Below, one piece after another: positions 1 through 64,000 of a stretch of 64,000 nt of DNA. This DNA comes from Akkermansia sp. Lineage in GTDB: Bacteria > Verrucomicrobiota > Verrucomicrobiia > Verrucomicrobiales > Akkermansiaceae. Made by a program: the position numbers and the translations under genes. Every line of letters begins with the position of its first letter. The stretch's first letter is position 1. The DNA lies in assembly GCA_017415555.1 (NCBI GenBank), contig JAFQGF010000020.1:1-64000 (forward strand), written 5' to 3'. The notes under the pieces were generated by a model. It saw nothing but the letters and a program-made list of their open reading frames with translations. It was not told where the DNA came from and made no database searches.

Positions 1-750
1 ATATAAGAGCATACATGCAAAGCCCCCTGATTTGCACCAGGGGGATCTATTTGCAAAAAACGGCTGATGATTTTCGCTATCCTTTGATATAGGTATGCTC
101 TACTTTTGGGAGCTTACCTATTTTGGACAGCTATGGCGCGAGGTACAGAAAGCACTCCTAAAGCGCGTATTTACGCTGGGGCATTTCCGTGCGCCCGTCT
201 CCGTTAAAGCTTGGCCGAGAGAAGACGACACGGCATTATGCCACCCCACCATCCGGTGGGGTTCAGTTTGTTTTTTTGCGCTATTCCCACGGTTTGGGGC
301 TTCGAGTCTTCGCTTTCTTCGCCCACACAGGTCGTCCGCTAGCGCGGCTGCACCATGGGCTATTTTATGCCGCCTCGCCATGCGGCGAGGCTCGCAAATT
401 CCGCTCGCTATGCTCGCCCGCCCAATTTCCGTTTATCGAAAAAACAGAGTTTTCAGAGGCGCCCAATTCGTAGAACGTTCGGCGGGCGAATTCGGAAGGA
501 CGAATTCCGAGGGACGAAGTAATAGTTCAGCGGGCTGGCGCCCGCGAGCCTTCAGGCGAGCCGCGGGCTCGCGGAATTTTCACTTCGTCCCTCGCTGTCG
601 TACTTCCACATACCGGTGCGTGTTTTTTTATTTCTGCCTTGTGAGCATATATGTGAGTTGAATTGTAAGGTGTTTATGTTCAGGTGTGGATGGGGATTTT
701 GAAAAAGGGGAGTACATTTCCGAAGAGCTGGGCTAGGCTATGAATGAAAT
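1..750. other. Intergenic region with hairpins and structured repeats
   Basis: No convincing gene is seen. A hairpin with five C/G pairs lies at 23-44 (CCCCCTG then CAGGGGG) without a following T-run, and may end a gene to the left. From about 231 to 598 the stretch is occupied by the composite repeat described separately. Open frames crossing it (for example 95-661) follow the GC-rich hairpins and have no family resemblance, so they are not called as genes. A weak -10 (TAGGCT, 734-739) precedes the next gene. Confidence 0.6.
231..598 (+). repeat. Composite structured repeat, copy A
   Basis: It contains the hairpin CCCCACC-atcc-GGTGGGG at 244-261, a T-rich stretch, a CCCACGG...CCATGGGC pairing unit ending near 360, the linker TATTTTATGCC, and the hairpin GCCTCGCC-atgc-GGCGAGGC at 372-391. 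A GC-rich end follows, bounded by a perfect 13-bp inverted repeat (508-520 against 582-594, CGAGGGACGAAGT). The same modules in the same order occur in copies B (8134-8413) and C (50186-50530). Unlike those, only half of the 86-bp inverted core is present. No transposase is nearby. Whether it acts as DNA or RNA is unknown. Confidence 0.8.
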
Positions 751-1425
751 ATGGTGAAACAAGGTAGCAGTTATGGCTCGGTGGCGGGAAGCCCGGGGCG
801 AGTGCGGCATACGCCGGGCATGTACAGGCGCGGGGAGCGGGGCGGGGCACGGCTGTTTGATATACCGGGAGTGATTTATCCCAGGGCGGTATTATCTGAG
901 AGTGCCCCGAGGATGGTGCATTGCCGGGAGATTTTTTCTGTGCCGCCGGAATGGGGGATTTCTTCCCATCATGCGGCCGGCTTGTTGGGGTGCAAGGTGT
1001 CTGCGGCACGGGAGTATATGAACAGGCAGAATGTGTGTTCCTGCAGGGTGCGGCAAAGCGGGGGAGGAACGCGCACTTATTGGGATAAATACCAGGTGCG
1101 GAAGCTGGCTGCTGCCCGGGTATTCTGCGGGGGCGAGATTGCGGAGCGTTTTATTCCTGTGGAGGAGGTGATGGGGATGTTGGGAGTATCCCGCACCACT
1201 CTGGCGCGTTATGCCAGGCTTGGGCTTTTAAAGGTGTACCGCATGCGGCGGGAATCCCGGGTGAATGGGCCCCGACTGGTTAATTTTTATCTGAAAACGC
1301 AGGTGTTGCAATTGTCCGCACTTCTTCGGAAAGGGGGAGCAGGCTGTCTGCAGTTATCCCGGGGAACGCAGATTGAGACGGGGCGTTCTGAGGCGGCTCG
1401 CGACTGCCCGGAGAATGGGAATTAG
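751..1425 (+). CDS. Protein with two tandem MerR/excisionase-like helix-turn-helix modules
   Basis: A 224-residue basic protein of unknown name. Two segments look like winged helix-turn-helix DNA-binding domains: about residues 69-123 (ISSHHAAGLLGCKVSAAREY, then a wing with YWDKYQVRKL) and about residues 136-195 (IPVEEVMGMLGVSRTTLARY, then a wing ending NFYLKTQVLQLS). This pattern resembles the helix-turn-helix_17/MerR N-terminal type, so it probably binds DNA as a regulator. The first 60 residues and the last 25 are low in recognisable content. The start at 751 lies 11 bases after a TAGGCT -10-like element, but a start nearer residue 24 is possible. It is flanked on both sides by structured repeats. 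Its target is unknown. Confidence 0.6.
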   Translation: MVKQGSSYGSVAGSPGRVRHTPGMYRRGERGGARLFDIPGVIYPRAVLSESAPRMVHCREIFSVPPEWGISSHHAAGLLGCKVSAAREYMNRQNVCSCRVRQSGGGTRTYWDKYQVRKLAAARVFCGGEIAERFIPVEEVMGMLGVSRTTLARYARLGLLKVYRMRRESRVNGPRLVNFYLKTQVLQLSALLRKGGAGCLQLSRGTQIETGRSEAARDCPENGN

Positions 1426-1427
1426 AC

Positions 1428-1545
1428 GAATGACCGAGGACAAAGTAAAACTTCCGCGCCCCGCAGGCTCGCCTGACTTTGAACCCGCACAAGTGCGGGT
1501 TCTGAGTTTGGCGAACCTGTAGCTCGCTATACCGCCACAAATTCC
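1428..1545. repeat. Solo end module of the composite repeat (copy D)
   Basis: It matches one outer arm of copy B: a CCGAGG-ACAAAGT-like edge, TTCCGCG, CGCAGGCTCGCCTGACTT and the hairpin CCCGCAC-aa-GTGCGGG, in the same order and spacing as at 8134-8200. The 86-bp core and the other arm are absent, so this is a truncated or solo end lying directly behind the double-HTH gene. Confidence 0.65.
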
Positions 1546-1568
1546 AATTCAGCGGGGGGGGACGGCAT

Positions 1569-1603
1569 GAAAAACGGCACTGTTCCCGGTGGGAAGAGTG
1601 CCG
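1569..1603 (-). terminator. Rho-independent terminator of the small ribosomal-type gene
   Basis: Read on the minus strand, the stem CGGCACT-n-TTCCC pairs with GGGAA-n-AGTGCCG around a 3-base loop and is followed by five T. It lies about 45 bases downstream of the 34-residue gene at 1650-1754. Confidence 0.75.
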
Positions 1604-1649
1604 TGAAAAAAGAACAGCGTCGCTTGCGGACGTGGCCTAAGCGCGCAGC

Positions 1650-1754
1650 TCAGGACTTGTAACGCAAACGCTTCTTGTGGCGGTTCTGGCGCATGCGCTT
1701 GCTGCGCTTGTGCTTGTTGATTTTAGCCTTACGTCTCTTCTTAAGCGATCCCAT
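1650..1754 (-). CDS. AURKAIP1/COX24-domain small basic protein (bTHX/mS38-like ribosomal protein)
   Basis: A 34-residue, extremely basic protein starting MGSLKKRRKAKINKHKRSKR and ending NRHKKRLRYKS. The pattern KKRRKAKINKHK...RHKKRLR is the signature of the bacterial AURKAIP1/COX24 family, related to mitochondrial mS38, which binds the small ribosomal subunit. It is too short for most gene callers. ATG start and TGA stop are clear and a good terminator follows. It is monocistronic, with about 240 bases before the next gene on the same strand. A TTGACT element on the minus strand near 1918-1923 may belong to its promoter. Confidence 0.85.
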   Translation of the reverse strand: MGSLKKRRKAKINKHKRSKRMRQNRHKKRLRYKS

Positions 1755-1993
1755 AATGGTTTATGATTTCGTTTGTTGTTTCTCTTTCAGGAGAGGTTTC
1801 TACCGGTTTGTCGGCGGAGTGCCGGCGGGTGCGGTGTGTCCTGTTGCTCATGTCGCGGCATGCTCGGGAGCGTGTCAGACACTTACGGGGAGATATGAAA
1901 CTATTTTTTGAAAGAAAAGTCAAGCCGAAAGCGTGTTGTGACACACTTTTTGTGTTTTCTGTGTTTGGGGGTGGGGCAGGGATGGCTTTTGCG

Positions 1994-2827
1994 TTATTGC
2001 ACACATACGCGGCTGCGGAACCAGAAACGGAGGGCCTGCAGTACCCCCGTGCCGGGGGAAATATGGCCGGCCTTGTTGCGCTGCATCCAGTCCAGGATTT
2101 CCGGGTGGGCGTTGGCAGGCACGGCGCAGAAGGCATGGGGAAACATGCGGAAGGCGTCCAGGTCATTGTGGCCGTCGCCCATGATGAAGAGGTGTTCCTG
2201 TGGCACTTGCCAGCGGCGGATAACATAGTCCAGCGCGGTTCCCTTGGTGAAACGTGCATCGGAAAAACGCAGGTAGCGCCCGGCACGCTGGATGGTGGAG
2301 CCGGGGCAGGCAAGCGGCCACAGCAGCGGCATGAGAGTGTCCATGGTGTCGGAGTCCGCCGCTTCGATGGAGAGCGGGTCGGCAGCTGCCAGCTCCCAGC
2401 GGAGGGCGGGGTGGCTGTGGCGGATTTGCTGCAGGGCGGCGTGCAGGCGGGGCACGAGGTTCTCCCGGAGCTTCAGGTTAATCTGCCGGCATTCCCGATT
2501 GTGCCGCTCCGCCGGCTGCAGCACCCCACTTTCATCTGCCATGTAGACGTAGCGCTCGCAGGTGCAGATGAAATCCGGTAGCACGGGGCTGCATGGCAGA
2601 ATATCCTGCAAAAGGTAATCCAGAGCCCGGCCGGTGTTGATACCCCAGCGCACCCCGAAGGGGCGCCAGGCTTCCATCTGTTCGAAAAAAGCCGGCGGGA
2701 TGGGGGCGCCGTTTTCTGCCCGCAGGGTGCCGTCGTAGTCCAGGGAGATAAGCCAGCGGCAAGGCGCCGGAGCGGGCGCGGCAAATCCCGGTGGTATGCT
2801 GTGTTCTGCAATGCCGCGGGGTGTCAT
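1994..2827 (-). CDS. HAD-superfamily (Cof/sucrose-phosphatase-like) hydrolase
   Basis: A 277-residue cytoplasmic phosphatase-like protein. HAD motif I is DYDGTL at residues 30-35 (D30 nucleophile, D32 acid/base), motif II is near T65 (INTGR), a Lys candidate for motif III is K195, and motif IV is GDGHND at 217-222. The long insert between motifs I and III is a C2-type cap, as in Cof, trehalose-phosphate and sucrose-phosphate phosphatases. The substrate cannot be told. Its ATG overlaps the TGA of the OmpA-like gene by 4 bases, so the two are probably translationally coupled, as last genes of the 5226-1994 unit. Confidence 0.8.
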   Translation of the reverse strand: MTPRGIAEHSIPPGFAAPAPAPCRWLISLDYDGTLRAENGAPIPPAFFEQMEAWRPFGVRWGINTGRALDYLLQDILPCSPVLPDFICTCERYVYMADESGVLQPAERHNRECRQINLKLRENLVPRLHAALQQIRHSHPALRWELAAADPLSIEAADSDTMDTLMPLLWPLACPGSTIQRAGRYLRFSDARFTKGTALDYVIRRWQVPQEHLFIMGDGHNDLDAFRMFPHAFCAVPANAHPEILDWMQRNKAGHISPGTGVLQALRFWFRSRVCVQ

Positions 2828-4101
2828 CGTCTCCTGCGGCGGTTGTGATTGTTGCGGTTTTTGTTCGTAGCCGGTTTTTCCGGCTGGCGGGCGGCGGCTC
2901 CGTTGTTGACGGAGGCAGAGGGGTATGTTTTGGGGATGACGACGCCTGCAGCGAGCTGAACACTGAGCTTGCGCTCCAGGTCTACCTTGTAGCTGTTGTT
3001 TTCGCAGCCGGGGGGCATAGCCTCTGTGGGCTTACGCATGTGGATTTCCACGCGGCGGTTCATGGCCTGTGCATTGCGGTCGCCCTTGGTGGAGGCCAGG
3101 GGGGTATTGTCTGCGCAGGCTCGGATGAAGACGTTGGCTGTGGGGACCCTGTTGCTGTTGAGCCACTCGCGCACGGCGGCAGCGCGCTGCAGGGAGAGCA
3201 GGGCATTGTAGGCATCGCCGCCGATGCTGTCGGTGTGGCCTTCGATGATGAAGTGCGTTTCGGGGTTTTTCTGAATGAGGGCAGCCAGCTGCAGCATGGT
3301 GATGCGTGCGGAATTCTTGAGCTTGCATTCATTGAAGCCGAAGAGTACGTCCGTACCCAGACGAGCCACGCCGGAGCCGGCTCCCAGGTTCTTCTCGCCG
3401 ATAAGGTCGGTAAGCGAGCGGCTGTCGCCGGGCAGATTGCCTTCCTGGCCGGCTTTGGCATCCTTCATCAGGTCGGATTCCACCAGCTTGCCGGCTTCGT
3501 CCACGGCATCCAGCTGAGCTGTGGCGTTGGCCACCACGGCATTGTGATTGATGGGGGTGGGGTCCGGCATGCTCATGGCTTCTGCCGGCATGCTGGGCAC
3601 ATTCAGAGCTCCGGCATCCAGCTCCACCGGCTTCATTTCCGTTACGGCAGAAGGTTGGTCCTGCGTGGGGAGGGGTTCCGGCACGCTCAGGTCCGTTTCA
3701 CCGGGAGCCATGATGAGTTCTTCCACATCGAAATCGAGGATGTCGATTTCGGTGGGTTCCTGTTCAATCTGCTCTATTTCCTTGGGTTCTTCGGTAGGCT
3801 CTGTCGGCGTTTCCGCCTCGGCCATTTCTTTTTCCTTTACCTCTTTGACCACCACGCGCACATATTCTGTGGGCACTTCATCGGGGATGTCGTTTATCAC
3901 CTTCATCGGGAAGGCGAAGATGGCCGGCGCATAGTAATACAGCAGGCAATATACCATGATGGAGGCAAGCCCGGCCCCCAGGGCAATGGGAGCCATATCG
4001 CGCTGGCTGGTAAGCTCATAGCCGTTGCGTTTGCGGTTGCCATTGCCTCGTTTGGTTTTGCGGCGAGGTGTTGTCGGGTCTAAGGAAGAAGCGTTGTACA
4101 T
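2824..4101 (-). CDS. OmpA-family protein anchored by an N-terminal transmembrane helix
   Basis: A 425-residue envelope protein. A very basic cytoplasmic N-terminus (residues 1-35) is followed by one membrane helix (about 38-63), then a long acidic, Pro/Glu-rich stretch (about 75-150, a TonB/TolA-like spacer). A peptidoglycan-binding OmpA domain follows (about 260-365: VLFGFNECKL, IEGHTDSIGGDAYNALLSLQ, NRRVEI), with the Asp and Arg that bind diaminopimelate visible. The C-terminal tail is strongly basic (NRNNHNRRRRR). It likely links the inner membrane to the cell wall, as a MotB/TolA-like spanner. It lies 15 bases after the alpha/beta-hydrolase gene and overlaps the HAD gene. Confidence 0.85.
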   Translation of the reverse strand: MYNASSLDPTTPRRKTKRGNGNRKRNGYELTSQRDMAPIALGAGLASIMVYCLLYYYAPAIFAFPMKVINDIPDEVPTEYVRVVVKEVKEKEMAEAETPTEPTEEPKEIEQIEQEPTEIDILDFDVEELIMAPGETDLSVPEPLPTQDQPSAVTEMKPVELDAGALNVPSMPAEAMSMPDPTPINHNAVVANATAQLDAVDEAGKLVESDLMKDAKAGQEGNLPGDSRSLTDLIGEKNLGAGSGVARLGTDVLFGFNECKLKNSARITMLQLAALIQKNPETHFIIEGHTDSIGGDAYNALLSLQRAAAVREWLNSNRVPTANVFIRACADNTPLASTKGDRNAQAMNRRVEIHMRKPTEAMPPGCENNSYKVDLERKLSVQLAAGVVIPKTYPSASVNNGAAARQPEKPATNKNRNNHNRRRRR

Positions 4102-4116
4102 GTGTGTTTACTGCTC

Positions 4117-5226
4117 TCAGAGCTGGCAATCGGAGGTTAAAAGTGGGCGTGCGGGAGTATGCACATGCGGGGTGTCCATGGCGGACATGAAAGTGTCGTT
4201 GAGCCAGTGTACGATGCCGATGACGGCGCTGTCCTCATCTTTGTGCAGGATGGCGTTGATGGGAGACTTGCGGGAGCCTGTGCCCTCCGGCTGAATGGTG
4301 CGTGTTGTGGCTCCGGGGGAATCTGAGGGGGCGCGGAGTGTCCAGAGTTCCCGGTGGTCGCTGGGCAGCTGGCGGTAGATGGTAACGGCGTCCTCCAGGG
4401 TGCTGATGGGATTATCCCTGACCAGATTGATGACCAGAACCGGAACATGCCGATCCAGCCGGGCGGCGCTTTCCACCGGCGCCACGTCGAAGCATTCAAA
4501 GCCGACACTGCTGTTGATGCGCAGATCCATCAGGGAAAGGGTAGCCAGGGTGAGTGGGGTATCCGGCATGGTGCGGATAATGGACTCCCGCAGAGAGGCG
4601 TAGGCATCGATGGACACGAGCCCCAGAATGCGTGGCTCGGTGGCCGCAGCCTGCAGCATGAGCCCGGCACCATAGCCCTGACCCACGCCGATGATGACCG
4701 GATTGGCCTTGCCGCTGCGGCGAGTCAGCTCATTGATGAGCAGGGGAACATCTGCACTTTCCCTCAGGCCGTGTGTGCAGTGCGGGCGTCGGTTGTCGGC
4801 ACCGCGGGGCTCCCAGAGCACGCAGGTGAGGCCGGCTGCCGTGAGGGATTCTGCCAAGGGGATGGCTGAGCGGATGCCGTGGTCCCAGTCCACACAGATG
4901 AGGGCGTAATCGATTTCTCGCAGGCGGTCTGCCTTGTTCTGATTGAGGGCGCCGGTGATGGTAAGCTGGCGGGAGGATTCTTCGCCATCCTTGCGGGCGA
5001 TGACAGCCCGGACTTCGCCGCCATCCCAGCCGGTGAAGGTAAATTGCTCCAGATTAAGCCCGAGCACTTTTTGCGGAATGAGCGAATAGCCGGCGTAGGA
5101 TTTGTTGATGGGGGTGAGCACCGGCTCTGCCATATCAGCCACATGATTCCACAGGTGCACAGCTCCCACGACCAATGCGGTAAGCATGGTTAACAGAAGG
5201 AGGCGCATGGGGCGGAAAAGTGACAT
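4117..5226 (-). CDS. Membrane-anchored alpha/beta-hydrolase-fold protein lacking the nucleophile serine
   Basis: A 369-residue protein with an N-terminal signal anchor (residues 7-25), then an alpha/beta-hydrolase-like core: YALICVDWDHGIRS, TCVLWEPRGADNRRP (about 134-148) and the nucleophile elbow IIGVGQGYGAG (178-188). At the elbow the usual G-x-S-x-G reads G-Q-G-Y-G, so Gly184 replaces Ser. It may therefore be a non-catalytic binding protein. The start at 5226 is chosen because the longer ATG (5250) overlaps the promoter -10 (TATACT), while 5226 begins a normal signal sequence. It is first gene of the 5226-1994 operon. Confidence 0.65.
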   Translation of the reverse strand: MSLFRPMRLLLLTMLTALVVGAVHLWNHVADMAEPVLTPINKSYAGYSLIPQKVLGLNLEQFTFTGWDGGEVRAVIARKDGEESSRQLTITGALNQNKADRLREIDYALICVDWDHGIRSAIPLAESLTAAGLTCVLWEPRGADNRRPHCTHGLRESADVPLLINELTRRSGKANPVIIGVGQGYGAGLMLQAAATEPRILGLVSIDAYASLRESIIRTMPDTPLTLATLSLMDLRINSSVGFECFDVAPVESAARLDRHVPVLVINLVRDNPISTLEDAVTIYRQLPSDHRELWTLRAPSDSPGATTRTIQPEGTGSRKSPINAILHKDEDSAVIGIVHWLNDTFMSAMDTPHVHTPARPLLTSDCQL

Positions 5227-5240
5227 TTGGTACCGCCGCA

Positions 5241-5269
5241 AGTATACCATTTCGGCACACGCTCCGCAA
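5241..5269 (-). promoter_or_regulatory. Sigma70-like promoter for the 5226-1994 operon
   Basis: Minus strand TTGCGG, 17-base spacer, TATACT. The -10 ends 14 bases before the ATG at 5226 and overlaps the alternative ATG at 5250, which excludes that start on this transcript. Confidence 0.6.
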
Positions 5270-5305
5270 TGGTAAAAACTGTCAATTTTTCGAGAGTCTG
5301 CCCAA

Positions 5306-6280
5306 TCAGTTGCAGCAGTAGTTCAACAACCACGCCGCAGCGTCCAGCATGCGGCTGCCGCAGTCCAGAAAATCCGCCCAGTAGCCGCGCAGGGAAATGA
5401 GGTTGAAGAAGCGCAGTATGCCGATGAGTATGAGGATATTCATAATCACGACAAAGAGGAGGGAGAACATGACCCCGTTTTCCAGCAGGTCCGGTTGCTC
5501 CCGGGGGATAACCCATATCGTCCAGTACAGGTGGAAGGTCCACAGAAAACCACAGCCGCCAAAGAACCAGGGGTCCACACTCTCGCGGGGCAGGAAAAGG
5601 TAGAAGCCGGCCACCAGCAGCACCCAGACCATCAGCCACAGCGGTACAAAGTACGGCGCCAGTGCAATGAAGAGGTTGTCCTTGTCCGTCTCGATGTAGC
5701 CGCCATCGATGTCGATATTGACGGTGCTGACTTTGCCGAAGCAACAGAGGGCAGCCAGCGCATGCGTCAGCTCGTGCCCCAATACATACAGGTATACCAT
5801 GATGGGGGTGAAGTAGCTGGCAAAGATAATCAGCAGGAACGTTACTGCCCCCAACAGTGAGAAATAGATGGGCTCGCTGAGCCAGAACCCGCTATTGCCT
5901 GCCGTGGCGGGTAGCGCATGGTATAGCTGCAGCGCAAGGGCAAATACCAGAGCAATGGAGAGGGGAAGCAGCACCAGTATGGCTACCAGCAGGCGTATGA
6001 GGCGTTTTACGCCGTGAATGGGCTCGATGTAGGCCTCCTCTTCCTCCCCGAAATCGGGGGTGTCTTCCGTATAGGTGACGCTGACGCTGTGGCGCCACAA
6101 GGCACCATAGGACATGCCGTTTTCGAGTTGTTCCACTCGCAGTCTGGCCATTTTCCACATGCTGAGTGGCGGGGCCTGGTAGTGCTCCGCTTCCTCGGGG
6201 CGGGAGAGCTGCACCCGCCAGTCCCCATGCTCGGGCGGGGGCGTGGGGCGGTGCAGGTTGCTGCTGCGGCGGTGGTGCAT
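5306..6280 (-). CDS. M50-like membrane zinc metalloprotease
   Basis: A 324-residue integral membrane protein. A soluble N-terminus of about 90 residues precedes at least four or five hydrophobic segments (about 93-125, 137-168, 203-228 and later). The zinc-protease motif HELTH is at 169-173, inside or next to a membrane helix, followed by a CCFGK turn and DNLFIALAPYFVPLW, which sits where site-2 proteases carry their second conserved segment. A classic NPDG-type aspartate motif is not obvious, so it is a divergent M50/M48-like protein. It starts 7 bases after the recJ stop and is probably co-transcribed with recJ. Confidence 0.65.
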   Translation of the reverse strand: MHHRRSSNLHRPTPPPEHGDWRVQLSRPEEAEHYQAPPLSMWKMARLRVEQLENGMSYGALWRHSVSVTYTEDTPDFGEEEEAYIEPIHGVKRLIRLLVAILVLLPLSIALVFALALQLYHALPATAGNSGFWLSEPIYFSLLGAVTFLLIIFASYFTPIMVYLYVLGHELTHALAALCCFGKVSTVNIDIDGGYIETDKDNLFIALAPYFVPLWLMVWVLLVAGFYLFLPRESVDPWFFGGCGFLWTFHLYWTIWVIPREQPDLLENGVMFSLLFVVIMNILILIGILRFFNLISLRGYWADFLDCGSRMLDAAAWLLNYCCN

Positions 6281-6287
6281 ACGGAGC

Positions 6288-8006
6288 TTAATGGGGGGTG
6301 GCCGCGGGGCGAATGTCCTGTATGGACATAGAAACGGTTGTGCGGCCGCGCCACACGTTGCGGTCTATGGTGAAGGCTATGTCCCAGGGTGGGTCGGGCA
6401 GGTGGACGTGGCCACCGTTGAAGTACATGGCATCGCATTCGCAGGTGCCCTGTCGCAGGCTCAGCCGCAGGTGATTGCCCTGCAGGTGGCGCGGTGCGTC
6501 GGAGAGCATCACGTTGCGGCTCATGAAGATGGGTTGCGGGTTAGAATTGCCGAAGGGTTCCAGCAGCTCGTATTGCTCCAGCAGCTCCAGCGTCAGATCC
6601 CGGAAGTTCACTTCCACATCGATGTTGAGGCGTGGTTTGAGCTGTTCCTCCGAGCAGTGCCTCTGCACAAAGGCATCAAATGCTGCCCGGAAGTCGTCTA
6701 TCTTTTCCTCGCGGATGACGAGCCCGGCTGCCATATCGTGCCCGCCGCCGGATACCAAGGTGTCCGCACACGCGTGAATGGCCTGTACCAGAGAGATGCC
6801 CGGTACGGAACGCCCGGAGCCCTTGCCCAGTCCGTTTTCGTCCAGGGAAATGATGAACGTGGGTTTGTGGTAGCGCCGCATGAGCAGGGAGGCCACGATG
6901 CCTACCACGCCCGGGTGCCAGGAGCGGGAGCCGAGCACGATGACTCTGTCCGTAGCCGGGCAGAAGTTGCCGGCTTCCAGCATGGCTGTTGCCTCGGCAC
7001 GTATTTTTTCCTCTTCCTGCTGGCGGGCTCGGTTGTGGGCTTCCAGGCAGTGAGCCAGTTGGATAGCCCTCTCGCTGTCGTGCGTCATCAGCAGCTCCAG
7101 CGCGTCCCGGGGGGAATCCATGCGCCCGGCTGCGTTCAGCCGCGGCCCGATGCGGAACGATACATGGCTGGCGTTAGGCGCAGAGCGTAACCCCGTCACC
7201 TCGTTGATAGCACGAATGCCTATGTTGCCGCCGCGAGCCATCAGGCGCAGGCCGTGGCGGGTGAGCAGGCGGTTCTCTGCCACCAGCGGCACAATGTCCG
7301 CCACTGTGGCAATTGCGACAACATCCAGATATTCCCGCAGGTCGAAATCCGACAGCCTCCGCCGTTTCAGCATGGCATGCGCCAGCTTAAATACAACCCC
7401 GGCGCTGCACAGATAGGTGAGCGGACTGTCGTCCTCCAGCTTGGCGTTCACAACGGCCACTGCCGGCGGGCGTCCCTGCGTGCTGGCCTCGTGGTGGTCC
7501 AGTACGATGACATCCACCCCCAGCCCGTTCAGGTAGGCAACCTCCGCCACTGAGGAGGTGCCGCAGTCTACCGTGATGAGCAACTGCGGCAGCCCGCCGC
7601 ATTTCTCGATGGCATGGCTGATGCCTTCCTTGCTCAGGCCGTACCCTTCCTTCGTGCGTACGGGTATAAAACAGGTGGGCTGCAGACCATAGGCTTCCAG
7701 CATGGTGTGCAGCAGCGTGACGGAGCTTACCCCGTCCACATCATAATCCCCATATATGCAGACCCGCTCGCCGTGATCTACTGCGCGGAAGATGCGACAA
7801 ACGGCGGCATCCATCTCCCGCATATCAAAAGGGTCCCCCAGGTCGGCTAATCGGGGTCTCAGGAATCGTTCCGCCATCTCACGGCCGCAGATGCCTCTTT
7901 GCGACAGGATACGCCTCACCAGCAGCGGAAGCTGCTCGTTTAGCTCTTCGCCATAGTCTACACCTCCGTCCGTCGGGCGTAATTCCCAACTGAACTTCGT
8001 ACTCAT
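6288..8006 (-). CDS. recJ: Single-stranded-DNA-specific exonuclease RecJ
   Basis: A 572-residue 5'-3' single-strand DNA exonuclease used in recombination, mismatch and base-excision repair. The DHH phosphoesterase domain shows YGDYDVDGVSS (about 83-93), the DHHEAST motif and later TVADIVPL. The DHHA1 domain carries GSRSWHPGVVGIVAS and the SGGGHDMAAGL motif, followed by an OB-type C-terminal region. Length and motif order are typical. The ATG at 8006 lies only 6 bases after the -10 of its promoter, predicting a leaderless message. The M50-like gene follows closely. Confidence 0.97.
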   Translation of the reverse strand: MSTKFSWELRPTDGGVDYGEELNEQLPLLVRRILSQRGICGREMAERFLRPRLADLGDPFDMREMDAAVCRIFRAVDHGERVCIYGDYDVDGVSSVTLLHTMLEAYGLQPTCFIPVRTKEGYGLSKEGISHAIEKCGGLPQLLITVDCGTSSVAEVAYLNGLGVDVIVLDHHEASTQGRPPAVAVVNAKLEDDSPLTYLCSAGVVFKLAHAMLKRRRLSDFDLREYLDVVAIATVADIVPLVAENRLLTRHGLRLMARGGNIGIRAINEVTGLRSAPNASHVSFRIGPRLNAAGRMDSPRDALELLMTHDSERAIQLAHCLEAHNRARQQEEEKIRAEATAMLEAGNFCPATDRVIVLGSRSWHPGVVGIVASLLMRRYHKPTFIISLDENGLGKGSGRSVPGISLVQAIHACADTLVSGGGHDMAAGLVIREEKIDDFRAAFDAFVQRHCSEEQLKPRLNIDVEVNFRDLTLELLEQYELLEPFGNSNPQPIFMSRNVMLSDAPRHLQGNHLRLSLRQGTCECDAMYFNGGHVHLPDPPWDIAFTIDRNVWRGRTTVSMSIQDIRPAATPH

Positions 8007-8012
8007 GGCTAC

Positions 8013-8041
8013 ACTCTATCATGTCGTGCCCATTTCGTCAA
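8013..8041 (-). promoter_or_regulatory. Promoter of recJ, leaderless geometry
   Basis: Minus strand TTGACG, 17-base spacer, TAGAGT, then 6 bases to the ATG. No room remains for a ribosome-binding site. Confidence 0.7.
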
Positions 8042-8133
8042 GGCAATTCAAGCGGAGCATCGCACCGGCCATACGTGTCCCAAAGATTGGCCCGGTAAAT
8101 GAGGATTTGTAGAGGTACGAGTTACGAATTCCG

Positions 8134-8413
8134 AGGGACGAAGTGAAAATTCCGCGAGCCGCAGGCTCGCCTGACTTAGAGCCCGCACAAGTGCGGGCGG
8201 CATATAGTAGCCTCGGGTGAAGTGAGCAACGCGAACGAAACCCGTGGATGATACGGAAAAACAAGCCGAACCCCACCGGATGGTGGGGTGGCATAAAGCA
8301 ATGTAATAAATTAATGCGTGGGCATCATGCCACCCCTCCTTGCGTCGGGGTTCTAATTTATTTTCTCTCTTTCCCACGGTTCCGCCGCTGACGCGGCTGC
8401 ACCGTGGGCCACG
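8134..8413 (-). repeat. Composite structured repeat, copy B
   Basis: The centre (8268-8353) is an 86-bp unit beginning GAACCCCACCGG and ending TCGGGGTTC. It is the reverse complement of the core of copy C, with about 75 of 86 positions equal by eye. Both sides carry an arm: leftwards CCACGGGTTTCGTTCGCG..CACCCGAGGC, the hairpin GCCCGCAC-tt-GTGCGGGC and a CGAGGGACGAAGTG edge (all read on the minus strand); rightwards CCCACGG..CCGTGGGCC. It fills most of the 595-base gap between recJ and rpmI. No gene is seen in it. Confidence 0.85.
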
Positions 8414-8564
8414 TATGCGCACCGGCCCGAACGCGCAGAGCCGGATTCCTCCGGCAGGCCGCTGATTTTCCTTTGTTGTGCCGGGCTTCGGGGGCATATA
8501 TGGGGGCGAAGACTGAGATTTCGTATGAAAAGAGCAAAAAAACGCATTTTGGAAGATATTTTTC

Positions 8565-8592
8565 TTGCCAAACAGAAAAAAAAGAGTATTAT
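8565..8592 (+). promoter_or_regulatory. Promoter of rpmI, leaderless geometry
   Basis: TTGCCA, 16-base A-rich spacer, TATTAT, then 9 bases to the ATG at 8602. Confidence 0.6.
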
Positions 8593-8601
8593 CTCCCCAC
8601 C

Positions 8602-8811
8602 ATGACCCGCAAAGGTGGTATCAACAAGACACGTAAGGCTGTCGCCAAGCGTTTCAAGGTGACCGGCACGGGCAAGGTTCTGCGTCGCAAGCAGGGTAAG
8701 CGTCACATCCTCCAGAAGAAGTCCAGCAAGCGCAAGCGCGCTCTGGGTAAACCCGCTCTGGTGGACGCTACTCAGGTTTGGGCCGTTAAGCAGAACATGC
8801 CCTTCGCTTAA
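8602..8811 (+). CDS. rpmI: 50S ribosomal protein bL35
   Basis: A 69-residue basic protein (MTRKGGINKTRKAVAKRFKV..., HILQKKSSKRKRALGK) typical of L35, a component of the large subunit. The longer open frame upstream runs through the repeat and promoter, so 8602 is the true start. Usually it sits behind infC (IF3). Here infC is absent, and the gene has its own promoter only 9 bases upstream. rplT follows after a 151-base spacer that contains a CCGCCCG/CGGGCGG hairpin (about 8848-8866) and an AGGGAGGTGAGG purine stretch, possible sites for L20 autoregulation. Confidence 0.97.
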   Translation: MTRKGGINKTRKAVAKRFKVTGTGKVLRRKQGKRHILQKKSSKRKRALGKPALVDATQVWAVKQNMPFA

Positions 8812-8962
8812 GCCGAGGAACATGGCCACAAGCCAGCCCCGCCCGCAAATCGGGCGGCCTTCATGCAGCCTGCCCGGCGAATCAGTCGCCGCGGATAGAA
8901 CGGACGAGACTGCAGGGAGGTGAGGAAGAACAGTCCGCTCACAATACATACGATACAAAAAT

Positions 8963-9346
8963 ATGGCACGTGCTACAAATGGGCCGGCTTCTCGCGCCCG
9001 CCGCAAGCGCATCCTGCTTCGCGCCAAGGGCTTCCGCGGTTTCCGCAGCAAGCTCTTCCGTTACGCTAAGGATGCTGTTTACAAAGCATGGCAGTATGAG
9101 TACCGCGACCGCAAGAAGAGGAAGGGTCAGTTCCGCCGCTTGTGGACCGCTCGTATCTCCGCCGCTGTGCGTCCCCTCGGTCTTACATACTCTCGCTTCA
9201 TGGAGGGTCTGAAGGCTGCCAACGTTGATTTGGACCGCAAGTCCCTCGCCGAGCTGGCTGTTGCCAACCCCGAGGCATTCAAGGCTGTTTTCGAACTGGC
9301 CAAGAAGGCAATCGACGCCAAGGAGGGTGCTGCTCTCAAGGCATAA
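8963..9346 (+). CDS. rplT: 50S ribosomal protein bL20
   Basis: A 127-residue L20, required for early assembly of the large subunit and a translational repressor of its operon in many bacteria. Start MARATNGPASRARRKRILLR, core KGFRGFRSKLFRYAKDAVYK, and C-terminal domain with YSRFMEGLKAANVDLDRKSL all fit the family, and the length is slightly above the usual 115-120. A strong terminator follows at 9379-9413, closing the rpmI-rplT unit. Confidence 0.98.
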   Translation: MARATNGPASRARRKRILLRAKGFRGFRSKLFRYAKDAVYKAWQYEYRDRKKRKGQFRRLWTARISAAVRPLGLTYSRFMEGLKAANVDLDRKSLAELAVANPEAFKAVFELAKKAIDAKEGAALKA

Positions 9347-9378
9347 GGAAGTCGAATCCCAGAAACACACATTTAACC

Positions 9379-9413
9379 GGGGCTCTGCTCAGTGGCAGAG
9401 CCCCAATTTTTTT
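9379..9413 (+). terminator. Rho-independent terminator after rplT
   Basis: Ten-base-pair stem GGGGCTCTGC / GCAGAGCCCC followed by AATTTTTTT. Confidence 0.93.
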
Positions 9414-9447
9414 ACCGTCCTATCCGTAATTTCTCCTGCGATTTTAC

Positions 9448-9477
9448 TTGACGCGCGTGGTGTTTGTGTGGTAGGCT
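9448..9477 (+). promoter_or_regulatory. Promoter of the carboxyltransferase gene
   Basis: TTGACG, 18-base spacer, TAGGCT. It leaves a leader of about 43 bases before the ATG at 9527. Confidence 0.65.
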
Positions 9478-9526
9478 ATCACCAACAAAGAGGGGTGCAC
9501 TGTACCCTGAAGACTTTTATACAATC

Positions 9527-11020
9527 ATGAAACCTGCAACATTCAACTGCACAGTACTCCGCGATGGTCATCAGTCGCTGGCCGCCACCCGTATGGCAAC
9601 CGAGCAGATGCTCGAGATTGCTCCCATTCTTGACACCATGGGCTTCTCCGCGCTGGAGACCTGGGGTGGTGCAACGATTGACTCCGGTCTTCGTTTCCTG
9701 GGTGAGCTGCCCTTTGACCGACTGGACACGCTCAAGAAGCTGGCCCCCAAGACCCCGCACATGATGCTTCTGCGCGGCCAGAACATGGTGGGCTACACCA
9801 ACTACGCTGATGATGTGGTGGAAGCTTTTGTGAAGACGAGTGCCAAGCACGGCATGAACATCTTCCGCATTTTCGACTGTCTGAACGACCCTGAGAATAT
9901 GCGTACCTCCATCCGTGCTGCCAAGGAGGCCGGTGCTACCGCTCATGGTACCATTTGCTACACTACATCTCCGGTGCACAACCTGGAGTACTTCGCCAAC
10001 CTGGGCAAGAAGATTGCCGAAATGGGTGCCGATGGTATCGTGATTAAGGATATGGCCGGTCTGATTCCCCCGAGCGAGACCGCGGCACTTGTAGAAGCCA
10101 TCAAGAAGAGCACCAACCTGCCGGTGTGGATTCACACGCATGATACGGCCGGTCTGGGTGCCGGTTCCTATGTGGCCGGCATCAATGCCGGGGCAGACGC
10201 TGTAGACTGCTCCATTGCCCCCTTTGCCAACGGCACGGCACAGCCGGACTGCATGCGCATGCTGGCTCTGCTGAAGGGCTATGACCGCTGCCCCGTGGTG
10301 GCCGATGACTTCACCGAGAAGCTCACGAAGATTTCCGGTATGCTGCAGCCCGTCTACGAGAGTCTGAGTCGCTTCACCAGCCACAAGAATGAGATTGTGG
10401 ACAGCGCCACTCTGCTCTACCAGGTGCCCGGTGGTATGCTTTCCAACTTCCGCAATCAGCTCAAGGAGCTCAACATCATGGATAAGTTCGATGAAGTGAT
10501 GGCCGAGATTCCCGTTGTGCGTAAGGCACTGGGTTGGATTCCGCTGGTAACTCCCACTTCGCAGATTGTGGGCTCCCAGGCTGCCTTCAACGTGAAGTTT
10601 GGTCGCTGGAAGCAGATTACCCCGCAGACGATGGACGTGGCACTGGGTTACTATGGCCACACTCCTGCTCCGGTGGATCCCGAGTTGCAGGCAGAGTGCG
10701 CCAAGCGCTCCGGCAAGCAGCCCATCACCTGCCGCCCCGCAGACCTCATTAAGCCCGGCATGCAGGACCTCCGCGACAAGCTTACTGCCAAGAATATCCC
10801 CGCCACGGATGAGAACTGCGTGATTTACGCTATGTTCCCGCAGCAGCTGGAGGATTACTACGCCGGCAAGCGCCCTGAGCCTGTGACCGTGAAGAAGCAG
10901 GAGAACTACGGTGCTCCCACCGCTCTTTCCACTGTGGGGGTTTCTGCCGCTATCTCCGGCCGTGACATGAAGCTCAACATCATGGGCCGCGTGTACGACG
11001 TGCATATCGAGGAGAAGTAA
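9527..11020 (+). CDS. Biotin-dependent carboxyltransferase subunit (OadA/PycB/transcarboxylase 5S type)
   Basis: A 497-residue carboxyltransferase of the HMG-CoA-lyase-like TIM-barrel group: CTVLRDGHQSLAATRM at the N-terminus (catalytic Asp-Gly-His-Gln), the carbamylatable lysine in VIKDMAGL, metal ligands in WIHTHD, then the conserved C-terminal PYC/OADA region. The biotinyl domain with its MKM motif is missing, so biotin must be on a separate protein, as in the 5S subunit of methylmalonyl-CoA transcarboxylase or OadA-like subunits of split systems. Its likely role is interconverting pyruvate and oxaloacetate for propionate or gluconeogenic flux. No partner subunit is encoded next to it. Start 9527 is chosen over an upstream in-frame ATG for family fit. 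Confidence 0.9.
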   Translation: MKPATFNCTVLRDGHQSLAATRMATEQMLEIAPILDTMGFSALETWGGATIDSGLRFLGELPFDRLDTLKKLAPKTPHMMLLRGQNMVGYTNYADDVVEAFVKTSAKHGMNIFRIFDCLNDPENMRTSIRAAKEAGATAHGTICYTTSPVHNLEYFANLGKKIAEMGADGIVIKDMAGLIPPSETAALVEAIKKSTNLPVWIHTHDTAGLGAGSYVAGINAGADAVDCSIAPFANGTAQPDCMRMLALLKGYDRCPVVADDFTEKLTKISGMLQPVYESLSRFTSHKNEIVDSATLLYQVPGGMLSNFRNQLKELNIMDKFDEVMAEIPVVRKALGWIPLVTPTSQIVGSQAAFNVKFGRWKQITPQTMDVALGYYGHTPAPVDPELQAECAKRSGKQPITCRPADLIKPGMQDLRDKLTAKNIPATDENCVIYAMFPQQLEDYYAGKRPEPVTVKKQENYGAPTALSTVGVSAAISGRDMKLNIMGRVYDVHIEEK

Positions 11021-11037
11021 TTCGTCTCCGGAAGCGT

Positions 11038-11092
11038 GAAGGACGAAATGCGAAGGCCGGAGTTTAACACTCGCCTTCGGATTTCGTCCTTC
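11038..11092 (+). terminator. Long inverted repeat after the carboxyltransferase gene
   Basis: GAAGGACGAAATgCGAAGGC pairs with its complement at 11073-11092 (one mismatch on each side) around a 15-base loop. It probably ends transcription, although no T-run follows. Its GGACGAA edge resembles the edge sequence of the composite repeats. Confidence 0.55.
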
Positions 11093-11122
11093 GTCTTGTA
11101 AACGGGTGCCGTTGCGTTTTGT

Positions 11123-12631
11123 ATGAGGAATCTGATTTGTCTGCTGCTGGTGTTGTGTGGGTGTGTATGGGGGATAACGCCCATGGAAGTGGTGGTTGTT
11201 TATAATGCGGAGTCTGAGCTCAGCAAGGCGGCGGCTATGCGCTACAGTGAGGTGCGGGGAATTCCCCCGGAGCACCTGATGCCCTTGTTCGGCCTCAAAC
11301 GCGGGGATGTGACCCGCGAGGAGTACCATGCGTCCATCGAACACCCCCTGCTGTTGCAGGGGAGGCAGAGGGGGCTGTGCTGGCCGAGTGGCCCCCGCAA
11401 TGGGAGATTGCCTATACGGGCAATGGTGCTGATGCCGGATTTGCCGCTGCGGGTGAAGGAAGCGCAGCGCGATGGGCGCCCTGTGGGTACCGGGCAGCAT
11501 CGCACCGAGGCCGCTGTGGATTCTGAGCTGGCTTTGCTGGGCTCCCGTTTCCCCGTCCGAGGGATGGGGAGAAACCCGCTTTATAATAAGGAGTTTCCGG
11601 AAAAATTCTCGCAGCAGCCCGTCTTGATGGTCTGCCGTATTGACGGCCCGGATGAGGATTCCGTTTACCGTATGATAAATTTACCGGCACAGGTGGAAAA
11701 ACGGGGGCTGGTGGGGTGGACCGTCGTGGATAATGGCGGCCCGTACAAAGAGGGGGATGAGATGCTGGCGCGTGTGGCGGAACGTGCCCGGGCAGAGCAT
11801 TTCCCGCTTTTCTGTGAAAATACACGGAATACGCTGCCGGATGCCTTTCCGCTGATGTCGGATGTTGCTGTATATTTCGGCTGGTACGCCAATCCTGCCA
11901 ATGGCCCGTTTGGGCGCATGGCACCGGCAGATTTTCGTCTGGCAGACGGTGCTGTGGCTTTTCATCTGCATTCATTCAGCGCCACGAGCCTGTATGATGG
12001 GCAGAGTTGGGTATCTGCTTTGCTGAAGCGTGGTGCCTGCGTGACGGCCGGTAATGTGGCTGAGCCATACCTGGGGGCGTGTCTGAACTATGACATTTTT
12101 TATACACAGTTGTTAAAGGGGCGCCAGATTGGGGAGGCCGCTCTGCTGGCAACGCCTGTGGTATCGTGGCAGGGAATTGTGCTGGGCGACCCTCTCTACC
12201 GCCCCTTTGGCGGCAGCCGCGCAGCCGCGGGTAACTCCCCCTATGCCCGCTGGCGACAGCTGGCTGCCAACCGCGGAGCCCTTCAGTCCGTAGTTGAGCA
12301 GAAGTTGCCCTACGCTCATGGTGCTCTCTGGGCAGAAATGTATGCCCACCATTGCATGAATGAAAAACGCTATAGCCTTGCAACGGAGTATTTTAACGTG
12401 GCCAGCAACAAGTATGGCTCCGGTCGGGATAAGTTTCGAAATCGCCTGTGCATGCTCTTGGCATACGTTGCAGCAGGTGAGCGTGCTCGGGCGGAAGTCG
12501 GCATGCGAGCTCTGCTGCAGGAAGCCGCCGGCTCTCCTTACCTGCCGGCTATTCGCAAGGTGGCTGATTTGGTGTCGCCTCCAGCAAAAGAGAAAACTTC
12601 CTCGCCGGAAGCGAAGAAGTCACCTCAATAA
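11123..12631 (+). CDS. TIGR03790-family secreted protein
   Basis: A 502-residue protein with a signal peptide (residues 1-17, LICLLLVLCGCVWG). The region after it (VVVVYNAESELSKAAAMRYSEVRGIP) is the hallmark start of the TIGR03790 family, followed by RAMVLMPDLPLRV, the SELALLG and RNPLYN segments, and GLVGWTVVDNGGPYKEGDEM. The family is exported and common in Verrucomicrobia, Planctomycetes and some other groups; its function is not known. The C-terminal 130 residues (WAEMYAHHCMNEKRYSLATE onwards) look like TPR-type helices, and the end is Lys/Ser-rich. It stands alone behind the inverted repeat at 11038-11092. Confidence 0.8.
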   Translation: MRNLICLLLVLCGCVWGITPMEVVVVYNAESELSKAAAMRYSEVRGIPPEHLMPLFGLKRGDVTREEYHASIEHPLLLQGRQRGLCWPSGPRNGRLPIRAMVLMPDLPLRVKEAQRDGRPVGTGQHRTEAAVDSELALLGSRFPVRGMGRNPLYNKEFPEKFSQQPVLMVCRIDGPDEDSVYRMINLPAQVEKRGLVGWTVVDNGGPYKEGDEMLARVAERARAEHFPLFCENTRNTLPDAFPLMSDVAVYFGWYANPANGPFGRMAPADFRLADGAVAFHLHSFSATSLYDGQSWVSALLKRGACVTAGNVAEPYLGACLNYDIFYTQLLKGRQIGEAALLATPVVSWQGIVLGDPLYRPFGGSRAAAGNSPYARWRQLAANRGALQSVVEQKLPYAHGALWAEMYAHHCMNEKRYSLATEYFNVASNKYGSGRDKFRNRLCMLLAYVAAGERARAEVGMRALLQEAAGSPYLPAIRKVADLVSPPAKEKTSSPEAKKSPQ

Positions 12632-12644
12632 GATATGTCTGGCG

Positions 12645-12899
12645 TCAGCTCTGCTGCTTATGGTTGGCGAGCAACTCCTGGGCGGACTCGAAGACTATAG
12701 CGGGATCTGTACCTTTTTTTAATTCTTTAAGAATTGCATTGCGAAGAGCTACCGCTGCTTTGAAAGCGGCAGTGCAGTCTTCATACTGTCGGTCGGCAAA
12801 GTACTTGACGAACTGCTTGCCCTGTCTGCGCAGCGCAAGGCGCCATCCCTGAAAAGCTGTTTTTTTGTATGTGTAGCGAGAGATGTTTTTTGCTCTCAT
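12645..12899 (-). CDS. Small AP2-like DNA-binding-type protein
   Basis: An 84-residue basic protein: ISRYTYKKTAFQGWRLALRR, GKQFVKYFADRQYEDCTAAF, then a helix ALRNAILKELKK. Three short strands with an aromatic/Arg pattern followed by an amphipathic helix with Ala-Ala is the layout of bacterial AP2-type domains, which bind DNA in plants and in integrase N-termini. The assignment is by pattern only. It has a promoter (12931-12959) and a 31-base leader, so it is a single-gene unit. Confidence 0.55.
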   Translation of the reverse strand: MRAKNISRYTYKKTAFQGWRLALRRQGKQFVKYFADRQYEDCTAAFKAAVALRNAILKELKKGTDPAIVFESAQELLANHKQQS

Positions 12900-12930
12900 G
12901 ATTTGTTAAAAAACTTGTTAATCTGAGCGG

Positions 12931-12959
12931 GTTATAACATGTTTTTTGCTGCATTGCAA
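12931..12959 (-). promoter_or_regulatory. Promoter of the AP2-like gene
   Basis: Minus strand TTGCAA, 17-base spacer, TATAAC, followed by a 31-base leader. Confidence 0.6.
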
Positions 12960-12977
12960 GTAAAAAAATAACAAATA

Positions 12978-14327
12978 TTAACTCTGTCTTATTATCAGGC
13001 TGCGTACGAGTTGCCAGCAGAGAGGGAAGGCATCAGCAAAGTCCTGAGGTCGCCGTTGCAGCCAGGTATCAATAAGTGCGGCGGGGAAGGGGAGAACCCC
13101 CTCGATTTCCGCGGCGGGGAAGGATACTCGGCCATCCTGCACGGCGGCATAGACCATAACATGTTCGTAACCTGTTGCAGATGAGGGGGGGAGTTTGCCT
13201 ATGGGAATGAGCGGGGTGTTGGTAATGCCGAGTTCCTCCTGCAGTTCACGGCGAGCAGCTGTTTCATAATCTTCCCCTGCATCGAGGTGGCCGGCAGCGG
13301 AGGAATCCCACACGCCGGGGTGGCGATCCTTGAGGTGGGAGCGCTTTTGCAGAAGACAATCGCGTTTTTTGTTGAACACTAGTATGTGAACGGCTCGGTG
13401 GATGAGGTTTTTCTCGTGCACCTCTGCCCGGGATGCCTGGCCGATGGTGTTATCGGCCTCGTCGGCCACATCAAAGATTTCCTCCTTCAACTGGGCGACA
13501 TCTGCCAGCGGGTGAGTATCATACGCCCGTGCCAGTTCCACCCACTGCCGGAGCCCGAGTTCTTCCGGGCGTGCTGTGAGGGGGATACCCACAGCTTCGG
13601 CTACCTCTGCCCAGGGAGGAGTGGCGGGCAGTTGCTTGTGCATCTGCTTGCGGCGCTGGGCAAAACAGCGGCGCATCAATTCGTCCATGAGGCGGTGGTC
13701 GTATGGCGGGAGCTCCTGCGGATTTCGCGGAGTGAGCAGCATGACTGTGGAATCTATCTTGGGGCGGGGCGAGAAGGCTTCCGGCGGTACTGTCTTGAGC
13801 GCCCGGGGTACCCAGTCCATCTGGATGCGCAGCGAGAGCAGCCCGTAGGCATCGTCCCCCGGGCCTGCCAGAATGCGGTCGATAAACTCCTTCTGCAACA
13901 TGACTACGGCGCGACTGCAGGCGCAGGGGGAGGTGAGGAAATTGGCCAGAATAGCGCCCCCTGCAGAGTACGGCAGGTTTCCCATGAACTTAACAGGTTG
14001 TTCTGCAAAGAGCCTGCGGGGATCCCAGGATGCACCGTCTGCATGGTGTACTTTTACATGCGGGGAGTCTGCCCAGCGTGTGCGCTGGTACTCTGCCAGG
14101 CGGGAATCGAATTCCACCAGGATGAGCTTGCGGCACAGCGGAGCCATGTGCTCTGTGAGAGCTCCGGTACCGGGGCCTACTTCCACCACGCAATCCTCCG
14201 GGGTAATTTCGAGCTGGCTTACAATCCAGCGGGCGATATTTTCATCGATGAGAAAGTTCTGCCCGAGAGATTTGGAGGGTGTTACGGAGAAATTATTTAG
14301 TACCTGGTGAATCTGGCTCGCGTTCAT
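12978..14327 (-). CDS. rsmA: RsmA (KsgA) 16S rRNA dimethyltransferase fused to a Nudix hydrolase
   Basis: A 449-residue two-domain protein. Residues 1-270 are RsmA, which dimethylates two adjacent adenines near the 3' end of 16S rRNA during small-subunit maturation: SLGQNFLID (20-28), SAM-binding VEVGPGTG (48-55) and catalytic NLPY (117-120). Residues about 300-449 are a Nudix domain with a complete Nudix box at 346-368 (GHLDAGED...RRELQEELGI), preceded by HILVFNKKRDCLLQKRS, as in YfcD/IPP-isomerase-like Nudix proteins. RsmA alone is normally about 270 residues, so this is a true fusion in one open frame. Its promoter -10 lies 9 bases before the ATG. Confidence 0.93.
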   Translation of the reverse strand: MNASQIHQVLNNFSVTPSKSLGQNFLIDENIARWIVSQLEITPEDCVVEVGPGTGALTEHMAPLCRKLILVEFDSRLAEYQRTRWADSPHVKVHHADGASWDPRRLFAEQPVKFMGNLPYSAGGAILANFLTSPCACSRAVVMLQKEFIDRILAGPGDDAYGLLSLRIQMDWVPRALKTVPPEAFSPRPKIDSTVMLLTPRNPQELPPYDHRLMDELMRRCFAQRRKQMHKQLPATPPWAEVAEAVGIPLTARPEELGLRQWVELARAYDTHPLADVAQLKEEIFDVADEADNTIGQASRAEVHEKNLIHRAVHILVFNKKRDCLLQKRSHLKDRHPGVWDSSAAGHLDAGEDYETAARRELQEELGITNTPLIPIGKLPPSSATGYEHVMVYAAVQDGRVSFPAAEIEGVLPFPAALIDTWLQRRPQDFADAFPLCWQLVRSLIIRQS

Positions 14328-14336
14328 GGAAGGTCT

Positions 14337-14365
14337 ATTGTATCTCTCCCTCGCCGGAAAGGCAA
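14337..14365 (-). promoter_or_regulatory. Promoter of the rsmA-nudix gene
   Basis: Minus strand TTGCCT, 17-base spacer, TACAAT, then 9 bases to the ATG. The divergent hemB promoter begins about 35 bases further on. Confidence 0.6.
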
Positions 14366-14398
14366 GTCATATATTCGCGCAAAGTCAATATCTGGTGC

Positions 14399-14427
14399 TT
14401 TACAATTACTGCTGTTGGTGGTATGCT
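14399..14427 (+). promoter_or_regulatory. Promoter of hemB
   Basis: TTTACA, 17-base spacer, TATGCT, then 9 bases to the ATG at 14437. Confidence 0.65.
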
Positions 14428-14436
14428 GGTGGCGTT

Positions 14437-15432
14437 ATGATGGATTTACCCATTCGCCCCCGCCGCAACCGTAAATCAGCCGCCATGCGCGGGCTGATGC
14501 GGGAGACTACGCTTTCCGCTGCAAATCTCATATACCCCATGTTTGTGCAGGAGGGAGAGGAGAATAGCCCCATTGCCTCGCTCCCGGGGTGTACCCGCTG
14601 GTGTGTGGCGGATATTGCCGCAGAGTGCTGTCGATTGTATGAGCTTGGTATTCCCTGTGTGGATTTGTTTGCCGTGGTGCCGGAGGAAAAAAAGGATGCG
14701 GCCGGAACAGAGGCCTGGAATCCGGATGGTGTGGTGCCACGGGCTATAGCTGCCATTAAGGCGGCTGTGCCGGAATTGCTGGTGATGACGGATGTGGCTC
14801 TGGATCCTTTTAATACATACGGTCAGGATGGTATCGTGCGAGAGTATGAGGACGGCTCGTACGAAATTCTGAATGACGAGACGGTGGACGCTCTTTGTCG
14901 GCAGGCTCTTTGCCATGCCCGGGCCGGGGCAGATATTATCTCCCCCAGCGATATGATGGACGGGCGTATCGCGGCGCTGCGGGCGGCGTTGGATTCCGCA
15001 GGGTTTACGGGGGTGTCCCTGCTGAGCTATACGGCCAAGTATGCGTCTGCGTATTATGGGCCATTCCGCGGGGCGTTGGGCAGTGCGCCCAAGTTCGGCG
15101 ACAAGAAGACTTACCAGATGGATCCGGCCAATGTGCGCGAGGCTGTGCGGGAGGCCGAGCTGGATGTGGCGGAAGGCGCTGACATGCTCATGGTGAAACC
15201 TGCCACATTGTATCTGGATGTCATCCGCGAGCTCCGTTCCCGCACCCATCTTCCCATAGCTGCATACCATGTGAGTGGCGAGTATCTGATGGTGAAGGCG
15301 GCAGCTGCCTCCGGCTGGCTGGATGAAAAACAGTGCATGCTGGAAGCGTTGCTTTCCATTCGCCGGGCGGGTGCAGATATGATTCTGACCTATGCTGCCC
15401 CGTTGGTGGCAGAGTGGTTAAGGCGGGATTAA
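14437..15432 (+). CDS. hemB: Delta-aminolevulinic acid dehydratase (porphobilinogen synthase)
   Basis: A 331-residue enzyme joining two 5-aminolevulinate molecules into porphobilinogen for haem. The Schiff-base lysines are visible in SYTAKYASAYYGPFR and MVKPATLYLD. The metal-site segment reads DVALDPFNTYGQDG, with Asp and no cysteines where zinc enzymes have the Cys triad, so this is the magnesium-type enzyme as in Pseudomonas. The N-terminal arm (RPRRNRKSAAMRGLMRETTL) is typical. Two ATGs occur in tandem at 14437 and 14440, and either may be used. The longer open frame from 14326 runs through the promoter and is rejected. Confidence 0.97.
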   Translation: MMDLPIRPRRNRKSAAMRGLMRETTLSAANLIYPMFVQEGEENSPIASLPGCTRWCVADIAAECCRLYELGIPCVDLFAVVPEEKKDAAGTEAWNPDGVVPRAIAAIKAAVPELLVMTDVALDPFNTYGQDGIVREYEDGSYEILNDETVDALCRQALCHARAGADIISPSDMMDGRIAALRAALDSAGFTGVSLLSYTAKYASAYYGPFRGALGSAPKFGDKKTYQMDPANVREAVREAELDVAEGADMLMVKPATLYLDVIRELRSRTHLPIAAYHVSGEYLMVKAAAASGWLDEKQCMLEALLSIRRAGADMILTYAAPLVAEWLRRD

Positions 15433-15455
15433 GACAGGACACGAAAGTCTGGCGG

Positions 15456-16496
15456 ATGAGCCCGGGCAGCAGATTGGTGGCAAAAATGGTATCTGCCTGT
15501 AAGAGGGCAGATGTACTGCTGATTCTGCTGGTGTTGCTGCTGGGCGGGCTGCTGCTGCTGCGCTATGGCAGCATGCCGGAGCCTGTCTCCATGCAGTCGG
15601 TGCCATCTCCGGCACTACAGCCCTCTGCTCAGGAAACACCGGCTCCGGCTCGGCAGAAATTGCCGGTGGCCGGTTCCCCTGTTCGCTTTCTGATGTATAA
15701 TGTGCAGAACTACTTTGTGGTGGGGGAGAAAAGCCGTTCCCGCTACATGAATCGTGCCAAATCCCGTAAATCCCGGGAAGCTGTGGCCGAGGTGATTGCC
15801 GCAGGGCAGCCGGATATTGTGGGGCTGATAGAGATTGGGGGCGAGAAGGCTCTGGAAGATTTACGCGGCTTGCTGGCGAAGCGTGGGTTGGAGTATGCGC
15901 ATGCTGTGTTGGTGGCGCGCGAGGGCGAAGACCGCGCCCTGGCGCTTCTCTCCCGCTTCCCGATAGTCCGTAACGATTCCAGAGCGGATTTTCCGCTCTA
16001 TGGTCGGCGCCAGCGAAAAATGCTTCGCGGGGTACTGGATGCAACGGTGCAGCTGGAGGATGGCCGCATGTTCCGCATTGTCGGGGCGCACCTCAAATCC
16101 CGCATGGGAGATGATGCCGCAGCGGCGGCAGCTCTGCGTGCCAGTGAGGCGGCCAGCCTGGCATTTTACCTCCATGAGCGCATGCAGAGTATGCCGGAAA
16201 TGCCCTTCCTGGTGTTCGGGGATTGGAATGATGGGCCGGATGATGCCTCTTTGCGCCTGTTGCGGCATGGAATTGCTGAGCACAGTGCGCTGACGCGCCT
16301 GTTACCCAGAGATTCCCGCGGGGAAGAGTGGACCCTTTTCTACAAAAATGCCAGGGCGTACTATGTGTTCGACCAGATTTTTGTGAACTCCGTCACGCGC
16401 AAGCGGCGAGGCAGCCGGAGCGGCTGCGGAATTGTAGATGTACCTGCTGCCGGGGACGCCAGTGACCACCGTGCACTCTGGTGCGAGCTGCGCTGA
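15456..16496 (+). CDS. Membrane-anchored endonuclease/exonuclease/phosphatase-family protein
   Basis: A 346-residue protein with one N-terminal membrane helix (about 17-37), a Pro/Ala/Ser linker, then an EEP (DNase I-like) domain from about residue 75: FLMYNVQNY, VGLIEIGGEKAL (catalytic Glu), VGAHLKSR, VFGDWNDGP (Asp/Asn pair) and the final ASDHRALW. All catalytic residues of the fold are present, so it is probably an active phosphodiesterase or nuclease facing the periplasm. It begins 23 bases after hemB. Its stop codon lies inside the hairpin at 16493-16514 shared with the convergent TPR gene. Confidence 0.8.
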   Translation: MSPGSRLVAKMVSACKRADVLLILLVLLLGGLLLLRYGSMPEPVSMQSVPSPALQPSAQETPAPARQKLPVAGSPVRFLMYNVQNYFVVGEKSRSRYMNRAKSRKSREAVAEVIAAGQPDIVGLIEIGGEKALEDLRGLLAKRGLEYAHAVLVAREGEDRALALLSRFPIVRNDSRADFPLYGRRQRKMLRGVLDATVQLEDGRMFRIVGAHLKSRMGDDAAAAAALRASEAASLAFYLHERMQSMPEMPFLVFGDWNDGPDDASLRLLRHGIAEHSALTRLLPRDSRGEEWTLFYKNARAYYVFDQIFVNSVTRKRRGSRSGCGIVDVPAAGDASDHRALWCELR

Positions 16497-16514
16497 GGCG
16501 GCCTGCCGCCTCAG
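16493..16514. terminator. Hairpin containing the stop codons of two convergent genes
   Basis: CTGAGGCGG pairs perfectly with CCGCCTCAG across a 4-base loop. The plus-strand gene stops with TGA at 16494-16496 in the left arm and the minus-strand gene with TGA at 16511-16513 in the right arm. No T-run follows on either side. Confidence 0.6.
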
Positions 16515-18937
16515 GGGTGCTCCAGAGTCTGCACTCCTGGCAGGAAGTGAATCTTGCGAATGCTGTCTGCCCAGTTGGCGAACTGTTCTGCTCTGCTGCC
16601 CTTGCCGATGTATCGTGTGCCGGGTTCGCTCTGGAGCGGCCATCCTGCGATGCGGTCTGCCAGGTCTGCGGCTTCCTTGTAGCGCTTTGTTTCTGCATAG
16701 CGGGAAACCGCACCGGCTCCGGCGAAGTACAGAACAAACCATTCGGCCTTGTTTATCTCGTCTTCCTTCCGGCTGGTATTTTCGATGAGCTCCAGGTAAT
16801 CCTGCAATGCTTCTTCGTGCTTGCCGCTCCGTGCATGCAGCGAGGCTCGCTGAATTTTTGCGCGTACGCGCCAGGCCTTGGGCAGCTCTTTTATGTCGAA
16901 CACAAGCGCATTGGCTGCAAGCGCTTCTTCGTAGGAAGTCTCTGTTCCCTGCAGCGTCAGAACGTGAGCCTTTACACTCAGAGCCATGGCTCTCTCTCTG
17001 GCAGAAAGCTCGTTGCTGCGCAGTTGTTCTTCCAGAATGTTCTGTGCCTCGGGAATGCGGTTAATCCAGGCGAGTACACGAGCCTGTAAAAGCTGCGCCT
17101 TATGTTTGTATGGCGTGTTCAGCTCTGCCGCCTGCCCGAAATAGGAGGCCGCCTCGGCCAGCTGCTCAAAGGAATAGAGTTTTTCTGCCTGTCGACCGGC
17201 AAGCAGCAGGGCTCGCGCACGATGCGTGGCATTTTCTGTTGTCTCTGCCAGATTGAGCATCAGCGCCAGAGCTTCCTCGTTGCATTGCTGTCTGGCCAAA
17301 CGGTAGGCCAGATTGAATGTCAGCAGCTCTCGCACTTTCGGAGCCTTGCTGTTGGCTATGGCTTTTTTCAGAATTTCGGTAGGTTCCGGGGCGTCGGCCT
17401 TTTTTTTCTGCAGGTTTTCTGCGGCCTGCATCTGCAAAGCGCAGTAGCGCAGCTGCTGCTCGTGAGTCCAGGTCGCAATTTCGCTCGGGGGTATTTTTGC
17501 CAGCTCGGCCAGAGCGGTTTCTGGTGCCTGGGGTACATCCAGCTCAGCCAGTTGCAGGGCTATCTCCCGGGCCTCTTCTGCGGTGGGTTCCAGTAGGATG
17601 GCAGATTCTATCTCAGCTCGCGCCTGGGGAGGATTTTTGTGCAGAATCAGCCCGGCGTGCATGAGGAGCAGGGCGCGCCGGGCACGCGGGGGTAGCTCCT
17701 TGGTGAGTAGATTATCCACAACGCTCTGCTCCCCGCTCATGATGGCATAGAACATGGCGTTGCACAGGGCTGCCGGTTGCAAATCCGTGGAGGCCAGTTC
17801 TGCACTCTTACGGAAGAGTTCTACGGCCTCTTTGCTGTTGTGGGGCATGCAACAGGCTTTGTAGAAGAGGTAGCGGGGATTCTCCTCATCCGGAGTGAGC
17901 ATGTTGAGGTAAAGCTGAGCTTCTGCTGTTTTGCCGGTATTGATGAGCCGGCGAACTTGCTCGCTGATGATAAGACGGGTTATAGGTTCGTTGGGCAGAG
18001 CTGTTGCTGCTGTGTTGGTGTAGGTGACATCCTCCGACGGCTCACTGCCTTGTTTTTCCAGCTGCATGCGCTGGCAGATGGCCAGTGCAATGGCTGCGCG
18101 ATGGGGTTTAGTAAGTTCCTCGCTCCATTCCTCGAGCTTGCGTTGCGCATATTCGCTTTCCCGGAAGGCATTGTGGTAGCCCAGGCGGCGGAAGGCTTCC
18201 TCCAGCAGGGGGGAATCTGCATGCGCTGAGATGAAGTGCAGGAGGGTTTCTTCACCCTTGCCCTCATCGGAATTTTCCTCATCGTCGTTGTCCGTCGCGC
18301 CTACCGGTGCCGCTGCTTCCTTGGCGTAGTAAATTTCTGCAAGGGCAAGTCTGAGGCGCTGCTTCATGATGAGGGGGAGACTCGCGTCCGCCTCCATTTT
18401 GCGGCAGGTAGCAATAGCTTCTTCGTACTTTCCATCCCGGCGCATTTCCTCTATGTTGAGCAACTGTACCATGGGGCGTAGCGTGGCATCATGCTCGGCA
18501 AGAGCCCGCAGGGGTTCAAGTGTAGAGGTGTCGCCCTGGGTGGTGTTTCGCAGTTGGTGTTCGGCCAGCGCGGCCTGAGCCAGGGTGGCGATTTCCTTGT
18601 TGCTGCTGGCTGTCAGGGGGGCGACGTATTCTACAAAATCAAGTGCCGGACTTTGCCAGGCACTGTAAATAATAGCCTTAGCAGCATATGGGTAAAAGAC
18701 GCTGTTGGAGGGAATCTCCCGCAGAATGCTGACGGCCTGTGGAAGGCGGCGCAGTTCCAGCAAGGCGCGGCCTCGCCAGTACAGGGCGGCGGGAGAGTGG
18801 GGCTCCAGTTCCAGTTCAGCCAGAGCTTCTGCCGGTTTTTTGTCGCGCAGGAGGCGTTCTGCCTGTGCAAGGTCGGCATGGGCTGTGAAGCTTGCTGCCA
18901 CCGGCAGCAACGCAAGTATGAGGCGGGAAATTTTCAT
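16511..18937 (-). CDS. Large secreted tetratricopeptide-repeat protein
   Basis: An 808-residue protein with a signal peptide (residues 1-21, LILALLPVAASFTAHA). The mature part is almost entirely helical, with many TPR-like pairs (for example AERLLRDKKPAEALAELELE, ALYWRGRALLELRRLPQAVS, ASYFGQAAELNTPYKHKAQL). An acidic stretch DNDDEENSDEGKGEE occurs around residues 218-232. It likely works as a periplasmic scaffold. Its ATG overlaps the stop of the M23 peptidase gene by 4 bases, suggesting coupled synthesis with the peptidoglycan enzyme. Confidence 0.75.
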   Translation of the reverse strand: MKISRLILALLPVAASFTAHADLAQAERLLRDKKPAEALAELELEPHSPAALYWRGRALLELRRLPQAVSILREIPSNSVFYPYAAKAIIYSAWQSPALDFVEYVAPLTASSNKEIATLAQAALAEHQLRNTTQGDTSTLEPLRALAEHDATLRPMVQLLNIEEMRRDGKYEEAIATCRKMEADASLPLIMKQRLRLALAEIYYAKEAAAPVGATDNDDEENSDEGKGEETLLHFISAHADSPLLEEAFRRLGYHNAFRESEYAQRKLEEWSEELTKPHRAAIALAICQRMQLEKQGSEPSEDVTYTNTAATALPNEPITRLIISEQVRRLINTGKTAEAQLYLNMLTPDEENPRYLFYKACCMPHNSKEAVELFRKSAELASTDLQPAALCNAMFYAIMSGEQSVVDNLLTKELPPRARRALLLMHAGLILHKNPPQARAEIESAILLEPTAEEAREIALQLAELDVPQAPETALAELAKIPPSEIATWTHEQQLRYCALQMQAAENLQKKKADAPEPTEILKKAIANSKAPKVRELLTFNLAYRLARQQCNEEALALMLNLAETTENATHRARALLLAGRQAEKLYSFEQLAEAASYFGQAAELNTPYKHKAQLLQARVLAWINRIPEAQNILEEQLRSNELSARERAMALSVKAHVLTLQGTETSYEEALAANALVFDIKELPKAWRVRAKIQRASLHARSGKHEEALQDYLELIENTSRKEDEINKAEWFVLYFAGAGAVSRYAETKRYKEAADLADRIAGWPLQSEPGTRYIGKGSRAEQFANWADSIRKIHFLPGVQTLEHP

Positions 18938-20004
18938 TGTGAAGATTTTTCTGTGGTGAGCTGCGCCGGTGGGTACACCCCTTCCTGCCAGAGAAACAGG
19001 TTAACATAGCGCAAGCCGGAGGCAGTAAGCGCTGCGGTTTTACTACTACCTTTCACCCGGTTGACGGTGCAGTTCTGTTGCAGGGTCGGCATGGGCTGGC
19101 ACTTGACTACCACCGGGGTGCTTGTCGGTTTGTCCGAAGGATATACCGCGATGGGGATACCCTCGCAGGTAAAGGCTATTTCCAATGCGGTTGGACGCTT
19201 ACTCCAGTTGCCTTTGTACAGGAAGGGGTGGCGGCGCAGAATATCCATTGTGCCAACGGCCGGCACCCTCACGCGGTAGTGCTCCTTCAGCCGGGAAAAA
19301 TATCGGGAAAATGAGAAGGGTTGGCCATTTTTGCATGCCAGCAGCACCTCGGCGGCATCGATTCCCACCAGGTTAAGGCCGTTGAACAGGCCGTGTTTGT
19401 TTGTGGGTGGACCCACGATGAGGTCGTAGGCCGCATTTATCATGAGGCATATCTCCAGGTGGCAGTGGGCTCGGGTGCGGTCCAGCCCTACTCCGCTGTA
19501 GCCCAGTGTGCCTAGGGTACTCTGGGGGGTGACACGCTGTCCGGGGCGGCAGCTCACCTCCGCCAGGTGGGCATAGAGGCTGTAGATGGTGCCTTCCGTT
19601 ACACGATGTGCCACAACGATGTAGCGCCCGTAATTGCTGTTGCGAGGGTCTGTACTGGTATAGGCGACAACACCTGGCGCAATGGGGCGCACTTTATCCA
19701 GAGGCTCCCCCTGTTCATCCCGGTATATGGGCTTAACGTCTATCCCCTCGTGCATGCGGCTGAAGAGTAGCTGCCCCCCGCTGGTGCGGAAAGGGTTGCG
19801 CACCATGCCCCATGTGCCGGCCTGCCAGGGGCGCGATGTTTTCCCCTCGAAGGTGCGGTCTACATACATGAAGTAGGCATCGCCGCCTTCTTCATACAGA
19901 GCCCGGTTGTCCGTGGGCAGGTGAAACACCATATCCCCTGCCGCCAGGCTCAGACCCGGCAGCAGAAGGTGCAGCAGCAAATACAGCAGCGGGGCTTTAT
20001 TCAT
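18934..20004 (-). CDS. Secreted M23-family (LytM-like) peptidase
   Basis: A 356-residue exported protein with a signal peptide (1-22). The M23 core shows SRMHEGIDV (zinc ligands His and Asp, about 112-120), GRYIVVAH, SLYAHL and HCHLE (the HxH pair), so all zinc ligands are present. It is expected to cut peptide cross-links in peptidoglycan. The C-terminal 130 residues do not match a familiar domain. It sits between a lipoprotein gene (4-base gap) and the TPR gene (4-base overlap), which points to one envelope-acting unit. Confidence 0.85.
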   Translation of the reverse strand: MNKAPLLYLLLHLLLPGLSLAAGDMVFHLPTDNRALYEEGGDAYFMYVDRTFEGKTSRPWQAGTWGMVRNPFRTSGGQLLFSRMHEGIDVKPIYRDEQGEPLDKVRPIAPGVVAYTSTDPRNSNYGRYIVVAHRVTEGTIYSLYAHLAEVSCRPGQRVTPQSTLGTLGYSGVGLDRTRAHCHLEICLMINAAYDLIVGPPTNKHGLFNGLNLVGIDAAEVLLACKNGQPFSFSRYFSRLKEHYRVRVPAVGTMDILRRHPFLYKGNWSKRPTALEIAFTCEGIPIAVYPSDKPTSTPVVVKCQPMPTLQQNCTVNRVKGSSKTAALTASGLRYVNLFLWQEGVYPPAQLTTEKSSQ

Positions 20005-20008
20005 GCTC

Positions 20009-20590
20009 TCAGTTGAACAGTTCGCCTACCGTGCGCCCGGTGAAGTCCTTGGTCTGGTGCTTTACCTTATCCGGCTTCTTGGGCAGGGGGCGGGGGTTCT
20101 TATCCTTGTAGCGTTTTTTCTCCAGCTCTTCGTCTATGGGGTCTACCGAGCGGGAAATCTGCTTGAGGTCGTAGCCATTCAATCCGTTCCAGATAACCAG
20201 CACTCCATCGTTGACCGGGGCAATGCGCATGGGCTCCATGGCTAAGCCATTTACTACCGGTAGCATCAGCATGCCTCGTTTCTCGACAGTGTTGAAGTAC
20301 AGACGATTGCGCCACTCCTTGCGGGCATACAGCGTCACGCCGTAGGAGCCGTCAGGGTTGAGGTGGGATTGGAATTTCTCGAAGTGGTCCAGCGACATGA
20401 TTGGCATGCGTGTGTAGGTGACTCCATTGTAGCGGACTATCATTCGGGTACTGGTGCTGTCGGCTGCGTCCGTTACAGTATTGGCATCCTGCACGAGGAA
20501 GTACACGGGATATGCCCGCTGGGACTGCTGGCAGCTGCATGCCAGAACGGCAGCGGCGATGGCGGCTATAATGGAGCTGAGATTTTTCAT
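20009..20590 (-). CDS. Putative lipoprotein
   Basis: A 193-residue protein beginning MKNLSSIIAAIAAAVLACSC, with a lipobox VLAC and modified Cys at residue 18. The mature part (PVYFLVQDANTVTDAADSTS, MIVRYNGVTYTRMP) is a small, mostly beta domain of unknown type, and the tail is Lys/Pro-rich. The start at 20590 is preferred over a longer frame because the lipobox then sits at the right distance. A weak promoter (TCGCAA-N17-TAGAGT on the minus strand) precedes it. It is first gene of the unit with the M23 peptidase and TPR protein. Confidence 0.7.
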   Translation of the reverse strand: MKNLSSIIAAIAAAVLACSCQQSQRAYPVYFLVQDANTVTDAADSTSTRMIVRYNGVTYTRMPIMSLDHFEKFQSHLNPDGSYGVTLYARKEWRNRLYFNTVEKRGMLMLPVVNGLAMEPMRIAPVNDGVLVIWNGLNGYDLKQISRSVDPIDEELEKKRYKDKNPRPLPKKPDKVKHQTKDFTGRTVGELFN

Positions 20591-20652
20591 ACGCAAATGC
20601 GGTAATACAGCCGTAACTCTACCACATTTTCTGCTCCATTGCGAGCCAAAAA

Positions 20653-21297
20653 TCAGCCACGCAGGAAACTGCGGCTGGAAATGCAGTAGTGTATGCCACT
20701 CCACAGGGTCAGAATGACGCTCGACCACAGGAAAATGCCGCGAATCCATTCGCCACCGAGGCCTACCGAAAGGCTGTGCAGCGGTTCAGGCAGGTTGCCG
20801 GCATAGGCCAAGTGCACCAAGCAGGCGATGCAATAGCCCAGCTGCATACCGGTTTTCCATTTGCCGCTCTTGTCCGCAGCCATGACGACACCTTTCTCTA
20901 CAGCGAGTTGGCGAAGACCGGTTACCAGGAATTCGCGGAAGATGATGAGAATCGTAACCCAGAATGGGCACATGCCCACATAGGTAAGGTATATGAAGGC
21001 TGCACTCACCAGAATTTTATCTGCCAGTGGGTCAATCAGTTTGCCGAAGTTGGTGATGAGGTTGTATTTGCGAGCCAGGTACCCATCCAGAAAATCGCTG
21101 ATAGCGCCGGCCACAAAGGCCCAGAGGGCAATGCAGGTACCCGGACGGATATGCACGAACCAGCCTTCATAGGGCATATTTTCCATGGGGCTTACCCCAT
21201 TGATGAAAGGTGCCGCTCCATCCGCTGTCAGTGCGATGGTGAATACAATGACGAGCGCGATGCGTACAAGTGTGATGATGTTCGGCAGATTCAGCAT
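20653..21297 (-). CDS. pgsA: CDP-diacylglycerol-glycerol-3-phosphate 3-phosphatidyltransferase
   Basis: A 214-residue integral membrane enzyme making phosphatidylglycerophosphate, the first step towards phosphatidylglycerol. The CDP-alcohol phosphotransferase signature is complete: SDFLDGYLARKYNLITNFGK, then LIDPLADK. The start MLNLPNIITLVRI matches the family. Upstream ATGs are rejected because ATG 21312 overlaps the promoter -10. A loop INGVSPMENMPYEGWFVHIR between the first two helices is longer than usual. Confidence 0.95.
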   Translation of the reverse strand: MLNLPNIITLVRIALVIVFTIALTADGAAPFINGVSPMENMPYEGWFVHIRPGTCIALWAFVAGAISDFLDGYLARKYNLITNFGKLIDPLADKILVSAAFIYLTYVGMCPFWVTILIIFREFLVTGLRQLAVEKGVVMAADKSGKWKTGMQLGYCIACLVHLAYAGNLPEPLHSLSVGLGGEWIRGIFLWSSVILTLWSGIHYCISSRSFLRG

Positions 21298-21310
21298 GTT
21301 TGTGCCCGGC

Positions 21311-21339
21311 ATTGTACTCTTGCCATTGCCGCATTGCAA
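21311..21339 (-). promoter_or_regulatory. Promoter of pgsA
   Basis: Minus strand TTGCAA, 17-base spacer, TACAAT, then 13 bases to the ATG at 21297. Confidence 0.6.
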
Positions 21340-21423
21340 GCCTAAATGATGCCTTCTGTGCCGGTAGAACACAATTTGCTCTGCGGAAATGCAGATGAGT
21401 CGCGTTTCTGACATACTATGAGC

Positions 21424-21451
21424 TTGAATGCCTGGGTAAATGTGCTATACT
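21424..21451 (+). promoter_or_regulatory. Promoter of the 21459-24892 operon, leaderless geometry
   Basis: TTGAAT, 16-base spacer with an extended TGc, TATACT, then 7 bases to the ATG at 21459. Confidence 0.7.
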
Positions 21452-21458
21452 TTCCGCC

Positions 21459-22181
21459 ATGAATGGTTTTCGAATCACAATTCTTGCCTTGCTCGTGCTG
21501 GTGGTGGCAGGTATGTTCTATGCAATTTTCTTCTTCCTGCCCGGTATGCAGGCAGACCGCGATATCTATGAAATCTCGCAGAATACCGCGCGGAATGAAT
21601 TGAGGGATGCAGGGCACCGCCAGAAGGTGAGCGAGTATGGCGTTTCGGCCGAAAATGCCGAGTTGTCTACCGCATATAATGAGGCGGAAGCCGCAGAACA
21701 GGACGCCAGAAAGTCTCTGTACGAGGCGGAGGAACGTGCCGTTATCGAGGAGGCTAAGCGAAAAGCCGAGGCCGCCATGGTGCGCGAGGTGCAGGAGGCA
21801 AACGAGTCCGGTAAGGCCATTGGTCTGGTGACATCTTTCAACCAGGAGTGGGTATCCATTATGTTCAAACCGGTTGTAAAGGATGTCCTGGTGGATGGTA
21901 CTATCATAGCAGTACGCCGTGATGACGTGGTGCTTTGCGAGGCTACGGTGGATTTCCGTGATGAGGAATCCGGCCAGGTTGGGGCAACACTTAAGCCCCA
22001 GGAGTTCGGCAAGGCTCAGTTCAACATTGAGGCAGAAAAACTGCAGCCCAAGCCCGGCGATGAGGTCGTATATTCTCCCTTTGCATCTGCCAAGGAATTG
22101 CGAGCGGAGAACTCTTTCCTGCAGCCCGAGCCGCTTACGGTGCCCAAGTATGACACCGCAGCCCCTCTGGAGGAGAAATAA
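21459..22181 (+). CDS. Single-pass membrane protein with periplasmic coiled coil
   Basis: A 240-residue protein not assigned to a family. One membrane helix (about 6-28, ITILALLVLVVAGMFYAIFF) is followed by a charged helical/coiled-coil region (about 55-118, rich in Glu, Ala and Arg), then a compact domain (GKAIGLVTSFNQEWVSIMFK, DGTIIAVRRDDVVLC) of strand-rich character. It begins the operon with metF and two further genes and has a leaderless-type promoter. The domain after the coiled coil may be a small beta-barrel sensor or scaffold; this is a guess. Confidence 0.6.
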   Translation: MNGFRITILALLVLVVAGMFYAIFFFLPGMQADRDIYEISQNTARNELRDAGHRQKVSEYGVSAENAELSTAYNEAEAAEQDARKSLYEAEERAVIEEAKRKAEAAMVREVQEANESGKAIGLVTSFNQEWVSIMFKPVVKDVLVDGTIIAVRRDDVVLCEATVDFRDEESGQVGATLKPQEFGKAQFNIEAEKLQPKPGDEVVYSPFASAKELRAENSFLQPEPLTVPKYDTAAPLEEK

Positions 22182-22183
22182 GA

Positions 22184-23149
22184 TTGAAGAGCCGTTTTTC
22201 TGATGTTATGAGCAGAGTTTCCCGGTCTTCGTTGTTTGACAACACTCCCACCTTTTCCTTCGAGTTCTTTCCGCCCAAGACTCCGGAGGGGGCTCGTTCT
22301 CTGTTGGAGACGGTGGTAAAACTTCAGGAGTTCCGCCCCAGTTTCGTGAGCGTTACCTATGGTGCCGGCGGCGGCTCCCGGGAGCTGACCCGCTCCGTAG
22401 TGCGGGATATCCAGCAGCGCGGTATCCCGACGGTACCGCACCTCACCTGTGTGGGGCATACCGAGGCAGAGATAGAGTCCATACTGGAGGGCTACGCCAA
22501 TGCCGGCGCTTCGGCCATTCTGGCACTGCGTGGGGACCCTCCGCGTAACGCCCCGTATCACCCGGAGCGGGATGCCTTCCTCCATGCATCCGAGCTGGTG
22601 CATTTCATCCGTGAGTGGGAATCCCGCAACCGCCTGCCTAATCGCCTCACCATCGGGGTGGCCGGTTTCTGTGAAGGGCATCCGGATACCCGTAACCGCA
22701 TACGCGAGATGGACTACCTCAAAGCCAAGCTCGATGAAGGTGCGGATTATATATGTACCCAGCTCTTTTTTGATAATCATGCCTTCTTTGACTATCGGGA
22801 CCGCTGCCGCCTGATGGGCATAGATGTCCCCATTATTGCCGGGATTATGCCGGTTACTTCCATCTCCAGTATGAACCGCATGGCAGAGCTTTCTGCCGGT
22901 ACCAATTTCCCCGCCCGCCTGCTCAAAGCCATGCTGCGCGCCGGCGGAGACAAGGCCAGCATCGAGCGCATAGGTATCAATTATGCCAGCAATCAATGCT
23001 CGGAACTGTTGGATGCCGATGTGGATGGTATTCATTTCTACACCCTGAATCGCTCCAAAGCCACATTGGAGATATATCGTAACCTCGGTATTAACAATTA
23101 TTTTGATGTGGATCGCATCCACATGCTCAGTAGCATTTACAAATCCTGA
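22184..23149 (+). CDS. metF: Methylenetetrahydrofolate reductase
   Basis: A 321-residue FAD enzyme reducing 5,10-methylene- to 5-methyl-tetrahydrofolate for methionine synthesis. Typical motifs: FSFEFFPPKTPEG, VTYGAGGGSRE, HLTCVGH, ALRGDPP, ICTQLFFDNHAFFDY and GIMPVTS. A TTG start at 22184 is likely because GGAGGAG lies 8 bases upstream, overlapping the end of the previous gene. The alternative ATG at 22208 has no ribosome site. The next gene starts 3 bases after its stop. Confidence 0.96.
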   Translation: MKSRFSDVMSRVSRSSLFDNTPTFSFEFFPPKTPEGARSLLETVVKLQEFRPSFVSVTYGAGGGSRELTRSVVRDIQQRGIPTVPHLTCVGHTEAEIESILEGYANAGASAILALRGDPPRNAPYHPERDAFLHASELVHFIREWESRNRLPNRLTIGVAGFCEGHPDTRNRIREMDYLKAKLDEGADYICTQLFFDNHAFFDYRDRCRLMGIDVPIIAGIMPVTSISSMNRMAELSAGTNFPARLLKAMLRAGGDKASIERIGINYASNQCSELLDADVDGIHFYTLNRSKATLEIYRNLGINNYFDVDRIHMLSSIYKS

Positions 23150-23152
23150 ACC

Positions 23153-24052
23153 ATGGAAACAAGCAAACATACCCCGAATCCGGATGAAATGCCGCTCTCT
23201 CCGGAAGAAATTAAGGCAATCGGCGAGATTGAACTCGGACCCGCTCGTCACGAGATATTCCTCAATAAACATTATAAGAAGCTGATTCTGGCCGGCATCG
23301 CGTTCATGGTGGCTGCCAGTGCCGGTATCGGTTACTATTCCTACAAGAATGAGCAGAAGGAGATTGCAGGTTCGCTCGTGGTGCAGGCAATGGGGACAGC
23401 TACCGGCACCGGCGCTGTTGAGCCTGCCCGCTATGATGCCAAAGCCATTTCTCAGATTGGTGTTGAGTACGGCGATACCAACTCGGCCGACACGGCTCGA
23501 CTCATGGAGGCCCTGTCTCTCCTGACGGATTCGGCACGCGTCGAGACAGCTATTGGTATCCTGGAGAATCTGGCAGCCACTGCCGGGAATGATTTTGTGC
23601 GTGCCCGTGCTCTTGCTTCGCTTGCCTCCTACTACATGGCAGAGGAGCAGAACGAGAAATCCGCCTCATACTGGAAGCAGATTATCGCACTGCCCGCAAA
23701 CCCGTATAGCGCTGTGGCATACGTAAACCTGGGGGACCTGGCAAAACTGGCCGGGGATATTGAGGGCGCCCGCAATTTCTATACGCAGGTAAGCAGCGCA
23801 TGCCCCAACAGCCCGCTAATCAGCGAGCAGGTGGCCGGTCTGCGCCTGGCCTTGCTCGAGGTGGATGCGCCCAAGCCCGTAGCTCCGCCCGCAGAGCCTG
23901 CTGCTCCGGAGGCTCCTGCTGCAGAGCAGCCTGCTAAGCATCCCTTCGGTATTGACCCCGCCAACCCCTTCGGGGATGCTCAGCCGACCGCACCTGCCGG
24001 CATCGGCGAGAGCTTTGGTGGTGCCTCCACGCTTCCCGGCGCTCCTAACTGA
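23153..24052 (+). CDS. Membrane-anchored TPR protein (YfgM/BamD-like layout)
   Basis: A 299-residue protein. A 40-residue cytoplasmic N-terminus and one membrane helix (about 43-63, LILAGIAFMVAASAGIGYYS) are followed by helical repeats (about 95-225; NPYSAVAYVNLGDLAKLAGD is a clear TPR). A Pro/Ala-rich tail from about residue 240 ends in a PFGIDP..NPFGD repeat. The layout resembles YfgM, a periplasmic ancillary factor of the translocon, but homology was not tested. It is tightly spaced behind metF. Confidence 0.65.
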   Translation: METSKHTPNPDEMPLSPEEIKAIGEIELGPARHEIFLNKHYKKLILAGIAFMVAASAGIGYYSYKNEQKEIAGSLVVQAMGTATGTGAVEPARYDAKAISQIGVEYGDTNSADTARLMEALSLLTDSARVETAIGILENLAATAGNDFVRARALASLASYYMAEEQNEKSASYWKQIIALPANPYSAVAYVNLGDLAKLAGDIEGARNFYTQVSSACPNSPLISEQVAGLRLALLEVDAPKPVAPPAEPAAPEAPAAEQPAKHPFGIDPANPFGDAQPTAPAGIGESFGGASTLPGAPN

Positions 24053-24067
24053 TAACAACCTGCAGAT

Positions 24068-24892
24068 ATGGGGCTCTTTCAGGACAACTTTTCCATGCTT
24101 TCGGAGCTGGAACGTCTTGCGGCAATGGTACAGGATCCTGCCCGTGTGCAGGAAATCGGGGTGGATGAATGGCCGCTTGCCATGATTGCCTGCGGCCTTG
24201 TAACCTGCAACGACCCTGACCGCCTTCAGGAAAATCTGGATGCTTACAGCATCTTTGCCTCAAAGGTAGGCGCAGCCGGGCGCAAAGGCAGCTTGGCTCA
24301 GCTGGTGCGTTTCATTACCGCCCGAAAGGGGGACGGCTGGCGTGCTCTCCTCCCGTATGCTCTGCAGGAGCCGGAACCAGGACTCAGCAGAGTCGCCTCG
24401 ATGCAGCTGGCCACTCTGGCGCAACCGCAGGAGCAGGAGAAGCTGGCCGGCGTGGCAGAGCTTGCCCGCATACTGGTGCAGCGGGAGTCGGTATCTGCCG
24501 CAGTGCTTGAGGCACTGCTGAGCCTCAGCGATATGAGGGTTCTGCCTCATGTCGCAGCTCTCTATAAGCTCCCGACTGAACGTTTGGACGCCCTGCTGGC
24601 GGCTATCTCTCCCGCCCCCAATCATCTCAGCTATTCCTGGGTGTTGGGAGTCTTGGAGGCTCAGCCCCGGCTGGCCGACACTGTTGTGGCCCTTCTGGAA
24701 CGTATGGCAGCCGCCACAACTGTGGTGATGGATATTGTGTTGCCCATCCCGACCTGGGCGTATGAGAAGCCCGCGCCCCAGCCCTTGCATGGGTGGACGC
24801 GTGCCGAGTATTTCCCACGCATGCTGCCGGTGCTCTCTCAATATCTTTCCGAGGGGCAGATATCCCGCCTCCGTACAGTTTTTGGCACCTGA
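24068..24892 (+). CDS. Conserved helical protein of unknown function
   Basis: A 274-residue, probably cytoplasmic protein without signal or membrane segments. Leu/Ala-rich helices throughout (LAQLVRFITARKGDGWRALL, LEALLSLSDMRVLPHVAALY) suggest a HEAT-like solenoid. No catalytic motif is seen. It is last gene of the metF unit, 15 bases after the TPR gene, and is followed by tRNA-Arg. Confidence 0.55.
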   Translation: MGLFQDNFSMLSELERLAAMVQDPARVQEIGVDEWPLAMIACGLVTCNDPDRLQENLDAYSIFASKVGAAGRKGSLAQLVRFITARKGDGWRALLPYALQEPEPGLSRVASMQLATLAQPQEQEKLAGVAELARILVQRESVSAAVLEALLSLSDMRVLPHVAALYKLPTERLDALLAAISPAPNHLSYSWVLGVLEAQPRLADTVVALLERMAAATTVVMDIVLPIPTWAYEKPAPQPLHGWTRAEYFPRMLPVLSQYLSEGQISRLRTVFGT

Positions 24893-24947
24893 AGTCACAC
24901 TTCCTGCTTGCCAAGAGCCCTGTAATGGTGTCTAATACCTGCCGCAC

Positions 24948-25019
24948 GGCCCCGTAGTTCAATGGATAGAACGGCCCTCTCCTAAAGGGCAGATGTGGGT
25001 TCGATTCCCGCCGGGGCTG
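24948..25019 (+). tRNA. tRNA-Arg (anticodon CCT)
   Basis: A full cloverleaf: acceptor GGCCCCG/CGGGGCT (G1-U72 wobble), D-arm GTTC/GAAC, anticodon stem GCCCT/AGGGC with loop CTCCTAA giving CCT (reads AGG), T-arm GTGGG-TTCGATT-CCCGC, discriminator G. CCA is not encoded. A T-run follows at once. A TTGCCA...TAATAC pair about 40-10 bases upstream may be its promoter. Confidence 0.95.
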
Positions 25020-25049
25020 CTTTTTTGTGTCTGCAAGTGCGATGTGCGC

Positions 25050-25078
25050 TTGCTTTGGTGGGATTTCGGGTGTAAGAT
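25050..25078 (+). promoter_or_regulatory. Promoter of ilvA
   Basis: TTGCTT, 17-base spacer, TAAGAT, then 14 bases to the ATG at 25093. Confidence 0.55.
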
Positions 25079-25092
25079 GTGCGCGTAAGATT

Positions 25093-26652
25093 ATGAGCGC
25101 ACTCAAAGACCAGTTGTTCGAGGAAATCCTGCAGGCTCGCCAGCGTGTGTATGCCGTGGGGGAGCCCACGCCGTTGCAGCGGTTGAACTTGCCCGGCGTA
25201 GATGCCGTGGTGTATGCCAAGCGTGAGGATCTGGGGCCTATTAAGGCGTACAAATGGAGAGGTGCTTTCAATTGCATGTGCAAACTCAGCCCGGAGCAGC
25301 GTGCCGGTGGTGTGGTGGCGGCCAGTGCCGGCAATCATGGCCAGGGGGTGGCTCTGGCGGCTCGCAGGTTGGGGTGTAAGGCTCATATTTTCATGCCTCG
25401 CTCCACACCTATTGTAAAGCAGAATGCCGTGAAGAGCCATGGCGGGGATAACGTGGAAATCGTGCTCACCGGCGACTCGTATGATGCTGCTTCTGCTGCG
25501 GCACATGAGTATGCGGATGCTAACAATCTGACTTTTGTGCATCCCTACGATGACCCCGCAACAATGGGTGGCCAGGGAACCTTGGCAGATGAGGTGGTGA
25601 TGAGTGGGCAGGGGGCCTTTGACCGCATATATCTGCAGATTGGCGGTGGCGGGTTGGCTGCCGGCTGTGCCTGCTGGTTCAAAAAGTTCTGGCCGGAATG
25701 TAAATGCATTGGTGTGGAGGGTGTAAAGCAGGCCAGTATGAAGCTGGCTGTGGATAGCGGTGAACGCCGCGCGCTGCCGTATGTGGATGTGTTCTGTGAT
25801 GGCACGGCGGTGCGTATTGCCGGCGAAAACACTTTTGAACTTTGTCGTGAGTTGCTGGATGGCTTTGTGACGGTTTCCAACGATGAGGTGTGCCAGGCTA
25901 TCCGTTCGCTCTGGAATAGTCTGCGTGTGGTGCCGGAGCCTTCCGGTGCTATGGGGCTTGCTGCCCTGCTGCAGGATTGGGATGCCGGCAAGATTAAGCC
26001 GGGTGAGAAATGCCTGGTGGTGCTTTCCGGCGGCAATATGGATTTCTCTCAGTTGGGGGTGGTGGCAGCTCGGGGTGGTGTGCGAGAGACGAACCGCACG
26101 CTGCGGTATCTGCGTATTCCCATGGAAACTAAGCGGGGGCAGATTCTCAAATACCTCAATCATATACCGGAGGGGGTGCAGCTTATGGATGTGCAGTTCG
26201 GCCGCCTGAATGGCGATATCCAGCATCCGGTTTTCGGTATTCTGGGTACGGATGAACAATTTGCGGAAATTGAGCGAGGGCTTGCTGCGCGTGGGCTCTC
26301 TGCAGAGGATGTGACGAATGATGACGATGTGCGCTTCCGCATGATTTCATACGATCGCGTGCATCTCAGCCACCCCGTGTTCTTCGTGATAGAGTTTCCC
26401 GAGCGCCCCGGAGCTTTCCAGGAGTTCATGACCGGCGTGGGACAGTACGCTAACCTCTGCTATTTCAATTACAAGTATTCCGGCGAGCAAGTAGGGCGCG
26501 CTATGGTGGGGCTGGAGTTCCTGACGGTGGAAGACCGGGATGCCTGTCGTGCTTTTGCGGAAGCAATGAAGGGAACGACTATCCAGAGCATTAAGGAGAT
26601 GCCCGACAATGTGCGTCGACGCGTGTTGGACAATATGTCGCCCATGAACTGA
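25093..26652 (+). CDS. ilvA: Threonine ammonia-lyase, biosynthetic (threonine dehydratase)
   Basis: A 519-residue PLP enzyme turning threonine into 2-oxobutanoate for isoleucine synthesis. The PLP lysine is in AYKWRGAFN, substrate loop SAGNHGQGVA and phosphate loop GGGGLAAG. Two C-terminal ACT-like regulatory subdomains (from about residue 340: LRYLRIPMETKRGQILKYL and HPVFFVIEFPERPGAFQEF) mark the isoleucine-inhibited biosynthetic form, as does the length (E. coli IlvA is 514). The start 25093 is chosen over an upstream ATG that lies before the promoter. maf follows 5 bases later. Confidence 0.95.
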   Translation: MSALKDQLFEEILQARQRVYAVGEPTPLQRLNLPGVDAVVYAKREDLGPIKAYKWRGAFNCMCKLSPEQRAGGVVAASAGNHGQGVALAARRLGCKAHIFMPRSTPIVKQNAVKSHGGDNVEIVLTGDSYDAASAAAHEYADANNLTFVHPYDDPATMGGQGTLADEVVMSGQGAFDRIYLQIGGGGLAAGCACWFKKFWPECKCIGVEGVKQASMKLAVDSGERRALPYVDVFCDGTAVRIAGENTFELCRELLDGFVTVSNDEVCQAIRSLWNSLRVVPEPSGAMGLAALLQDWDAGKIKPGEKCLVVLSGGNMDFSQLGVVAARGGVRETNRTLRYLRIPMETKRGQILKYLNHIPEGVQLMDVQFGRLNGDIQHPVFGILGTDEQFAEIERGLAARGLSAEDVTNDDDVRFRMISYDRVHLSHPVFFVIEFPERPGAFQEFMTGVGQYANLCYFNYKYSGEQVGRAMVGLEFLTVEDRDACRAFAEAMKGTTIQSIKEMPDNVRRRVLDNMSPMN

Positions 26653-26657
26653 AGATT

Positions 26658-27206
26658 ATGCTGATACTCGCATCTCAGTCGCCTCGGCGTAGCGAACTGC
26701 TGCGCAGGGAGGGGGTGGATTTTACGGTGGTGGTAAAGGATACAGAGGAGGTACACGACGCTACTCTGGCACCGCAGGTTCTCTGTGCTCTCAATGCTGC
26801 TGCTAAGGCGGAAGCCGTGGCGGTGGATTATCCCCAGGCTACGGTTCTGGGGGCGGATACGTTGGTGTTTATCGATGGTATGCCGTTGGGTAAGCCGGTA
26901 GATACGGCGGACGCAGAGCGTATGCTGCTGCAATTGCAGGGGCGTACTCATAGTGTGTGCACGGCGGTCGCCGTGATTCTGCCGGGCGGGACGCGGCGGG
27001 ATTTTGCTGAGTTAAGTCAGGTGACATTTCGCTCACTTACTCTTGATGATGTGCGTCGCTATATGCAGATGGTCAATGTGATGGACAAGGCTGGCGCCTA
27101 TGCGGTACAGGAGCATGGCGAGCTGATTATTGAAAAGATAGAGGGCGATTACGACAATATCGTGGGGCTCCCTGTTACCCGCTTGTTGCAGGTGCTGCGT
27201 GGCTGA
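26658..27206 (+). CDS. maf: Maf-like nucleoside triphosphate pyrophosphatase
   Basis: A 182-residue protein with Maf signatures: LILASQSPRRSELLRREG at the N-terminus, GADTLVFIDG, GKPVDTADAERMLLQLQGRT and the closing AGAYAVQE..IEGDYDNIVGLP. The family hydrolyses non-canonical or dTTP/UTP-type nucleotides and has been linked to septum control. It follows ilvA closely, so the two are probably co-transcribed. Convergent with the phosphoesterase gene, whose stop is 36 bases away. Confidence 0.93.
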   Translation: MLILASQSPRRSELLRREGVDFTVVVKDTEEVHDATLAPQVLCALNAAAKAEAVAVDYPQATVLGADTLVFIDGMPLGKPVDTADAERMLLQLQGRTHSVCTAVAVILPGGTRRDFAELSQVTFRSLTLDDVRRYMQMVNVMDKAGAYAVQEHGELIIEKIEGDYDNIVGLPVTRLLQVLRG

Positions 27207-27241
27207 GAAGGACTAATTCACATTTGTTCCGGTGCCGAATT

Positions 27242-28426
27242 TTATTTTTTGACCGGCGGGTACAGATTGAGAACAGAGATTTCTGCCGGCACACCGAGGC
27301 GCAGACATACAGGTGTCCAGAGGCTGGTGCCGGGGGAGACGTAGAGCTGCATGTTGCCCACTCTGTATAGCCCGCGAACGTAGCCGTTATTCATCTGGGC
27401 CACGAGTTGCTGCAGGCCGGGGAACTGCCCGCCGTGGGTGTGGCCGCTGAGCTGCAGGTCGATGTCGTATTTTGCTGCTACGTTTGCCACACGGGGCTGG
27501 TGTGCCAGTAGCACCACTGGCCCGCGTCTCTGTTCTGCCGGGGGAATGAGGGTGGATAAGTCGGCGGTTTCTTCACCTGTTCGCCGCCCCATGGGGTCTG
27601 GCAGGCCGATGAGGCACAATTCTTTCGGGGGGCATTCACCTTCCGCATCGCTCTTCAGCTGAACGGATTGATTGTTAATGATTCTGACCCCCAGTGATTC
27701 CAGGTGTTGCCGCCATGTATGACTACCCCAGAAGTAGTCGTGGTTACCGGTGACGGCATATACGCCCATGGGGGCATTCAGCTCTGCCAGCGGAGCCAGT
27801 GCTGCACCGCATGTCTGCACGGTGCCATCCGCAAAATCTCCTGTGATGACAACAACATCCGGGTTGACCGCATTGGTGCGTTGCACGATACTGCGGTAAA
27901 AGGCTGCATCTTTGGTGCTGTCTGCATGCAGGTCGGTAAGCTGCACCAGCCGGATGGGACAGGCATTATCCGGTATGCTGTCCAGCACGACAAGGTGCGT
28001 CTCCGTCTCCGGTAATCTGATGCCGCACCAGGTACCCCAGCCGGTGATGCCCAGAGCTGACAGCAGGAGGACAAGGTTGATGCGGTTGTTGTATTTGCGC
28101 CAGGGGCTTCGGTGTGGCTTGTACCCGGAGAGACGCAGTGCTATGTAGAGTGGAAGTCGCAGAAAATCTGCTGCAATCAGTGACAGGGCAAAGCCAAAAA
28201 CGGCACAGAAGAGCCAGCAGCCGCTCCATACCAGTCCTGCCGATAGCTGCGGGGTGAAGAAGTTTTCTCCTTCTATCAGGTAAAAGACATGGAACTTGAA
28301 GGCGGCTATCGTAGCAATGGCTGCAAGGAGCAGTTTAATCAACAGCTTGGTTTTCAGGGGAAAAATAGCTCTCACAATCACATAGAGAGCCACAAAGGCA
28401 GCGATGATAGTTACATGGAGGAACAT
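27242..28426 (-). CDS. Membrane metallophosphoesterase (YkuE/YaeI-like)
   Basis: A 394-residue protein. Four N-terminal hydrophobic segments (up to about residue 140) precede a calcineurin-like phosphoesterase domain: LTDLHADS, VITGDFADG, VTGNHDYFWG, LLAHQPR and GHTHGGQFPG, a complete metal-binding set. YkuE-type relatives act at the membrane on lipid or phosphodiester substrates (UDP-diacylglucosamine in some). The start at 28426 is chosen because the longer ATG (28459) lies upstream of the -10 TAGACT, between the promoter elements. Confidence 0.82.
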   Translation of the reverse strand: MFLHVTIIAAFVALYVIVRAIFPLKTKLLIKLLLAAIATIAAFKFHVFYLIEGENFFTPQLSAGLVWSGCWLFCAVFGFALSLIAADFLRLPLYIALRLSGYKPHRSPWRKYNNRINLVLLLSALGITGWGTWCGIRLPETETHLVVLDSIPDNACPIRLVQLTDLHADSTKDAAFYRSIVQRTNAVNPDVVVITGDFADGTVQTCGAALAPLAELNAPMGVYAVTGNHDYFWGSHTWRQHLESLGVRIINNQSVQLKSDAEGECPPKELCLIGLPDPMGRRTGEETADLSTLIPPAEQRRGPVVLLAHQPRVANVAAKYDIDLQLSGHTHGGQFPGLQQLVAQMNNGYVRGLYRVGNMQLYVSPGTSLWTPVCLRLGVPAEISVLNLYPPVKK

Positions 28427-28440
28427 GGCGGAATGTGCAT

Positions 28441-28469
28441 AGTCTAACTGCGTCGGCATGCGTTGTCAA
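28441..28469 (-). promoter_or_regulatory. Promoter of the metallophosphoesterase
   Basis: Minus strand TTGACA, 17-base spacer, TAGACT, then 14 bases to ATG 28426. It excludes the longer start at 28459. Confidence 0.7.
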
Positions 28470-28482
28470 GTGTATATCTCGC

Positions 28483-28511
28483 TTGCAATAAGAGTGAGTT
28501 TCTGCTAGAAT
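28483..28511 (+). promoter_or_regulatory. Promoter of coaB-rsgA, leaderless geometry
   Basis: TTGCAA, 17-base spacer, extended TGc, TAGAAT. An ATG at 28510 overlaps the -10, so the start is the ATG at 28519, 7 bases after it. Confidence 0.75.
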
Positions 28512-28518
28512 GCTGTGC

Positions 28519-29148
28519 ATGAAGTTCCTGATAACAGCCGGGCCTACACGCGAGGCCATCGATCCCGTTCGTTACCTGACCAATCGTTCATCGGGGCGTA
28601 TGGGGTATGCGTTGGCAGGTGCTGCCAGGCACGAGGGGCATGAAGTGCTGCTCATCTCCGGTCCCACTACGCTGGATGTGCCTGCCGGGGTGGACTTTAT
28701 CCAGGTGGAGAGTGCTCAGCAGATGTATGATGCTGTGCGGGATATGATAAAGGGTGTGGATGTTGCCATTCTCTGTGCAGCGGTTGCGGATTATCGCCCG
28801 GTAGCGGTTGCTGAGCATAAGATGAAGAAATCTTCCGAGCGTCTGGTGCTGGAACTGGAGCGTACACCGGATATACTGGGGAGCATGCGTTCTGAGTTCG
28901 GTTTTGAGGGTAAACTGATAGGATTTGCCGCGGAAACTCAGAATCTTGTGGACTATGCCCGTGGTAAATTGCAGCGTAAACAATGCGATTTTGTGGTGGC
29001 TAATGATGTGTCCCGTCCCGGCATTGGCTTTGATTCCCGGGAGAATGCCGTTGTGCTTGTTTACCCGGAACATGAGGTGCATCTGGAGCAGGACACCAAG
29101 GAGCATATTGCAATGCATATTATTGAACACGCTACCATTCTCTCATGA
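28519..29148 (+). CDS. coaB: Stand-alone phosphopantothenoylcysteine synthetase (CoaB)
   Basis: A 209-residue protein matching only the C-terminal half of the usual CoaBC fusion: FLITAGPTREAIDPVRYLTN, the GRMGYALA segment, LCAAVADYRP (with the catalytic Asn replaced in this context) and VVANDVSR. It joins cysteine to 4'-phosphopantothenate in coenzyme A synthesis. The decarboxylase half (CoaC) is not in the window, so it must be encoded elsewhere. rsgA overlaps its end by 4 bases. Confidence 0.88.
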   Translation: MKFLITAGPTREAIDPVRYLTNRSSGRMGYALAGAARHEGHEVLLISGPTTLDVPAGVDFIQVESAQQMYDAVRDMIKGVDVAILCAAVADYRPVAVAEHKMKKSSERLVLELERTPDILGSMRSEFGFEGKLIGFAAETQNLVDYARGKLQRKQCDFVVANDVSRPGIGFDSRENAVVLVYPEHEVHLEQDTKEHIAMHIIEHATILS

Positions 29149-30260
29149 CTGTTACCATGGAAATGCTCGGCTGGAATGCCGACCTTGCTGCCTCCTTTGT
29201 TGCCCTGGAGCACCCGGAGTGGTATCCGGCTCGTATCATACGCGAGACAAAAATTAACTTTACGGTTATAGCCAAAGGGAAGGGAGACCATGAAGTTGTT
29301 CTTAGCGGTAAGGTGTGGCATGAGGCCGTGAGCGATGCTGACCTGCCCACCGTGGGCGATTGGGTGGCAGTGGACCCGGGGCAGGGGAAGGATTTGCCGG
29401 TTATCCGCGCCATGCTGCCCCGCCGTAACAGGTTTTCCCGCAAGGCTCCCGGAAAAAGCTGTGCAGAGCAGGTTATTGGTACCAATGTGGATATGGTTGT
29501 GCTGGTGACGGATGCCGCCGGCGATTATAATTTGCGCCGTATTGAGCGCTATCTTACCCTCATCCGAAAATGTGGAGCCAAGCCGGTTGTGCTTATCAAT
29601 AAGGAGGATATCGTTCCGGCTGAACAGATGCAGCAGGCTTGTGCCGAGGTGGCTGCGCTCGGGGTGGAGGTGTACCCCATTGTTGCTCGTTGGAAGAAAG
29701 GGTACCCGAAATACCTGAGACGTGTGCCCAAGGGAATCACTATCACGGTGGTCGGCTCATCCGGGGTGGGTAAAAGCACCTTTGTGAACTCACTGCTGGG
29801 CGATGAGTGGTTAGAAACCGGTGGGGTTAACGAGGTTACTGGCAAGGGGCGTCATACTACGGTAGCTCGCGAGCTGGTTGTCTTGCCGGGAGGCGGTGTG
29901 CTCATCGACAACCCCGGTATGCGGGAAATTCAGATGTGGACGGATACTGCCAGTCTGCGTGCTCAGTTTGATGACCTGGCGGCACTTGCCTGCGAATGTC
30001 GTTTTGCTGATTGTTCCCACCGCAAGGATGCTGGCTGTGCCATTCGGGCAGCGCTGGAGGGCGGAACCCTTTCGCCGGAACGCTACGAGCATTTCCTGAA
30101 TCTGGACGCGGAAATCGCTGAGTTGGAACGCCGTTCCGCTAAGCGACAGATGACGCTGGAGCGCGTTTCCCGCCGCGAAAAACGCAATACAATGCGTAAC
30201 CGCGATGACCGCGAGGAGCGTCTGCGCGACCTTCATCCCAACCGACGACAGCTGCATTGA
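29145..30260 (+). CDS. rsgA: Ribosome small subunit-dependent GTPase A
   Basis: A 371-residue circularly permuted GTPase that assists late maturation of the 30S subunit. An OB-fold N-terminus (about 40-100) is followed by G-motifs in permuted order: INKED (G4, about 145), VVGSSGVGKSTFVN (G1), GKGRHTT (G2) and DNPGMRE (G3), then a zinc finger CECRFADCSHRKDAGC. The basic C-terminus carries RREKRNTMRNRDDREERLR. Start overlaps coaB (ATGA), a translational-coupling arrangement. Confidence 0.96.
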   Translation: MTVTMEMLGWNADLAASFVALEHPEWYPARIIRETKINFTVIAKGKGDHEVVLSGKVWHEAVSDADLPTVGDWVAVDPGQGKDLPVIRAMLPRRNRFSRKAPGKSCAEQVIGTNVDMVVLVTDAAGDYNLRRIERYLTLIRKCGAKPVVLINKEDIVPAEQMQQACAEVAALGVEVYPIVARWKKGYPKYLRRVPKGITITVVGSSGVGKSTFVNSLLGDEWLETGGVNEVTGKGRHTTVARELVVLPGGGVLIDNPGMREIQMWTDTASLRAQFDDLAALACECRFADCSHRKDAGCAIRAALEGGTLSPERYEHFLNLDAEIAELERRSAKRQMTLERVSRREKRNTMRNRDDREERLRDLHPNRRQLH

Positions 30261-30333
30261 GCCCATTTTCCCGAACGTTATAGGGGATTAAACTCCAAAA
30301 TGCAAAAAAAAACAAAAAAGTGAGCTTGAAACC

Positions 30334-30362
30334 TTGAAAAGCTCTGCATGTTATGATAATAT
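30334..30362 (+). promoter_or_regulatory. Promoter of the SNF2 helicase region
   Basis: TTGAAA, 17-base spacer, TAATAT. The -10 ends 6 bases before an ATG at 30369 that opens a short upstream frame, not the helicase frame. Confidence 0.65.
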
Positions 30363-30368
30363 ACAAAC

Positions 30369-30461
30369 ATGGACGCCCTGCGCGCATGCGGCATGAAGTA
30401 TGCCCACACCGCACGGTGTCAAACGTCAGAAAGCTCGTCACATGTTAAGTCCCGCTCTTAA
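30369..30461 (+). CDS. Possible 30-residue leader peptide before the SNF2 gene
   Basis: ATG placed exactly where leaderless genes in this window start (6 bases after TAATAT), then 30 codons (MDALRACGMKYAHTARCQTS...) to TAA. It overlaps both candidate starts of the helicase (30400 and 30442) in another frame. It could be a regulatory upstream frame or merely chance. No family resemblance. Confidence 0.3.
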   Translation: MDALRACGMKYAHTARCQTSESSSHVKSRS

Positions 30462-33400
30462 TCCCGATCGCGCCACACTCAATTTCCTCAACGCTTATTC
30501 TGAAGAGGTGCGTAACGAAGGTGAAAAGCTCCAGAAAGATGGAGCCGTTACGCAAATTTTCGGTAATCACCTGTTTATTCAGGGGCGCGTTGAAACGAAA
30601 AACGGTATCTTCCGTACCAGCCTGCGCTTGCAAGGCAATCGCTGGTTCGGTTCTGCTACGGCAGAAGATGAAGATGTGGCCGGTGCCTGCCTCATTGCTA
30701 CGATGATTGAGCGCATGTACCGTGGCACCAGCATGCCCGAGAGCCCGAATGAACTCAATGAAATCCCGCTGACGGACCTTCTGGAGGAGAAGCTGGACCG
30801 CGACCTCGACCAGAAGGAAGTTGACTTTGTTACCAAGCTCGAGAAGCGCTACCGCCGCTTTGCTATCGAGCAGGAAATCCATGACCACGACCTTGTCCGC
30901 CTCAATCCTCGCTGGGATATCAGCGGTTACGAGGCGCTTGAGCTCTGGCCCACTCCCCCTCGCAATATCCTGGAATTCTGGAACTACATTGCCTATGCCT
31001 TCACCAAGAAGCGCATCTCCTATCCGGAGTTTATGAATGTGGTGACGGATTTGGAGAAGGTGCAGCGCAAAATCAGCGAGTGGGAGCGGGAAAAGGAAAT
31101 CGGTACTTGGTATGAGCGTATTCAGGGTGTCAATGAGCGCCCACCGCAGCCTCCCCGCCACGCCATGCATATGCGCCTGGTTTCCACCATCAATGAGGCG
31201 CGTTTCGAGTTCCGCTACAGCGACAAGGATGACTGGACCCCCATCCGCGAGCGCAATCAGCTGGATGCATTGCTGGTTGAGTTCCTGCACGGGGCACTCA
31301 AGACAGATCCGCAGACGGATATCCTTCTGAATGTGCTGCGCGATTATGCTGACCGTGAGGAAACCGTAATCCTGGATTTGGATAAGGAATCCGCTTGCTG
31401 CGTGATGAACCGCCTTTTCCACCAGCCTGCCCTCAAGGGCTATCTGGTGAACCTGGACGAGTGCTACTTCAAGGTGGTGAAAGAACCGCTGAAGTGGATA
31501 TGCATTGATGACCCCATTGTGCCGGATTGTTATGGCCTGCAGCTTGTCACAGCCGCCGGTGTGCATGTGACTCACTCTGTGCGCCAGCTTCCCGGCCAGG
31601 TGGAACTTTACCAGTCCGATGAAACTGTCTTCCCCGGTCCGCCCAAGTGGTTGGAAAGCACAGAGGTAGAGCCTCGATATTCCATTCCCAAGTCTGTGAT
31701 AGACAGCTTGGATGGTGTGGAGTTCCTGCGTAAGATTGGCGCTACACTGCCGCCCAGCATGGAGGAACGAGTGGTGGACATCGAGATGAAGCCCACCTTC
31801 AGCATGAAGATAGTGCGAGGTCTGACCAGCGCGGATACTGAGCACGTCCTGCTTGAGGTAACTGCTCAGGACGAGCCCGGTCGCCGTAAGGAGCGACTGG
31901 GCAAGGATGATTGGGAAGTCGTGGAGCAGGCTCCTGTGAAAGATCGCACGCTGCTGCGTTTCATTCGCGATTACCTCTACCCCATCCCCGGTCTGCTGGA
32001 GGAGATGTCTTTCACCTACGATGCCCCCCTGGTTGCCTTTAAGAGCCGTATTACCAAGCAGTTCCCCGAGAAATTCGCCGAGTGGGCCAAGGCCATTCCT
32101 GATACCATCAAGGTGGAGATGGATGAAAACCTGCAGTCTCTTATGGCAGACCCGGTGGCTGCGGCGATTCGCTTTGAGGTTGTCAATCAGGAGATTGACT
32201 GGTTCGACCTGCGCGTGGTGATTGATGTGGAGGGCGTTACCCTCAGCAAAGAGCAGATTCGCGCTCTCGTTTCCGCCCGTGGCGGTTATGTGCGTATGGA
32301 CGATGGGCGCTGGATGCGTCTGGAAATCAAACTGGACGATGCCCAGCGCGATGCTGTTACAAAACTGGGGCTGGATCCCTTCGACCTCTCCGGCGAGACG
32401 CACCGCATGCATGCTCTGCAGCTGGCGGACCCGCGCGCGGCGGAGGTGTTCGACCCCAAGGCCTGGCAGAAGATTAAGGAACGCACTGCTGAGATTAAGA
32501 TTGATGTGAAGCCAGACGTGCCCGAGACTCTGCAGGCTACCCTGCGTCCTTACCAGATAGAGGGTTTCCACTTCCTTGCTTATCTTGCGGAGAACGGATT
32601 TGGCGGCATTCTTGCTGACGACATGGGTCTGGGTAAGACGATACAGTCCATCACCTATGTGCTTTGGCTGCGCGAGGATTACCTGCGCCGCAATAAGCAG
32701 GGGCGTAAGAAGGTTGCCATTCCTCCGGTGCTGATTGTGTGCCCCAAGTCCGTGTTGGATGTGTGGGCAAGCGAGACGGAGAAGTTTGCCCCCGGTGTGC
32801 GTGTGCTCGTCATTCGTAACAAAGAGCAGGCTGTGGTGGAGGATATTCTGGCCAACTACGACATGGTGGTCATCAACTACGCCCAGTTGCGTGTGTGCGG
32901 CGAACAGGTGAACGCCATTAAGTGGCTCACTGTCATTCTGGATGAAGGTCAGCAGATTAAGAACCCGGATTCCAAGGCGGCCAAGTCTGCACGCGAGCTT
33001 ACAGCGTACAATCGCCTGGTGCTCTCCGGTACGCCTATTGAGAACCGTCTGCTGGATATGTGGTCCCTCATGGCTTTTGCCATGCCGGGTGTGCTGGGTA
33101 GCCGCGCCTACTTCAAGAAACGTTTCGACAAGCGTAAGGACTCCCAGAGTCAGAATCGCCTGGCAGCTCGCCTCAAACCTTTCCTGCTGCGCCGTACCAA
33201 ACAGCAGGTGGCCAAGGATTTGCCGCCCCGTACGGAAGAGGAGGTGTACGCCAAGATGGAGGGCATCCAGCGCCAGCTCTACAAGGCAGAGCTGCGCCGC
33301 ATCCAGAAGGCACTGCTGGGCGTGGATTCCGACGAGTCCGTCAAGAAGAACTCCTTTGCCATTCTGCAGGGACTCATGCGCCTGAGACAAATATGCTGTC

Positions 33401-33981
33401 ACCCCGGTCTGGTGGACAAGAAATATGCCGGCGAGAGCAGTGCCAAGCTCAATGCTTTGTTCTATCTGCTTGACCAGCTGCGGGATGAGGGACACAAGGT
33501 GCTTGTGTTCTCCCAGTTTGTCTCCATGCTCGACATCATCAAAGCCCGTCTGGAGGCGGATAGCCGCCCGTTCAATTACCTGACGGGTGCCACCAAGGAT
33601 CGTAAGGCTGAGATTGAAAAGTTCCAGACGACCAAGGAACCCAGCGTATTCCTGCTTTCGCTCAAAGCCGGTGGTGCCGGTCTTAACCTCACCTCTGCTT
33701 CCTACGTAATTCTGTATGATCCGTGGTGGAATCCGGCTGTGGAAAGTCAGGCTATCGACCGTACGCACCGAATCGGCCAGAAAAACAAGGTTATTGCCTA
33801 TCGTCTGCTGACACGTGATTCTGTGGAAGAAAAGATTCGTGTGCTGCAGCACCAGAAGAATCAGCTCGTGACGAATGTACTCGGCGATGAGGGCTTTGCC
33901 TCCAGCCTGGACCTTAATGACTTGCAGTTCATTCTTGCCCATGGCGGTGATGATACGGACGACGACGTACCCATCATGTAA
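30400..33981 (+). CDS. SNF2-family DEAD/DEAH-box helicase
   Basis: A 1193-residue Swi2/Snf2 ATPase. The N-terminal 700 residues are divergent; from about residue 705 the motor begins (LRPYQIEGFHFLAYLAENGF): Walker A DDMGLGKT near 740, Walker B written DEGQ near 847, LSGTPIENR, then the C-terminal half with VLFSQFVSMLD, SLKAGGAGLNLTSA and the final motif IDRTHRIGQKNKV. Such proteins move along double-stranded DNA and remodel nucleoprotein or RNA polymerase complexes. The second ATG at 30442 is an alternative start. A strong bidirectional terminator follows. Confidence 0.93.
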   Translation: MPTPHGVKRQKARHMLSPALNPDRATLNFLNAYSEEVRNEGEKLQKDGAVTQIFGNHLFIQGRVETKNGIFRTSLRLQGNRWFGSATAEDEDVAGACLIATMIERMYRGTSMPESPNELNEIPLTDLLEEKLDRDLDQKEVDFVTKLEKRYRRFAIEQEIHDHDLVRLNPRWDISGYEALELWPTPPRNILEFWNYIAYAFTKKRISYPEFMNVVTDLEKVQRKISEWEREKEIGTWYERIQGVNERPPQPPRHAMHMRLVSTINEARFEFRYSDKDDWTPIRERNQLDALLVEFLHGALKTDPQTDILLNVLRDYADREETVILDLDKESACCVMNRLFHQPALKGYLVNLDECYFKVVKEPLKWICIDDPIVPDCYGLQLVTAAGVHVTHSVRQLPGQVELYQSDETVFPGPPKWLESTEVEPRYSIPKSVIDSLDGVEFLRKIGATLPPSMEERVVDIEMKPTFSMKIVRGLTSADTEHVLLEVTAQDEPGRRKERLGKDDWEVVEQAPVKDRTLLRFIRDYLYPIPGLLEEMSFTYDAPLVAFKSRITKQFPEKFAEWAKAIPDTIKVEMDENLQSLMADPVAAAIRFEVVNQEIDWFDLRVVIDVEGVTLSKEQIRALVSARGGYVRMDDGRWMRLEIKLDDAQRDAVTKLGLDPFDLSGETHRMHALQLADPRAAEVFDPKAWQKIKERTAEIKIDVKPDVPETLQATLRPYQIEGFHFLAYLAENGFGGILADDMGLGKTIQSITYVLWLREDYLRRNKQGRKKVAIPPVLIVCPKSVLDVWASETEKFAPGVRVLVIRNKEQAVVEDILANYDMVVINYAQLRVCGEQVNAIKWLTVILDEGQQIKNPDSKAAKSARELTAYNRLVLSGTPIENRLLDMWSLMAFAMPGVLGSRAYFKKRFDKRKDSQSQNRLAARLKPFLLRRTKQQVAKDLPPRTEEEVYAKMEGIQRQLYKAELRRIQKALLGVDSDESVKKNSFAILQGLMRLRQICCHPGLVDKKYAGESSAKLNALFYLLDQLRDEGHKVLVFSQFVSMLDIIKARLEADSRPFNYLTGATKDRKAEIEKFQTTKEPSVFLLSLKAGGAGLNLTSASYVILYDPWWNPAVESQAIDRTHRIGQKNKVIAYRLLTRDSVEEKIRVLQHQKNQLVTNVLGDEGFASSLDLNDLQFILAHGGDDTDDDVPIM

Positions 33982-34005
33982 TTCTTCGCTTTCAATATCA
34001 CATTC

Positions 34006-34039
34006 AAAAACGGCAAGCCTCTGTGAGGCTTGCCGTTTT
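34006..34039. terminator. Bidirectional rho-independent terminator
   Basis: AAAAA, stem CGGCAAGCCT/AGGCTTGCCG with a 5-base loop, TTTT. It serves the SNF2 gene and the convergent 34070-34525 gene. Confidence 0.92.
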
Positions 34040-34069
34040 GCCTGTTTTCATACGGAGGAGCCGCCGCGC

Positions 34070-34525
34070 TCATTTGCTGCTTTGATTGTGAGGAGCGGGC
34101 TTCCTGCATATCGGTAGCCCCACGGGGACGAGGTAGGCATTGGTCAGATAATAATCTCCGGTCGTCCGCAGCTGTTCATAACAGCTGCGGCACAGGTGGG
34201 TTGCAAAAATGCGGGAATCCTGAAAATCGCGTTCTCGCACCAGCACGCCCTGTACATTAAGGGCTCCGGTTCGCGGATTTGGGCACAAACAATGCCCGCA
34301 CATCCACGGCATCAGCCGAACCTGGCTTCGCACGTATTCCACCCAGTTGCTGCAGCCGTCCGGCAATTGAAACTGTGCCATTTCCTCTTCGGTCAGCAGC
34401 CGTACCCCGTACATAACCTTCACAAGCCGTCCATCTTCGTCTCGTTCCTGCACAAAGTGCCGGATGGGCTTCCCCCACCGATCTCGCTCGACATAATCGG
34501 TTATTACTTTTTGTCTCCTTGCCAT
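34070..34525 (-). CDS. Small protein with a zinc-ribbon-like Cys cluster
   Basis: A 151-residue protein of unknown family. A charged N-terminus (MARRQKVITDYVERDRWGKP) is followed by a possible metal site: WMCGHCLCPNP (about 75-85) and HLCRSCYEQL (about 110-119), two CxxC pairs spaced as in zinc ribbons. It may bind nucleic acid or zinc; nothing around it tells more. Its promoter -10 is 8 bases before the ATG. Confidence 0.6.
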   Translation of the reverse strand: MARRQKVITDYVERDRWGKPIRHFVQERDEDGRLVKVMYGVRLLTEEEMAQFQLPDGCSNWVEYVRSQVRLMPWMCGHCLCPNPRTGALNVQGVLVRERDFQDSRIFATHLCRSCYEQLRTTGDYYLTNAYLVPVGLPICRKPAPHNQSSK

Positions 34526-34533
34526 GATAGTCT

Positions 34534-34562
34534 AACCTACCATTCCCGCTCATGCTCGTCAA
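34534..34562 (-). promoter_or_regulatory. Promoter of the zinc-ribbon gene, leaderless geometry
   Basis: Minus strand TTGACG, 17-base spacer, TAGGTT, then 8 bases to the ATG. Confidence 0.7.
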
Positions 34563-34728
34563 GTCTAATCCCCCTTGTAAAGGGGTAAAGCAGTGGGTAT
34601 TATGACAAATGGATTGCCGAAGACAGAATATAAGAAAAATACAGTGAGATAAAACATGTTATAGATTCTTTTTTTTAATTCTATTCGTTTTTCGCTGTTA
34701 GTATTTTGCGTGTAGTCTATGGTGGTGT

Positions 34729-36993
34729 ATGAAACCTCGACTCACACGCTCCCTGCTGCGTTTTATAGCAGGTGTTGTGGTCTGCAGCGCGATGGCTCAG
34801 GCCGATGATCTGACGTGGAATGGTGAAGCAACCAGCAATACCTGGAACACCGATTCTGCAAATACCAACTGGCAGAATGCCGGAGTGGCGGCTCCCTTCG
34901 TGGCGGGCGATAACGTGACCTTCTCTGCTCCTGCCGGTGTTGTGGTGGACAATGTACAGGTGGGCGAAGCTCTCGAAGCCGGTACGGTGAAGGTGGACGA
35001 TGACTATACCTTCACGACCACGGCAGAGAGCTCCATTTCCGGTAATTTTGCCGGCTCCGGCAGCATCCGCAAAGCCGGTGACTTTCTGTTGACTCTCCAG
35101 GCCGGAGATGCCACAACAGATGGCCCGGCATTGGCTGTGGAGGGCGGTAATCTCGCATTGGCTGGCACCGCAACCTACCGCGAACTCACCTCCATGGCAG
35201 AAGGTACCCAGCTCCAAGTACAGGAGGGGGCTGATGTGACATTTGCCAATGCTGCTACCGGTACGGATGTTGCACTGCAGGGCACGATGCGCCTGGCCTC
35301 CGGCGATTCCACCTTCAATTCGGTCAATGGTGCCGGTGCGGTGGATATCGCAGCAGATACAACTCTGGCACTTGCAGCGGATTCTTCCGTGGGCACACTG
35401 AGCAATGCCGGTACTGTGACGGCTGCTGGTAATCTGCTGGTGCAGAACGCCGTGGAAGCCGGCGGTGATGTGAGTGCGGCTCGTCTTATTCTGAACAATG
35501 GCGGTACATTCTCCACACTCAAGACCGATAACCTGGTGCTGGGCTCTGCCATCAGCAAGACGGCGCCTTCCGTAACGACTGCGACGCTCGGCTCTGCAAA
35601 TGGCAGCGATATGCAGGTGGATGTGACTCGCCTTGTGCGCGGCTCCGGCGATTACCTCCTGGTAAGTGCCACAGATATGGGCGATACTAACTACACCCTT
35701 TCTGAGGATACGGTCAATCGCTTCCGTAATTCCGGTTTCCTGGCGGAGATGACGCGTGGTACAGAGGGGCTGGTGCTCACGCTGGACTCCTTCAATAATG
35801 GCTTCTATGCCGCCAACGTCCGCAGCAGCAATGCCCGTGCCGGTGCAACCCTCCTCGACCAGGCCTTTGCCGATCTGGATCCGCAGGAAAACCGCACTGC
35901 TCACCCCAATCTCGCTCGCGTGCTGGATACGATGGATGCATACATTCTTGCCGGCAACAGCACTGCTGCTGACCGTCTGGCTGCCAATGTGGCCGGCGCC
36001 GGCGTAGCGAATCTGAACGCTGCCTGGCGTGGACAGATGGAACGCCAGCTGCGAGCTATTCGCAACCGGATGACCTCCTTCCAGGGTGGAATGCCCTGCT
36101 GCCCGCCCGACCCCAAGGCTCCTGTAGTCGAGCCTCTGCGTTATACCTTCTGGGCTAATGCCGAGATGGATTACCAGAATCAGAGCGGCGAGGGCACTTT
36201 GCCCGGCTATAAGCTGCACAGCATCGGTGGTACGGCCGGCTTTGCCATGCTGGCGGCAGAGGATCTTACCATAGGTGCTGCTTTCACCGGTATGGCCGGG
36301 CGTCTCAGCTCCAAGGGCTATGGCTCGGATGCCTCCGGTGATTTGGATGCTTACTATGCCAATATCTTCATGCGTAAGGATGTAGACTGTGTGCAGCACT
36401 CCCTTATTGGCTCTGTGGGCTGGGCAGATATCTCCTTCAAGCGCCGTGTAGGCATGCCTGGTGGTGGCTATGCCACTCGCGGTACTACGGATGGCCTTGG
36501 CTTCGGTGTGATGTACGAAGTAGCTCGTTCTTATCGCATTTCCGAGGACACCATGAAGAGCGCCTGGTGGCAGCCCGTCTTCAATGTAGCATATGTACAC
36601 AGCAAGGTGGATGCCTACACGGAATCCGGCTCCGATGCAGCATTGCGTGTCGGTAAGCAGGACAGCAACAATGTCATCTTCGGTTTTGGTGCTCGCATGC
36701 AGGGCATTGTCGGTGAGGGTATCTTCAACACTCCTGCTATGATGGAGGCACGAATCCTGGGTAAGGGCATTACCGGTGGCCGTCGCGGCAAGGCAGACGT
36801 TTCCATCCCCGGTGTGGCGGCTTCTTCCACGGTGCGTGGTTCGGAATCCAGCGCCATGGGTGTGGAACTCGGCATCGGCTTCAATATCCCGCTCGGTCGC
36901 GATTACGGTGCACTCATTACGGATTTCACCGCAGAGTTCTACCAGGACCAGACCAGTGTGAACGGCGTGCTGGGCTATCGCATCGACTTCTGA
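34729..36993 (+). CDS. Autotransporter (type Va) outer-membrane protein
   Basis: A 754-residue protein with a signal peptide (1-26, cut after AMAQA). The passenger (about 30-390) opens with DLTWNGEATSNTWNTDSANT, typical of autotransporter-associated beta-strand repeats, and is rich in Gly/Ala/Thr turns. A linker helix (about 390-460) precedes a C-terminal beta-barrel of about 280 residues with alternating strands, ending GVLGYRIDF with the terminal Phe needed for Bam insertion. A Cys pair (MPCCPPDP) lies at the barrel start. A TAGTCT -10-like element ends 10 bases before the ATG; its -35 is weak. Confidence 0.88.
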   Translation: MKPRLTRSLLRFIAGVVVCSAMAQADDLTWNGEATSNTWNTDSANTNWQNAGVAAPFVAGDNVTFSAPAGVVVDNVQVGEALEAGTVKVDDDYTFTTTAESSISGNFAGSGSIRKAGDFLLTLQAGDATTDGPALAVEGGNLALAGTATYRELTSMAEGTQLQVQEGADVTFANAATGTDVALQGTMRLASGDSTFNSVNGAGAVDIAADTTLALAADSSVGTLSNAGTVTAAGNLLVQNAVEAGGDVSAARLILNNGGTFSTLKTDNLVLGSAISKTAPSVTTATLGSANGSDMQVDVTRLVRGSGDYLLVSATDMGDTNYTLSEDTVNRFRNSGFLAEMTRGTEGLVLTLDSFNNGFYAANVRSSNARAGATLLDQAFADLDPQENRTAHPNLARVLDTMDAYILAGNSTAADRLAANVAGAGVANLNAAWRGQMERQLRAIRNRMTSFQGGMPCCPPDPKAPVVEPLRYTFWANAEMDYQNQSGEGTLPGYKLHSIGGTAGFAMLAAEDLTIGAAFTGMAGRLSSKGYGSDASGDLDAYYANIFMRKDVDCVQHSLIGSVGWADISFKRRVGMPGGGYATRGTTDGLGFGVMYEVARSYRISEDTMKSAWWQPVFNVAYVHSKVDAYTESGSDAALRVGKQDSNNVIFGFGARMQGIVGEGIFNTPAMMEARILGKGITGGRRGKADVSIPGVAASSTVRGSESSAMGVELGIGFNIPLGRDYGALITDFTAEFYQDQTSVNGVLGYRIDF

Positions 36994-37026
36994 TAAGCCA
37001 TACCCCTCATTACGTTCCCCAACCCA

Positions 37027-37070
37027 CCCCTGCGGCTGTGGCATTCCGCCCCGCCGCAGGGGATTTTTTT
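37027..37070 (+). terminator. Terminator after the autotransporter gene
   Basis: Ten-base-pair stem CCCCTGCGGC/GCCGCAGGGG followed by ATTTTTTT. Confidence 0.92.
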
Positions 37071-37078
37071 ATAGCTTC

Positions 37079-40000
37079 CTACAGCATGCCGTCCTCGTAG
37101 GTAAGCACTCGGGCCGGGGTGCCATCCCCGGGGCAGGAGATGAGGGAACAGCGGACCTCTTGAGGGGGCAGCTCGAATGCCGCAGCTATGAGGGTGCGGT
37201 ATTGGCTCAGCTGCGGGGCGTAATGAGCCAGCAACCATTCATAGAAGCTGCTGAATCCCTCTTTCGGGGTGGGACGATTTGTTTTGAAGTCGATGATATG
37301 GGCCGCTGTAACCTTGCCGCTGGAATCCGAGGTGAGGATGAGGCGGTCGATACTGCCGGAGACCCATTCGTTTGCGGGGCTGATGGCTTCGATTGTCTGT
37401 TCGTTGTATACTTCCAGACCGGGTGCGTGAGTAAAGAGGGCTGCGACATCTGCCTGTTGAAGGGCTGCCGCAACCGTGCGCTGCTGCGGTAGCACCGGTG
37501 TATCGAGCCAGTCCGGCCGCTTTTCTCCCAACCAGATAATCTGCTCAAAGCATTCGTGCACCGCCGTGCCGAAATCGCTTCCGGCGTTCTCCGGTGCACT
37601 TCCTGCCGCCGGGGAGCCATGGGCAGGTGGGCGTTTGTCTTCACAGTGTGCGAGCGTGGAGGGGGTAACGTGCCGACGGCGATGGCGAGTAACCTTTGGC
37701 AGGGAGGGGAGGGGGCTGGCAGGCTCTTGTTGCTCCCCGGGTAGAGCGAAGGAAGCGTCTTCAAACCACCGTTCATTCCCGCTTTGCCATAGTATGAGGG
37801 GAGAATTGATGGAGGAAACGAGTGTGTCGGCTTCCACCTGTTTGTCGAACGGGGGGTGAAGAAGCATGCGCCGAAGCAGCCCGAAGGTTGAGCGTGCGGC
37901 GCCTTTCCAATGTTTTACAGATGTGTTGTTTTGCTTTTCATCGATTAGGGAGGCTCCGTTGCAGAAAATGTAGTTTGCATGTTTTGCTCGTGTGGCTGCA
38001 ACGTAAAGCAGGTTGTATGCCTCTCTGCGCGCGTGCTGTCTTTTTGCGGCACAGAGTGGCTCGAACACTTCTTTCCAGGCATCCCGCTTTTCGCGGCCTC
38101 CGGGGTTGAGTAACAGGGCTTCGACTTCTCCATACACATCTTTCTTGCTGAAGTAGCCCAGCTCGGAAAGTTCATCTTCGGCATCGGCAGATATATAGGG
38201 CAGTATAACCGCATCGAATTCCAGTCCCTTGCTTTTGTGCATGGTCATTATCTGCACATAGCGGGAGGAGGCCGCTGCTGCTGTACCGGCTTTGCCAATG
38301 CGCGAAAGCCACTCATCTATCGGTCCGCCGCTGCAATCGAAGGCGTGCGCCTCGGTGAGCCAAATGTGGGCGGTGCGTCCCCGGCGCAGATTGCACGGCT
38401 CGGTTGGAAAGCAGTCCAGCAGGTCGTGCACCACGGCGGCGTATCCCCTGTTTTCCAGTTGCTGCAGCCAGTATTCATGCGTTGCTCTGAATTCGGCCTG
38501 TCGGTATTCGAGGGATTTTTCTGCTGCCGGGTATGGCCTGGAAGGGGAAATAAAGAGCTTGCCCATGGGCGAGGCTTTGACGAGGCTGGCTCGGTAGACG
38601 TCGTCCGGGTGTTGCATCCACAGGAAGAAGGATAACAACAATTCTCCCAGCTGGGAGGTGGCTGCTATTTTGTCGTCTCCCAATCGTGCCAGCGGAAGCC
38701 TGGGGAGTTTTTCTTTAAGTCGTTCTTCTATTTCCTCCGCCTCATTGTTATTGCGAGTGAGGATGGCTATACTCATGCCGTGGCTCGGTGCACCATTATC
38801 GTCAGTCAGTTCTTTGTCCAGCAGTTCAGCGATGCTGTCGTAAAAGGCGTAGCGGGTGTCTTCGTTATTTTCCTCCTGGGGAACGGCTGTGATGCGAACG
38901 TATCCGGCTTTTGATGTTGCGGAGCGATGGTGCGAGAAGGTGTTCCGGAGTCGGGCGTCGTGCGAGAGGCGTTCTTCGCTTCCGATAATGCTGAGCGTTT
39001 CGTTATCCTCCCGGATAATGCTGTTCTCTACTTCATCGAGTGCGGTGAACATTTTGTTGATGAAGCCATTTTCCCCCATAATCTCAGGGGAAGAACGATA
39101 GCTCTTCTCGAGTCCCGAGGGGTGCAGGACTTCCTTCCAGGGCGTTTCCGTCTGTAATTTGTGAAAAACCTCAGTTTCTCCCGTTCGGAAGCCGTAAATA
39201 CTCTGTTTTTCATCACCCACCACAAAGATGCTGCGTTCCGCAGCTCGGGTCTCTTCATGGCGCTCACTCTGTGCGATTTCGTTCAGCACCGGAGCCAGTG
39301 TGGCGAACTGCATCTCTGAGGTGTCCTGGAACTCATCCAGCATCCAGTGTTTGTATGAGGCATCCAGGTTGTAGGTAATACGGTTTGCTGCGTAGTCCCG
39401 GTGTTCGGCATCGCCGCCTTTTTTCATGAGGTGGTAGGCAAACATGGCGATATCGTCGAATCCGACCTTGCCGGTGCTGCGCATGTGTCTGAGGTAGGCC
39501 GTGGCGTAGCTGTTCAGAATGTAGAAAAGACTGCGGGTTTTGTTGATGATGGCCTGCATGTAGATATTGCGCACCTCATTTACAATGTCCTCCATGCGTG
39601 TAGCCAGCAGTTGCTCGGCTTCGTTGGATTTCGGAACCTCGACAAATTTGTTATATGCGCTGCCACTATTGGCGCTTGTGGCGCTGACATGCTTGTGCAG
39701 GAAGGAGAACTTGCCGTCCCTGAGATTTTTGATGAGGGTTGGTATGGCCTTTTTCGCTTTCTCTGCCAGCTTGCTGTTGCTTTCTATAAGCTCCAGCAGG
39801 AGCATGTTCAACTCATTTGAGTAGTTTTCCCATTGTTCCGGGGAGATGGAATCACATGTGATGTCCGATTCCAGCGTGAACGTTTCGGCATTCCCCCAGG
39901 CTTGCGGGGAACTGATGTTTCGGTAGAGAGTGAGATATTTCTGTATCTGTTCGTTGAGGTAAATCATCATGTTTTTACCCTCACCACATGTAAGTTTTTC

Positions 40001-40717
40001 GTATTGTTGCAGGAAGTATTGCCCCTCCGGTGTAGTGGCTGAGGTGGAGGCCAGCATATTCCGAAGGACGGTTCGGCGTTCGATTTCGACATCTTCCGGC
40101 TCCAGTGGTACAATATTGCGTATGCCTATGGTAAGGCTGTTGCCGCGAACAATGCGGTTGAAGAAGCTGTCGAGCGTGGAGAGTGTCAGGCGCGACATGG
40201 CATTCACCACATCCGCCAGCAGGTGGCGATATGTTGCCGCCGTGAGCCGCGGCAGCTGCAACCTGGCAAAGAGCTCGTCGTCCTCGGCATAAAGAGCCTC
40301 GGGTGTGGTGCCAGCCAGTGCCGCCTGGTGAACAACACAGGCCGAGGCCGGGCAGAGAGCTACGCTGTTACCGGCCGGAACGGCTTTGCCTTCCTTTATT
40401 GTGAGCCCGGACCAGGTTTCCCACACTCGGGCGGTGATGCCATTGCGCCCCGTCGGCCTGCCTTCGCTGTCTGGCGGGCGGGGACTCCCTTTTTCATTCA
40501 GGTCCAGTGCGCCATCGGAGAGTGCCTTGAGGATGCGATTGCGGAATTCGCCTGCGGCCTTGCGTGTGAAGGTGAGGGCAATCATTTCCTCTGCTTTGTA
40601 TCCCAGGGTAAGCAGAGCAACGAAACGCGAGGCAAGCTGATAGGTTTTGCCGGTACCGGCAGAGGCGGAAATGAGATTGCTGGTGACAGCTATGAGTGGG
40701 GGGTGTGGCTGGGACAT
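37079..40717 (-). CDS. AddA/RecB-like UvrD-family helicase-nuclease
   Basis: A 1212-residue protein. Walker A SASAGTGKTYQLASR is at residues 17-31, then TFTRKAAGEFR, DEFQDTS, VGDEKQSIYGFR, MHKSKGLEFDAVIL and YVAATRAKHA, a full superfamily 1A helicase set. The C-terminal 220 residues form a PD-(D/E)xK nuclease: GTAVHECFE, IDRLIL, IIDFKTNRP and LSQYRTL. With the gene upstream it forms an AddAB-type double-strand-break resection pair. It starts 6 bases after the AddB-like stop. Annotated only as AddA-like because RecB and AddA cannot be separated by eye. Confidence 0.88.
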   Translation of the reverse strand: MSQPHPPLIAVTSNLISASAGTGKTYQLASRFVALLTLGYKAEEMIALTFTRKAAGEFRNRILKALSDGALDLNEKGSPRPPDSEGRPTGRNGITARVWETWSGLTIKEGKAVPAGNSVALCPASACVVHQAALAGTTPEALYAEDDELFARLQLPRLTAATYRHLLADVVNAMSRLTLSTLDSFFNRIVRGNSLTIGIRNIVPLEPEDVEIERRTVLRNMLASTSATTPEGQYFLQQYEKLTCGEGKNMMIYLNEQIQKYLTLYRNISSPQAWGNAETFTLESDITCDSISPEQWENYSNELNMLLLELIESNSKLAEKAKKAIPTLIKNLRDGKFSFLHKHVSATSANSGSAYNKFVEVPKSNEAEQLLATRMEDIVNEVRNIYMQAIINKTRSLFYILNSYATAYLRHMRSTGKVGFDDIAMFAYHLMKKGGDAEHRDYAANRITYNLDASYKHWMLDEFQDTSEMQFATLAPVLNEIAQSERHEETRAAERSIFVVGDEKQSIYGFRTGETEVFHKLQTETPWKEVLHPSGLEKSYRSSPEIMGENGFINKMFTALDEVENSIIREDNETLSIIGSEERLSHDARLRNTFSHHRSATSKAGYVRITAVPQEENNEDTRYAFYDSIAELLDKELTDDNGAPSHGMSIAILTRNNNEAEEIEERLKEKLPRLPLARLGDDKIAATSQLGELLLSFFLWMQHPDDVYRASLVKASPMGKLFISPSRPYPAAEKSLEYRQAEFRATHEYWLQQLENRGYAAVVHDLLDCFPTEPCNLRRGRTAHIWLTEAHAFDCSGGPIDEWLSRIGKAGTAAAASSRYVQIMTMHKSKGLEFDAVILPYISADAEDELSELGYFSKKDVYGEVEALLLNPGGREKRDAWKEVFEPLCAAKRQHARREAYNLLYVAATRAKHANYIFCNGASLIDEKQNNTSVKHWKGAARSTFGLLRRMLLHPPFDKQVEADTLVSSINSPLILWQSGNERWFEDASFALPGEQQEPASPLPSLPKVTRHRRRHVTPSTLAHCEDKRPPAHGSPAAGSAPENAGSDFGTAVHECFEQIIWLGEKRPDWLDTPVLPQQRTVAAALQQADVAALFTHAPGLEVYNEQTIEAISPANEWVSGSIDRLILTSDSSGKVTAAHIIDFKTNRPTPKEGFSSFYEWLLAHYAPQLSQYRTLIAAAFELPPQEVRCSLISCPGDGTPARVLTYEDGML

Positions 40718-40723
40718 GGAGAA

Positions 40724-43700
40724 TTAGGGCTGGGGTGTTTTGTTCAGTTCGGGTAGGGCAAAGATTTCTCGCGGATCCGCCGATGGGGCGAGCCCCCCGT
40801 ACTGGGCAAAGGGCTTCTTTTTGAGCTCCAGCGAGGCCGCAGAATACAGGCAAAGCCCGTTGCGAATGAGTTTTACGGCAGAGCGTACCGTTTTGATGGC
40901 CGATTCGTAATGCTCCATGGTATTCTCCGGGAAAAAGAAGTATGTGCGGGGTTCTTTGGCTTTGTCCCGGTTCATCAGGCTGTGGTAAGCAACCAACTGT
41001 GTCTTAGTTGCCAGGCTGCAGTAACCCATTTCCGGCAGCGTGTTGTCGAGCAGGGGGGCTTCCCCGGGTGTGTTGCTGAGGTGTTCCTGCACTTCCGGAC
41101 ACAGGGTAAAATGCTGCTCTCGGAGCAGGGAGCGGAAGTCTGCCGTTGTCAACTGTTGCAGGGCATAGGTGTAGAGTGGTAGCTGTACGTTGCGCCAGCG
41201 GTATTGCCGTTGCGTTTTTTTGCTTCTGGCTGTGCAAAGCGGGAAGTCTGCTTGTTCTGCGCTGTTCATGAAGCGGTAAAACAGGGAATCTTCACCTCCC
41301 GGTACTTCTTCGTAGTGGATTTTACGAGGCTCCTTGGGCTCCATCGAGGTTTTGTAATCCAGCACACGCCATTCGTTTGTCCGGCTGTTGTAGTCCACTC
41401 GGTCAATCGTCATGTCGAAGCCGACGAGCTCGCCGCTGTTGTCATCGTTCAGCCCCATTTGCGGGGTGACTTTAAGCTCTCGGGCTGCATTGCACCAGCC
41501 ATCAAAAAGCTCATCCACATGCAGGTGGACAAACTGAGCAAGCGTTCGTTTCATCATGCTGTGCCTGGCTTGCATGGGTAGGGTGAAAACGCCTTCATCG
41601 GCGTACGCAGTGGCGAGGAGAGAGTCGGCCAGTTCCCAAGCTCGTCGGGTGACGCTCTCTTCATATTGTCCCCTGTTCAGCGCCTGGGGACAACGCTCCT
41701 GCAGTACAGAGAGAGAGGGAAATTCGGCCACCAATCTGTCGAGCACGGCATGCATGCCGGTGCCGTATTCGGCGGATTCCGGCTCCATTTTGTTGTCTAC
41801 ATGGTTGGCTGATGGGTCGATTTTCAACGCATTTTTAATCCAGAATGTGAGCGGGCACTCCAGAAAGACAGCAAGGGTGGAAGGGGAGTAGCGGCGCTCC
41901 GCAATTTGTCCTGTACCGGGGGCAAAGGGGTTGCTTTCGCCCTCTCGCAGAATGTCGCTTACGGATTCCATGTGCCCGGGGGCGATTTTTGCTTTCCCGT
42001 GTGAGGGTACTGTGGCTCTGAGGGGGCAGATTTCCGGCTCCGGGGGCAGTTTGACACGCGTATTGTCAGCAAAGAGGTAATGCGCGCGCCTGGCCAGCGT
42101 CATCAGCCCCTCGGCATCCTGTCCACAGCGCAGCAGCAGGGGGGAGGCAGAGAGGGGGGCTCCGTCTGCGGATTGACGAGCCATGACAAAATGCACATCA
42201 CCCGGGGCACGGCTGTGCAGTAGAGCGGTGAGGAGGAAGGCATCGCGAGCTTCGCGGTGGCGAGTATGCTGCAGCCCCAGTTCTTCGCAGAGAGATTCGG
42301 GTAGTAATTCTTCTTTTGCCAGGGGTTCCGGTATGCATCCATCATGCATAGCGTTGATGATGAGACGTTGCCCTCGGCAGAAAGTCAGTTCCTTCCAGCC
42401 GGGTACATCCAGTTCTGTATCCTCGCGTCGGGTCTCGGGTAGCGCACCGGCGGCGAGGTTGTCTACACGGAGTTGCAGGTATTCGAGTGCCAGCAGGGGT
42501 CTGCCGAGGAGGTTGAGGCCGCGATTCGGCGCTTCGGCGAGCATTTGCAGGGGCTGAGTGATTTTGCGGATGGCATCCGGCATGTCAGACTCATTTTGCA
42601 GGCGTTGCATTTGGGCTGCAAGACCGTTGAGGGTGTGCAGAGAGAGCATGCTGCCGCAGCAGTTCTGAACGAGAGTGGCTGCCTGGAGGGCGTAGCGATA
42701 GTAGGCAGATTTGCGCTCGTTGAGGAGTTTATGCTGTGTGGTGTTTTCCCTGCGCGATATGGGAAGCGAGTTCTGTGGGTTGAGCAGGTAGAGCAGGCGC
42801 GATACGGAGCCGGGCAGGAAACTTTGCAACAGGGCTTCCAGGTGCGGCACAAATCCCTGTACAACTTCTTCCCTGTCATCGGGGGCCGGTAACATGCGCT
42901 GGAACGCCCTGTTGCGGAGCAGGGCACAGAAGGCATCCGGCTGTGATTGGTTGTTGTGGATGATTTTGCCGCTTGCTTCATCATAGATTGGGTGCTTGCC
43001 GAATGTTCTGCATGCGGCTGCTAGGCGTCCGTACATGTGAGCCGCATCCATGGTAAGCAGAGAGCGCCCTTCCGGCAGGTTTAGCACCCAGTCCTCTCCT
43101 CCGGCCAGGCGGAAAGCAGCATGCAGGCGGGGAGTAAAGGCGGTATCGCAGCAGGATATAAGAACCTCCTGCGCAAGATTGGGGGCGGGGTTGTGGGGAT
43201 TTTCCACGACTTCGTGCACCAGTCGTACACATTCAGCCGCTGCAGCATCTCCATCGTCCGTCAAATGCAGGGTGGAGGCGTTGTTGTTCACTTTGCCGTC
43301 CTCCTCATACACCAGGGCATTGGGGATATCTATCTTTCTGGTGCTCCAGGCGGCAGGCAGTGGTTGTCCCCAGGTATCAAAGTTCTGGCGTTCTGTAGCC
43401 GGGGCATTAACCCAGATTTGCACCCGCACATTCCTGCTCTGCAGGTAAATCTGCAATTGGCGGGATAATTCGGGCACGCAGGCCACTATCAGCAGCGAGC
43501 CGTTTGTCCGGTTGTTGTCGGGTGCCAGCGCTAGCGCCCGGGCTTCTTCCTGTGGGCAGAGGTTGTGCCGGCGCAGGGTGTTATCCACTGCTGCAAAAAG
43601 TTCACCCATTTCCTGCCATTTGCTTTGTTCCTCCGTAAGCACACGCTGAGCTGATTTGTTAGCGGTTTTTCCGCTGCGTTGTCGGAGATGTCCTGTTATT

Positions 43701-44116
43701 CTTTCCGGGGAGCAATTTTCTTTTTCCAGCCTTAAGCGCAGGCGTTGCAGGTGCAGAACCGTATCCAGCAGCCATCGTTCGTTCTCAAAGATATCCCTGT
43801 GCGGTAAGAGATTGCGGAAGGCGTCTTTTTCTGCAACTTCCAGCCAGGCTGCCAATGTTTCTTCGTCGGTTGCTACATTGTTACCCTCGCAGGGAATAAG
43901 TTGCCCGGCCAGTGTGAGGCGTGGCATGAGGATGGGCTTACCCGCTCGCTCTGCCATATATTCCCGCAGGCGGCGGCCGCTTTCTGCCGTAGGCACTACT
44001 ACTGTGGCTCTGCGAAAGTCGACAGGGTTCGTTTCATTCAGCTCCAGCAGCTTGTCCGCTACCAGCTCAATGGCCGGGGCATGCCAGCCGAGAAAGTGTA
44101 AGGAGGGGGCGCTCAT
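40724..44116 (-). CDS. AddB-like helicase-related PD-(D/E)xK nuclease
   Basis: A 1130-residue partner of the AddA-like protein. The N-terminal part resembles inactivated helicase domains (RRATVVVPTAESGRRLREYM, then no Walker A Lys). The C-terminal nuclease shows YSPSTLAVFLECPLTFWIKN, GTGMHAVLDRL, IDRVDY, WRVLDYKTSM and LPLYTYALQQ. The three C-terminal cysteines that hold the AddB iron-sulfur cluster in Bacillus are not evident. The start 44116 gives the normal N-terminus (MSAPSLHFLGWHAPA) and lies 11 bases after the -10. First gene of the pair. Confidence 0.82.
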   Translation of the reverse strand: MSAPSLHFLGWHAPAIELVADKLLELNETNPVDFRRATVVVPTAESGRRLREYMAERAGKPILMPRLTLAGQLIPCEGNNVATDEETLAAWLEVAEKDAFRNLLPHRDIFENERWLLDTVLHLQRLRLRLEKENCSPERITGHLRQRSGKTANKSAQRVLTEEQSKWQEMGELFAAVDNTLRRHNLCPQEEARALALAPDNNRTNGSLLIVACVPELSRQLQIYLQSRNVRVQIWVNAPATERQNFDTWGQPLPAAWSTRKIDIPNALVYEEDGKVNNNASTLHLTDDGDAAAAECVRLVHEVVENPHNPAPNLAQEVLISCCDTAFTPRLHAAFRLAGGEDWVLNLPEGRSLLTMDAAHMYGRLAAACRTFGKHPIYDEASGKIIHNNQSQPDAFCALLRNRAFQRMLPAPDDREEVVQGFVPHLEALLQSFLPGSVSRLLYLLNPQNSLPISRRENTTQHKLLNERKSAYYRYALQAATLVQNCCGSMLSLHTLNGLAAQMQRLQNESDMPDAIRKITQPLQMLAEAPNRGLNLLGRPLLALEYLQLRVDNLAAGALPETRREDTELDVPGWKELTFCRGQRLIINAMHDGCIPEPLAKEELLPESLCEELGLQHTRHREARDAFLLTALLHSRAPGDVHFVMARQSADGAPLSASPLLLRCGQDAEGLMTLARRAHYLFADNTRVKLPPEPEICPLRATVPSHGKAKIAPGHMESVSDILREGESNPFAPGTGQIAERRYSPSTLAVFLECPLTFWIKNALKIDPSANHVDNKMEPESAEYGTGMHAVLDRLVAEFPSLSVLQERCPQALNRGQYEESVTRRAWELADSLLATAYADEGVFTLPMQARHSMMKRTLAQFVHLHVDELFDGWCNAARELKVTPQMGLNDDNSGELVGFDMTIDRVDYNSRTNEWRVLDYKTSMEPKEPRKIHYEEVPGGEDSLFYRFMNSAEQADFPLCTARSKKTQRQYRWRNVQLPLYTYALQQLTTADFRSLLREQHFTLCPEVQEHLSNTPGEAPLLDNTLPEMGYCSLATKTQLVAYHSLMNRDKAKEPRTYFFFPENTMEHYESAIKTVRSAVKLIRNGLCLYSAASLELKKKPFAQYGGLAPSADPREIFALPELNKTPQP

Positions 44117-44127
44117 GTCTGCCCTGC

Positions 44128-44156
44128 ACTCTAGCATATTTTCTCCCGCCCGACAA
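44128..44156 (-). promoter_or_regulatory. Promoter of the addB-addA-like operon
   Basis: Minus strand TTGTCG, 17-base spacer, TAGAGT, then 11 bases to ATG 44116. Confidence 0.6.
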
Positions 44157-44160
44157 GCCA

Positions 44161-44190
44161 AAAGCCGCGGTGCCCGAAAGCACCGCGGCG
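44161..44190 (-). terminator. Terminator of the beta-eliminating lyase gene
   Basis: Perfect 10-base-pair stem GCCGCGGTGC/GCACCGCGGC with a 6-base loop; on the minus strand a short TTTT follows. On the plus strand a longer A-run would be the U-tract partner. Confidence 0.8.
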
Positions 44191-44218
44191 AAAAAAAGAG
44201 TAAGTATTTACCGGCTCT

Positions 44219-45670
44219 TTACAGGCTGTCGCCGAAGTCTTCGCGGAACTTGGCTGCCAGCTTCTCCTGCCAGTCGCTCAGCGGCTGCAGGCGGCCGAAG
44301 AAGAAACGCAGCACCTCCGGCTCTTCCACCCACTTGAGGCCACCAATGAGCTCACGATTGTCGTACAACCACTTCACGCGGTCGGCGCAGTATTTCACCT
44401 GGGAGAGGGTGAACACGCGGCGCGGGCAGGCCAGACGCACCAGCTCCAGCTCGGCGTAGTTCTCGGAGCCATCGGGGTTACGCTGCTCGGAGAGGGAGCC
44501 GCGCTCCATGCCGCGGATGCCGCCGGCAATGTACAGAGCTGTGGCCAGGGCTCCGGCGGGGTACTGCTCGTGCGGGATATTGGGCAGGAACTCGCTGGCA
44601 TTGATGTGGGCACCCAGACCACCGGCGGGCTTCACCATGGGTACGCCGTAGTCGGAGAGCTCCTTCACCAGGTACTCGATGAAGATGGGGCCCTGGTTGA
44701 TGATTTCCTCGTCCAGCGTCTCCATAAGACCCACGGCCATGGCCTCCATGGCTCGCACCTCCATGCCGCCATAGGTCAGGAAGCCTTCGTACAGGGGAAT
44801 GAAGGCCTTCATCTTAAGGATGAGGCTTTCGTTGTTGGAGATGATGGCTCCGCCGCGGGCGAAGCCCAGCTTGCGGCTGGAGAAGTAGATGAGATCCATC
44901 GCATCGGCCAGCTTGCGGATAATCTGAGCCACGCTCAGTTCTTTGGCGGCAGCCTCGCGGGTCTTGATGAAGTAGAGGTTGTCCTGCAGCAGGGAGGCGT
45001 CCAGCACAGTCATCACGCCGTATTCCTTACAGACAGCTGCCACCTCCAGCATGTTTTCCATGGAGAGGGGCTGACCACCGATGAGGTTGGTGCCGGCCTC
45101 AATACGTACAAAGGGAACGTGCTCCGGGCCTACCTCCTCGATGAGGGCGCGCAGGCGGGGAATGTCGAAGTTACCCTTGAAGGGGTAGTCCAGATTCGGG
45201 TCGAGCCCCTCGGGGATGATGAGCTCTTCCACGCGTCCCCCCTTGCGGGTGATGTGCGCTTTGGTGGTAGTGAAGTGGAAGTTCATGGGCACTACGTCGC
45301 CTTCTTTCACGAAGGTTTCGGCCAGGATGTTCTCGCAGGCTCGACCCTGGTGGGCTGGCAGGAAGTACTTGGTACCGAACACGTGCTCGATGACGCGGGA
45401 GAGGCGGTTGAAGGTCTCGGAGCCGGCATAGGAGTCGTCAGCCTGCATGGAGGCGGCTACCTGGTTGTCGCTCATGGCGTTCACGCCGGAGTCGGTGAGC
45501 ATATCCATGAACACATCCTTATTCTGTAGCAGGAAGGTGTTGTTGCCAGCCTGCTTCAGCAGCTCTACTCGCTGCTCGACGGGGGGCAGAAACAGTTTCT
45601 GCACAACGCGTACCTTGTGCATTTCCAAAGGAACTTGGTGTTCTTCTTTGTAAAACTTGACGACGGACAT
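44219..45670 (-). CDS. Tyrosine phenol-lyase/tryptophanase-family beta-eliminating lyase
   Basis: A 483-residue PLP enzyme. LTDSGVNAMSD, AHQGRACEN, FTTT, NLIGGQP, the lysine K267 in SSRKLGF and CPRRVFT fit the tnaA/tpl family. Two specificity positions look like tyrosine phenol-lyase: Arg in GMERGS (Ile in tryptophanase) and Phe in LRFFF (His in tryptophanase). Yet the PLP-contacting Arg of TPL (Arg217 region, DATR) reads DASL here, and the loop after the PLP lysine is altered. It would yield phenol or indole plus pyruvate and ammonia, or another amino-acid reaction. Own promoter, leader of about 50 bases and terminator. Confidence 0.85.
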   Translation of the reverse strand: MSVVKFYKEEHQVPLEMHKVRVVQKLFLPPVEQRVELLKQAGNNTFLLQNKDVFMDMLTDSGVNAMSDNQVAASMQADDSYAGSETFNRLSRVIEHVFGTKYFLPAHQGRACENILAETFVKEGDVVPMNFHFTTTKAHITRKGGRVEELIIPEGLDPNLDYPFKGNFDIPRLRALIEEVGPEHVPFVRIEAGTNLIGGQPLSMENMLEVAAVCKEYGVMTVLDASLLQDNLYFIKTREAAAKELSVAQIIRKLADAMDLIYFSSRKLGFARGGAIISNNESLILKMKAFIPLYEGFLTYGGMEVRAMEAMAVGLMETLDEEIINQGPIFIEYLVKELSDYGVPMVKPAGGLGAHINASEFLPNIPHEQYPAGALATALYIAGGIRGMERGSLSEQRNPDGSENYAELELVRLACPRRVFTLSQVKYCADRVKWLYDNRELIGGLKWVEEPEVLRFFFGRLQPLSDWQEKLAAKFREDFGDSL

Positions 45671-45722
45671 AATGATAAAACGGTGTATTGAGTTGATACG
45701 CGCTTGAACAACGCGTGGGGCG

Positions 45723-45751
45723 ATACTAGCACGTTGAATTTTCCATGTCAA
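45723..45751 (-). promoter_or_regulatory. Promoter of the beta-eliminating lyase gene
   Basis: Minus strand TTGACA, 17-base spacer, TAGTAT. A leader of about 50 bases follows, containing a CGCG...CGCG pairing that could be regulatory. Confidence 0.7.
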
Positions 45752-45782
45752 ACACTTTTCAAGGCATTATGGCGTTTTGCGC

Positions 45783-45811
45783 TTGCAATGTCATACCTAT
45801 TATGACAGAAT
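45783..45811 (+). promoter_or_regulatory. Promoter with a palindrome in its spacer
   Basis: TTGCAA, 17-base spacer, CAGAAT, then 6 bases to the ATG at 45818. The inverted repeat TGTCAT-N7-ATGACA (45789-45807) fills the spacer and touches the -10, an ideal place for a repressor or a MerR-type activator. Confidence 0.6.
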
Positions 45812-45817
45812 GGCCTC

Positions 45818-46591
45818 ATGCCCCTTTATACACTCAGCGACCCATACCATGACTTTGATTCCGAAGAGGAGCGTTCATGGCTGGATGCCATCACGGCCAA
45901 GCAGGGGCGGAGTATCACGGAGAGTGACCTTCACTGGGTGTTCCAGGGCTATCTGCCCGCCGGTACATACGCGGAGTGTTGTAGCTACCTGCGCCCGCTG
46001 TATGATTTTCTGCATGCTCATAACTCATACCACGACCTCTGGGAGAATCTGGTAGAAGTCTGGGTGCCCATGCACATGAAAGAGCTCCAGGCAGACGGCA
46101 CGCTGGGTGCGGTGCTGGGTGAAATCTGCTCCATCTACGAGGAAAAGCTGGAGCTCTACCTGCGCGGCGAGATGTGCATGGAATACATGAGGCTGATGAC
46201 CATCTCATATTTATACTGCGGGCCGTTGGCAGACAGGCATGAGACCCTGATAGCCCGTCTGGTGCAGTCTCTGCATGGGCGAATGTTGCTGCTGAGTATA
46301 TGCTCGCACGATAATGTCTGCCGGCCGGATAACCTGGGCATTTTTGAGTCGAATCTGGCGGCTCATTGTGCATACTTTCGCAAGCCGGAAGAGGTGGCCG
46401 CTCTCATCCGCAAGGCGCAGGGGTATACGGACATACGTTCCTATCTCGCGCAGCTGGCAGATGAGCTGCTGGAGGTGGCAGAGACTAAGACTGTGCCTGA
46501 GGAAATGCTGGCGGCTTGGGACGAACTACTGACTTCGGTGGATGCTGCAACTATGCATCTGCCAGGGGGACCACTTTACGCGGAAGATTGA
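45818..46591 (+). CDS. Conserved protein of unknown function
   Basis: A 257-residue, probably cytoplasmic protein, acidic and mainly helical (LVEVWVPMHMKELQADGTLG, YLAQLADELLEVAETKTVPE). No signal peptide, membrane segment or catalytic motif is seen. First gene of a three-gene unit; the next begins 1 base after its stop. Its promoter carries a palindromic operator-like site and predicts a leaderless message. Confidence 0.6.
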   Translation: MPLYTLSDPYHDFDSEEERSWLDAITAKQGRSITESDLHWVFQGYLPAGTYAECCSYLRPLYDFLHAHNSYHDLWENLVEVWVPMHMKELQADGTLGAVLGEICSIYEEKLELYLRGEMCMEYMRLMTISYLYCGPLADRHETLIARLVQSLHGRMLLLSICSHDNVCRPDNLGIFESNLAAHCAYFRKPEEVAALIRKAQGYTDIRSYLAQLADELLEVAETKTVPEEMLAAWDELLTSVDAATMHLPGGPLYAED

Positions 46592-46592
46592 T

Positions 46593-47396
46593 ATGAAAAG
46601 GCCTCGTTCACAGAAACCCTCATTTGACCGGATGAAACACCGCTTGGCTATGTGCCGGGAAGTGCCGGTGGAGCAACAGGCTGCATTTTACTACGGCTCC
46701 GGGATGGAGCAGTCTGCTTTTCTGGCTGCTGTGACCGCAGGGGAGAAAGAGGCGGTGGCTCTGGCTCTGGATGTACTGGCGGCTGGTCTGTGGCTGCGCC
46801 CGAGGGACAGAGCCCTTTTCGGCAGTCGCATGCGGGAGGCCTTGTACACAGCCTGTAAGGCGGGCAAGCTGCAGCCGCAGCACAGAAAAGCCTTCGAGGG
46901 GCAGGAGTATTTAATCTGCAACAATTTGTTGATTGCTGCCCGTCACTCTGTGCCGGGGGCTGCACAGCAACGGGCTTCGCGTCGCTTGCTCTCGCAGCAG
47001 GCAATCATGCACCGTACATTCGGCGCGGCGCCCGATGATGTCTGTATAGACGAGTGGCCCCCCGTGGTTGCTCCTGTTAAGTTGCTTCGTAAGGCGGTGC
47101 AGCGTGGTTGGTTCTTCCGGGAGCAGGCCGAACAGATGGCAATCTCTTCTACGGAAGCGCTCATGAGTATCTTGCATGCAGCCGGGGAGGTGTTGCCCGC
47201 TTTTCGCAGGGGGATATCAGCTACTCAAGCGGCTGATACGCTGTGTTATTTTTTCTGCGAGCGCGCCGATGACGAAGCCGTGTGGCTGGTGGCTCCCTGG
47301 CGGGAACTGGATGACCTTTGTGGTGTGATTCTGGTAGCAGATGGTTCTTTCTGTTATGTAGTAGATGATTGGGGGGATATTTATGGCTGTTGTTAA
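46593..47396 (+). CDS. Conserved protein of unknown function
   Basis: A 267-residue protein. A basic start (MKRPRSQKPSFDRMKHRLAM) precedes helical repeats resembling ankyrin-like pairs (SAFLAAVTAGEKEAVALALD, LYTACKAGKLQPQHRKAFEG), and the C-terminal half is a mixed domain ending FCYVVDDWGDIYGCC. No enzyme motif recognised. It sits between two unknowns and overlaps the next gene by about 14 bases. Confidence 0.6.
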   Translation: MKRPRSQKPSFDRMKHRLAMCREVPVEQQAAFYYGSGMEQSAFLAAVTAGEKEAVALALDVLAAGLWLRPRDRALFGSRMREALYTACKAGKLQPQHRKAFEGQEYLICNNLLIAARHSVPGAAQQRASRRLLSQQAIMHRTFGAAPDDVCIDEWPPVVAPVKLLRKAVQRGWFFREQAEQMAISSTEALMSILHAAGEVLPAFRRGISATQAADTLCYFFCERADDEAVWLVAPWRELDDLCGVILVADGSFCYVVDDWGDIYGCC

Positions 47397-48012
47397 AAGA
47401 ACTGGGTGGAAGTGGTGTTTGTTCATCTTCTGGCTGCTGCTGGTGGCCGGGTTGCCTGTATACTATCTGCGCCCGGATTTTGACTGGCATTATGCCGGTT
47501 GGGGTACCCCGGAGACACTGCTCAGGAGCTATCGCTGTGTGGATGATGAGCTAGTGGCAGAGGAGGGGCGGTATACGCGCATCTTCATCGTGCAGCCCTC
47601 GGCAGAAAACATGCTGCGCATGGGGTATCAGGCAGAGCCCGCGTATAATACCTCGCCGGATACGCGCCTTCTGTCGCACCTGCGGGATAATGCTCTGTCC
47701 GGTCCCTACCACGCCTGGTACTGGCCGCATGCTACAGGTGTGGAGTTTGTGCTTTGTGGCAATGGACAGCTACTGGTGCGCGACCCTAACCGCAACAAGG
47801 GAGGCCTCCTCTCTTCCCGCATGGATGGGCTTCTGTCCTCGCGCACGAGCTTATCTGAAAACCTGGAAAAATGGCCGATGCAAGTAGTTTCCTGCTACTA
47901 TTGGGCCATGCTGAGCGTTGCTACCCTCCTCCTGACACCCTTTGTGATTTTGGTATGCGGGATAGTGTATGTCCTTTATCGTTCCTTGAAAGGTTTCCGG
48001 ACGGGCCGATGA
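47383..48012 (+). CDS. Membrane protein of unknown function with two terminal helices
   Basis: A 209-residue protein. One helix near the N-terminus (WCLFIFWLLLVAGLPVYYL), a periplasmic middle of about 130 residues, and one near the C-terminus (MLSVATLLLTPFVILVCGIV). An in-frame ATG at 47365 would add six residues. It overlaps the end of the previous gene, so the three genes 45818-48012 are likely one transcript. Confidence 0.6.
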   Translation: MAVVKRTGWKWCLFIFWLLLVAGLPVYYLRPDFDWHYAGWGTPETLLRSYRCVDDELVAEEGRYTRIFIVQPSAENMLRMGYQAEPAYNTSPDTRLLSHLRDNALSGPYHAWYWPHATGVEFVLCGNGQLLVRDPNRNKGGLLSSRMDGLLSSRTSLSENLEKWPMQVVSCYYWAMLSVATLLLTPFVILVCGIVYVLYRSLKGFRTGR

Positions 48013-48068
48013 GGCCGCTCACTTTCTGTGGGCAATCCCCCGACAATCTGCCTTTACCATCTGAAAAA

Positions 48069-48111
48069 TGAGGGCCTGGCCCTCCCGGCGGCTCGCGATA
48101 TGCTGCGAGCT
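48069..48111. terminator. Tandem hairpins between convergent genes
   Basis: GAGGGCC-t-GGCCCTC (48069-48083) and GCTCGC-N8-GCGAGC (about 48092-48111) lie between the stops at 48012 (plus) and 48127 (minus). No strong T-run, so the termination role is tentative. Confidence 0.45.
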
Positions 48112-48126
48112 CTTGTTCGGAACCCT

Positions 48127-49482
48127 TTAGTTTCCTCTCCTGCGCACAAAAATGACAGCGGCGGCAATCCAGATGAGCAGAGCAGCGGTTGAAATGCCCA
48201 GCATAATGGCCCAGCCCAGTTTGTAGAGCAGGGTGAGAGCCAGAGCTGTCCACAGACCTCCGCCCATAATGGGCTCGTGCAGCAACTGCTTGTAACCGAA
48301 TGCCTGTGTGGCGCAAGTCTTGCTCTCCGGGTCGGCGGCACGCAACAGCAGCAGACCCGTGGCTGTCACTCCCAGCGATTGTCCGAACTCCGCAATGGCA
48401 CACTCAAACCAGGATTCGCGGAAGAGGCGGCGTGCCACCACAACTACCATGAAGAGCGAGAGCAGCGTGCCCAGCACGATGAGTACCAGCAGCCCCACCC
48501 AGTTGTCCAGCACCACCTGCACTTTGATGGTGGCCATGGCGGACACTACCAGGAAATCCAGCGCAGCACCGGAGACTCGCTGCATCTGGCCGTGGTCGAT
48601 GAGCTGGTGCACCCGCACGCGCTGCGCCAGTTTCTGCATCAGCAAGCCGCCTATCATGCAGAAGGGGAAGAGCGGGAAGCCTTTCATGAGGGTCACCACT
48701 CCATCGGAGCTGCATGCGGCCTCCAGCTCCTGCAGGCCGTATCGCAGGCCGAAGCCGGCCAGAATAGCAATGCCTACCAGTGAAATGTGCCAGGCCAGTG
48801 AGTCGATGGAATCGCAATACACTGTCTGCACGCCAGCAGCGGGCTGTTCTTCTTTGCCGTAAATTCCTTTCTGCTGCAGTTTGTCCTGTTCCTCGAAGCG
48901 GCGGATATTCTGTATGTAGCCTTTGCGGGCTGCCCAGTTGATGAGGACAATGCCCAGAATGACTGCCAGTAGCATGCCGGCCGTGGCCATGGTGTAGCCC
49001 AGCGCGATTCCGTCTTCCCAACCAAAGGATTCGAAACTCTCTGCCATGCCGCTCACTGTGCCGTGTCCTCCCTGGAACCCGATTTCCAGCAGGTTGCCAA
49101 AACCCTCATTCACGCCAAAGAAAGGAAGCAGCAGGAACCCCACCGCTGCAAAGCCAATGACATACTGCCCCCAGGCCAGAATCTGCCCGAAACACAGCTG
49201 CGGAAAGGCAACTCGCACTACCTTGCCCAGCGGAGGAGTCACGACTCCCAGGAATAGCGTGGCAAATACAACGTTAATCATGAAACCAGGTAGTTTGCCA
49301 ATAGCACTCACCACATCTGCCGGAATAAGACCGGGAAAACACTGGAAAATCAGCAGTCCGATGAACCCGCCAATTACGGAGCTAGGCAGGTAACAGCGCT
49401 GCAACAGCGGAATGAGAGTGCGCAGCACCTTACCGAGTACCAGCAGAATAGATAACAGGCAAAATACGAAAATAGCGGTCAT
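48127..49482 (-). CDS. gltS: Sodium/glutamate symporter
   Basis: A 451-residue membrane carrier with about 10-12 helices. The GltS signature FQGGHGTVSGM follows LPFFGVNEGFG, and inverted-repeat topology is suggested by similar helix blocks on both sides of a hydrophilic loop (about 195-225, EEQDKLQQKGIYGKEE). It imports glutamate with sodium. The ATG at 49482 is preceded by a promoter with a leader of about 50 bases, unlike its divergent neighbour. Confidence 0.93.
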   Translation of the reverse strand: MTAIFVFCLLSILLVLGKVLRTLIPLLQRCYLPSSVIGGFIGLLIFQCFPGLIPADVVSAIGKLPGFMINVVFATLFLGVVTPPLGKVVRVAFPQLCFGQILAWGQYVIGFAAVGFLLLPFFGVNEGFGNLLEIGFQGGHGTVSGMAESFESFGWEDGIALGYTMATAGMLLAVILGIVLINWAARKGYIQNIRRFEEQDKLQQKGIYGKEEQPAAGVQTVYCDSIDSLAWHISLVGIAILAGFGLRYGLQELEAACSSDGVVTLMKGFPLFPFCMIGGLLMQKLAQRVRVHQLIDHGQMQRVSGAALDFLVVSAMATIKVQVVLDNWVGLLVLIVLGTLLSLFMVVVVARRLFRESWFECAIAEFGQSLGVTATGLLLLRAADPESKTCATQAFGYKQLLHEPIMGGGLWTALALTLLYKLGWAIMLGISTAALLIWIAAAVIFVRRRGN

Positions 49483-49536
49483 GACAATGAGGAGAAGCGG
49501 AGAGAAATACAGCCCCAGTCCGGAACTGACGCGCGG

Positions 49537-49565
49537 AATATATCACAGCAGACTTTGGTAGTCAA
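49537..49565 (-). promoter_or_regulatory. Promoter of gltS
   Basis: Minus strand TTGACT, 17-base spacer, TATATT. The divergent promoter at 49578 starts 12 bases away. Confidence 0.65.
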
Positions 49566-49577
49566 GCAGAAAAAGAC

Positions 49578-49606
49578 TTTACAATCCCTGCGCCTTCTCC
49601 TATACT
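49578..49606 (+). promoter_or_regulatory. Promoter of the 49613 gene, leaderless geometry
   Basis: TTTACA, 17-base spacer, TATACT, then 6 bases to the ATG at 49613. Confidence 0.75.
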
Positions 49607-49612
49607 GCTCGC

Positions 49613-50164
49613 ATGGATTACATTCATGTGAGCAGCCGTACTCGCGCAGAAGGCAAGCACCGGGTAGTGACTTTCTTGTCGGTGCCCGATGGCGTCGAGA
49701 TGGGCTGTATGCGCTTCGAGGCGGGCGTGGCTGCCGGAGAGTTCTGCGGTGTGCCGTGGCGGCTGGAATGCAAGGATAGTGTAGTTCACATCATGGCCGG
49801 GGAAGATTGTTATACAGCAGAGCTGAACAGCCGGGCAGGGGATGGTGGTATCGTGAGACTGAGCATTGCAGCCGACTCCGGAGCGCAGGTGCAGCTGGAG
49901 TACGACCGCTATTGTCCTTCTGTTGCCTGTGGCGTGGTGGAAGGCGTATCGTGCCGGGTGAACCTGCGACGAGTCCAGCATTTCTGGGCTATGTTGGTCA
50001 ATGTTTTGACGATGGGGACTCTGCGCCATCTTCTGCCTGTTTGCGAGCCGATGCTACCCCCGCCCTCCCACCTCCTGTCTCCCTCTGCGCAGAAGCTCCT
50101 TTTTGCAGCAGCTGTGACGCTGCGGCTCATTTTCTGCTGGGAGGATGATTCGAACTGGGTGTGA
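49613..50164 (+). CDS. Hypothetical protein
   Basis: A 183-residue protein, not recognised. The first 110 residues look like a compact beta-rich domain (EGKHRVVTFLSVPDGVEMGC, GVPWRLECKDSVVHIMAGED); the rest is Cys/Leu/Pro-rich with weakly hydrophobic stretches. The good promoter 6 bases upstream supports a real gene. It ends just before copy C of the structured repeat. Confidence 0.5.
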   Translation: MDYIHVSSRTRAEGKHRVVTFLSVPDGVEMGCMRFEAGVAAGEFCGVPWRLECKDSVVHIMAGEDCYTAELNSRAGDGGIVRLSIAADSGAQVQLEYDRYCPSVACGVVEGVSCRVNLRRVQHFWAMLVNVLTMGTLRHLLPVCEPMLPPPSHLLSPSAQKLLFAAAVTLRLIFCWEDDSNWV

Positions 50165-50185
50165 TTGATGCATTTGAAAAAGTGC

Positions 50186-50530
50186 GCGAGAAATTGAAAT
50201 TTGGCGAGCCGCAGGCGAGCGGAATTTGTGAGCCTCGCCGTATGGCGAGGCGGCATATGGTAGCCCAGGGCTTCAGCCCTGGGGAGGAGATGTTTAAATA
50301 TTGGAACCCCGACGAAAGGAGGGGTGGCATAATGCCCAGGCTTCAATATGTAGCATCGCTTTGTGCCACCCCACCATCCGGTGGGGTTCTCTTTGTTTTT
50401 TTTGCCTTTCCCACGGGTTTCGTTCGCGTTGCTCACTCCACCCGTGGCTATTTTATGCCGCCTCGCCGTTCGGCGAGGCTCTTAATTAGGCTCGCCTGAC
50501 GGGTTCGCACCCCCCCCGCCCAATTCCAAT
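50186..50530 (+). repeat. Composite structured repeat, copy C
   Basis: The 86-bp inverted core is at 50304-50389 (GAACCCCGACG ... GGTGGGGTTC). The left arm, read outward on the minus strand, has CCCAGGGC-tgaa-GCCCTGGG, TATGCC, GCCTCGCC-atac-GGCGAGGC. The right arm has a T-run, CCCACGGG...CCCGTGGC, TATTTTATGCC, GCCTCGCC-gttc-GGCGAGGC, AGGCTCGCCTGAC. It is the most complete copy, with two full arms, and fills the gap to tRNA-Ser. Confidence 0.85.
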
Positions 50531-50592
50531 TTCTTGCGCATCTGCGTGTAAAGTCCGTTGTCCGAGGATTTGTGTCATGTTGCAGAAAAATC

Positions 50593-50621
50593 TTGCACCG
50601 GGGCTGCTCATTCGCTAGTAT
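50593..50621 (+). promoter_or_regulatory. Promoter of tRNA-Ser
   Basis: TTGCAC, 17-base spacer, TAGTAT; the mature tRNA starts 30 bases later. Confidence 0.65.
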
Positions 50622-50651
50622 AGACGCACGCACAGTTTGTGCCTTATTCCA

Positions 50652-50738
50652 GGATGGGTGGCAGAGCGGTTTAATGCAGCGGTCTTGAAAACCGCCGAAG
50701 GTTTATCCCTTCCGTGAGTTCGAATCTCACCCCATCCG
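50652..50738 (+). tRNA. tRNA-Ser (anticodon TGA)
   Basis: An 87-base tRNA with long variable arm. Acceptor GGATGGG/CCCATCC, anticodon stem GCGGT/ACCGC with loop CTTGAAA (TGA, reads UCA), T-arm GTGAG-TTCGAAT-CTCAC, discriminator G. CCA is not encoded. Confidence 0.96.
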
Positions 50739-50749
50739 CTTATCCCATG

Positions 50750-50787
50750 AAAATCCCCGCAATCGCTTATCGGTTGCGGGGATTTTT
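50750..50787. terminator. Terminator between tRNA-Ser and tRNA-Arg
   Basis: AAAATCCCCGCAA pairs with TTGCGGGGATTTT; T-runs exist on both strands, so it can serve both convergent tRNA genes. Confidence 0.9.
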
Positions 50788-50843
50788 ATGTTTCTGCGGT
50801 TGAACAATAAAAAACAACCCGCCGAAATCAGCGAGTTGTTGTA

Positions 50844-50915
50844 TAGCCCCGGCGGGAATCGAACCCACATCGAAGGTACCGGAAACCTTTGTCCTATCCA
50901 TTGAACGACGGAGCC
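50844..50915 (-). tRNA. tRNA-Arg (anticodon CCG)
   Basis: A 72-base tRNA on the minus strand: acceptor GGCTCCG/CGGGGCT, anticodon stem AAGGT/ACCTT with loop TTCCGGT (CCG, reads CGG), T-arm GTGGG-TTCGATT-CCCGC, discriminator A. T-arm and 3' acceptor are identical to tRNA-Arg(CCT) at 24948. Promoter TTGACA-N17-CATGAT lies at 50936-50964. Confidence 0.95.
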
Positions 50916-51045
50916 ATGCGCGTTAACTTGTGCGTATCATGCCACAGAAGCTGCGTTATGTCAAGTAAAGTGCGAATTGCTGTCACAGAAAGGGGCGGAA
51001 AGGCCATTCTGACGAGATTTTTCGGAGGTATAAATGAAATTTGTA

Positions 51046-51074
51046 TTGACTCAAAGGGCGTCAGGGAGTAGAAT
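51046..51074 (+). promoter_or_regulatory. Promoter upstream of gap
   Basis: TTGACT, 17-base spacer, TAGAAT. A second -10-like TAGAAT is at 51125-51130. Between them lies a tRNA-like sequence (51089-51115). Confidence 0.7.
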
Positions 51075-51088
51075 AAGCGCATGCCTTG

Positions 51089-51115
51089 CTGGGCCGGGTG
51101 GCTTAGCGGGAAACA
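51089..51115 (+). pseudogene. Possible 5' remnant of a tRNA gene
   Basis: GGGCCGGGTGGCTTAGCGGG resembles acceptor plus D-arm of a class II tRNA (compare GGATGGGTGGCAGAGCGG of the nearby tRNA-Ser). The sequence then changes to AT-rich leader of gap without anticodon or T-arm. It sits about 15 bases after a strong -10. The match is short, so this is tentative. Confidence 0.3.
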
Positions 51116-51145
51116 ATCAACTTATAGAATATATATCCTCATACT

Positions 51146-52153
51146 ATGGCTAAATACGCTATTAACGGTTTCGGTCGCATTGGTCGCAACGTGCTTCGCG
51201 CCATGTCCCAGACCGAGCTTGAGAAGGTTGTTGCCATCCACGACCTTACCCCCATCGCTACCACCGCTCACCTGCTCAAGTACGACTCCACGCAGGGCAA
51301 GTTCAACGGCACCATCGAGATCGACGGTGACAACCTCGTTGTGAACGGCCACGCCATCAAGATTGTTGGTGGTATGCTGGGTCCGGATCAGCTCCCCTGG
51401 GCTGAGCTGGGTGTTGACGTGGTTCTGGAGTCCACCGGTCTCTTCACCGCTCGTGAGAAGGCTGAGGGTCACATCAAGGCTGGTGCCAAGAAGGTTCTTA
51501 TCTCTGCTCCCGCCAAGAACCCCGACCTGACTTTCTGCATCGGCATCAACGATGACGAGTACGATGCTGCCAAGCACAACATCGTGTCCAACGCTTCCTG
51601 CACCACCAACTGCCTTTCCCCCATGGTGAAGGTTCTCAACGACAAGTGGGGCATCGAGAAGGGCATGATGAGCACCATCCACTCCTACACCAACGACCAG
51701 CGCATCCTCGACCTGCCGCACAGCGACCCCCGTCGTATGCGCGCTGCCGCTATCAACATCATCCCCACCACCACCGGTGCTGCCAAGGCTATCGGTGAGG
51801 TGATTCCCCAGCTCAAGGGTCTGCTTAACGGCGCTTCCTTCCGCGTGCCCACCCCGACCGGTTCTCTGACCGACTTCGTGGCCGTGCTGAAGAGCGATGT
51901 GACCGTTGAGGAGGTGAACGCCGCCATGAAGGAGGCTGCTGAGGGCCCGCTTAAGGGTATCCTCGAGTACTCTGAGGAGGCTCTCGTGCTCCAGGACATC
52001 GTGTCCAACCCCCACTCCTGCATCTTCGACGCCGGCTTCACCTATGTGGTAGGCGGCAACATGGTGAAGGTGTGCGGCTGGTACGACAACGAGTGGGGTT
52101 ACTCCAACCGCGCTGCCGAGGCTATGAAGAAGCTGGGCGACTCCATCGCCTAA
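51146..52153 (+). CDS. gap: Glyceraldehyde-3-phosphate dehydrogenase
   Basis: A 335-residue glycolytic enzyme forming 1,3-bisphosphoglycerate. NAD-binding [13 protein letters not shown] at residues 5-17, catalytic Cys in SNASCTTNC (about 148-156), His in STIHSYT, phosphate site PTTTGAAKA, and C-terminal WYDNEWGYS. Codon use is strongly biased to C-ending codons, more than in neighbours, as expected for high expression. It has a strong upstream promoter, a second -10 near the start and a terminator. Confidence 0.98.
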
Positions 52154-52187
52154 GATTCTTTTGCCACAGTTGCAAAGCTAATCTTGT

Positions 52188-52226
52188 TGAGGGGAAGTAC
52201 CTGAGGGTATTTCCCCTCACTTTTTT
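52188..52226 (+). terminator. Terminator after gap
   Basis: TGAGGGGAA/TTCCCCTCA stem with a 14-base loop followed by CTTTTTT. Confidence 0.9.
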
Positions 52227-52296
52227 AGTATTTTTCATTTTTTTTCAAAATTTGATGAAAAAAACTCTCGCTCATGCGCCTATAGGGTAAAAGAGC

Positions 52297-52860
52297 ATGA
52301 CTAACGACCCGACAGCGTGGGAGAAGGCACCCAACTTTCTGCCCACAGACTGGAGCGCGTGGCTGGATGAGTACGGTCCGCGGCTCATGCTCTATGCGCG
52401 CCAGCAGACCCACAGCCTGGCAGATGCCGAGGATGTGATGCAGGAAGCCGTGGTGCAGTTGGTGCGTGTGGTGGAGAGCGGCAGATTTGAGGGTGGTGTG
52501 GAGCAGTACGCCTCCTATGTATTGTCTGCCATTCGTCATCGGGCGGCAGATGTTGGCCGCCGCCGCAAGGCTCGCTACAAATATGAACAGATGGATGCAG
52601 ACAGCCGGGACGCGGTGCAGGAAAACCCATGGCTGCATAGCGAGCATGATGATGACTTATACCGCCGCCACGTGGAGCGTATACTGCGCCGCATGCCGGC
52701 AGATTATGCTGAGATTTTGCTGTTGAAGCTGTGGGAGGATTTGACCCACCAGCAGATTGCCGAGGTGACGGGTGAAGCCGTCTCCACTGTTTATGCACGA
52801 TATCGCCGTGCTCTGGAGCGTTTTCGCGAGGAGCTGGCGGAAGACCCTTTACCCGAATAA
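52297..52860 (+). CDS. ECF-type RNA polymerase sigma factor
   Basis: A 187-residue sigma-70-family factor. Region 2: LMLYARQQTHSLADAEDVMQ (about 30-50) with EAVVQLVRVV. Region 4: RRMPADYAEILLLKLWEDLT and HQQIAEVTGEAVSTVYARYR (about 130-170). No region 1 or 3, so it is an extracytoplasmic-function type. The usual TTGnnn-N17-TAnnnT promoter is not evident before it, which would fit autoregulation. Its stop overlaps the ATG of the next gene by 1 base. Confidence 0.9.
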   Translation: MTNDPTAWEKAPNFLPTDWSAWLDEYGPRLMLYARQQTHSLADAEDVMQEAVVQLVRVVESGRFEGGVEQYASYVLSAIRHRAADVGRRRKARYKYEQMDADSRDAVQENPWLHSEHDDDLYRRHVERILRRMPADYAEILLLKLWEDLTHQQIAEVTGEAVSTVYARYRRALERFREELAEDPLPE

Positions 52861-53333
52861 TGACAAAACAATTTACAGAAGATAAAGACGATACTCAGCC
52901 GCCGTTTCCGCCAACATCCCTGCGGTCGGAGTTCCGCGCGCGTCTGTTGGCCTCCATGGAGGCAGAGCAGGCTATTGCCCGGGCAGCCCGATTGGCACCG
53001 GCCGCGATGTCGCCGGCCTTTCGCCAACGCCTGTTGAAGTCCATTTCGTCTGCTCCGCAGCGCCCCCGCCGTTTTGTTTCTCTGCGCTGGCAGTATGGTG
53101 CAGCCGCCAGTGTGGTGCTTTGCGCTATGGTGGGGAGTCTGTTCTGCATAGCACCGCAGGAGGGGCATACCTCTGCCCCGACTCTGCAGGCAACGGCTAG
53201 TCGGGGTATCCGTGTGAGTGAGTCTGGCTCGCAGTATTACGATACCATGACCGTCGTGGCGGCAGACAACACTGTGCTGCGTGTCCGCTCGCTGCCTTGT
53301 AACCTTTGCAACTTACCCGAAGACGTTATCTGA
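52860..53333 (+). CDS. Single-pass membrane protein, candidate anti-sigma factor
   Basis: A 157-residue protein. A cytoplasmic N-terminal part of about 78 residues with two similar helices (LRSEFRARLLASMEAEQAIA and MSPAFRQRLLKSISSAPQRP) is followed by one membrane helix (about 80-98) and a 60-residue outer part with SLPCNLCNLP near the end. The position directly after a sigma gene and the topology suggest an anti-sigma factor; no zinc-type HxxxCxxC motif is present. Overlaps genes on both sides by one base. Confidence 0.6.
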   Translation: MTKQFTEDKDDTQPPFPPTSLRSEFRARLLASMEAEQAIARAARLAPAAMSPAFRQRLLKSISSAPQRPRRFVSLRWQYGAAASVVLCAMVGSLFCIAPQEGHTSAPTLQATASRGIRVSESGSQYYDTMTVVAADNTVLRVRSLPCNLCNLPEDVI

Positions 53334-54088
53334 TGAACTCCCGCCTCACCAGCTTCCTGTGCCTTTTGCTGCTGCTCGTTGTAGCAGTGGGGCAGCTCTT
53401 TGCAGCAACAACCGCAGAGCAGGGACGTGTGGTGTTTGGTGTGGTGCCGGCTGATACGAATGTTAAGGGCGTCGTGGTGGAAAGGGTCCTGCCCGGCAGC
53501 CCGGCAGAGAAGGCCGGCCTGCGCGCCGGGGATCATATATGGAGACTTAACGGCGTAAACGTGACGCATAAGGACGCCCTGCGGCAGATGATAGCCACAG
53601 GCCGCCCAGGAGATGTGCTGCGTGTGCAGTACCGCCGCAGCGAGGTGTGGCGTACTGCTCTTGTGGAACTGGCCGCCAGGCCGGAGCCTGCTTCTACTCC
53701 GGTTTCGGCCGTGAGTACCGAGCAAGTGGCCGTTCCCTACGAGGTGAGTCTGCAGATGAGTCAGGCGCGTGCTCGCATCCGCCACCAGCTCGGGGCTCTA
53801 CCCTATCGCATGAAACCCTCTGCCGTGGTGGCAGACCTGCGCGAGCTGCGTAACCTCGCTCTCACCTTGCAGGTGAATCAGCCCAACTGGATGCAGGGTG
53901 GTAATGATGAGGCCGAACTGGAATATACGGATGCACAAGGCAGCCTCATGCTGCATGCGCTGGATGGTCGGCTTACCCTCATCGTGCGCGATGCCGCGGG
54001 CAATGTGCTTTCCCTCCATGCGCTCAACACCCCGCAGGAGTGCCGGGCTCTCCCGCAGGAGCTCGTCCGCCGCCTCCAGGCGCTGTGA
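53333..54088 (+). CDS. Exported PDZ-domain protein
   Basis: A 251-residue protein with a signal peptide (1-23). One PDZ domain (about 30-115): FGVVPAD, VVVERVLPGSPAEKAGLRAG, DHIWRLNGVNVTHKDALRQM. There is no protease domain. The C-terminal half (LQMSQARARIRHQLGALPYR onwards) is an unassigned mixed domain. It is last gene of the sigma operon and could report envelope stress to the membrane protein before it; this role is inferred. A related PDZ protein is encoded on the other strand at 55568. Confidence 0.75.
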   Translation: MNSRLTSFLCLLLLLVVAVGQLFAATTAEQGRVVFGVVPADTNVKGVVVERVLPGSPAEKAGLRAGDHIWRLNGVNVTHKDALRQMIATGRPGDVLRVQYRRSEVWRTALVELAARPEPASTPVSAVSTEQVAVPYEVSLQMSQARARIRHQLGALPYRMKPSAVVADLRELRNLALTLQVNQPNWMQGGNDEAELEYTDAQGSLMLHALDGRLTLIVRDAAGNVLSLHALNTPQECRALPQELVRRLQAL

Positions 54089-54257
54089 AATCAGCGTTTC
54101 GTGTGAGAAAAAACGATGTTGAATCCGCACACGGTGCAGGCGTTATAAGCCATTGCTTCCCAAAAATGACTCCGCCGCGCTTCGAGCAACCGTTTGCGCT
54201 GAAGCTTCGCTGAGACGAGATGAGCCCGCGCATAAGCACGGGCTACTGGAGAATGCA

Positions 54258-55571
54258 TCAGAGGATATCCGGTGCGATGAGGGGGCGGTCTTCCGCTGCT
54301 TTCTGACGTCGTTGGAGCCGCAGGCGGTAGATGAGGGGCAGGTCGTACTCCTTGCCTCGCAGGGCGGGGGGGATGATAATCTGCCATTCTGTTGCGGCGG
54401 GCAGTTGCGGTGCCAGCTCGCGAAGGATAGTGGGCAGATCGTGTTCGGAGATGACGCGGTCGCGCACGCGCAGGTAACTCTCGGGGCCTAGTTCTTCCTC
54501 CTCGATGAAGCGGACTTCGGTGAGCGGTTTATTTTGCCCGTCCACCTGTTTGGTGCGGTAGAGAATGCCGTTGGAAAGTTTCTGAGTGCCGGGGATTTTC
54601 TCCTGGGCGGCAAGAATTTCCGGGGTGAGTTTAGTGTGTTGCTGGCGCGTGAGTTCTTCCCGGGCTTTCCAGCAAGCTTCGGATGCTGCGGCGTATTCCT
54701 TCCGGAGTGTTTTGTAGCTTTCCTCCGAGTCGTTGACATAGAGGTCCCACAGGGATTCCACTCGGGAGAGCATGCGCTCATCCGCCTCTGCCCACAGGGC
54801 GGCACGGGCACCGCTCAGAATAGCCTCTTCGTGGTCAAATTCGGGCGTGCTCATAGCGATGGCGGGCAGTGGAGGCTGCTTGGTGTCGAAGTATTTCTGG
54901 ATGCGCTCAATCTCTTCGTTTTCCAGACTTTCTCGCACGGCCAGAATTTCCACAGCCTTGATGCCGAGTTTTTTCGGATAGATGCGGTCTGTCTTGCTCA
55001 GCATATCCGGTGTGAGCAGAAAGCGCCAGGCACGGCCCCGCGGAGCCTCGTACAGGGCATCATCTATGGCTAGCGGAGTACTGCTCACATACAGGGAAAT
55101 CTCGCTGCCGGGCACACGGGCAATCAGTCTGTGGGCGCGGCGAGCCCGGTAGTTGTCCTCAGCGGTTTCTGCTGTGTACACATCGTATTGCAGGCCGTCC
55201 GGCAGTTTCTGTACGTCCGGCTGGGCAGCATGGGCAGGAAGGAAATCTGCTAGGGGAAGTTGTTTGAGCACGAAATCCCGGCGTTGTTCCCACAGTTTGT
55301 GCATGCGCTTCCATGTGGCTTCCTCGCCGGCTTCCAGAGCAAAACGGAAGCCTGCCAAGAAGGTTTCCCGGTCGGGCAATTTTGCTTTTTCCGGTTTTTG
55401 TTTGAGTGTGTTGTGATAGTCTCGCATAAGGTCATCTATAAGGCTGATGGCCTCGTAGGCGAGTTTGGCGTTGTCGAATTGCTCCCAGGCATTGGAGGTG
55501 GGGGCTGGGGCTTCCTGTGCACAGATGGGGCAGAGGATTAGGGGGAGAATGCTGAGGTAATGCGAGTTCAT
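54258..55571 (-). CDS. Secreted protein with two degenerate FKBP-like modules
   Basis: A 437-residue protein with a signal peptide (about 1-18). Two segments resemble the entry strand of FKBP-type prolyl isomerases: QKLPDGLQYDVYTAET (about 118) and TQKLSNGILYRTKQVDG (about 335). The second ends ATEWQIIIPPALRGKEYDLP, like the conserved FKBP end. Helical stretches precede each, as in Mip/FkpA dimerisation domains. Many active-site aromatics are missing, so a chaperone rather than an isomerase role is likely. Start overlaps the PDZ gene by 4 bases. Confidence 0.6.
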   Translation of the reverse strand: MNSHYLSILPLILCPICAQEAPAPTSNAWEQFDNAKLAYEAISLIDDLMRDYHNTLKQKPEKAKLPDRETFLAGFRFALEAGEEATWKRMHKLWEQRRDFVLKQLPLADFLPAHAAQPDVQKLPDGLQYDVYTAETAEDNYRARRAHRLIARVPGSEISLYVSSTPLAIDDALYEAPRGRAWRFLLTPDMLSKTDRIYPKKLGIKAVEILAVRESLENEEIERIQKYFDTKQPPLPAIAMSTPEFDHEEAILSGARAALWAEADERMLSRVESLWDLYVNDSEESYKTLRKEYAAASEACWKAREELTRQQHTKLTPEILAAQEKIPGTQKLSNGILYRTKQVDGQNKPLTEVRFIEEEELGPESYLRVRDRVISEHDLPTILRELAPQLPAATEWQIIIPPALRGKEYDLPLIYRLRLQRRQKAAEDRPLIAPDIL

Positions 55572-56272
55572 GGGCGGTAATAATCGGCCTGGAGCAGAAG
55601 CTCCGTGAGTTTTTCGTGCAGGCGTTCGTCATCCCGGGTGTAGTTGCCGGCGCGCAGGTAGGCGTCCGGAACTTTGGGGTGGTTATTGCGGATGGTGAGG
55701 CTGCGTTCGGATGACTTGATGCGGATGAGGGTCTCGCCCGCAGCGAGGTAGAGGGTGCAAGTGTCGTATTCATCCTTCTGCGCCAGCCCCATATCCGCGA
55801 GCTTGAGCATGTGGCGACGCACGGCAGGAACATCTACCGTGGCTTCTTCTGCCTGCGGGCAGAGCAGCAGAAGCAGGCGATTGAGTTCGCTTGTCTGCTC
55901 GCTGTTGAGGGTGGGTTGCTCGGGGCGGGTTGCGAGAGTGAGGCTCAGCTCGATTACTTCCCCCAGGCGCAGGACGCGCAGTTGCAGCACATCTCCCGGC
56001 TTGCATTCCTGCATCAGTGCGGCAAGTTCCTCTTTTTTGCCTATGGGTTTAGCATTGATGCTCAGGATGATATCCCCATCTTTCAGTACCTCGGCGGCAG
56101 GTGTTTTTGCCACGGTGCCGACCACACTGAGGCCGGTGCCGGATGGGATGAGGGCGGCGTAGTGCTCGCGCAGGTAATCTGGGGTGGGCTCTGCGCGCAA
56201 TCCCAGCAGCGGTTGCGGGGCTGCCATGGCCGGGCTGAGTCCCAGCAGCATGAGGTATAGAAGGCGTTTCAT
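55568..56272 (-). CDS. Exported PDZ-domain protein
   Basis: A 234-residue protein with a signal peptide (1-17, MLLGLSPAMA). PDZ domain at about 35-110: GLSVVGTVAKTPAAEVLKDG, DIILSINAKPIGKKEELAAL, GDVLQLRVLR. No protease domain. The C-terminal half (RRHMLKLADMGLAQKDEYDT onwards) has the same size and place as in the PDZ protein at 53333, so the two may be paralogues. The start 56272 is chosen for the signal peptide; the gene begins 1 base after the previous stop. Confidence 0.75.
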   Translation of the reverse strand: MKRLLYLMLLGLSPAMAAPQPLLGLRAEPTPDYLREHYAALIPSGTGLSVVGTVAKTPAAEVLKDGDIILSINAKPIGKKEELAALMQECKPGDVLQLRVLRLGEVIELSLTLATRPEQPTLNSEQTSELNRLLLLLCPQAEEATVDVPAVRRHMLKLADMGLAQKDEYDTCTLYLAAGETLIRIKSSERSLTIRNNHPKVPDAYLRAGNYTRDDERLHEKLTELLLQADYYRP

Positions 56273-56273
56273 G

Positions 56274-59200
56274 TCAGTTTTTGTCAGGTTTGGTGAAGGG
56301 AACAAGGGATTGTAGCACTTTTTCCGGTGGAAGGGAAGCAGAGAGTTGGAGTGAGCCGCACTCGGAACTACCCTTTCGGAGGATGCACGCGGGGAGTAAT
56401 GACATGGCGGCGTTGCTGTTGTCGGAATCGATGGCCTGTGCCATCGGTGTGTTTTCCGGGGCTAAGCCCGGCGCCATCGTCTGCTCCAGTTGCAGCAATG
56501 CTGCGCGATCTTCATTGCTGAGCAAATCCGCTTTCAGGGGCATCAGAATATAATGGCGGCGCAGCCATTCGCCGGTTTCCGGGTACAAATCCCGGTATAA
56601 GTTGAGCTCAAAGGGTGCCCGGCTGTTCTGTGGCATGCAGCGAGTGAGTACCAATATGGGCAGCTGGTGCTCTTCTGCAAGGCGCAGAGCTTCCTGTGGA
56701 GTGGCTGCGATGTGGGGCGCAAGGTGCCTCAGGTTTGTCGGCTCAGCACAGAATTGGCAGACGATTTCTTTGTCCTGTTTATTCAATTCAGGGGAAGCGG
56801 AGTGCAGCGTTCTGATATTGTTGCCCTGTTTCAGGTACAGGACATACTGGGCAGGAGCGCTGAGGTCAACATCGGCGCTCAGGAGAGTTCCGCAGCTGAG
56901 CTGCGGCCCGGTTTTGAGCGGTTGCGGCTGGTGGACAGGTGTTTCTGCGGGCTGCTGCTCTGTTTTTTGTGCAGGGAGGCCTGCGCACTGCCCATAGCGC
57001 ACAATGTCGGCCTGAGAGGGCGTTGTACCATAAGGTGTCGCGGTGGAAATCCCCTCTGCCACCAGATAGCGGCTGGCAAAGGCGGCTTCTTCCCACAGGC
57101 CGCTGTGGGTATAATGCTGTACCATGCGCGGGGTAATGCCGGCAGACTTTCCACCGGACAAGAGAAGCTCCGCTTTCATGACAGAGTCGGCGCTGCCCTC
57201 GGCCAGAGCCAGCTCCTCCATGCTGTCGCGGTAGGCGGCGTAGTCGAAGCTGCGGTGCACCAGCGCCAGTAGCAGAGCATCCTTGTGCAGGCGGGCTTTC
57301 TCCTGCTCATCGCGGCTCAGCAGTGCACAGGCCAGACGATAGGCCGGGGTGGTATCGGTATCTTTGTCGTCAGCCATGGTGGCAAGCAACTGCCCGGCCG
57401 CTTCCTGCTGCCCATCCTGAAGCAGTGCACGGATGAGGCGCAGGCCATTGGCGGCATATCTGCCACAGAAGCAACGTGAGGGACACTCTTTCCAATCTGC
57501 CACAGCGCGGTGTTGCCCATTGCGGAGCAGGTGGCTCACGGTTTCCGCTGCCAGCTCGCTGTCGGGGGCGGCCTTGGCTTGTTCCAGTAAGTTTGCCACG
57601 GCATTCTGCCTGGCTTCGTCGGTAGCCGGGATGGCACCGCTGATGGTGGCGGCCAGCAGGAGGGTGTCGCCCAGCTCATCCTCTAGTGCCAGGCGTGCCA
57701 GATTCATTTCTGCCGCCAGTCCCATGGCCTCGCCATAGTGCTCCAATGGCTCTGCTTCTCCTTCGTAGTGCGTAAACAGGGTAAGTAATGTGCGCGGGCT
57801 GAAATCGCGCAGCTCCCGCTGGCAGATAACAAGCGGCCACAGCCGGTGGCGATTCAGCAGCCGGGCAAGTTGCCCGCAGGATGCCTGCATGGCAGTGTGG
57901 GCGTCCGATTTTTCCTGCAAGGCCAGCAGGAGGGTGAGGCGGTGCAGAAGCAGCTCTACCGGGGCGGTTAGTTTGTCTTGTCCGCGTTCGATGCGGAAGT
58001 TTTCGCTTTCCTCATCGAAGGAAATATTTATTCCGTCTTCGTCCAGAGCCAGAGCGATACGCTGGTAAACGGGAAGGGTGAGGTCCCGCACCACGGGACG
58101 CACGCTGTCGCACTTACTGAGCAGGTTGCACAGCAAGGCTCCGCGCATGCCGTGGACTTCCAGGGTATTCAGATGGGTGCCGAGTTCTTTCAGATCGGTG
58201 GCAAATGCGGCTTGCAGCGTTTCCGGCTTCTCATCCGCCAGTCCGAGCAGCTCCGGCTTCCACTGAGGCAGGGTGACTGCGGAGGCATCCGGCCACCGGG
58301 CGGGGTTGGTCTCCTTGCTGACCGGCTGCCAGATGTTATTCTGAGCTCCGGCTGCCAGCAGACAGCGGGTCCCCAGGGCACCCAGCTCGGGCGGCAGCTT
58401 GGCCACTTGTTCGCGTGTGGTGCTTTCTTCTCCGGCGAGCGCGGAATAGCAGCAGGTCGGCACCTCTGCCAGGTAGCCGCCATTCTGTGCGATGCCTCTG
58501 CCATTCAGGTAGGCGGGCAAGGAGTCCGGTGTGCGGCGCAGTAGTTCGAAGCCGAAAAGGCGGAGGTGGCGTGCCAAGGGCAGAACTTCGGGGGCATTCT
58601 GCCAGGTCAGTTCATGCAGCAGGCAGTTGGCAATGCCGTTTTCTCGCTCTTTCCGTGCTACCGGCATGCCATTGAGAGCGCCAGCGGCTAGTACAAAGGG
58701 GCGCAGGGATGGGTGGCGGGAGAAGATGCGTTCCTCTTGTTTCGGGGTGAGCTGAATTTCTTTCAGCCCCCGGAATTCCTTCATGAACAGGCGGGCGTAG
58801 GCGGCCTGGATTTTGCTGCTGTTGTGGACGTTGAGCCATTTGGAGAGGGCGTTGCTGAGCACTTGTATTTCCGGCTCGGTGAGGTTCTCTTCCTCCTCCA
58901 GCCAGCGGTAGATTCCCAGTGCCAGCTCCTGACCGCGCGGATTGCCACGCAGGAAATCCCGCATGCGCAGAATGAAGGCTCGCCCGGGGGCCCCCTTGAC
59001 GCCGCTAAGCAGGTTGCGGTAGCGCAGCAGGGGGGAGATTGTTACATACTGCTTGCCGGTGTAGGTAAAGCCGGGGGATTTGATGACGGCGTTCACGCCA
59101 TCGCAATCCTGGGCCAGGGCGCAGTATGCGTCCTCGTCGTCGGGGTGCTGCAGCAGGTGTTCGAGTTGTTCCTGAGCACGGACTTCTTCTGTGGAGCAGG

Positions 59201-59381
59201 TGCGTTGCAGCCAGCCGGCTTCCTTGCTGCTTTCGTTCGCAAACCAGTCCGCCGCTGTTATATCTCCCGCTGTCGGGGGCGTGACTGGGTCTTTGTAAGC
59301 ATCCAGCAGCAGAGCTCCGGCTTGTGGCAGCAGGGTCAGCATGCTTCCGAGCAGGATTTTATGTAGGGGGAAAGTGTTCAT
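56274..59381 (-). CDS. Very large secreted helical protein with C-terminal thioredoxin-like segment
   Basis: A 1035-residue protein with a signal peptide (1-23). Most of it is alpha-helical and repeat-like (LRDFSPRTLLTLFTHYEGEA, AVADWKECPSRCFCGRYAAN), with several Cys pairs. Near residue 890, EALRLAEEHQLPILVLTRCM resembles the start of a thioredoxin fold but lacks a CxxC. Strong similarity to the broken gene at 61635-64000 (for example LARLLNRH-x-LWPLVICQREL in both) shows a duplication. Central gene of the coupled secreted operon; overlaps 59378 by 4 bases. Function unknown. Confidence 0.65.
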   Translation of the reverse strand: MNTFPLHKILLGSMLTLLPQAGALLLDAYKDPVTPPTAGDITAADWFANESSKEAGWLQRTCSTEEVRAQEQLEHLLQHPDDEDAYCALAQDCDGVNAVIKSPGFTYTGKQYVTISPLLRYRNLLSGVKGAPGRAFILRMRDFLRGNPRGQELALGIYRWLEEEENLTEPEIQVLSNALSKWLNVHNSSKIQAAYARLFMKEFRGLKEIQLTPKQEERIFSRHPSLRPFVLAAGALNGMPVARKERENGIANCLLHELTWQNAPEVLPLARHLRLFGFELLRRTPDSLPAYLNGRGIAQNGGYLAEVPTCCYSALAGEESTTREQVAKLPPELGALGTRCLLAAGAQNNIWQPVSKETNPARWPDASAVTLPQWKPELLGLADEKPETLQAAFATDLKELGTHLNTLEVHGMRGALLCNLLSKCDSVRPVVRDLTLPVYQRIALALDEDGINISFDEESENFRIERGQDKLTAPVELLLHRLTLLLALQEKSDAHTAMQASCGQLARLLNRHRLWPLVICQRELRDFSPRTLLTLFTHYEGEAEPLEHYGEAMGLAAEMNLARLALEDELGDTLLLAATISGAIPATDEARQNAVANLLEQAKAAPDSELAAETVSHLLRNGQHRAVADWKECPSRCFCGRYAANGLRLIRALLQDGQQEAAGQLLATMADDKDTDTTPAYRLACALLSRDEQEKARLHKDALLLALVHRSFDYAAYRDSMEELALAEGSADSVMKAELLLSGGKSAGITPRMVQHYTHSGLWEEAAFASRYLVAEGISTATPYGTTPSQADIVRYGQCAGLPAQKTEQQPAETPVHQPQPLKTGPQLSCGTLLSADVDLSAPAQYVLYLKQGNNIRTLHSASPELNKQDKEIVCQFCAEPTNLRHLAPHIAATPQEALRLAEEHQLPILVLTRCMPQNSRAPFELNLYRDLYPETGEWLRRHYILMPLKADLLSNEDRAALLQLEQTMAPGLAPENTPMAQAIDSDNSNAAMSLLPACILRKGSSECGSLQLSASLPPEKVLQSLVPFTKPDKN

Positions 59382-60427
59382 TGCAGGTTGAAATCCAGTT
59401 TTTCGGGAGTGGTGGAGAGTCTGTTGCCAATCAGGTAGATGTTGCAGCTATAGCAGCGAGAGGGGTTAGGCTCGTTGTCCCTGGCGTAGGGAAACGGCAT
59501 GAAGTGGATTCCGTGGATAATGCTGCTCTGTTCCTCGATATGGGCTTCTGCGATATGACGGGCAGTCATATTCATCTGTGCGTATTGATTCTGCGGGTTC
59601 AGCTGATAATCCAGTGCGAGCAGCTCGCGCGTCATGCTTGTGGGGTAGGCGCCATCTTCTCCTCTGTACGCCAGCAGGAAAACGTGCCGACGGCTCAGAT
59701 GCGCAGAGGCATAAGGATATTGCTTCAGGAAACTCCGGAAGGCTTTATCTGCATCGCTGCCTCGGTTGTTCAGAAACAGCACCACCACGCTCTGCCCTCG
59801 AATGGCTGCACAGGCAGCGGCTTCCTGCACGCTCTCTGCAATGGTCAGCGGGGCCGCCGGCAGTTCCTTCTGGCGTTTCAGATGCTCGTGGAGCATGTCG
59901 AGCGTTTTTTGGGTGACCGGTACGGGGCGGGCCTCGAAGCGTTCTCCGGGGTGGGACGCCTTGCGGTAAACGGGCCAGTGGCGCAGGCGCCCATCCGGCT
60001 GTACCAGGTGTACCATCAGCTCATAGTTGCTCAGTTCGGTCACTGCCAGAATCCTGCAGAGTACTTTGCCATGACGCAGGGTCTCCATTTCTGCGAATGC
60101 ATTGTCCGCCAGCCATTGGCGCACGGCTGCAAGATCCGCATCCCGCAGGTTGCGGGCGGGCACACCGAGTTGCAACCCGTACTCTGTGCGCAGCTGTACG
60201 GTTGCCCGGCGTCCCCATTCGCCCTCCAAGGCGACAATGGCAGCCTGTATGGGGCCGGAGGGGAGCTCCCATGTGCGAACAGCGCCGGCTTTCAGGTACT
60301 GTGGGTTGTTGAGGTCGAGTTTTGGGGACCCGAACTCTGCTGCTTTGGCAAAGCCGCCGTCCTGAGCCTGCGCCAAGCCGCAGAGCAGCAGGGCACAAGC
60401 ACTTATTGTGGAGAATAATCGTTTCAT
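59378..60427 (-). CDS. Secreted protein with SHD1-like domain and thioredoxin-like domain
   Basis: A 349-residue protein with a signal peptide (1-21). Residues about 50-110 (VRTWELPSGPIQAAIVALEG, NLRDADLAAVRQWL) fit the SLA1-homology-1-like domain common in exported proteins of Planctomycetes and Verrucomicrobia. Residues about 195-300 (EAAACAAIRGQSVVVLFLNN) resemble a thioredoxin fold without CxxC. Near the C-terminus is SRCYSCNIY, a CxxC pair. It overlaps genes on both sides by 4 bases. Confidence 0.6.
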   Translation of the reverse strand: MKRLFSTISACALLLCGLAQAQDGGFAKAAEFGSPKLDLNNPQYLKAGAVRTWELPSGPIQAAIVALEGEWGRRATVQLRTEYGLQLGVPARNLRDADLAAVRQWLADNAFAEMETLRHGKVLCRILAVTELSNYELMVHLVQPDGRLRHWPVYRKASHPGERFEARPVPVTQKTLDMLHEHLKRQKELPAAPLTIAESVQEAAACAAIRGQSVVVLFLNNRGSDADKAFRSFLKQYPYASAHLSRRHVFLLAYRGEDGAYPTSMTRELLALDYQLNPQNQYAQMNMTARHIAEAHIEEQSSIIHGIHFMPFPYARDNEPNPSRCYSCNIYLIGNRLSTTPEKLDFNLQ

Positions 60428-61575
60428 TGAGGAAGATAGAAATAACAGTAGATAAGGTGAACCTTGCGGAGGTGTTTACCCTGCAGGCGTCCTCCGTAGG
60501 CCAGGGCGTACACAACGGGCTTATTGAATTTGTTGCGCTGCAGGATTTTGGGAGGCTGAACAAAGAGCGCATCTTCTCCGAATATGCTCTGTGAGAACTC
60601 GTTGAGGAAGTCTGCGTAGTTGCTGCGGTTGACGTGGGGTGGGAAGCTGAAGGCGGTTTCCGGTGTGCGTCCATCGCCCTCGCCCAAATCATGCTTTTTG
60701 CGGAATTCTGCCAGTGCCGGGGCCACGGCGTCCCAGCGGCTTGCCACGAGCTTGCGGATGTCGGGGTGGTTGGTGTGGGAAGCCCGTCGGTCGAAGTAGG
60801 TGCGGCGGTAGTATTCGCTGTAGAGGTTGGCAAAGAAGTTATCCGGCCTGCGTATGAGGCGTTCCTCCAGATTGCCGAATTCGTAGAAGGCGCGTTCGTA
60901 GAGCAGCTGCAGTTGGGGACGCGCGGCGATGACCATGGCATCGAACTGCATGAGCGCGACCGGACTCTGCTGCAGAGCCTCTATGCCCGGCTGTGCTTTA
61001 TCGATAAGAGCCAGGAGGGTTGTGTCAAAGTTTTCCTCCGTTTCCCATTTTTTGAGGTTGGTGTTGCGGCGCAGACACTCAAAAACTTCTGCCACAGCGC
61101 GAAGCGTTGTGGCATCTGCTTCGCTCAGCGGGCTGTCTATCTGTGCGTCATTGAAAGCTGCTGTGCGATTCGTCAGTGCCAGGTACAGACGCACGGAGCC
61201 GTGGCAATTCTGCTTCATCTGCTCATCTTTCAGCTTCTGGTAGCGTCCGAGGGGGAGGTGGCGCAGAGCCAGCCGCAGTTTGCCCTTGCTGAAGAGGGCT
61301 GTAACCGTGGCTCCGGCCTGCTCCAGCGTCTGTGAGGCGGTGGTCATGAGGGCGTGCTGCCGGTGCACCTCGAGCACCAGCGGGGCAGCTGCATCGGCCG
61401 AGGTGCGGTCTTGAGCTGCTTCCAGTGCGGCGTTGGCGGCGTAGAGAGCCTTGCTCATCTGTTCTGCCTGAGAATGGAAAGCCGCCAGTTGAGTAGCGTA
61501 AGGGAGTGGTGCTTTCTGCTGTGCTATGGCAGAGCAGCTGATGGCGATGAAAAGGGAGATGACAGCGCGTTTCAT
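60424..61575 (-). CDS. Secreted helical protein of unknown function
   Basis: A 383-residue protein with a signal peptide (1-18, MKRAVISLFIAISCSAIA). The first 120 residues are long helices (AEQMSKALYAANAALEAAQD); later parts contain an aromatic/Arg-rich stretch (ANLYSEYYRRTYFDRRASHT). It ends YCYFYLPQ. No family recognised. It opens the minus-strand coupled set of five genes down to 54258; no clear promoter of the usual type was found, so it may be read from the gene to its right. Confidence 0.6.
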   Translation of the reverse strand: MKRAVISLFIAISCSAIAQQKAPLPYATQLAAFHSQAEQMSKALYAANAALEAAQDRTSADAAAPLVLEVHRQHALMTTASQTLEQAGATVTALFSKGKLRLALRHLPLGRYQKLKDEQMKQNCHGSVRLYLALTNRTAAFNDAQIDSPLSEADATTLRAVAEVFECLRRNTNLKKWETEENFDTTLLALIDKAQPGIEALQQSPVALMQFDAMVIAARPQLQLLYERAFYEFGNLEERLIRRPDNFFANLYSEYYRRTYFDRRASHTNHPDIRKLVASRWDAVAPALAEFRKKHDLGEGDGRTPETAFSFPPHVNRSNYADFLNEFSQSIFGEDALFVQPPKILQRNKFNKPVVYALAYGGRLQGKHLRKVHLIYCYFYLPQ

Positions 61576-61634
61576 GGTAATTTATGAATTGGTGGGGAGT
61601 GTGCGTTGATTTTCCGGCTTGCGGCAGTGTTCTA

Positions 61635-64000
61635 TTACCTGAGAGTGCTGCGCCTTCGGCATGTCTGCAACTCAACGCTGCCATCCCGCAGCAGAATACC
61701 CACCCGGAACTCACCACGGCACGCTTCCATGTATTTCTGGCGCTCATCCGGCACGGCTTTGAGTAACTTGCCGTACGTTTTTTCATAGTAGGGGTAATTG
61801 CTCGGCTCCTCTTTCCATTGCCAGGTCTGCATGCCATTGGCTTTCTCCCATTCGCGGATGTAAGCTGCAGGAGATTCTGCCAATGTATGTTCTGCAATGA
61901 GTTGCGAGCTTCCATCGGGCATGCGCAGGCGCAGGCCATTCACCATGCCTTTGTGGACGCTGAGCAGCTGTCCGGAAATGGTGCTGCCGTCTTTCAGCTT
62001 CCAATCGCGTGCCGGGAGAGCGGCCAGTAAATCCGCTTCTTTCGGCAGAGTTTGTGGCTGCGGAGGTACCGGCTTCGGTACCGGCAATGCCAGCAGTCGG
62101 CTGGCCGTGGATTCTGCCGGGGTGCCTTTAATGCCTGCCAGAGCTTTTTCTGCCAGTTGTGCATTGTTATTGAGCTTGCTGCGGCAGATATCCGCAAAGG
62201 CTCGGTAGTAGCAAATCTGGGCGTGATCCGGTATTTTACCATATGGAGTAGCGGAGGTGAGCCCTTCTGCCAGCAGGTATTCGTAGGCAAAGACGGCCTC
62301 GTTCCATTTCCCCTCTGTGGCAAAGCGCATGGCCAGTTCGGGGGTAATGCCGGCGGACTTGCCCCAGGTGTGCAGCAATTCGCTCTTTATCACGTTTTCG
62401 TACTGAGAGCCGTGGGCGGCCTGGTCTTCCAGGTAGGCGCAATAGGCATCGTAATCTACAGGGCGGTGCAGTATGGCCAGCAGCAAGGCATCCCGATGCA
62501 GCTGGGCTGCTTTTTCCGGCGTGTCGGCCATCAGAGCCAGTGCTTCGCGGTAAGCCGGTGTGGTGTCGGTCTCCGCGTGGGCGGACATGGCGGTTAGCAT
62601 CCGGTGGGCTTCATCCTGCTGCCCACGGCGCAGCAGCTCGCGGATGAGGTGCAGCCCCACGGTGGAATAGTTGCCGCACAGATAACGAGCCGGACAATCT
62701 TTCCACTCCAGAATGGGAGCCGTGATGCCCCAGCGCGTCAGGTGCATGAGGATGGTGCCGGTAAGCTCGGCAGAAATATTGCCGGCATGCTGTTTGGCCA
62801 GCTCCATGAAGGCCTGTATGGCTTCGTTGCGCTGTTCTTCTGTGGCAGGCAGGGCGCGGCTGATATAGGCCGCCCGCAGCAGGTTGAGACCGAGGTCATC
62901 CTCATTTCCCAGGCGGGCAATACGCATTTCATATTCCATCCCCAGTGCTTCGCCGTAGTCAAACAGCGGCGCGCTTTCCCCTTCGTAGTGAGAGAAGAGT
63001 GTCAGCAGTGCCAGGGGGGCTGAAGCCTCGCAGTTCCCGCTGGCAGATGACCAGCGGCCAGAGATTGTGGCGGTTGAGGAGGCGTGCCAGTTGACGGCAG
63101 TTGGCTTGCAGTTGCCCGGCGTGCCCGTCTTTCTCCAGCATGGCCAGTTGCAGGGTGAGGCGGTGCATTAGCTGGGGTACCTTGCACAATGCCTCATTGA
63201 CGATGGGATTACTTGTCCGGTAGGAATCCTCAATGCCGATGGCGTACTCCTTTGTAAAGTCCACGGTCAGCCCATCTTCCTCGAAATGCAGGGCAATGCG
63301 GGGATAGACTGGTATCGTCAAATCGGCGTGGCCGGGGCGTACGCGATAGCATTCGTCCAGTGCGTCTGCCAGCAGAATGCCGGCATAACCCTGGTCGCGG
63401 GAAGAGGCAAAATGTTTCTCCAGCGCTTGCAAATCTGCCTCCCAGGCTGTCTGCACCGTGTCCGGGTGGTTGTCCGCCAGTCCCAGAAAATCGGGTTTCC
63501 ACTGTGGCAGTTGCACGGCGGAGGCATCCGGCCAGTCTGGTGACGTTCCGTTGATGCTGACGCGTACCGGTTCCCAAGTGGAGGCACCGGTACCCAGCGC
63601 CAGCAGACAACGCGGAGCCAGTGCCTTGAGTTCGGCCGGTAGTTGAGCCAGCTGTGCTCGCAGTGTTGTTTCAGCTTCTGCCGCTGTGGCAAAGCTGTGC
63701 ACCTTCAGCGCCGTCAGGGCACAAGCCGGTGTGCGCCAGGTAGTGCCCGATGTTCTTGTTCCATCTGAGCTTATTGTGATAACTTGTTGTCCGGAGGATT
63801 TTCTGCTGCGGGCACCTTGCTGGGTAATTCCCTTGTAAATGAGATAATCCGGCAGAGTTTCCGGTTGGAGGCTCATCAGGCGGAATCCGGCATTGCCGCT
63901 CAGCTGTGCCAATTGCAGTGCACAGGCAGTATCGCGCCATAACATGGGGTAGAGTAAGTTCGAGTAGCGATTCTCGCTTTGTGGCATATAGCGGCATACA
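61635..64000 (-). pseudogene. Frameshifted second copy of the large secreted protein (cut by window edge)
   Basis: Two frames (about 64000-62959 and 62939-61635) together match the protein at 56274: the first ends ...LWPLVICQRELRGFSPPGTA and the second continues with MEYEMRIARL. A run of six C (minus strand; G at 63014-63019) stands at the break. Removing one base restores the reading GFSPLALLTLFSHYEGES, parallel to the intact copy. The C-terminus differs: an SHD1-like domain (about DWKLKDGSTISGQLLSVHKG) replaces the thioredoxin-like end. It may be a pseudogene, phase-variable, or a sequencing error. Start lies beyond the window. Confidence 0.75.

Follow-up and report, generated by a model that had tools for sequence, protein, structure and literature searches.

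Between a symporter gene (48127-49482, minus strand) and a tRNA (50652) of the window, by which we mean the whole 64,000-nucleotide stretch of DNA analysed here, lies an intergenic repeat rich in hairpins, which raises the question of what it is and how its copies arose. A first-pass annotation of the sequence had described a repeat family whose stems change in sequence while pairing is retained, and had considered it to be either a non-autonomous mobile element or a structured RNA. Our analysis indicates that the feature is very probably a non-autonomous miniature transposable element in which two ends of a Y1 tyrosine (HuH) transposase element stand in inverted orientation. Both the mobile element and the selection on hairpin structure were supported, together with an association with a transposase across three phyla.

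The complete gene-less element, an inverted pair of ends with outer modules and no assigned strand, was located at 50187-50536, close to the boundaries given previously (50186-50530), and every stem described there exists. It is approximately 0.35 kb in size with a core of 252 bp, and the repeat starts with AAATTGAAATT at 50191 and ends with AATTCCAATTT at 50532. The left half, on the plus strand, begins with an outer module, CGAG AAATTGAAATTTGGCGAGCCGCAGGCGAGCGGAATTTGT... (50187-50231), which is common to most copies of this genome. It is followed by hairpin a, GCCTCGCC-GTAT-GGCGAGGC (50232-50251), and by the 12-nt linker GGCATATGGTAG (50252-50263), which is composed of the tag GGCATA and of GTAG (50260-50263) at the 5' foot of hairpin b. 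Hairpin b, CCCAGGGC-TTCA-GCCCTGGG (50264-50283), is REP-like; after about 22 nt, hairpin c, ACCCC...GGGGT (50306-50325), was recognised from the sequence and the alignment and is imperfect in the window copy. The tag GGCATAATGCC (50326-50336) then repeats the tag that follows hairpin a. The second half has the identical plan, inverted on the minus strand: hairpin c' (50368-50387), hairpin b' (50411-50447), the linker CTATTTTATGCC (50448-50459; ATAG and tag on the minus strand), hairpin a' (50460-50479), and the right outer module terminating in AATTCCAATTTCTTG (50480-50536). An end can be written as [hairpin a]-tag-NTAG-[hairpin b]-~22 nt-[hairpin c]-tag, and the predicted fold of the whole strand is one long stem from which the b hairpins protrude. 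What had been taken for a GGGGTTC edge of the element is really the foot of hairpin c.

Of the other places proposed in the window, the one at 8134 is a second copy (8181-8408, no strand assigned; blast match C30:8170-8357) with hairpin a at 8181-8198, GTAG at 8207-8210, b at 8211-8247, c at 8270-8289, c' at 8332-8351, and b' at 8373-8408, but it lacks the right-hand outer hairpin a'. The place at 231 holds one end alone (232-391, minus strand), comprising the tag (232-242), c' (243-262), b' with a longer loop (286-359), the linker (360-371), and a' (372-391). Near 1428, where a solo end had been proposed, we found a single hairpin, GAACCCGCACAAGTGCGGGTTC (1481-1502, no strand assigned), and sequence resembling the outer module; GTAG and hairpins b and c are absent nearby, and the place is neither a copy nor a full end. 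The ACTTCGTCCC / GGGACGAAGT end that had been counted as part of the element belongs to a separate repeat, GAATTCCGAGGGACGAAGT, which adjoins the elements outside the a-b-c end (502-520, 582-591, and 8126-8144) and is also present near the transposase locus L001 described below.

The genome, which is akin to ruminant-gut MAGs labelled Akkermansia, was searched as an assembly of 2.0 Mb in 65 contigs that is 79% complete, and copy counts were taken from sequence searches. With a 266-base query, the core of the window repeat was found at 42 places at E <= 4e-22, far above chance. Many of these places are at contig ends, because repeats cause contigs to end. When 36 arms were aligned on hairpin a, the common outer module began at CGAY|AAATTGAAATT; beyond the boundary CGAY|AAATTG the information was close to zero and the flanks were unrelated in most copies. 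From the copies with differing flanks we infer that the inverted pair spread as a unit. The boundary was sharp, and no target-site duplication, by which a MITE of a TIR transposon would be recognised, was seen on inspecting the flanks of the 36 arms. An exact empty site was not found: the nearest relative with a syntenic locus (G579) is without the element, and its flanks are too diverged for the junction to be read. Copies of this genome carry extra outer modules, and the inverted repeat in most other genera ends at hairpin a without an outer module.

A Pfam PF01797 search revealed three Y1 genes in this genome. At L001, a 145-aa tnpA (1486-1920) is enclosed by two a-b-c ends in inverted orientation, one at 1207-1329 and the other at 1928-2049. 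The Y1 transposase that the first-pass annotation had proposed to look for elsewhere in the genome was found with these exact ends on both flanks, and since the same inverted ends flank this gene, the window copies are considered to be gene-less derivatives. Comparison with L001 indicated that the central spacer of the window element (50337-50357, no strand assigned) corresponds to the position of the gene in a tnpA-bearing element. Furthermore, the inner side of the single end at 232-391 is non-random, because window 136-295 is 97.5% identical to DNA upstream of the L001 tnpA (L001 1425-1266). The end thus runs into a relic of the tnpA upstream region (136-231, minus strand), so that a transposase-bearing copy was formerly present at this site. 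The second tnpA, at L002, encodes a protein 61% identical to that of L001 and has its own three-hairpin end with the tag GACAGAA, for which 41 matches were obtained within the same genome.

The transposase is of the Y1 type, as had been suggested, and is assigned to TnpA subclass 1.2, not to the classic RAYT group (class 2). Subclass 1.2 (Quentin et al. 2018, PMC6006769) was judged by DH[IV]H, WQ, and Y---Q--HH in a protein of approximately 148 aa, and the proteins at our loci, mostly 145-155 aa in length, match it through DH[IVL]H, WQ, and Y---Q--HH. In 31 proteins (~145-155 aa), D54 H55 x H57, W95 Q96, and Y115---Q119--H122(H123) were invariant or almost so; in the L001 TnpA, the central residue of the HuH motif is L. 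The PF01797 match scored 79.5 bits, and a PDB profile search gave the TnpA proteins of ISDra2 and IS608 as the nearest solved relatives. The cognate proteins carry Y---Q--HH instead of the Y---NP of class 2, and they scored 28.5 against NF047646, for which the cut-off is 80. In plasmid searches, matches were confined to Persicobacter and Bernardetia megaplasmids and to enterobacterial IS200.

Compensatory change was examined with 16 same-genus ends aligned without structure. Pairing cells amounted to 84.2%, compared with 73.6% in shuffles, and the covariation score was 0.286 compared with 0.115; 0/500 shuffles reached either value. This bears out the earlier observation that the stem sequences vary while pairing is kept. 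Sliding the partner by 1-3 columns lowered pairing to 35-52%. Helix 1 (hairpin a) was 96.3% paired and six pairs of helix 2 (hairpin b) were changed on both sides; helix c was weaker (67.5% paired), partly from misalignment. G-U pairs occupied 4 of approximately 299 paired cells, and this scarcity fits a feature that is used on either DNA strand.

Such compensatory changes would also be expected of an RNA, and a part of the element has indeed been catalogued as one. Rfam RF01687 (Acido-Lenti-1), whose entry describes an sRNA from Acidobacteria and Lentisphaerae, matched the window at 50248-50283 on the minus strand with 37.5 bits against a gathering threshold of 37, and other loci scored higher. 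Its consensus consists of an 8-bp hairpin, a 12-nt stretch that begins with CUA, and a hairpin of 5 bp, and it corresponds to a-linker-b in reverse complement; the family represents the a+b half of ends of this kind. At 18 tnpA loci, 27 of the 28 Rfam matches were to RF01687, and at many loci the two flanks each had one, mirrored in orientation. Co-occurrence was examined in 241 Verrucomicrobiota, 199 Planctomycetota, and 198 Bacteroidota genomes, with p-values that overstate the certainty because species of one phylum are not independent. RF01687 was present in 47/54 Verrucomicrobiota genomes with TnpA 1.2 and in 18/187 without it (odds ratio 63, p 1.6e-27), leaving as exceptions 7 of the 54 without RF01687 and the 18 with RF01687 alone. 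The corresponding figures were 38/40 and 13/159 in Planctomycetota (odds ratio 213, p 3e-27), and 28/91 and 13/107 in Bacteroidota, a modest association (odds ratio 3.2, p 0.0015). By genus, RF01687 is widespread, occurring in 52/132 Verrucomicrobiota genera.

The motif also forms gene-less pairs outside the genome studied here. Among the 150 Planctomycetota matches listed, 13 of 16 neighbouring pairs were arranged minus-then-plus at 135-210 bp, the same arrangement as around tnpA, and all 11 doublets that were read, among the same 150, were gene-less with the order a-b-c-c'-b'-a'. Two REP-like units in inverted orientation that form one hairpin, by which a REPIN is recognised, are seen in the window copy and in these 13 pairs. 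The flanks of the doublets read were shared by some copies and not by others, and one genome (G763) contains a tnpA-bearing locus whose ends match gene-less doublets. Another Planctomycetota genome, G603, has 16 RF01687 matches, mostly in inverted doublets; TnpA 1.2 was not found in it, the gene being either lost or within an assembly gap. Head-to-tail RF01687 arrays with spacings of about 68 and 124 bp were also observed (L094 2077-2739, which adjoins a TnpA 1.2 gene, and G321:C1:1701174-1701838).

These results bear on the possibility that the feature is a structured non-coding RNA or a transcript-end element, multi-copy by chance and selected for its RNA hairpins. The curation of RF01687 as an sRNA, the score of the window copy, the compensatory changes, and a 2026 paper in which Acido-Lenti-1 was suggested as a possible regulator of Tannerella proteases (PMC13298647) speak for it. 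However, the motif stands in mirror orientation around tnpA genes and in inverted doublets, its presence tracks one transposase subclass, and the G-U content is below the tolerance expected of an RNA read from one strand; we therefore regard this explanation as improbable. Of the two readings offered at first, the mobile element has held and the structured RNA is the weaker half, because the motif is symmetric and inverted around a transposase gene and has the same arrangement in gene-less copies. These findings suggest that the sequences called Acido-Lenti-1 RNA are transposon ends. We did not find a tie of Acido-Lenti-1 to transposases in the open-licence papers that were searched. Next to the TnpA 1.2 gene at L144, positions 2108-2210 gave a sub-threshold match to Rfam RF01705 Flavo-1 (33.7 bits, cut-off 42), and other Rfam RNAs may be transposon ends too.

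The third Y1 gene of the genome, at L003 (G000:C24, 1309-2295), is RAYT-like and of class 2; it follows an hsdS-like gene in a restriction-modification region and scored 56 bits against NF047646, under the cut-off of 80. No a-b-c hairpins and no obvious REP hairpins were found in the flanks of L003 that were examined, and it was rejected as the motor of the repeats. Its presence, together with the GTAG foot of hairpin b and the inverted doublets, could nevertheless be read as a classic REP/REPIN system moved by a class 2 RAYT, with TnpA 1.2 incidental. This is less probable still, since both subclass 1.2 genes of the genome carry the three-hairpin ends that the examined L003 flanks lack, and since other Y1 genes were no significant predictor of RF01687 among genomes without TnpA 1.2 (p 0.10).

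In the 2018 study, subclass 1.2 was found mainly in Cyanobacteria and Bacteroidetes, without REPs and generally without IS-type ends or IS properties (PMC6006769). Inverted repeats beating all 50 shuffles were detected at 32/35 loci of a set mostly from the same taxonomic family, at 33/38 loci of a Verrucomicrobiota and Planctomycetota set, and at 16/29 Bacteroidota loci. Four loci entered both of the first-named sets under separate names; with these counted once, there are 98 distinct loci of subclass 1.2 in the three phyla, and at 78 of them the gene is flanked by inverted ends, mostly with the three-hairpin plan. The reported lack of REP-like flanking repeats is not upheld. Recognisable ends were not found at a few of the 98 loci, and four Bacteroidota loci (L132, L133, L135, and L136) combine hairpin a with a conserved GGTAG(A) but show no clear hairpin b. 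Statistics across genomes are to be read with the non-independence of genomes within one phylum in mind. The best partner of an upstream end was its own downstream end at 27/35 loci (median score 78 versus 16), and end similarity followed TnpA identity (Mantel 0.42, 0/999). In 93 parsed ends, a few of which are still misparsed (e.g., L001 upstream), the modal linker was 12 nt, as in the window copy, and the median b-c spacer was about 22 nt. Within one end, the tag after hairpin a matched that after hairpin c beyond expectation (0/2000 permutations). The base before AG was T in 51, C in 23, and A in 16 ends, the window copy having GTAG; AG itself is no evidence because the parser demanded it before hairpin b. 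That the three hairpins are instead a host repeat preferred by tnpA as an insertion target is the least credible explanation: although copies of this genome sit in repeat-rich islands with other palindromes and REP-targeting IS elements exist (ISPpu9, PMC8450116), the two sides of a given tnpA resemble one another far more than they resemble the flanks of other loci, end similarity tracks TnpA identity, and a target split by insertion should leave half-sites, not the two full inverted ends seen.

Taken together, these elements are best read as REPIN-like miniatures that TnpA 1.2 would mobilise in trans and in single-stranded form. Work on IS608 and RAYT is the model for four proposed points: that TnpA recognises the ends, that NTAG and the tag have functional roles, that the route is single-stranded, and that movement occurs in trans. 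Three hairpins would fold in single-stranded DNA, and TnpA, presumably a dimer like its IS608 and ISDra2 relatives, would bind hairpin b together with the NTAG at its foot, in the way that RAYT binds REP. Hairpins a and c and the shared tag may set family specificity; the tag is a candidate specificity code because it varies between families and agrees within one end. The tyrosine of TnpA would then nick the strand, which would be moved or copied to a new site, gene-less copies being served in trans. The copies may in addition act as terminators or stabilisers.

In broader terms, TnpA 1.2 is probably the motor of widespread, three-hairpin, tag-coded single-strand transposons and their REPIN-like miniatures in at least three phyla, and Acido-Lenti-1 would then be terminal DNA and no RNA gene family. 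We found no ends or flanking repeats for subclass 1.2 in the open-licence papers that were searched; the ends and gene-less copies for this subclass, and its wide occurrence in Verrucomicrobiota and Planctomycetota, go beyond the 2018 account. They point to a possible DNA substrate for transposases of a subclass so far without one, and offer an account of a 16-year-old orphan Rfam family and a caution against reading Acido-Lenti-1 matches as regulatory RNAs, with an alternative reading for cases such as the Tannerella proteases. The hairpin and tag differences between families, with agreement within a family, constitute natural enzyme-substrate pairs for learning how Y1 transposases read hairpins, and the system is a counterpart of REP/RAYT in phyla with few REPs described.

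Among known systems, REPIN/RAYT (the REPtron; PMC3116915, PMC2817692) shares inverted hairpin doublets with a GTAG-like foot, dispersed between genes, and identical ends around a Y1 transposase gene with which they co-evolve. However, its transposase is of class 2 (Y---NP) instead of subclass 1.2 (Y---Q--HH), its foot is strictly GT[AG]G whereas NTAG, NCAG, or NAAG occurs here, and the present ends have three hairpins each and a repeated family-specific tag. IS200/IS605 elements (IS608 and ISDra2) belong to the same Y1 HuH family, with the same catalytic residues and hairpins near both ends, but those hairpins are small and subterminal in contrast to the long inverted three-hairpin repeats described here; in addition, the L001 tnpA has no adjoining tnpB-sized gene, and non-autonomous copies exceed tnpA copies. 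The TIRtron/TIRYT system (Di Nocera et al. 2013, PMC3733652) likewise has a Y1 gene between long inverted repeats, some of which are dispersed, whereas its proteins are of class 2 (mostly 2.1) with a C-terminal helix-turn-helix, and many of its repeats share GGGGWSAS in place of the a-NTAG-b-c plan found here.
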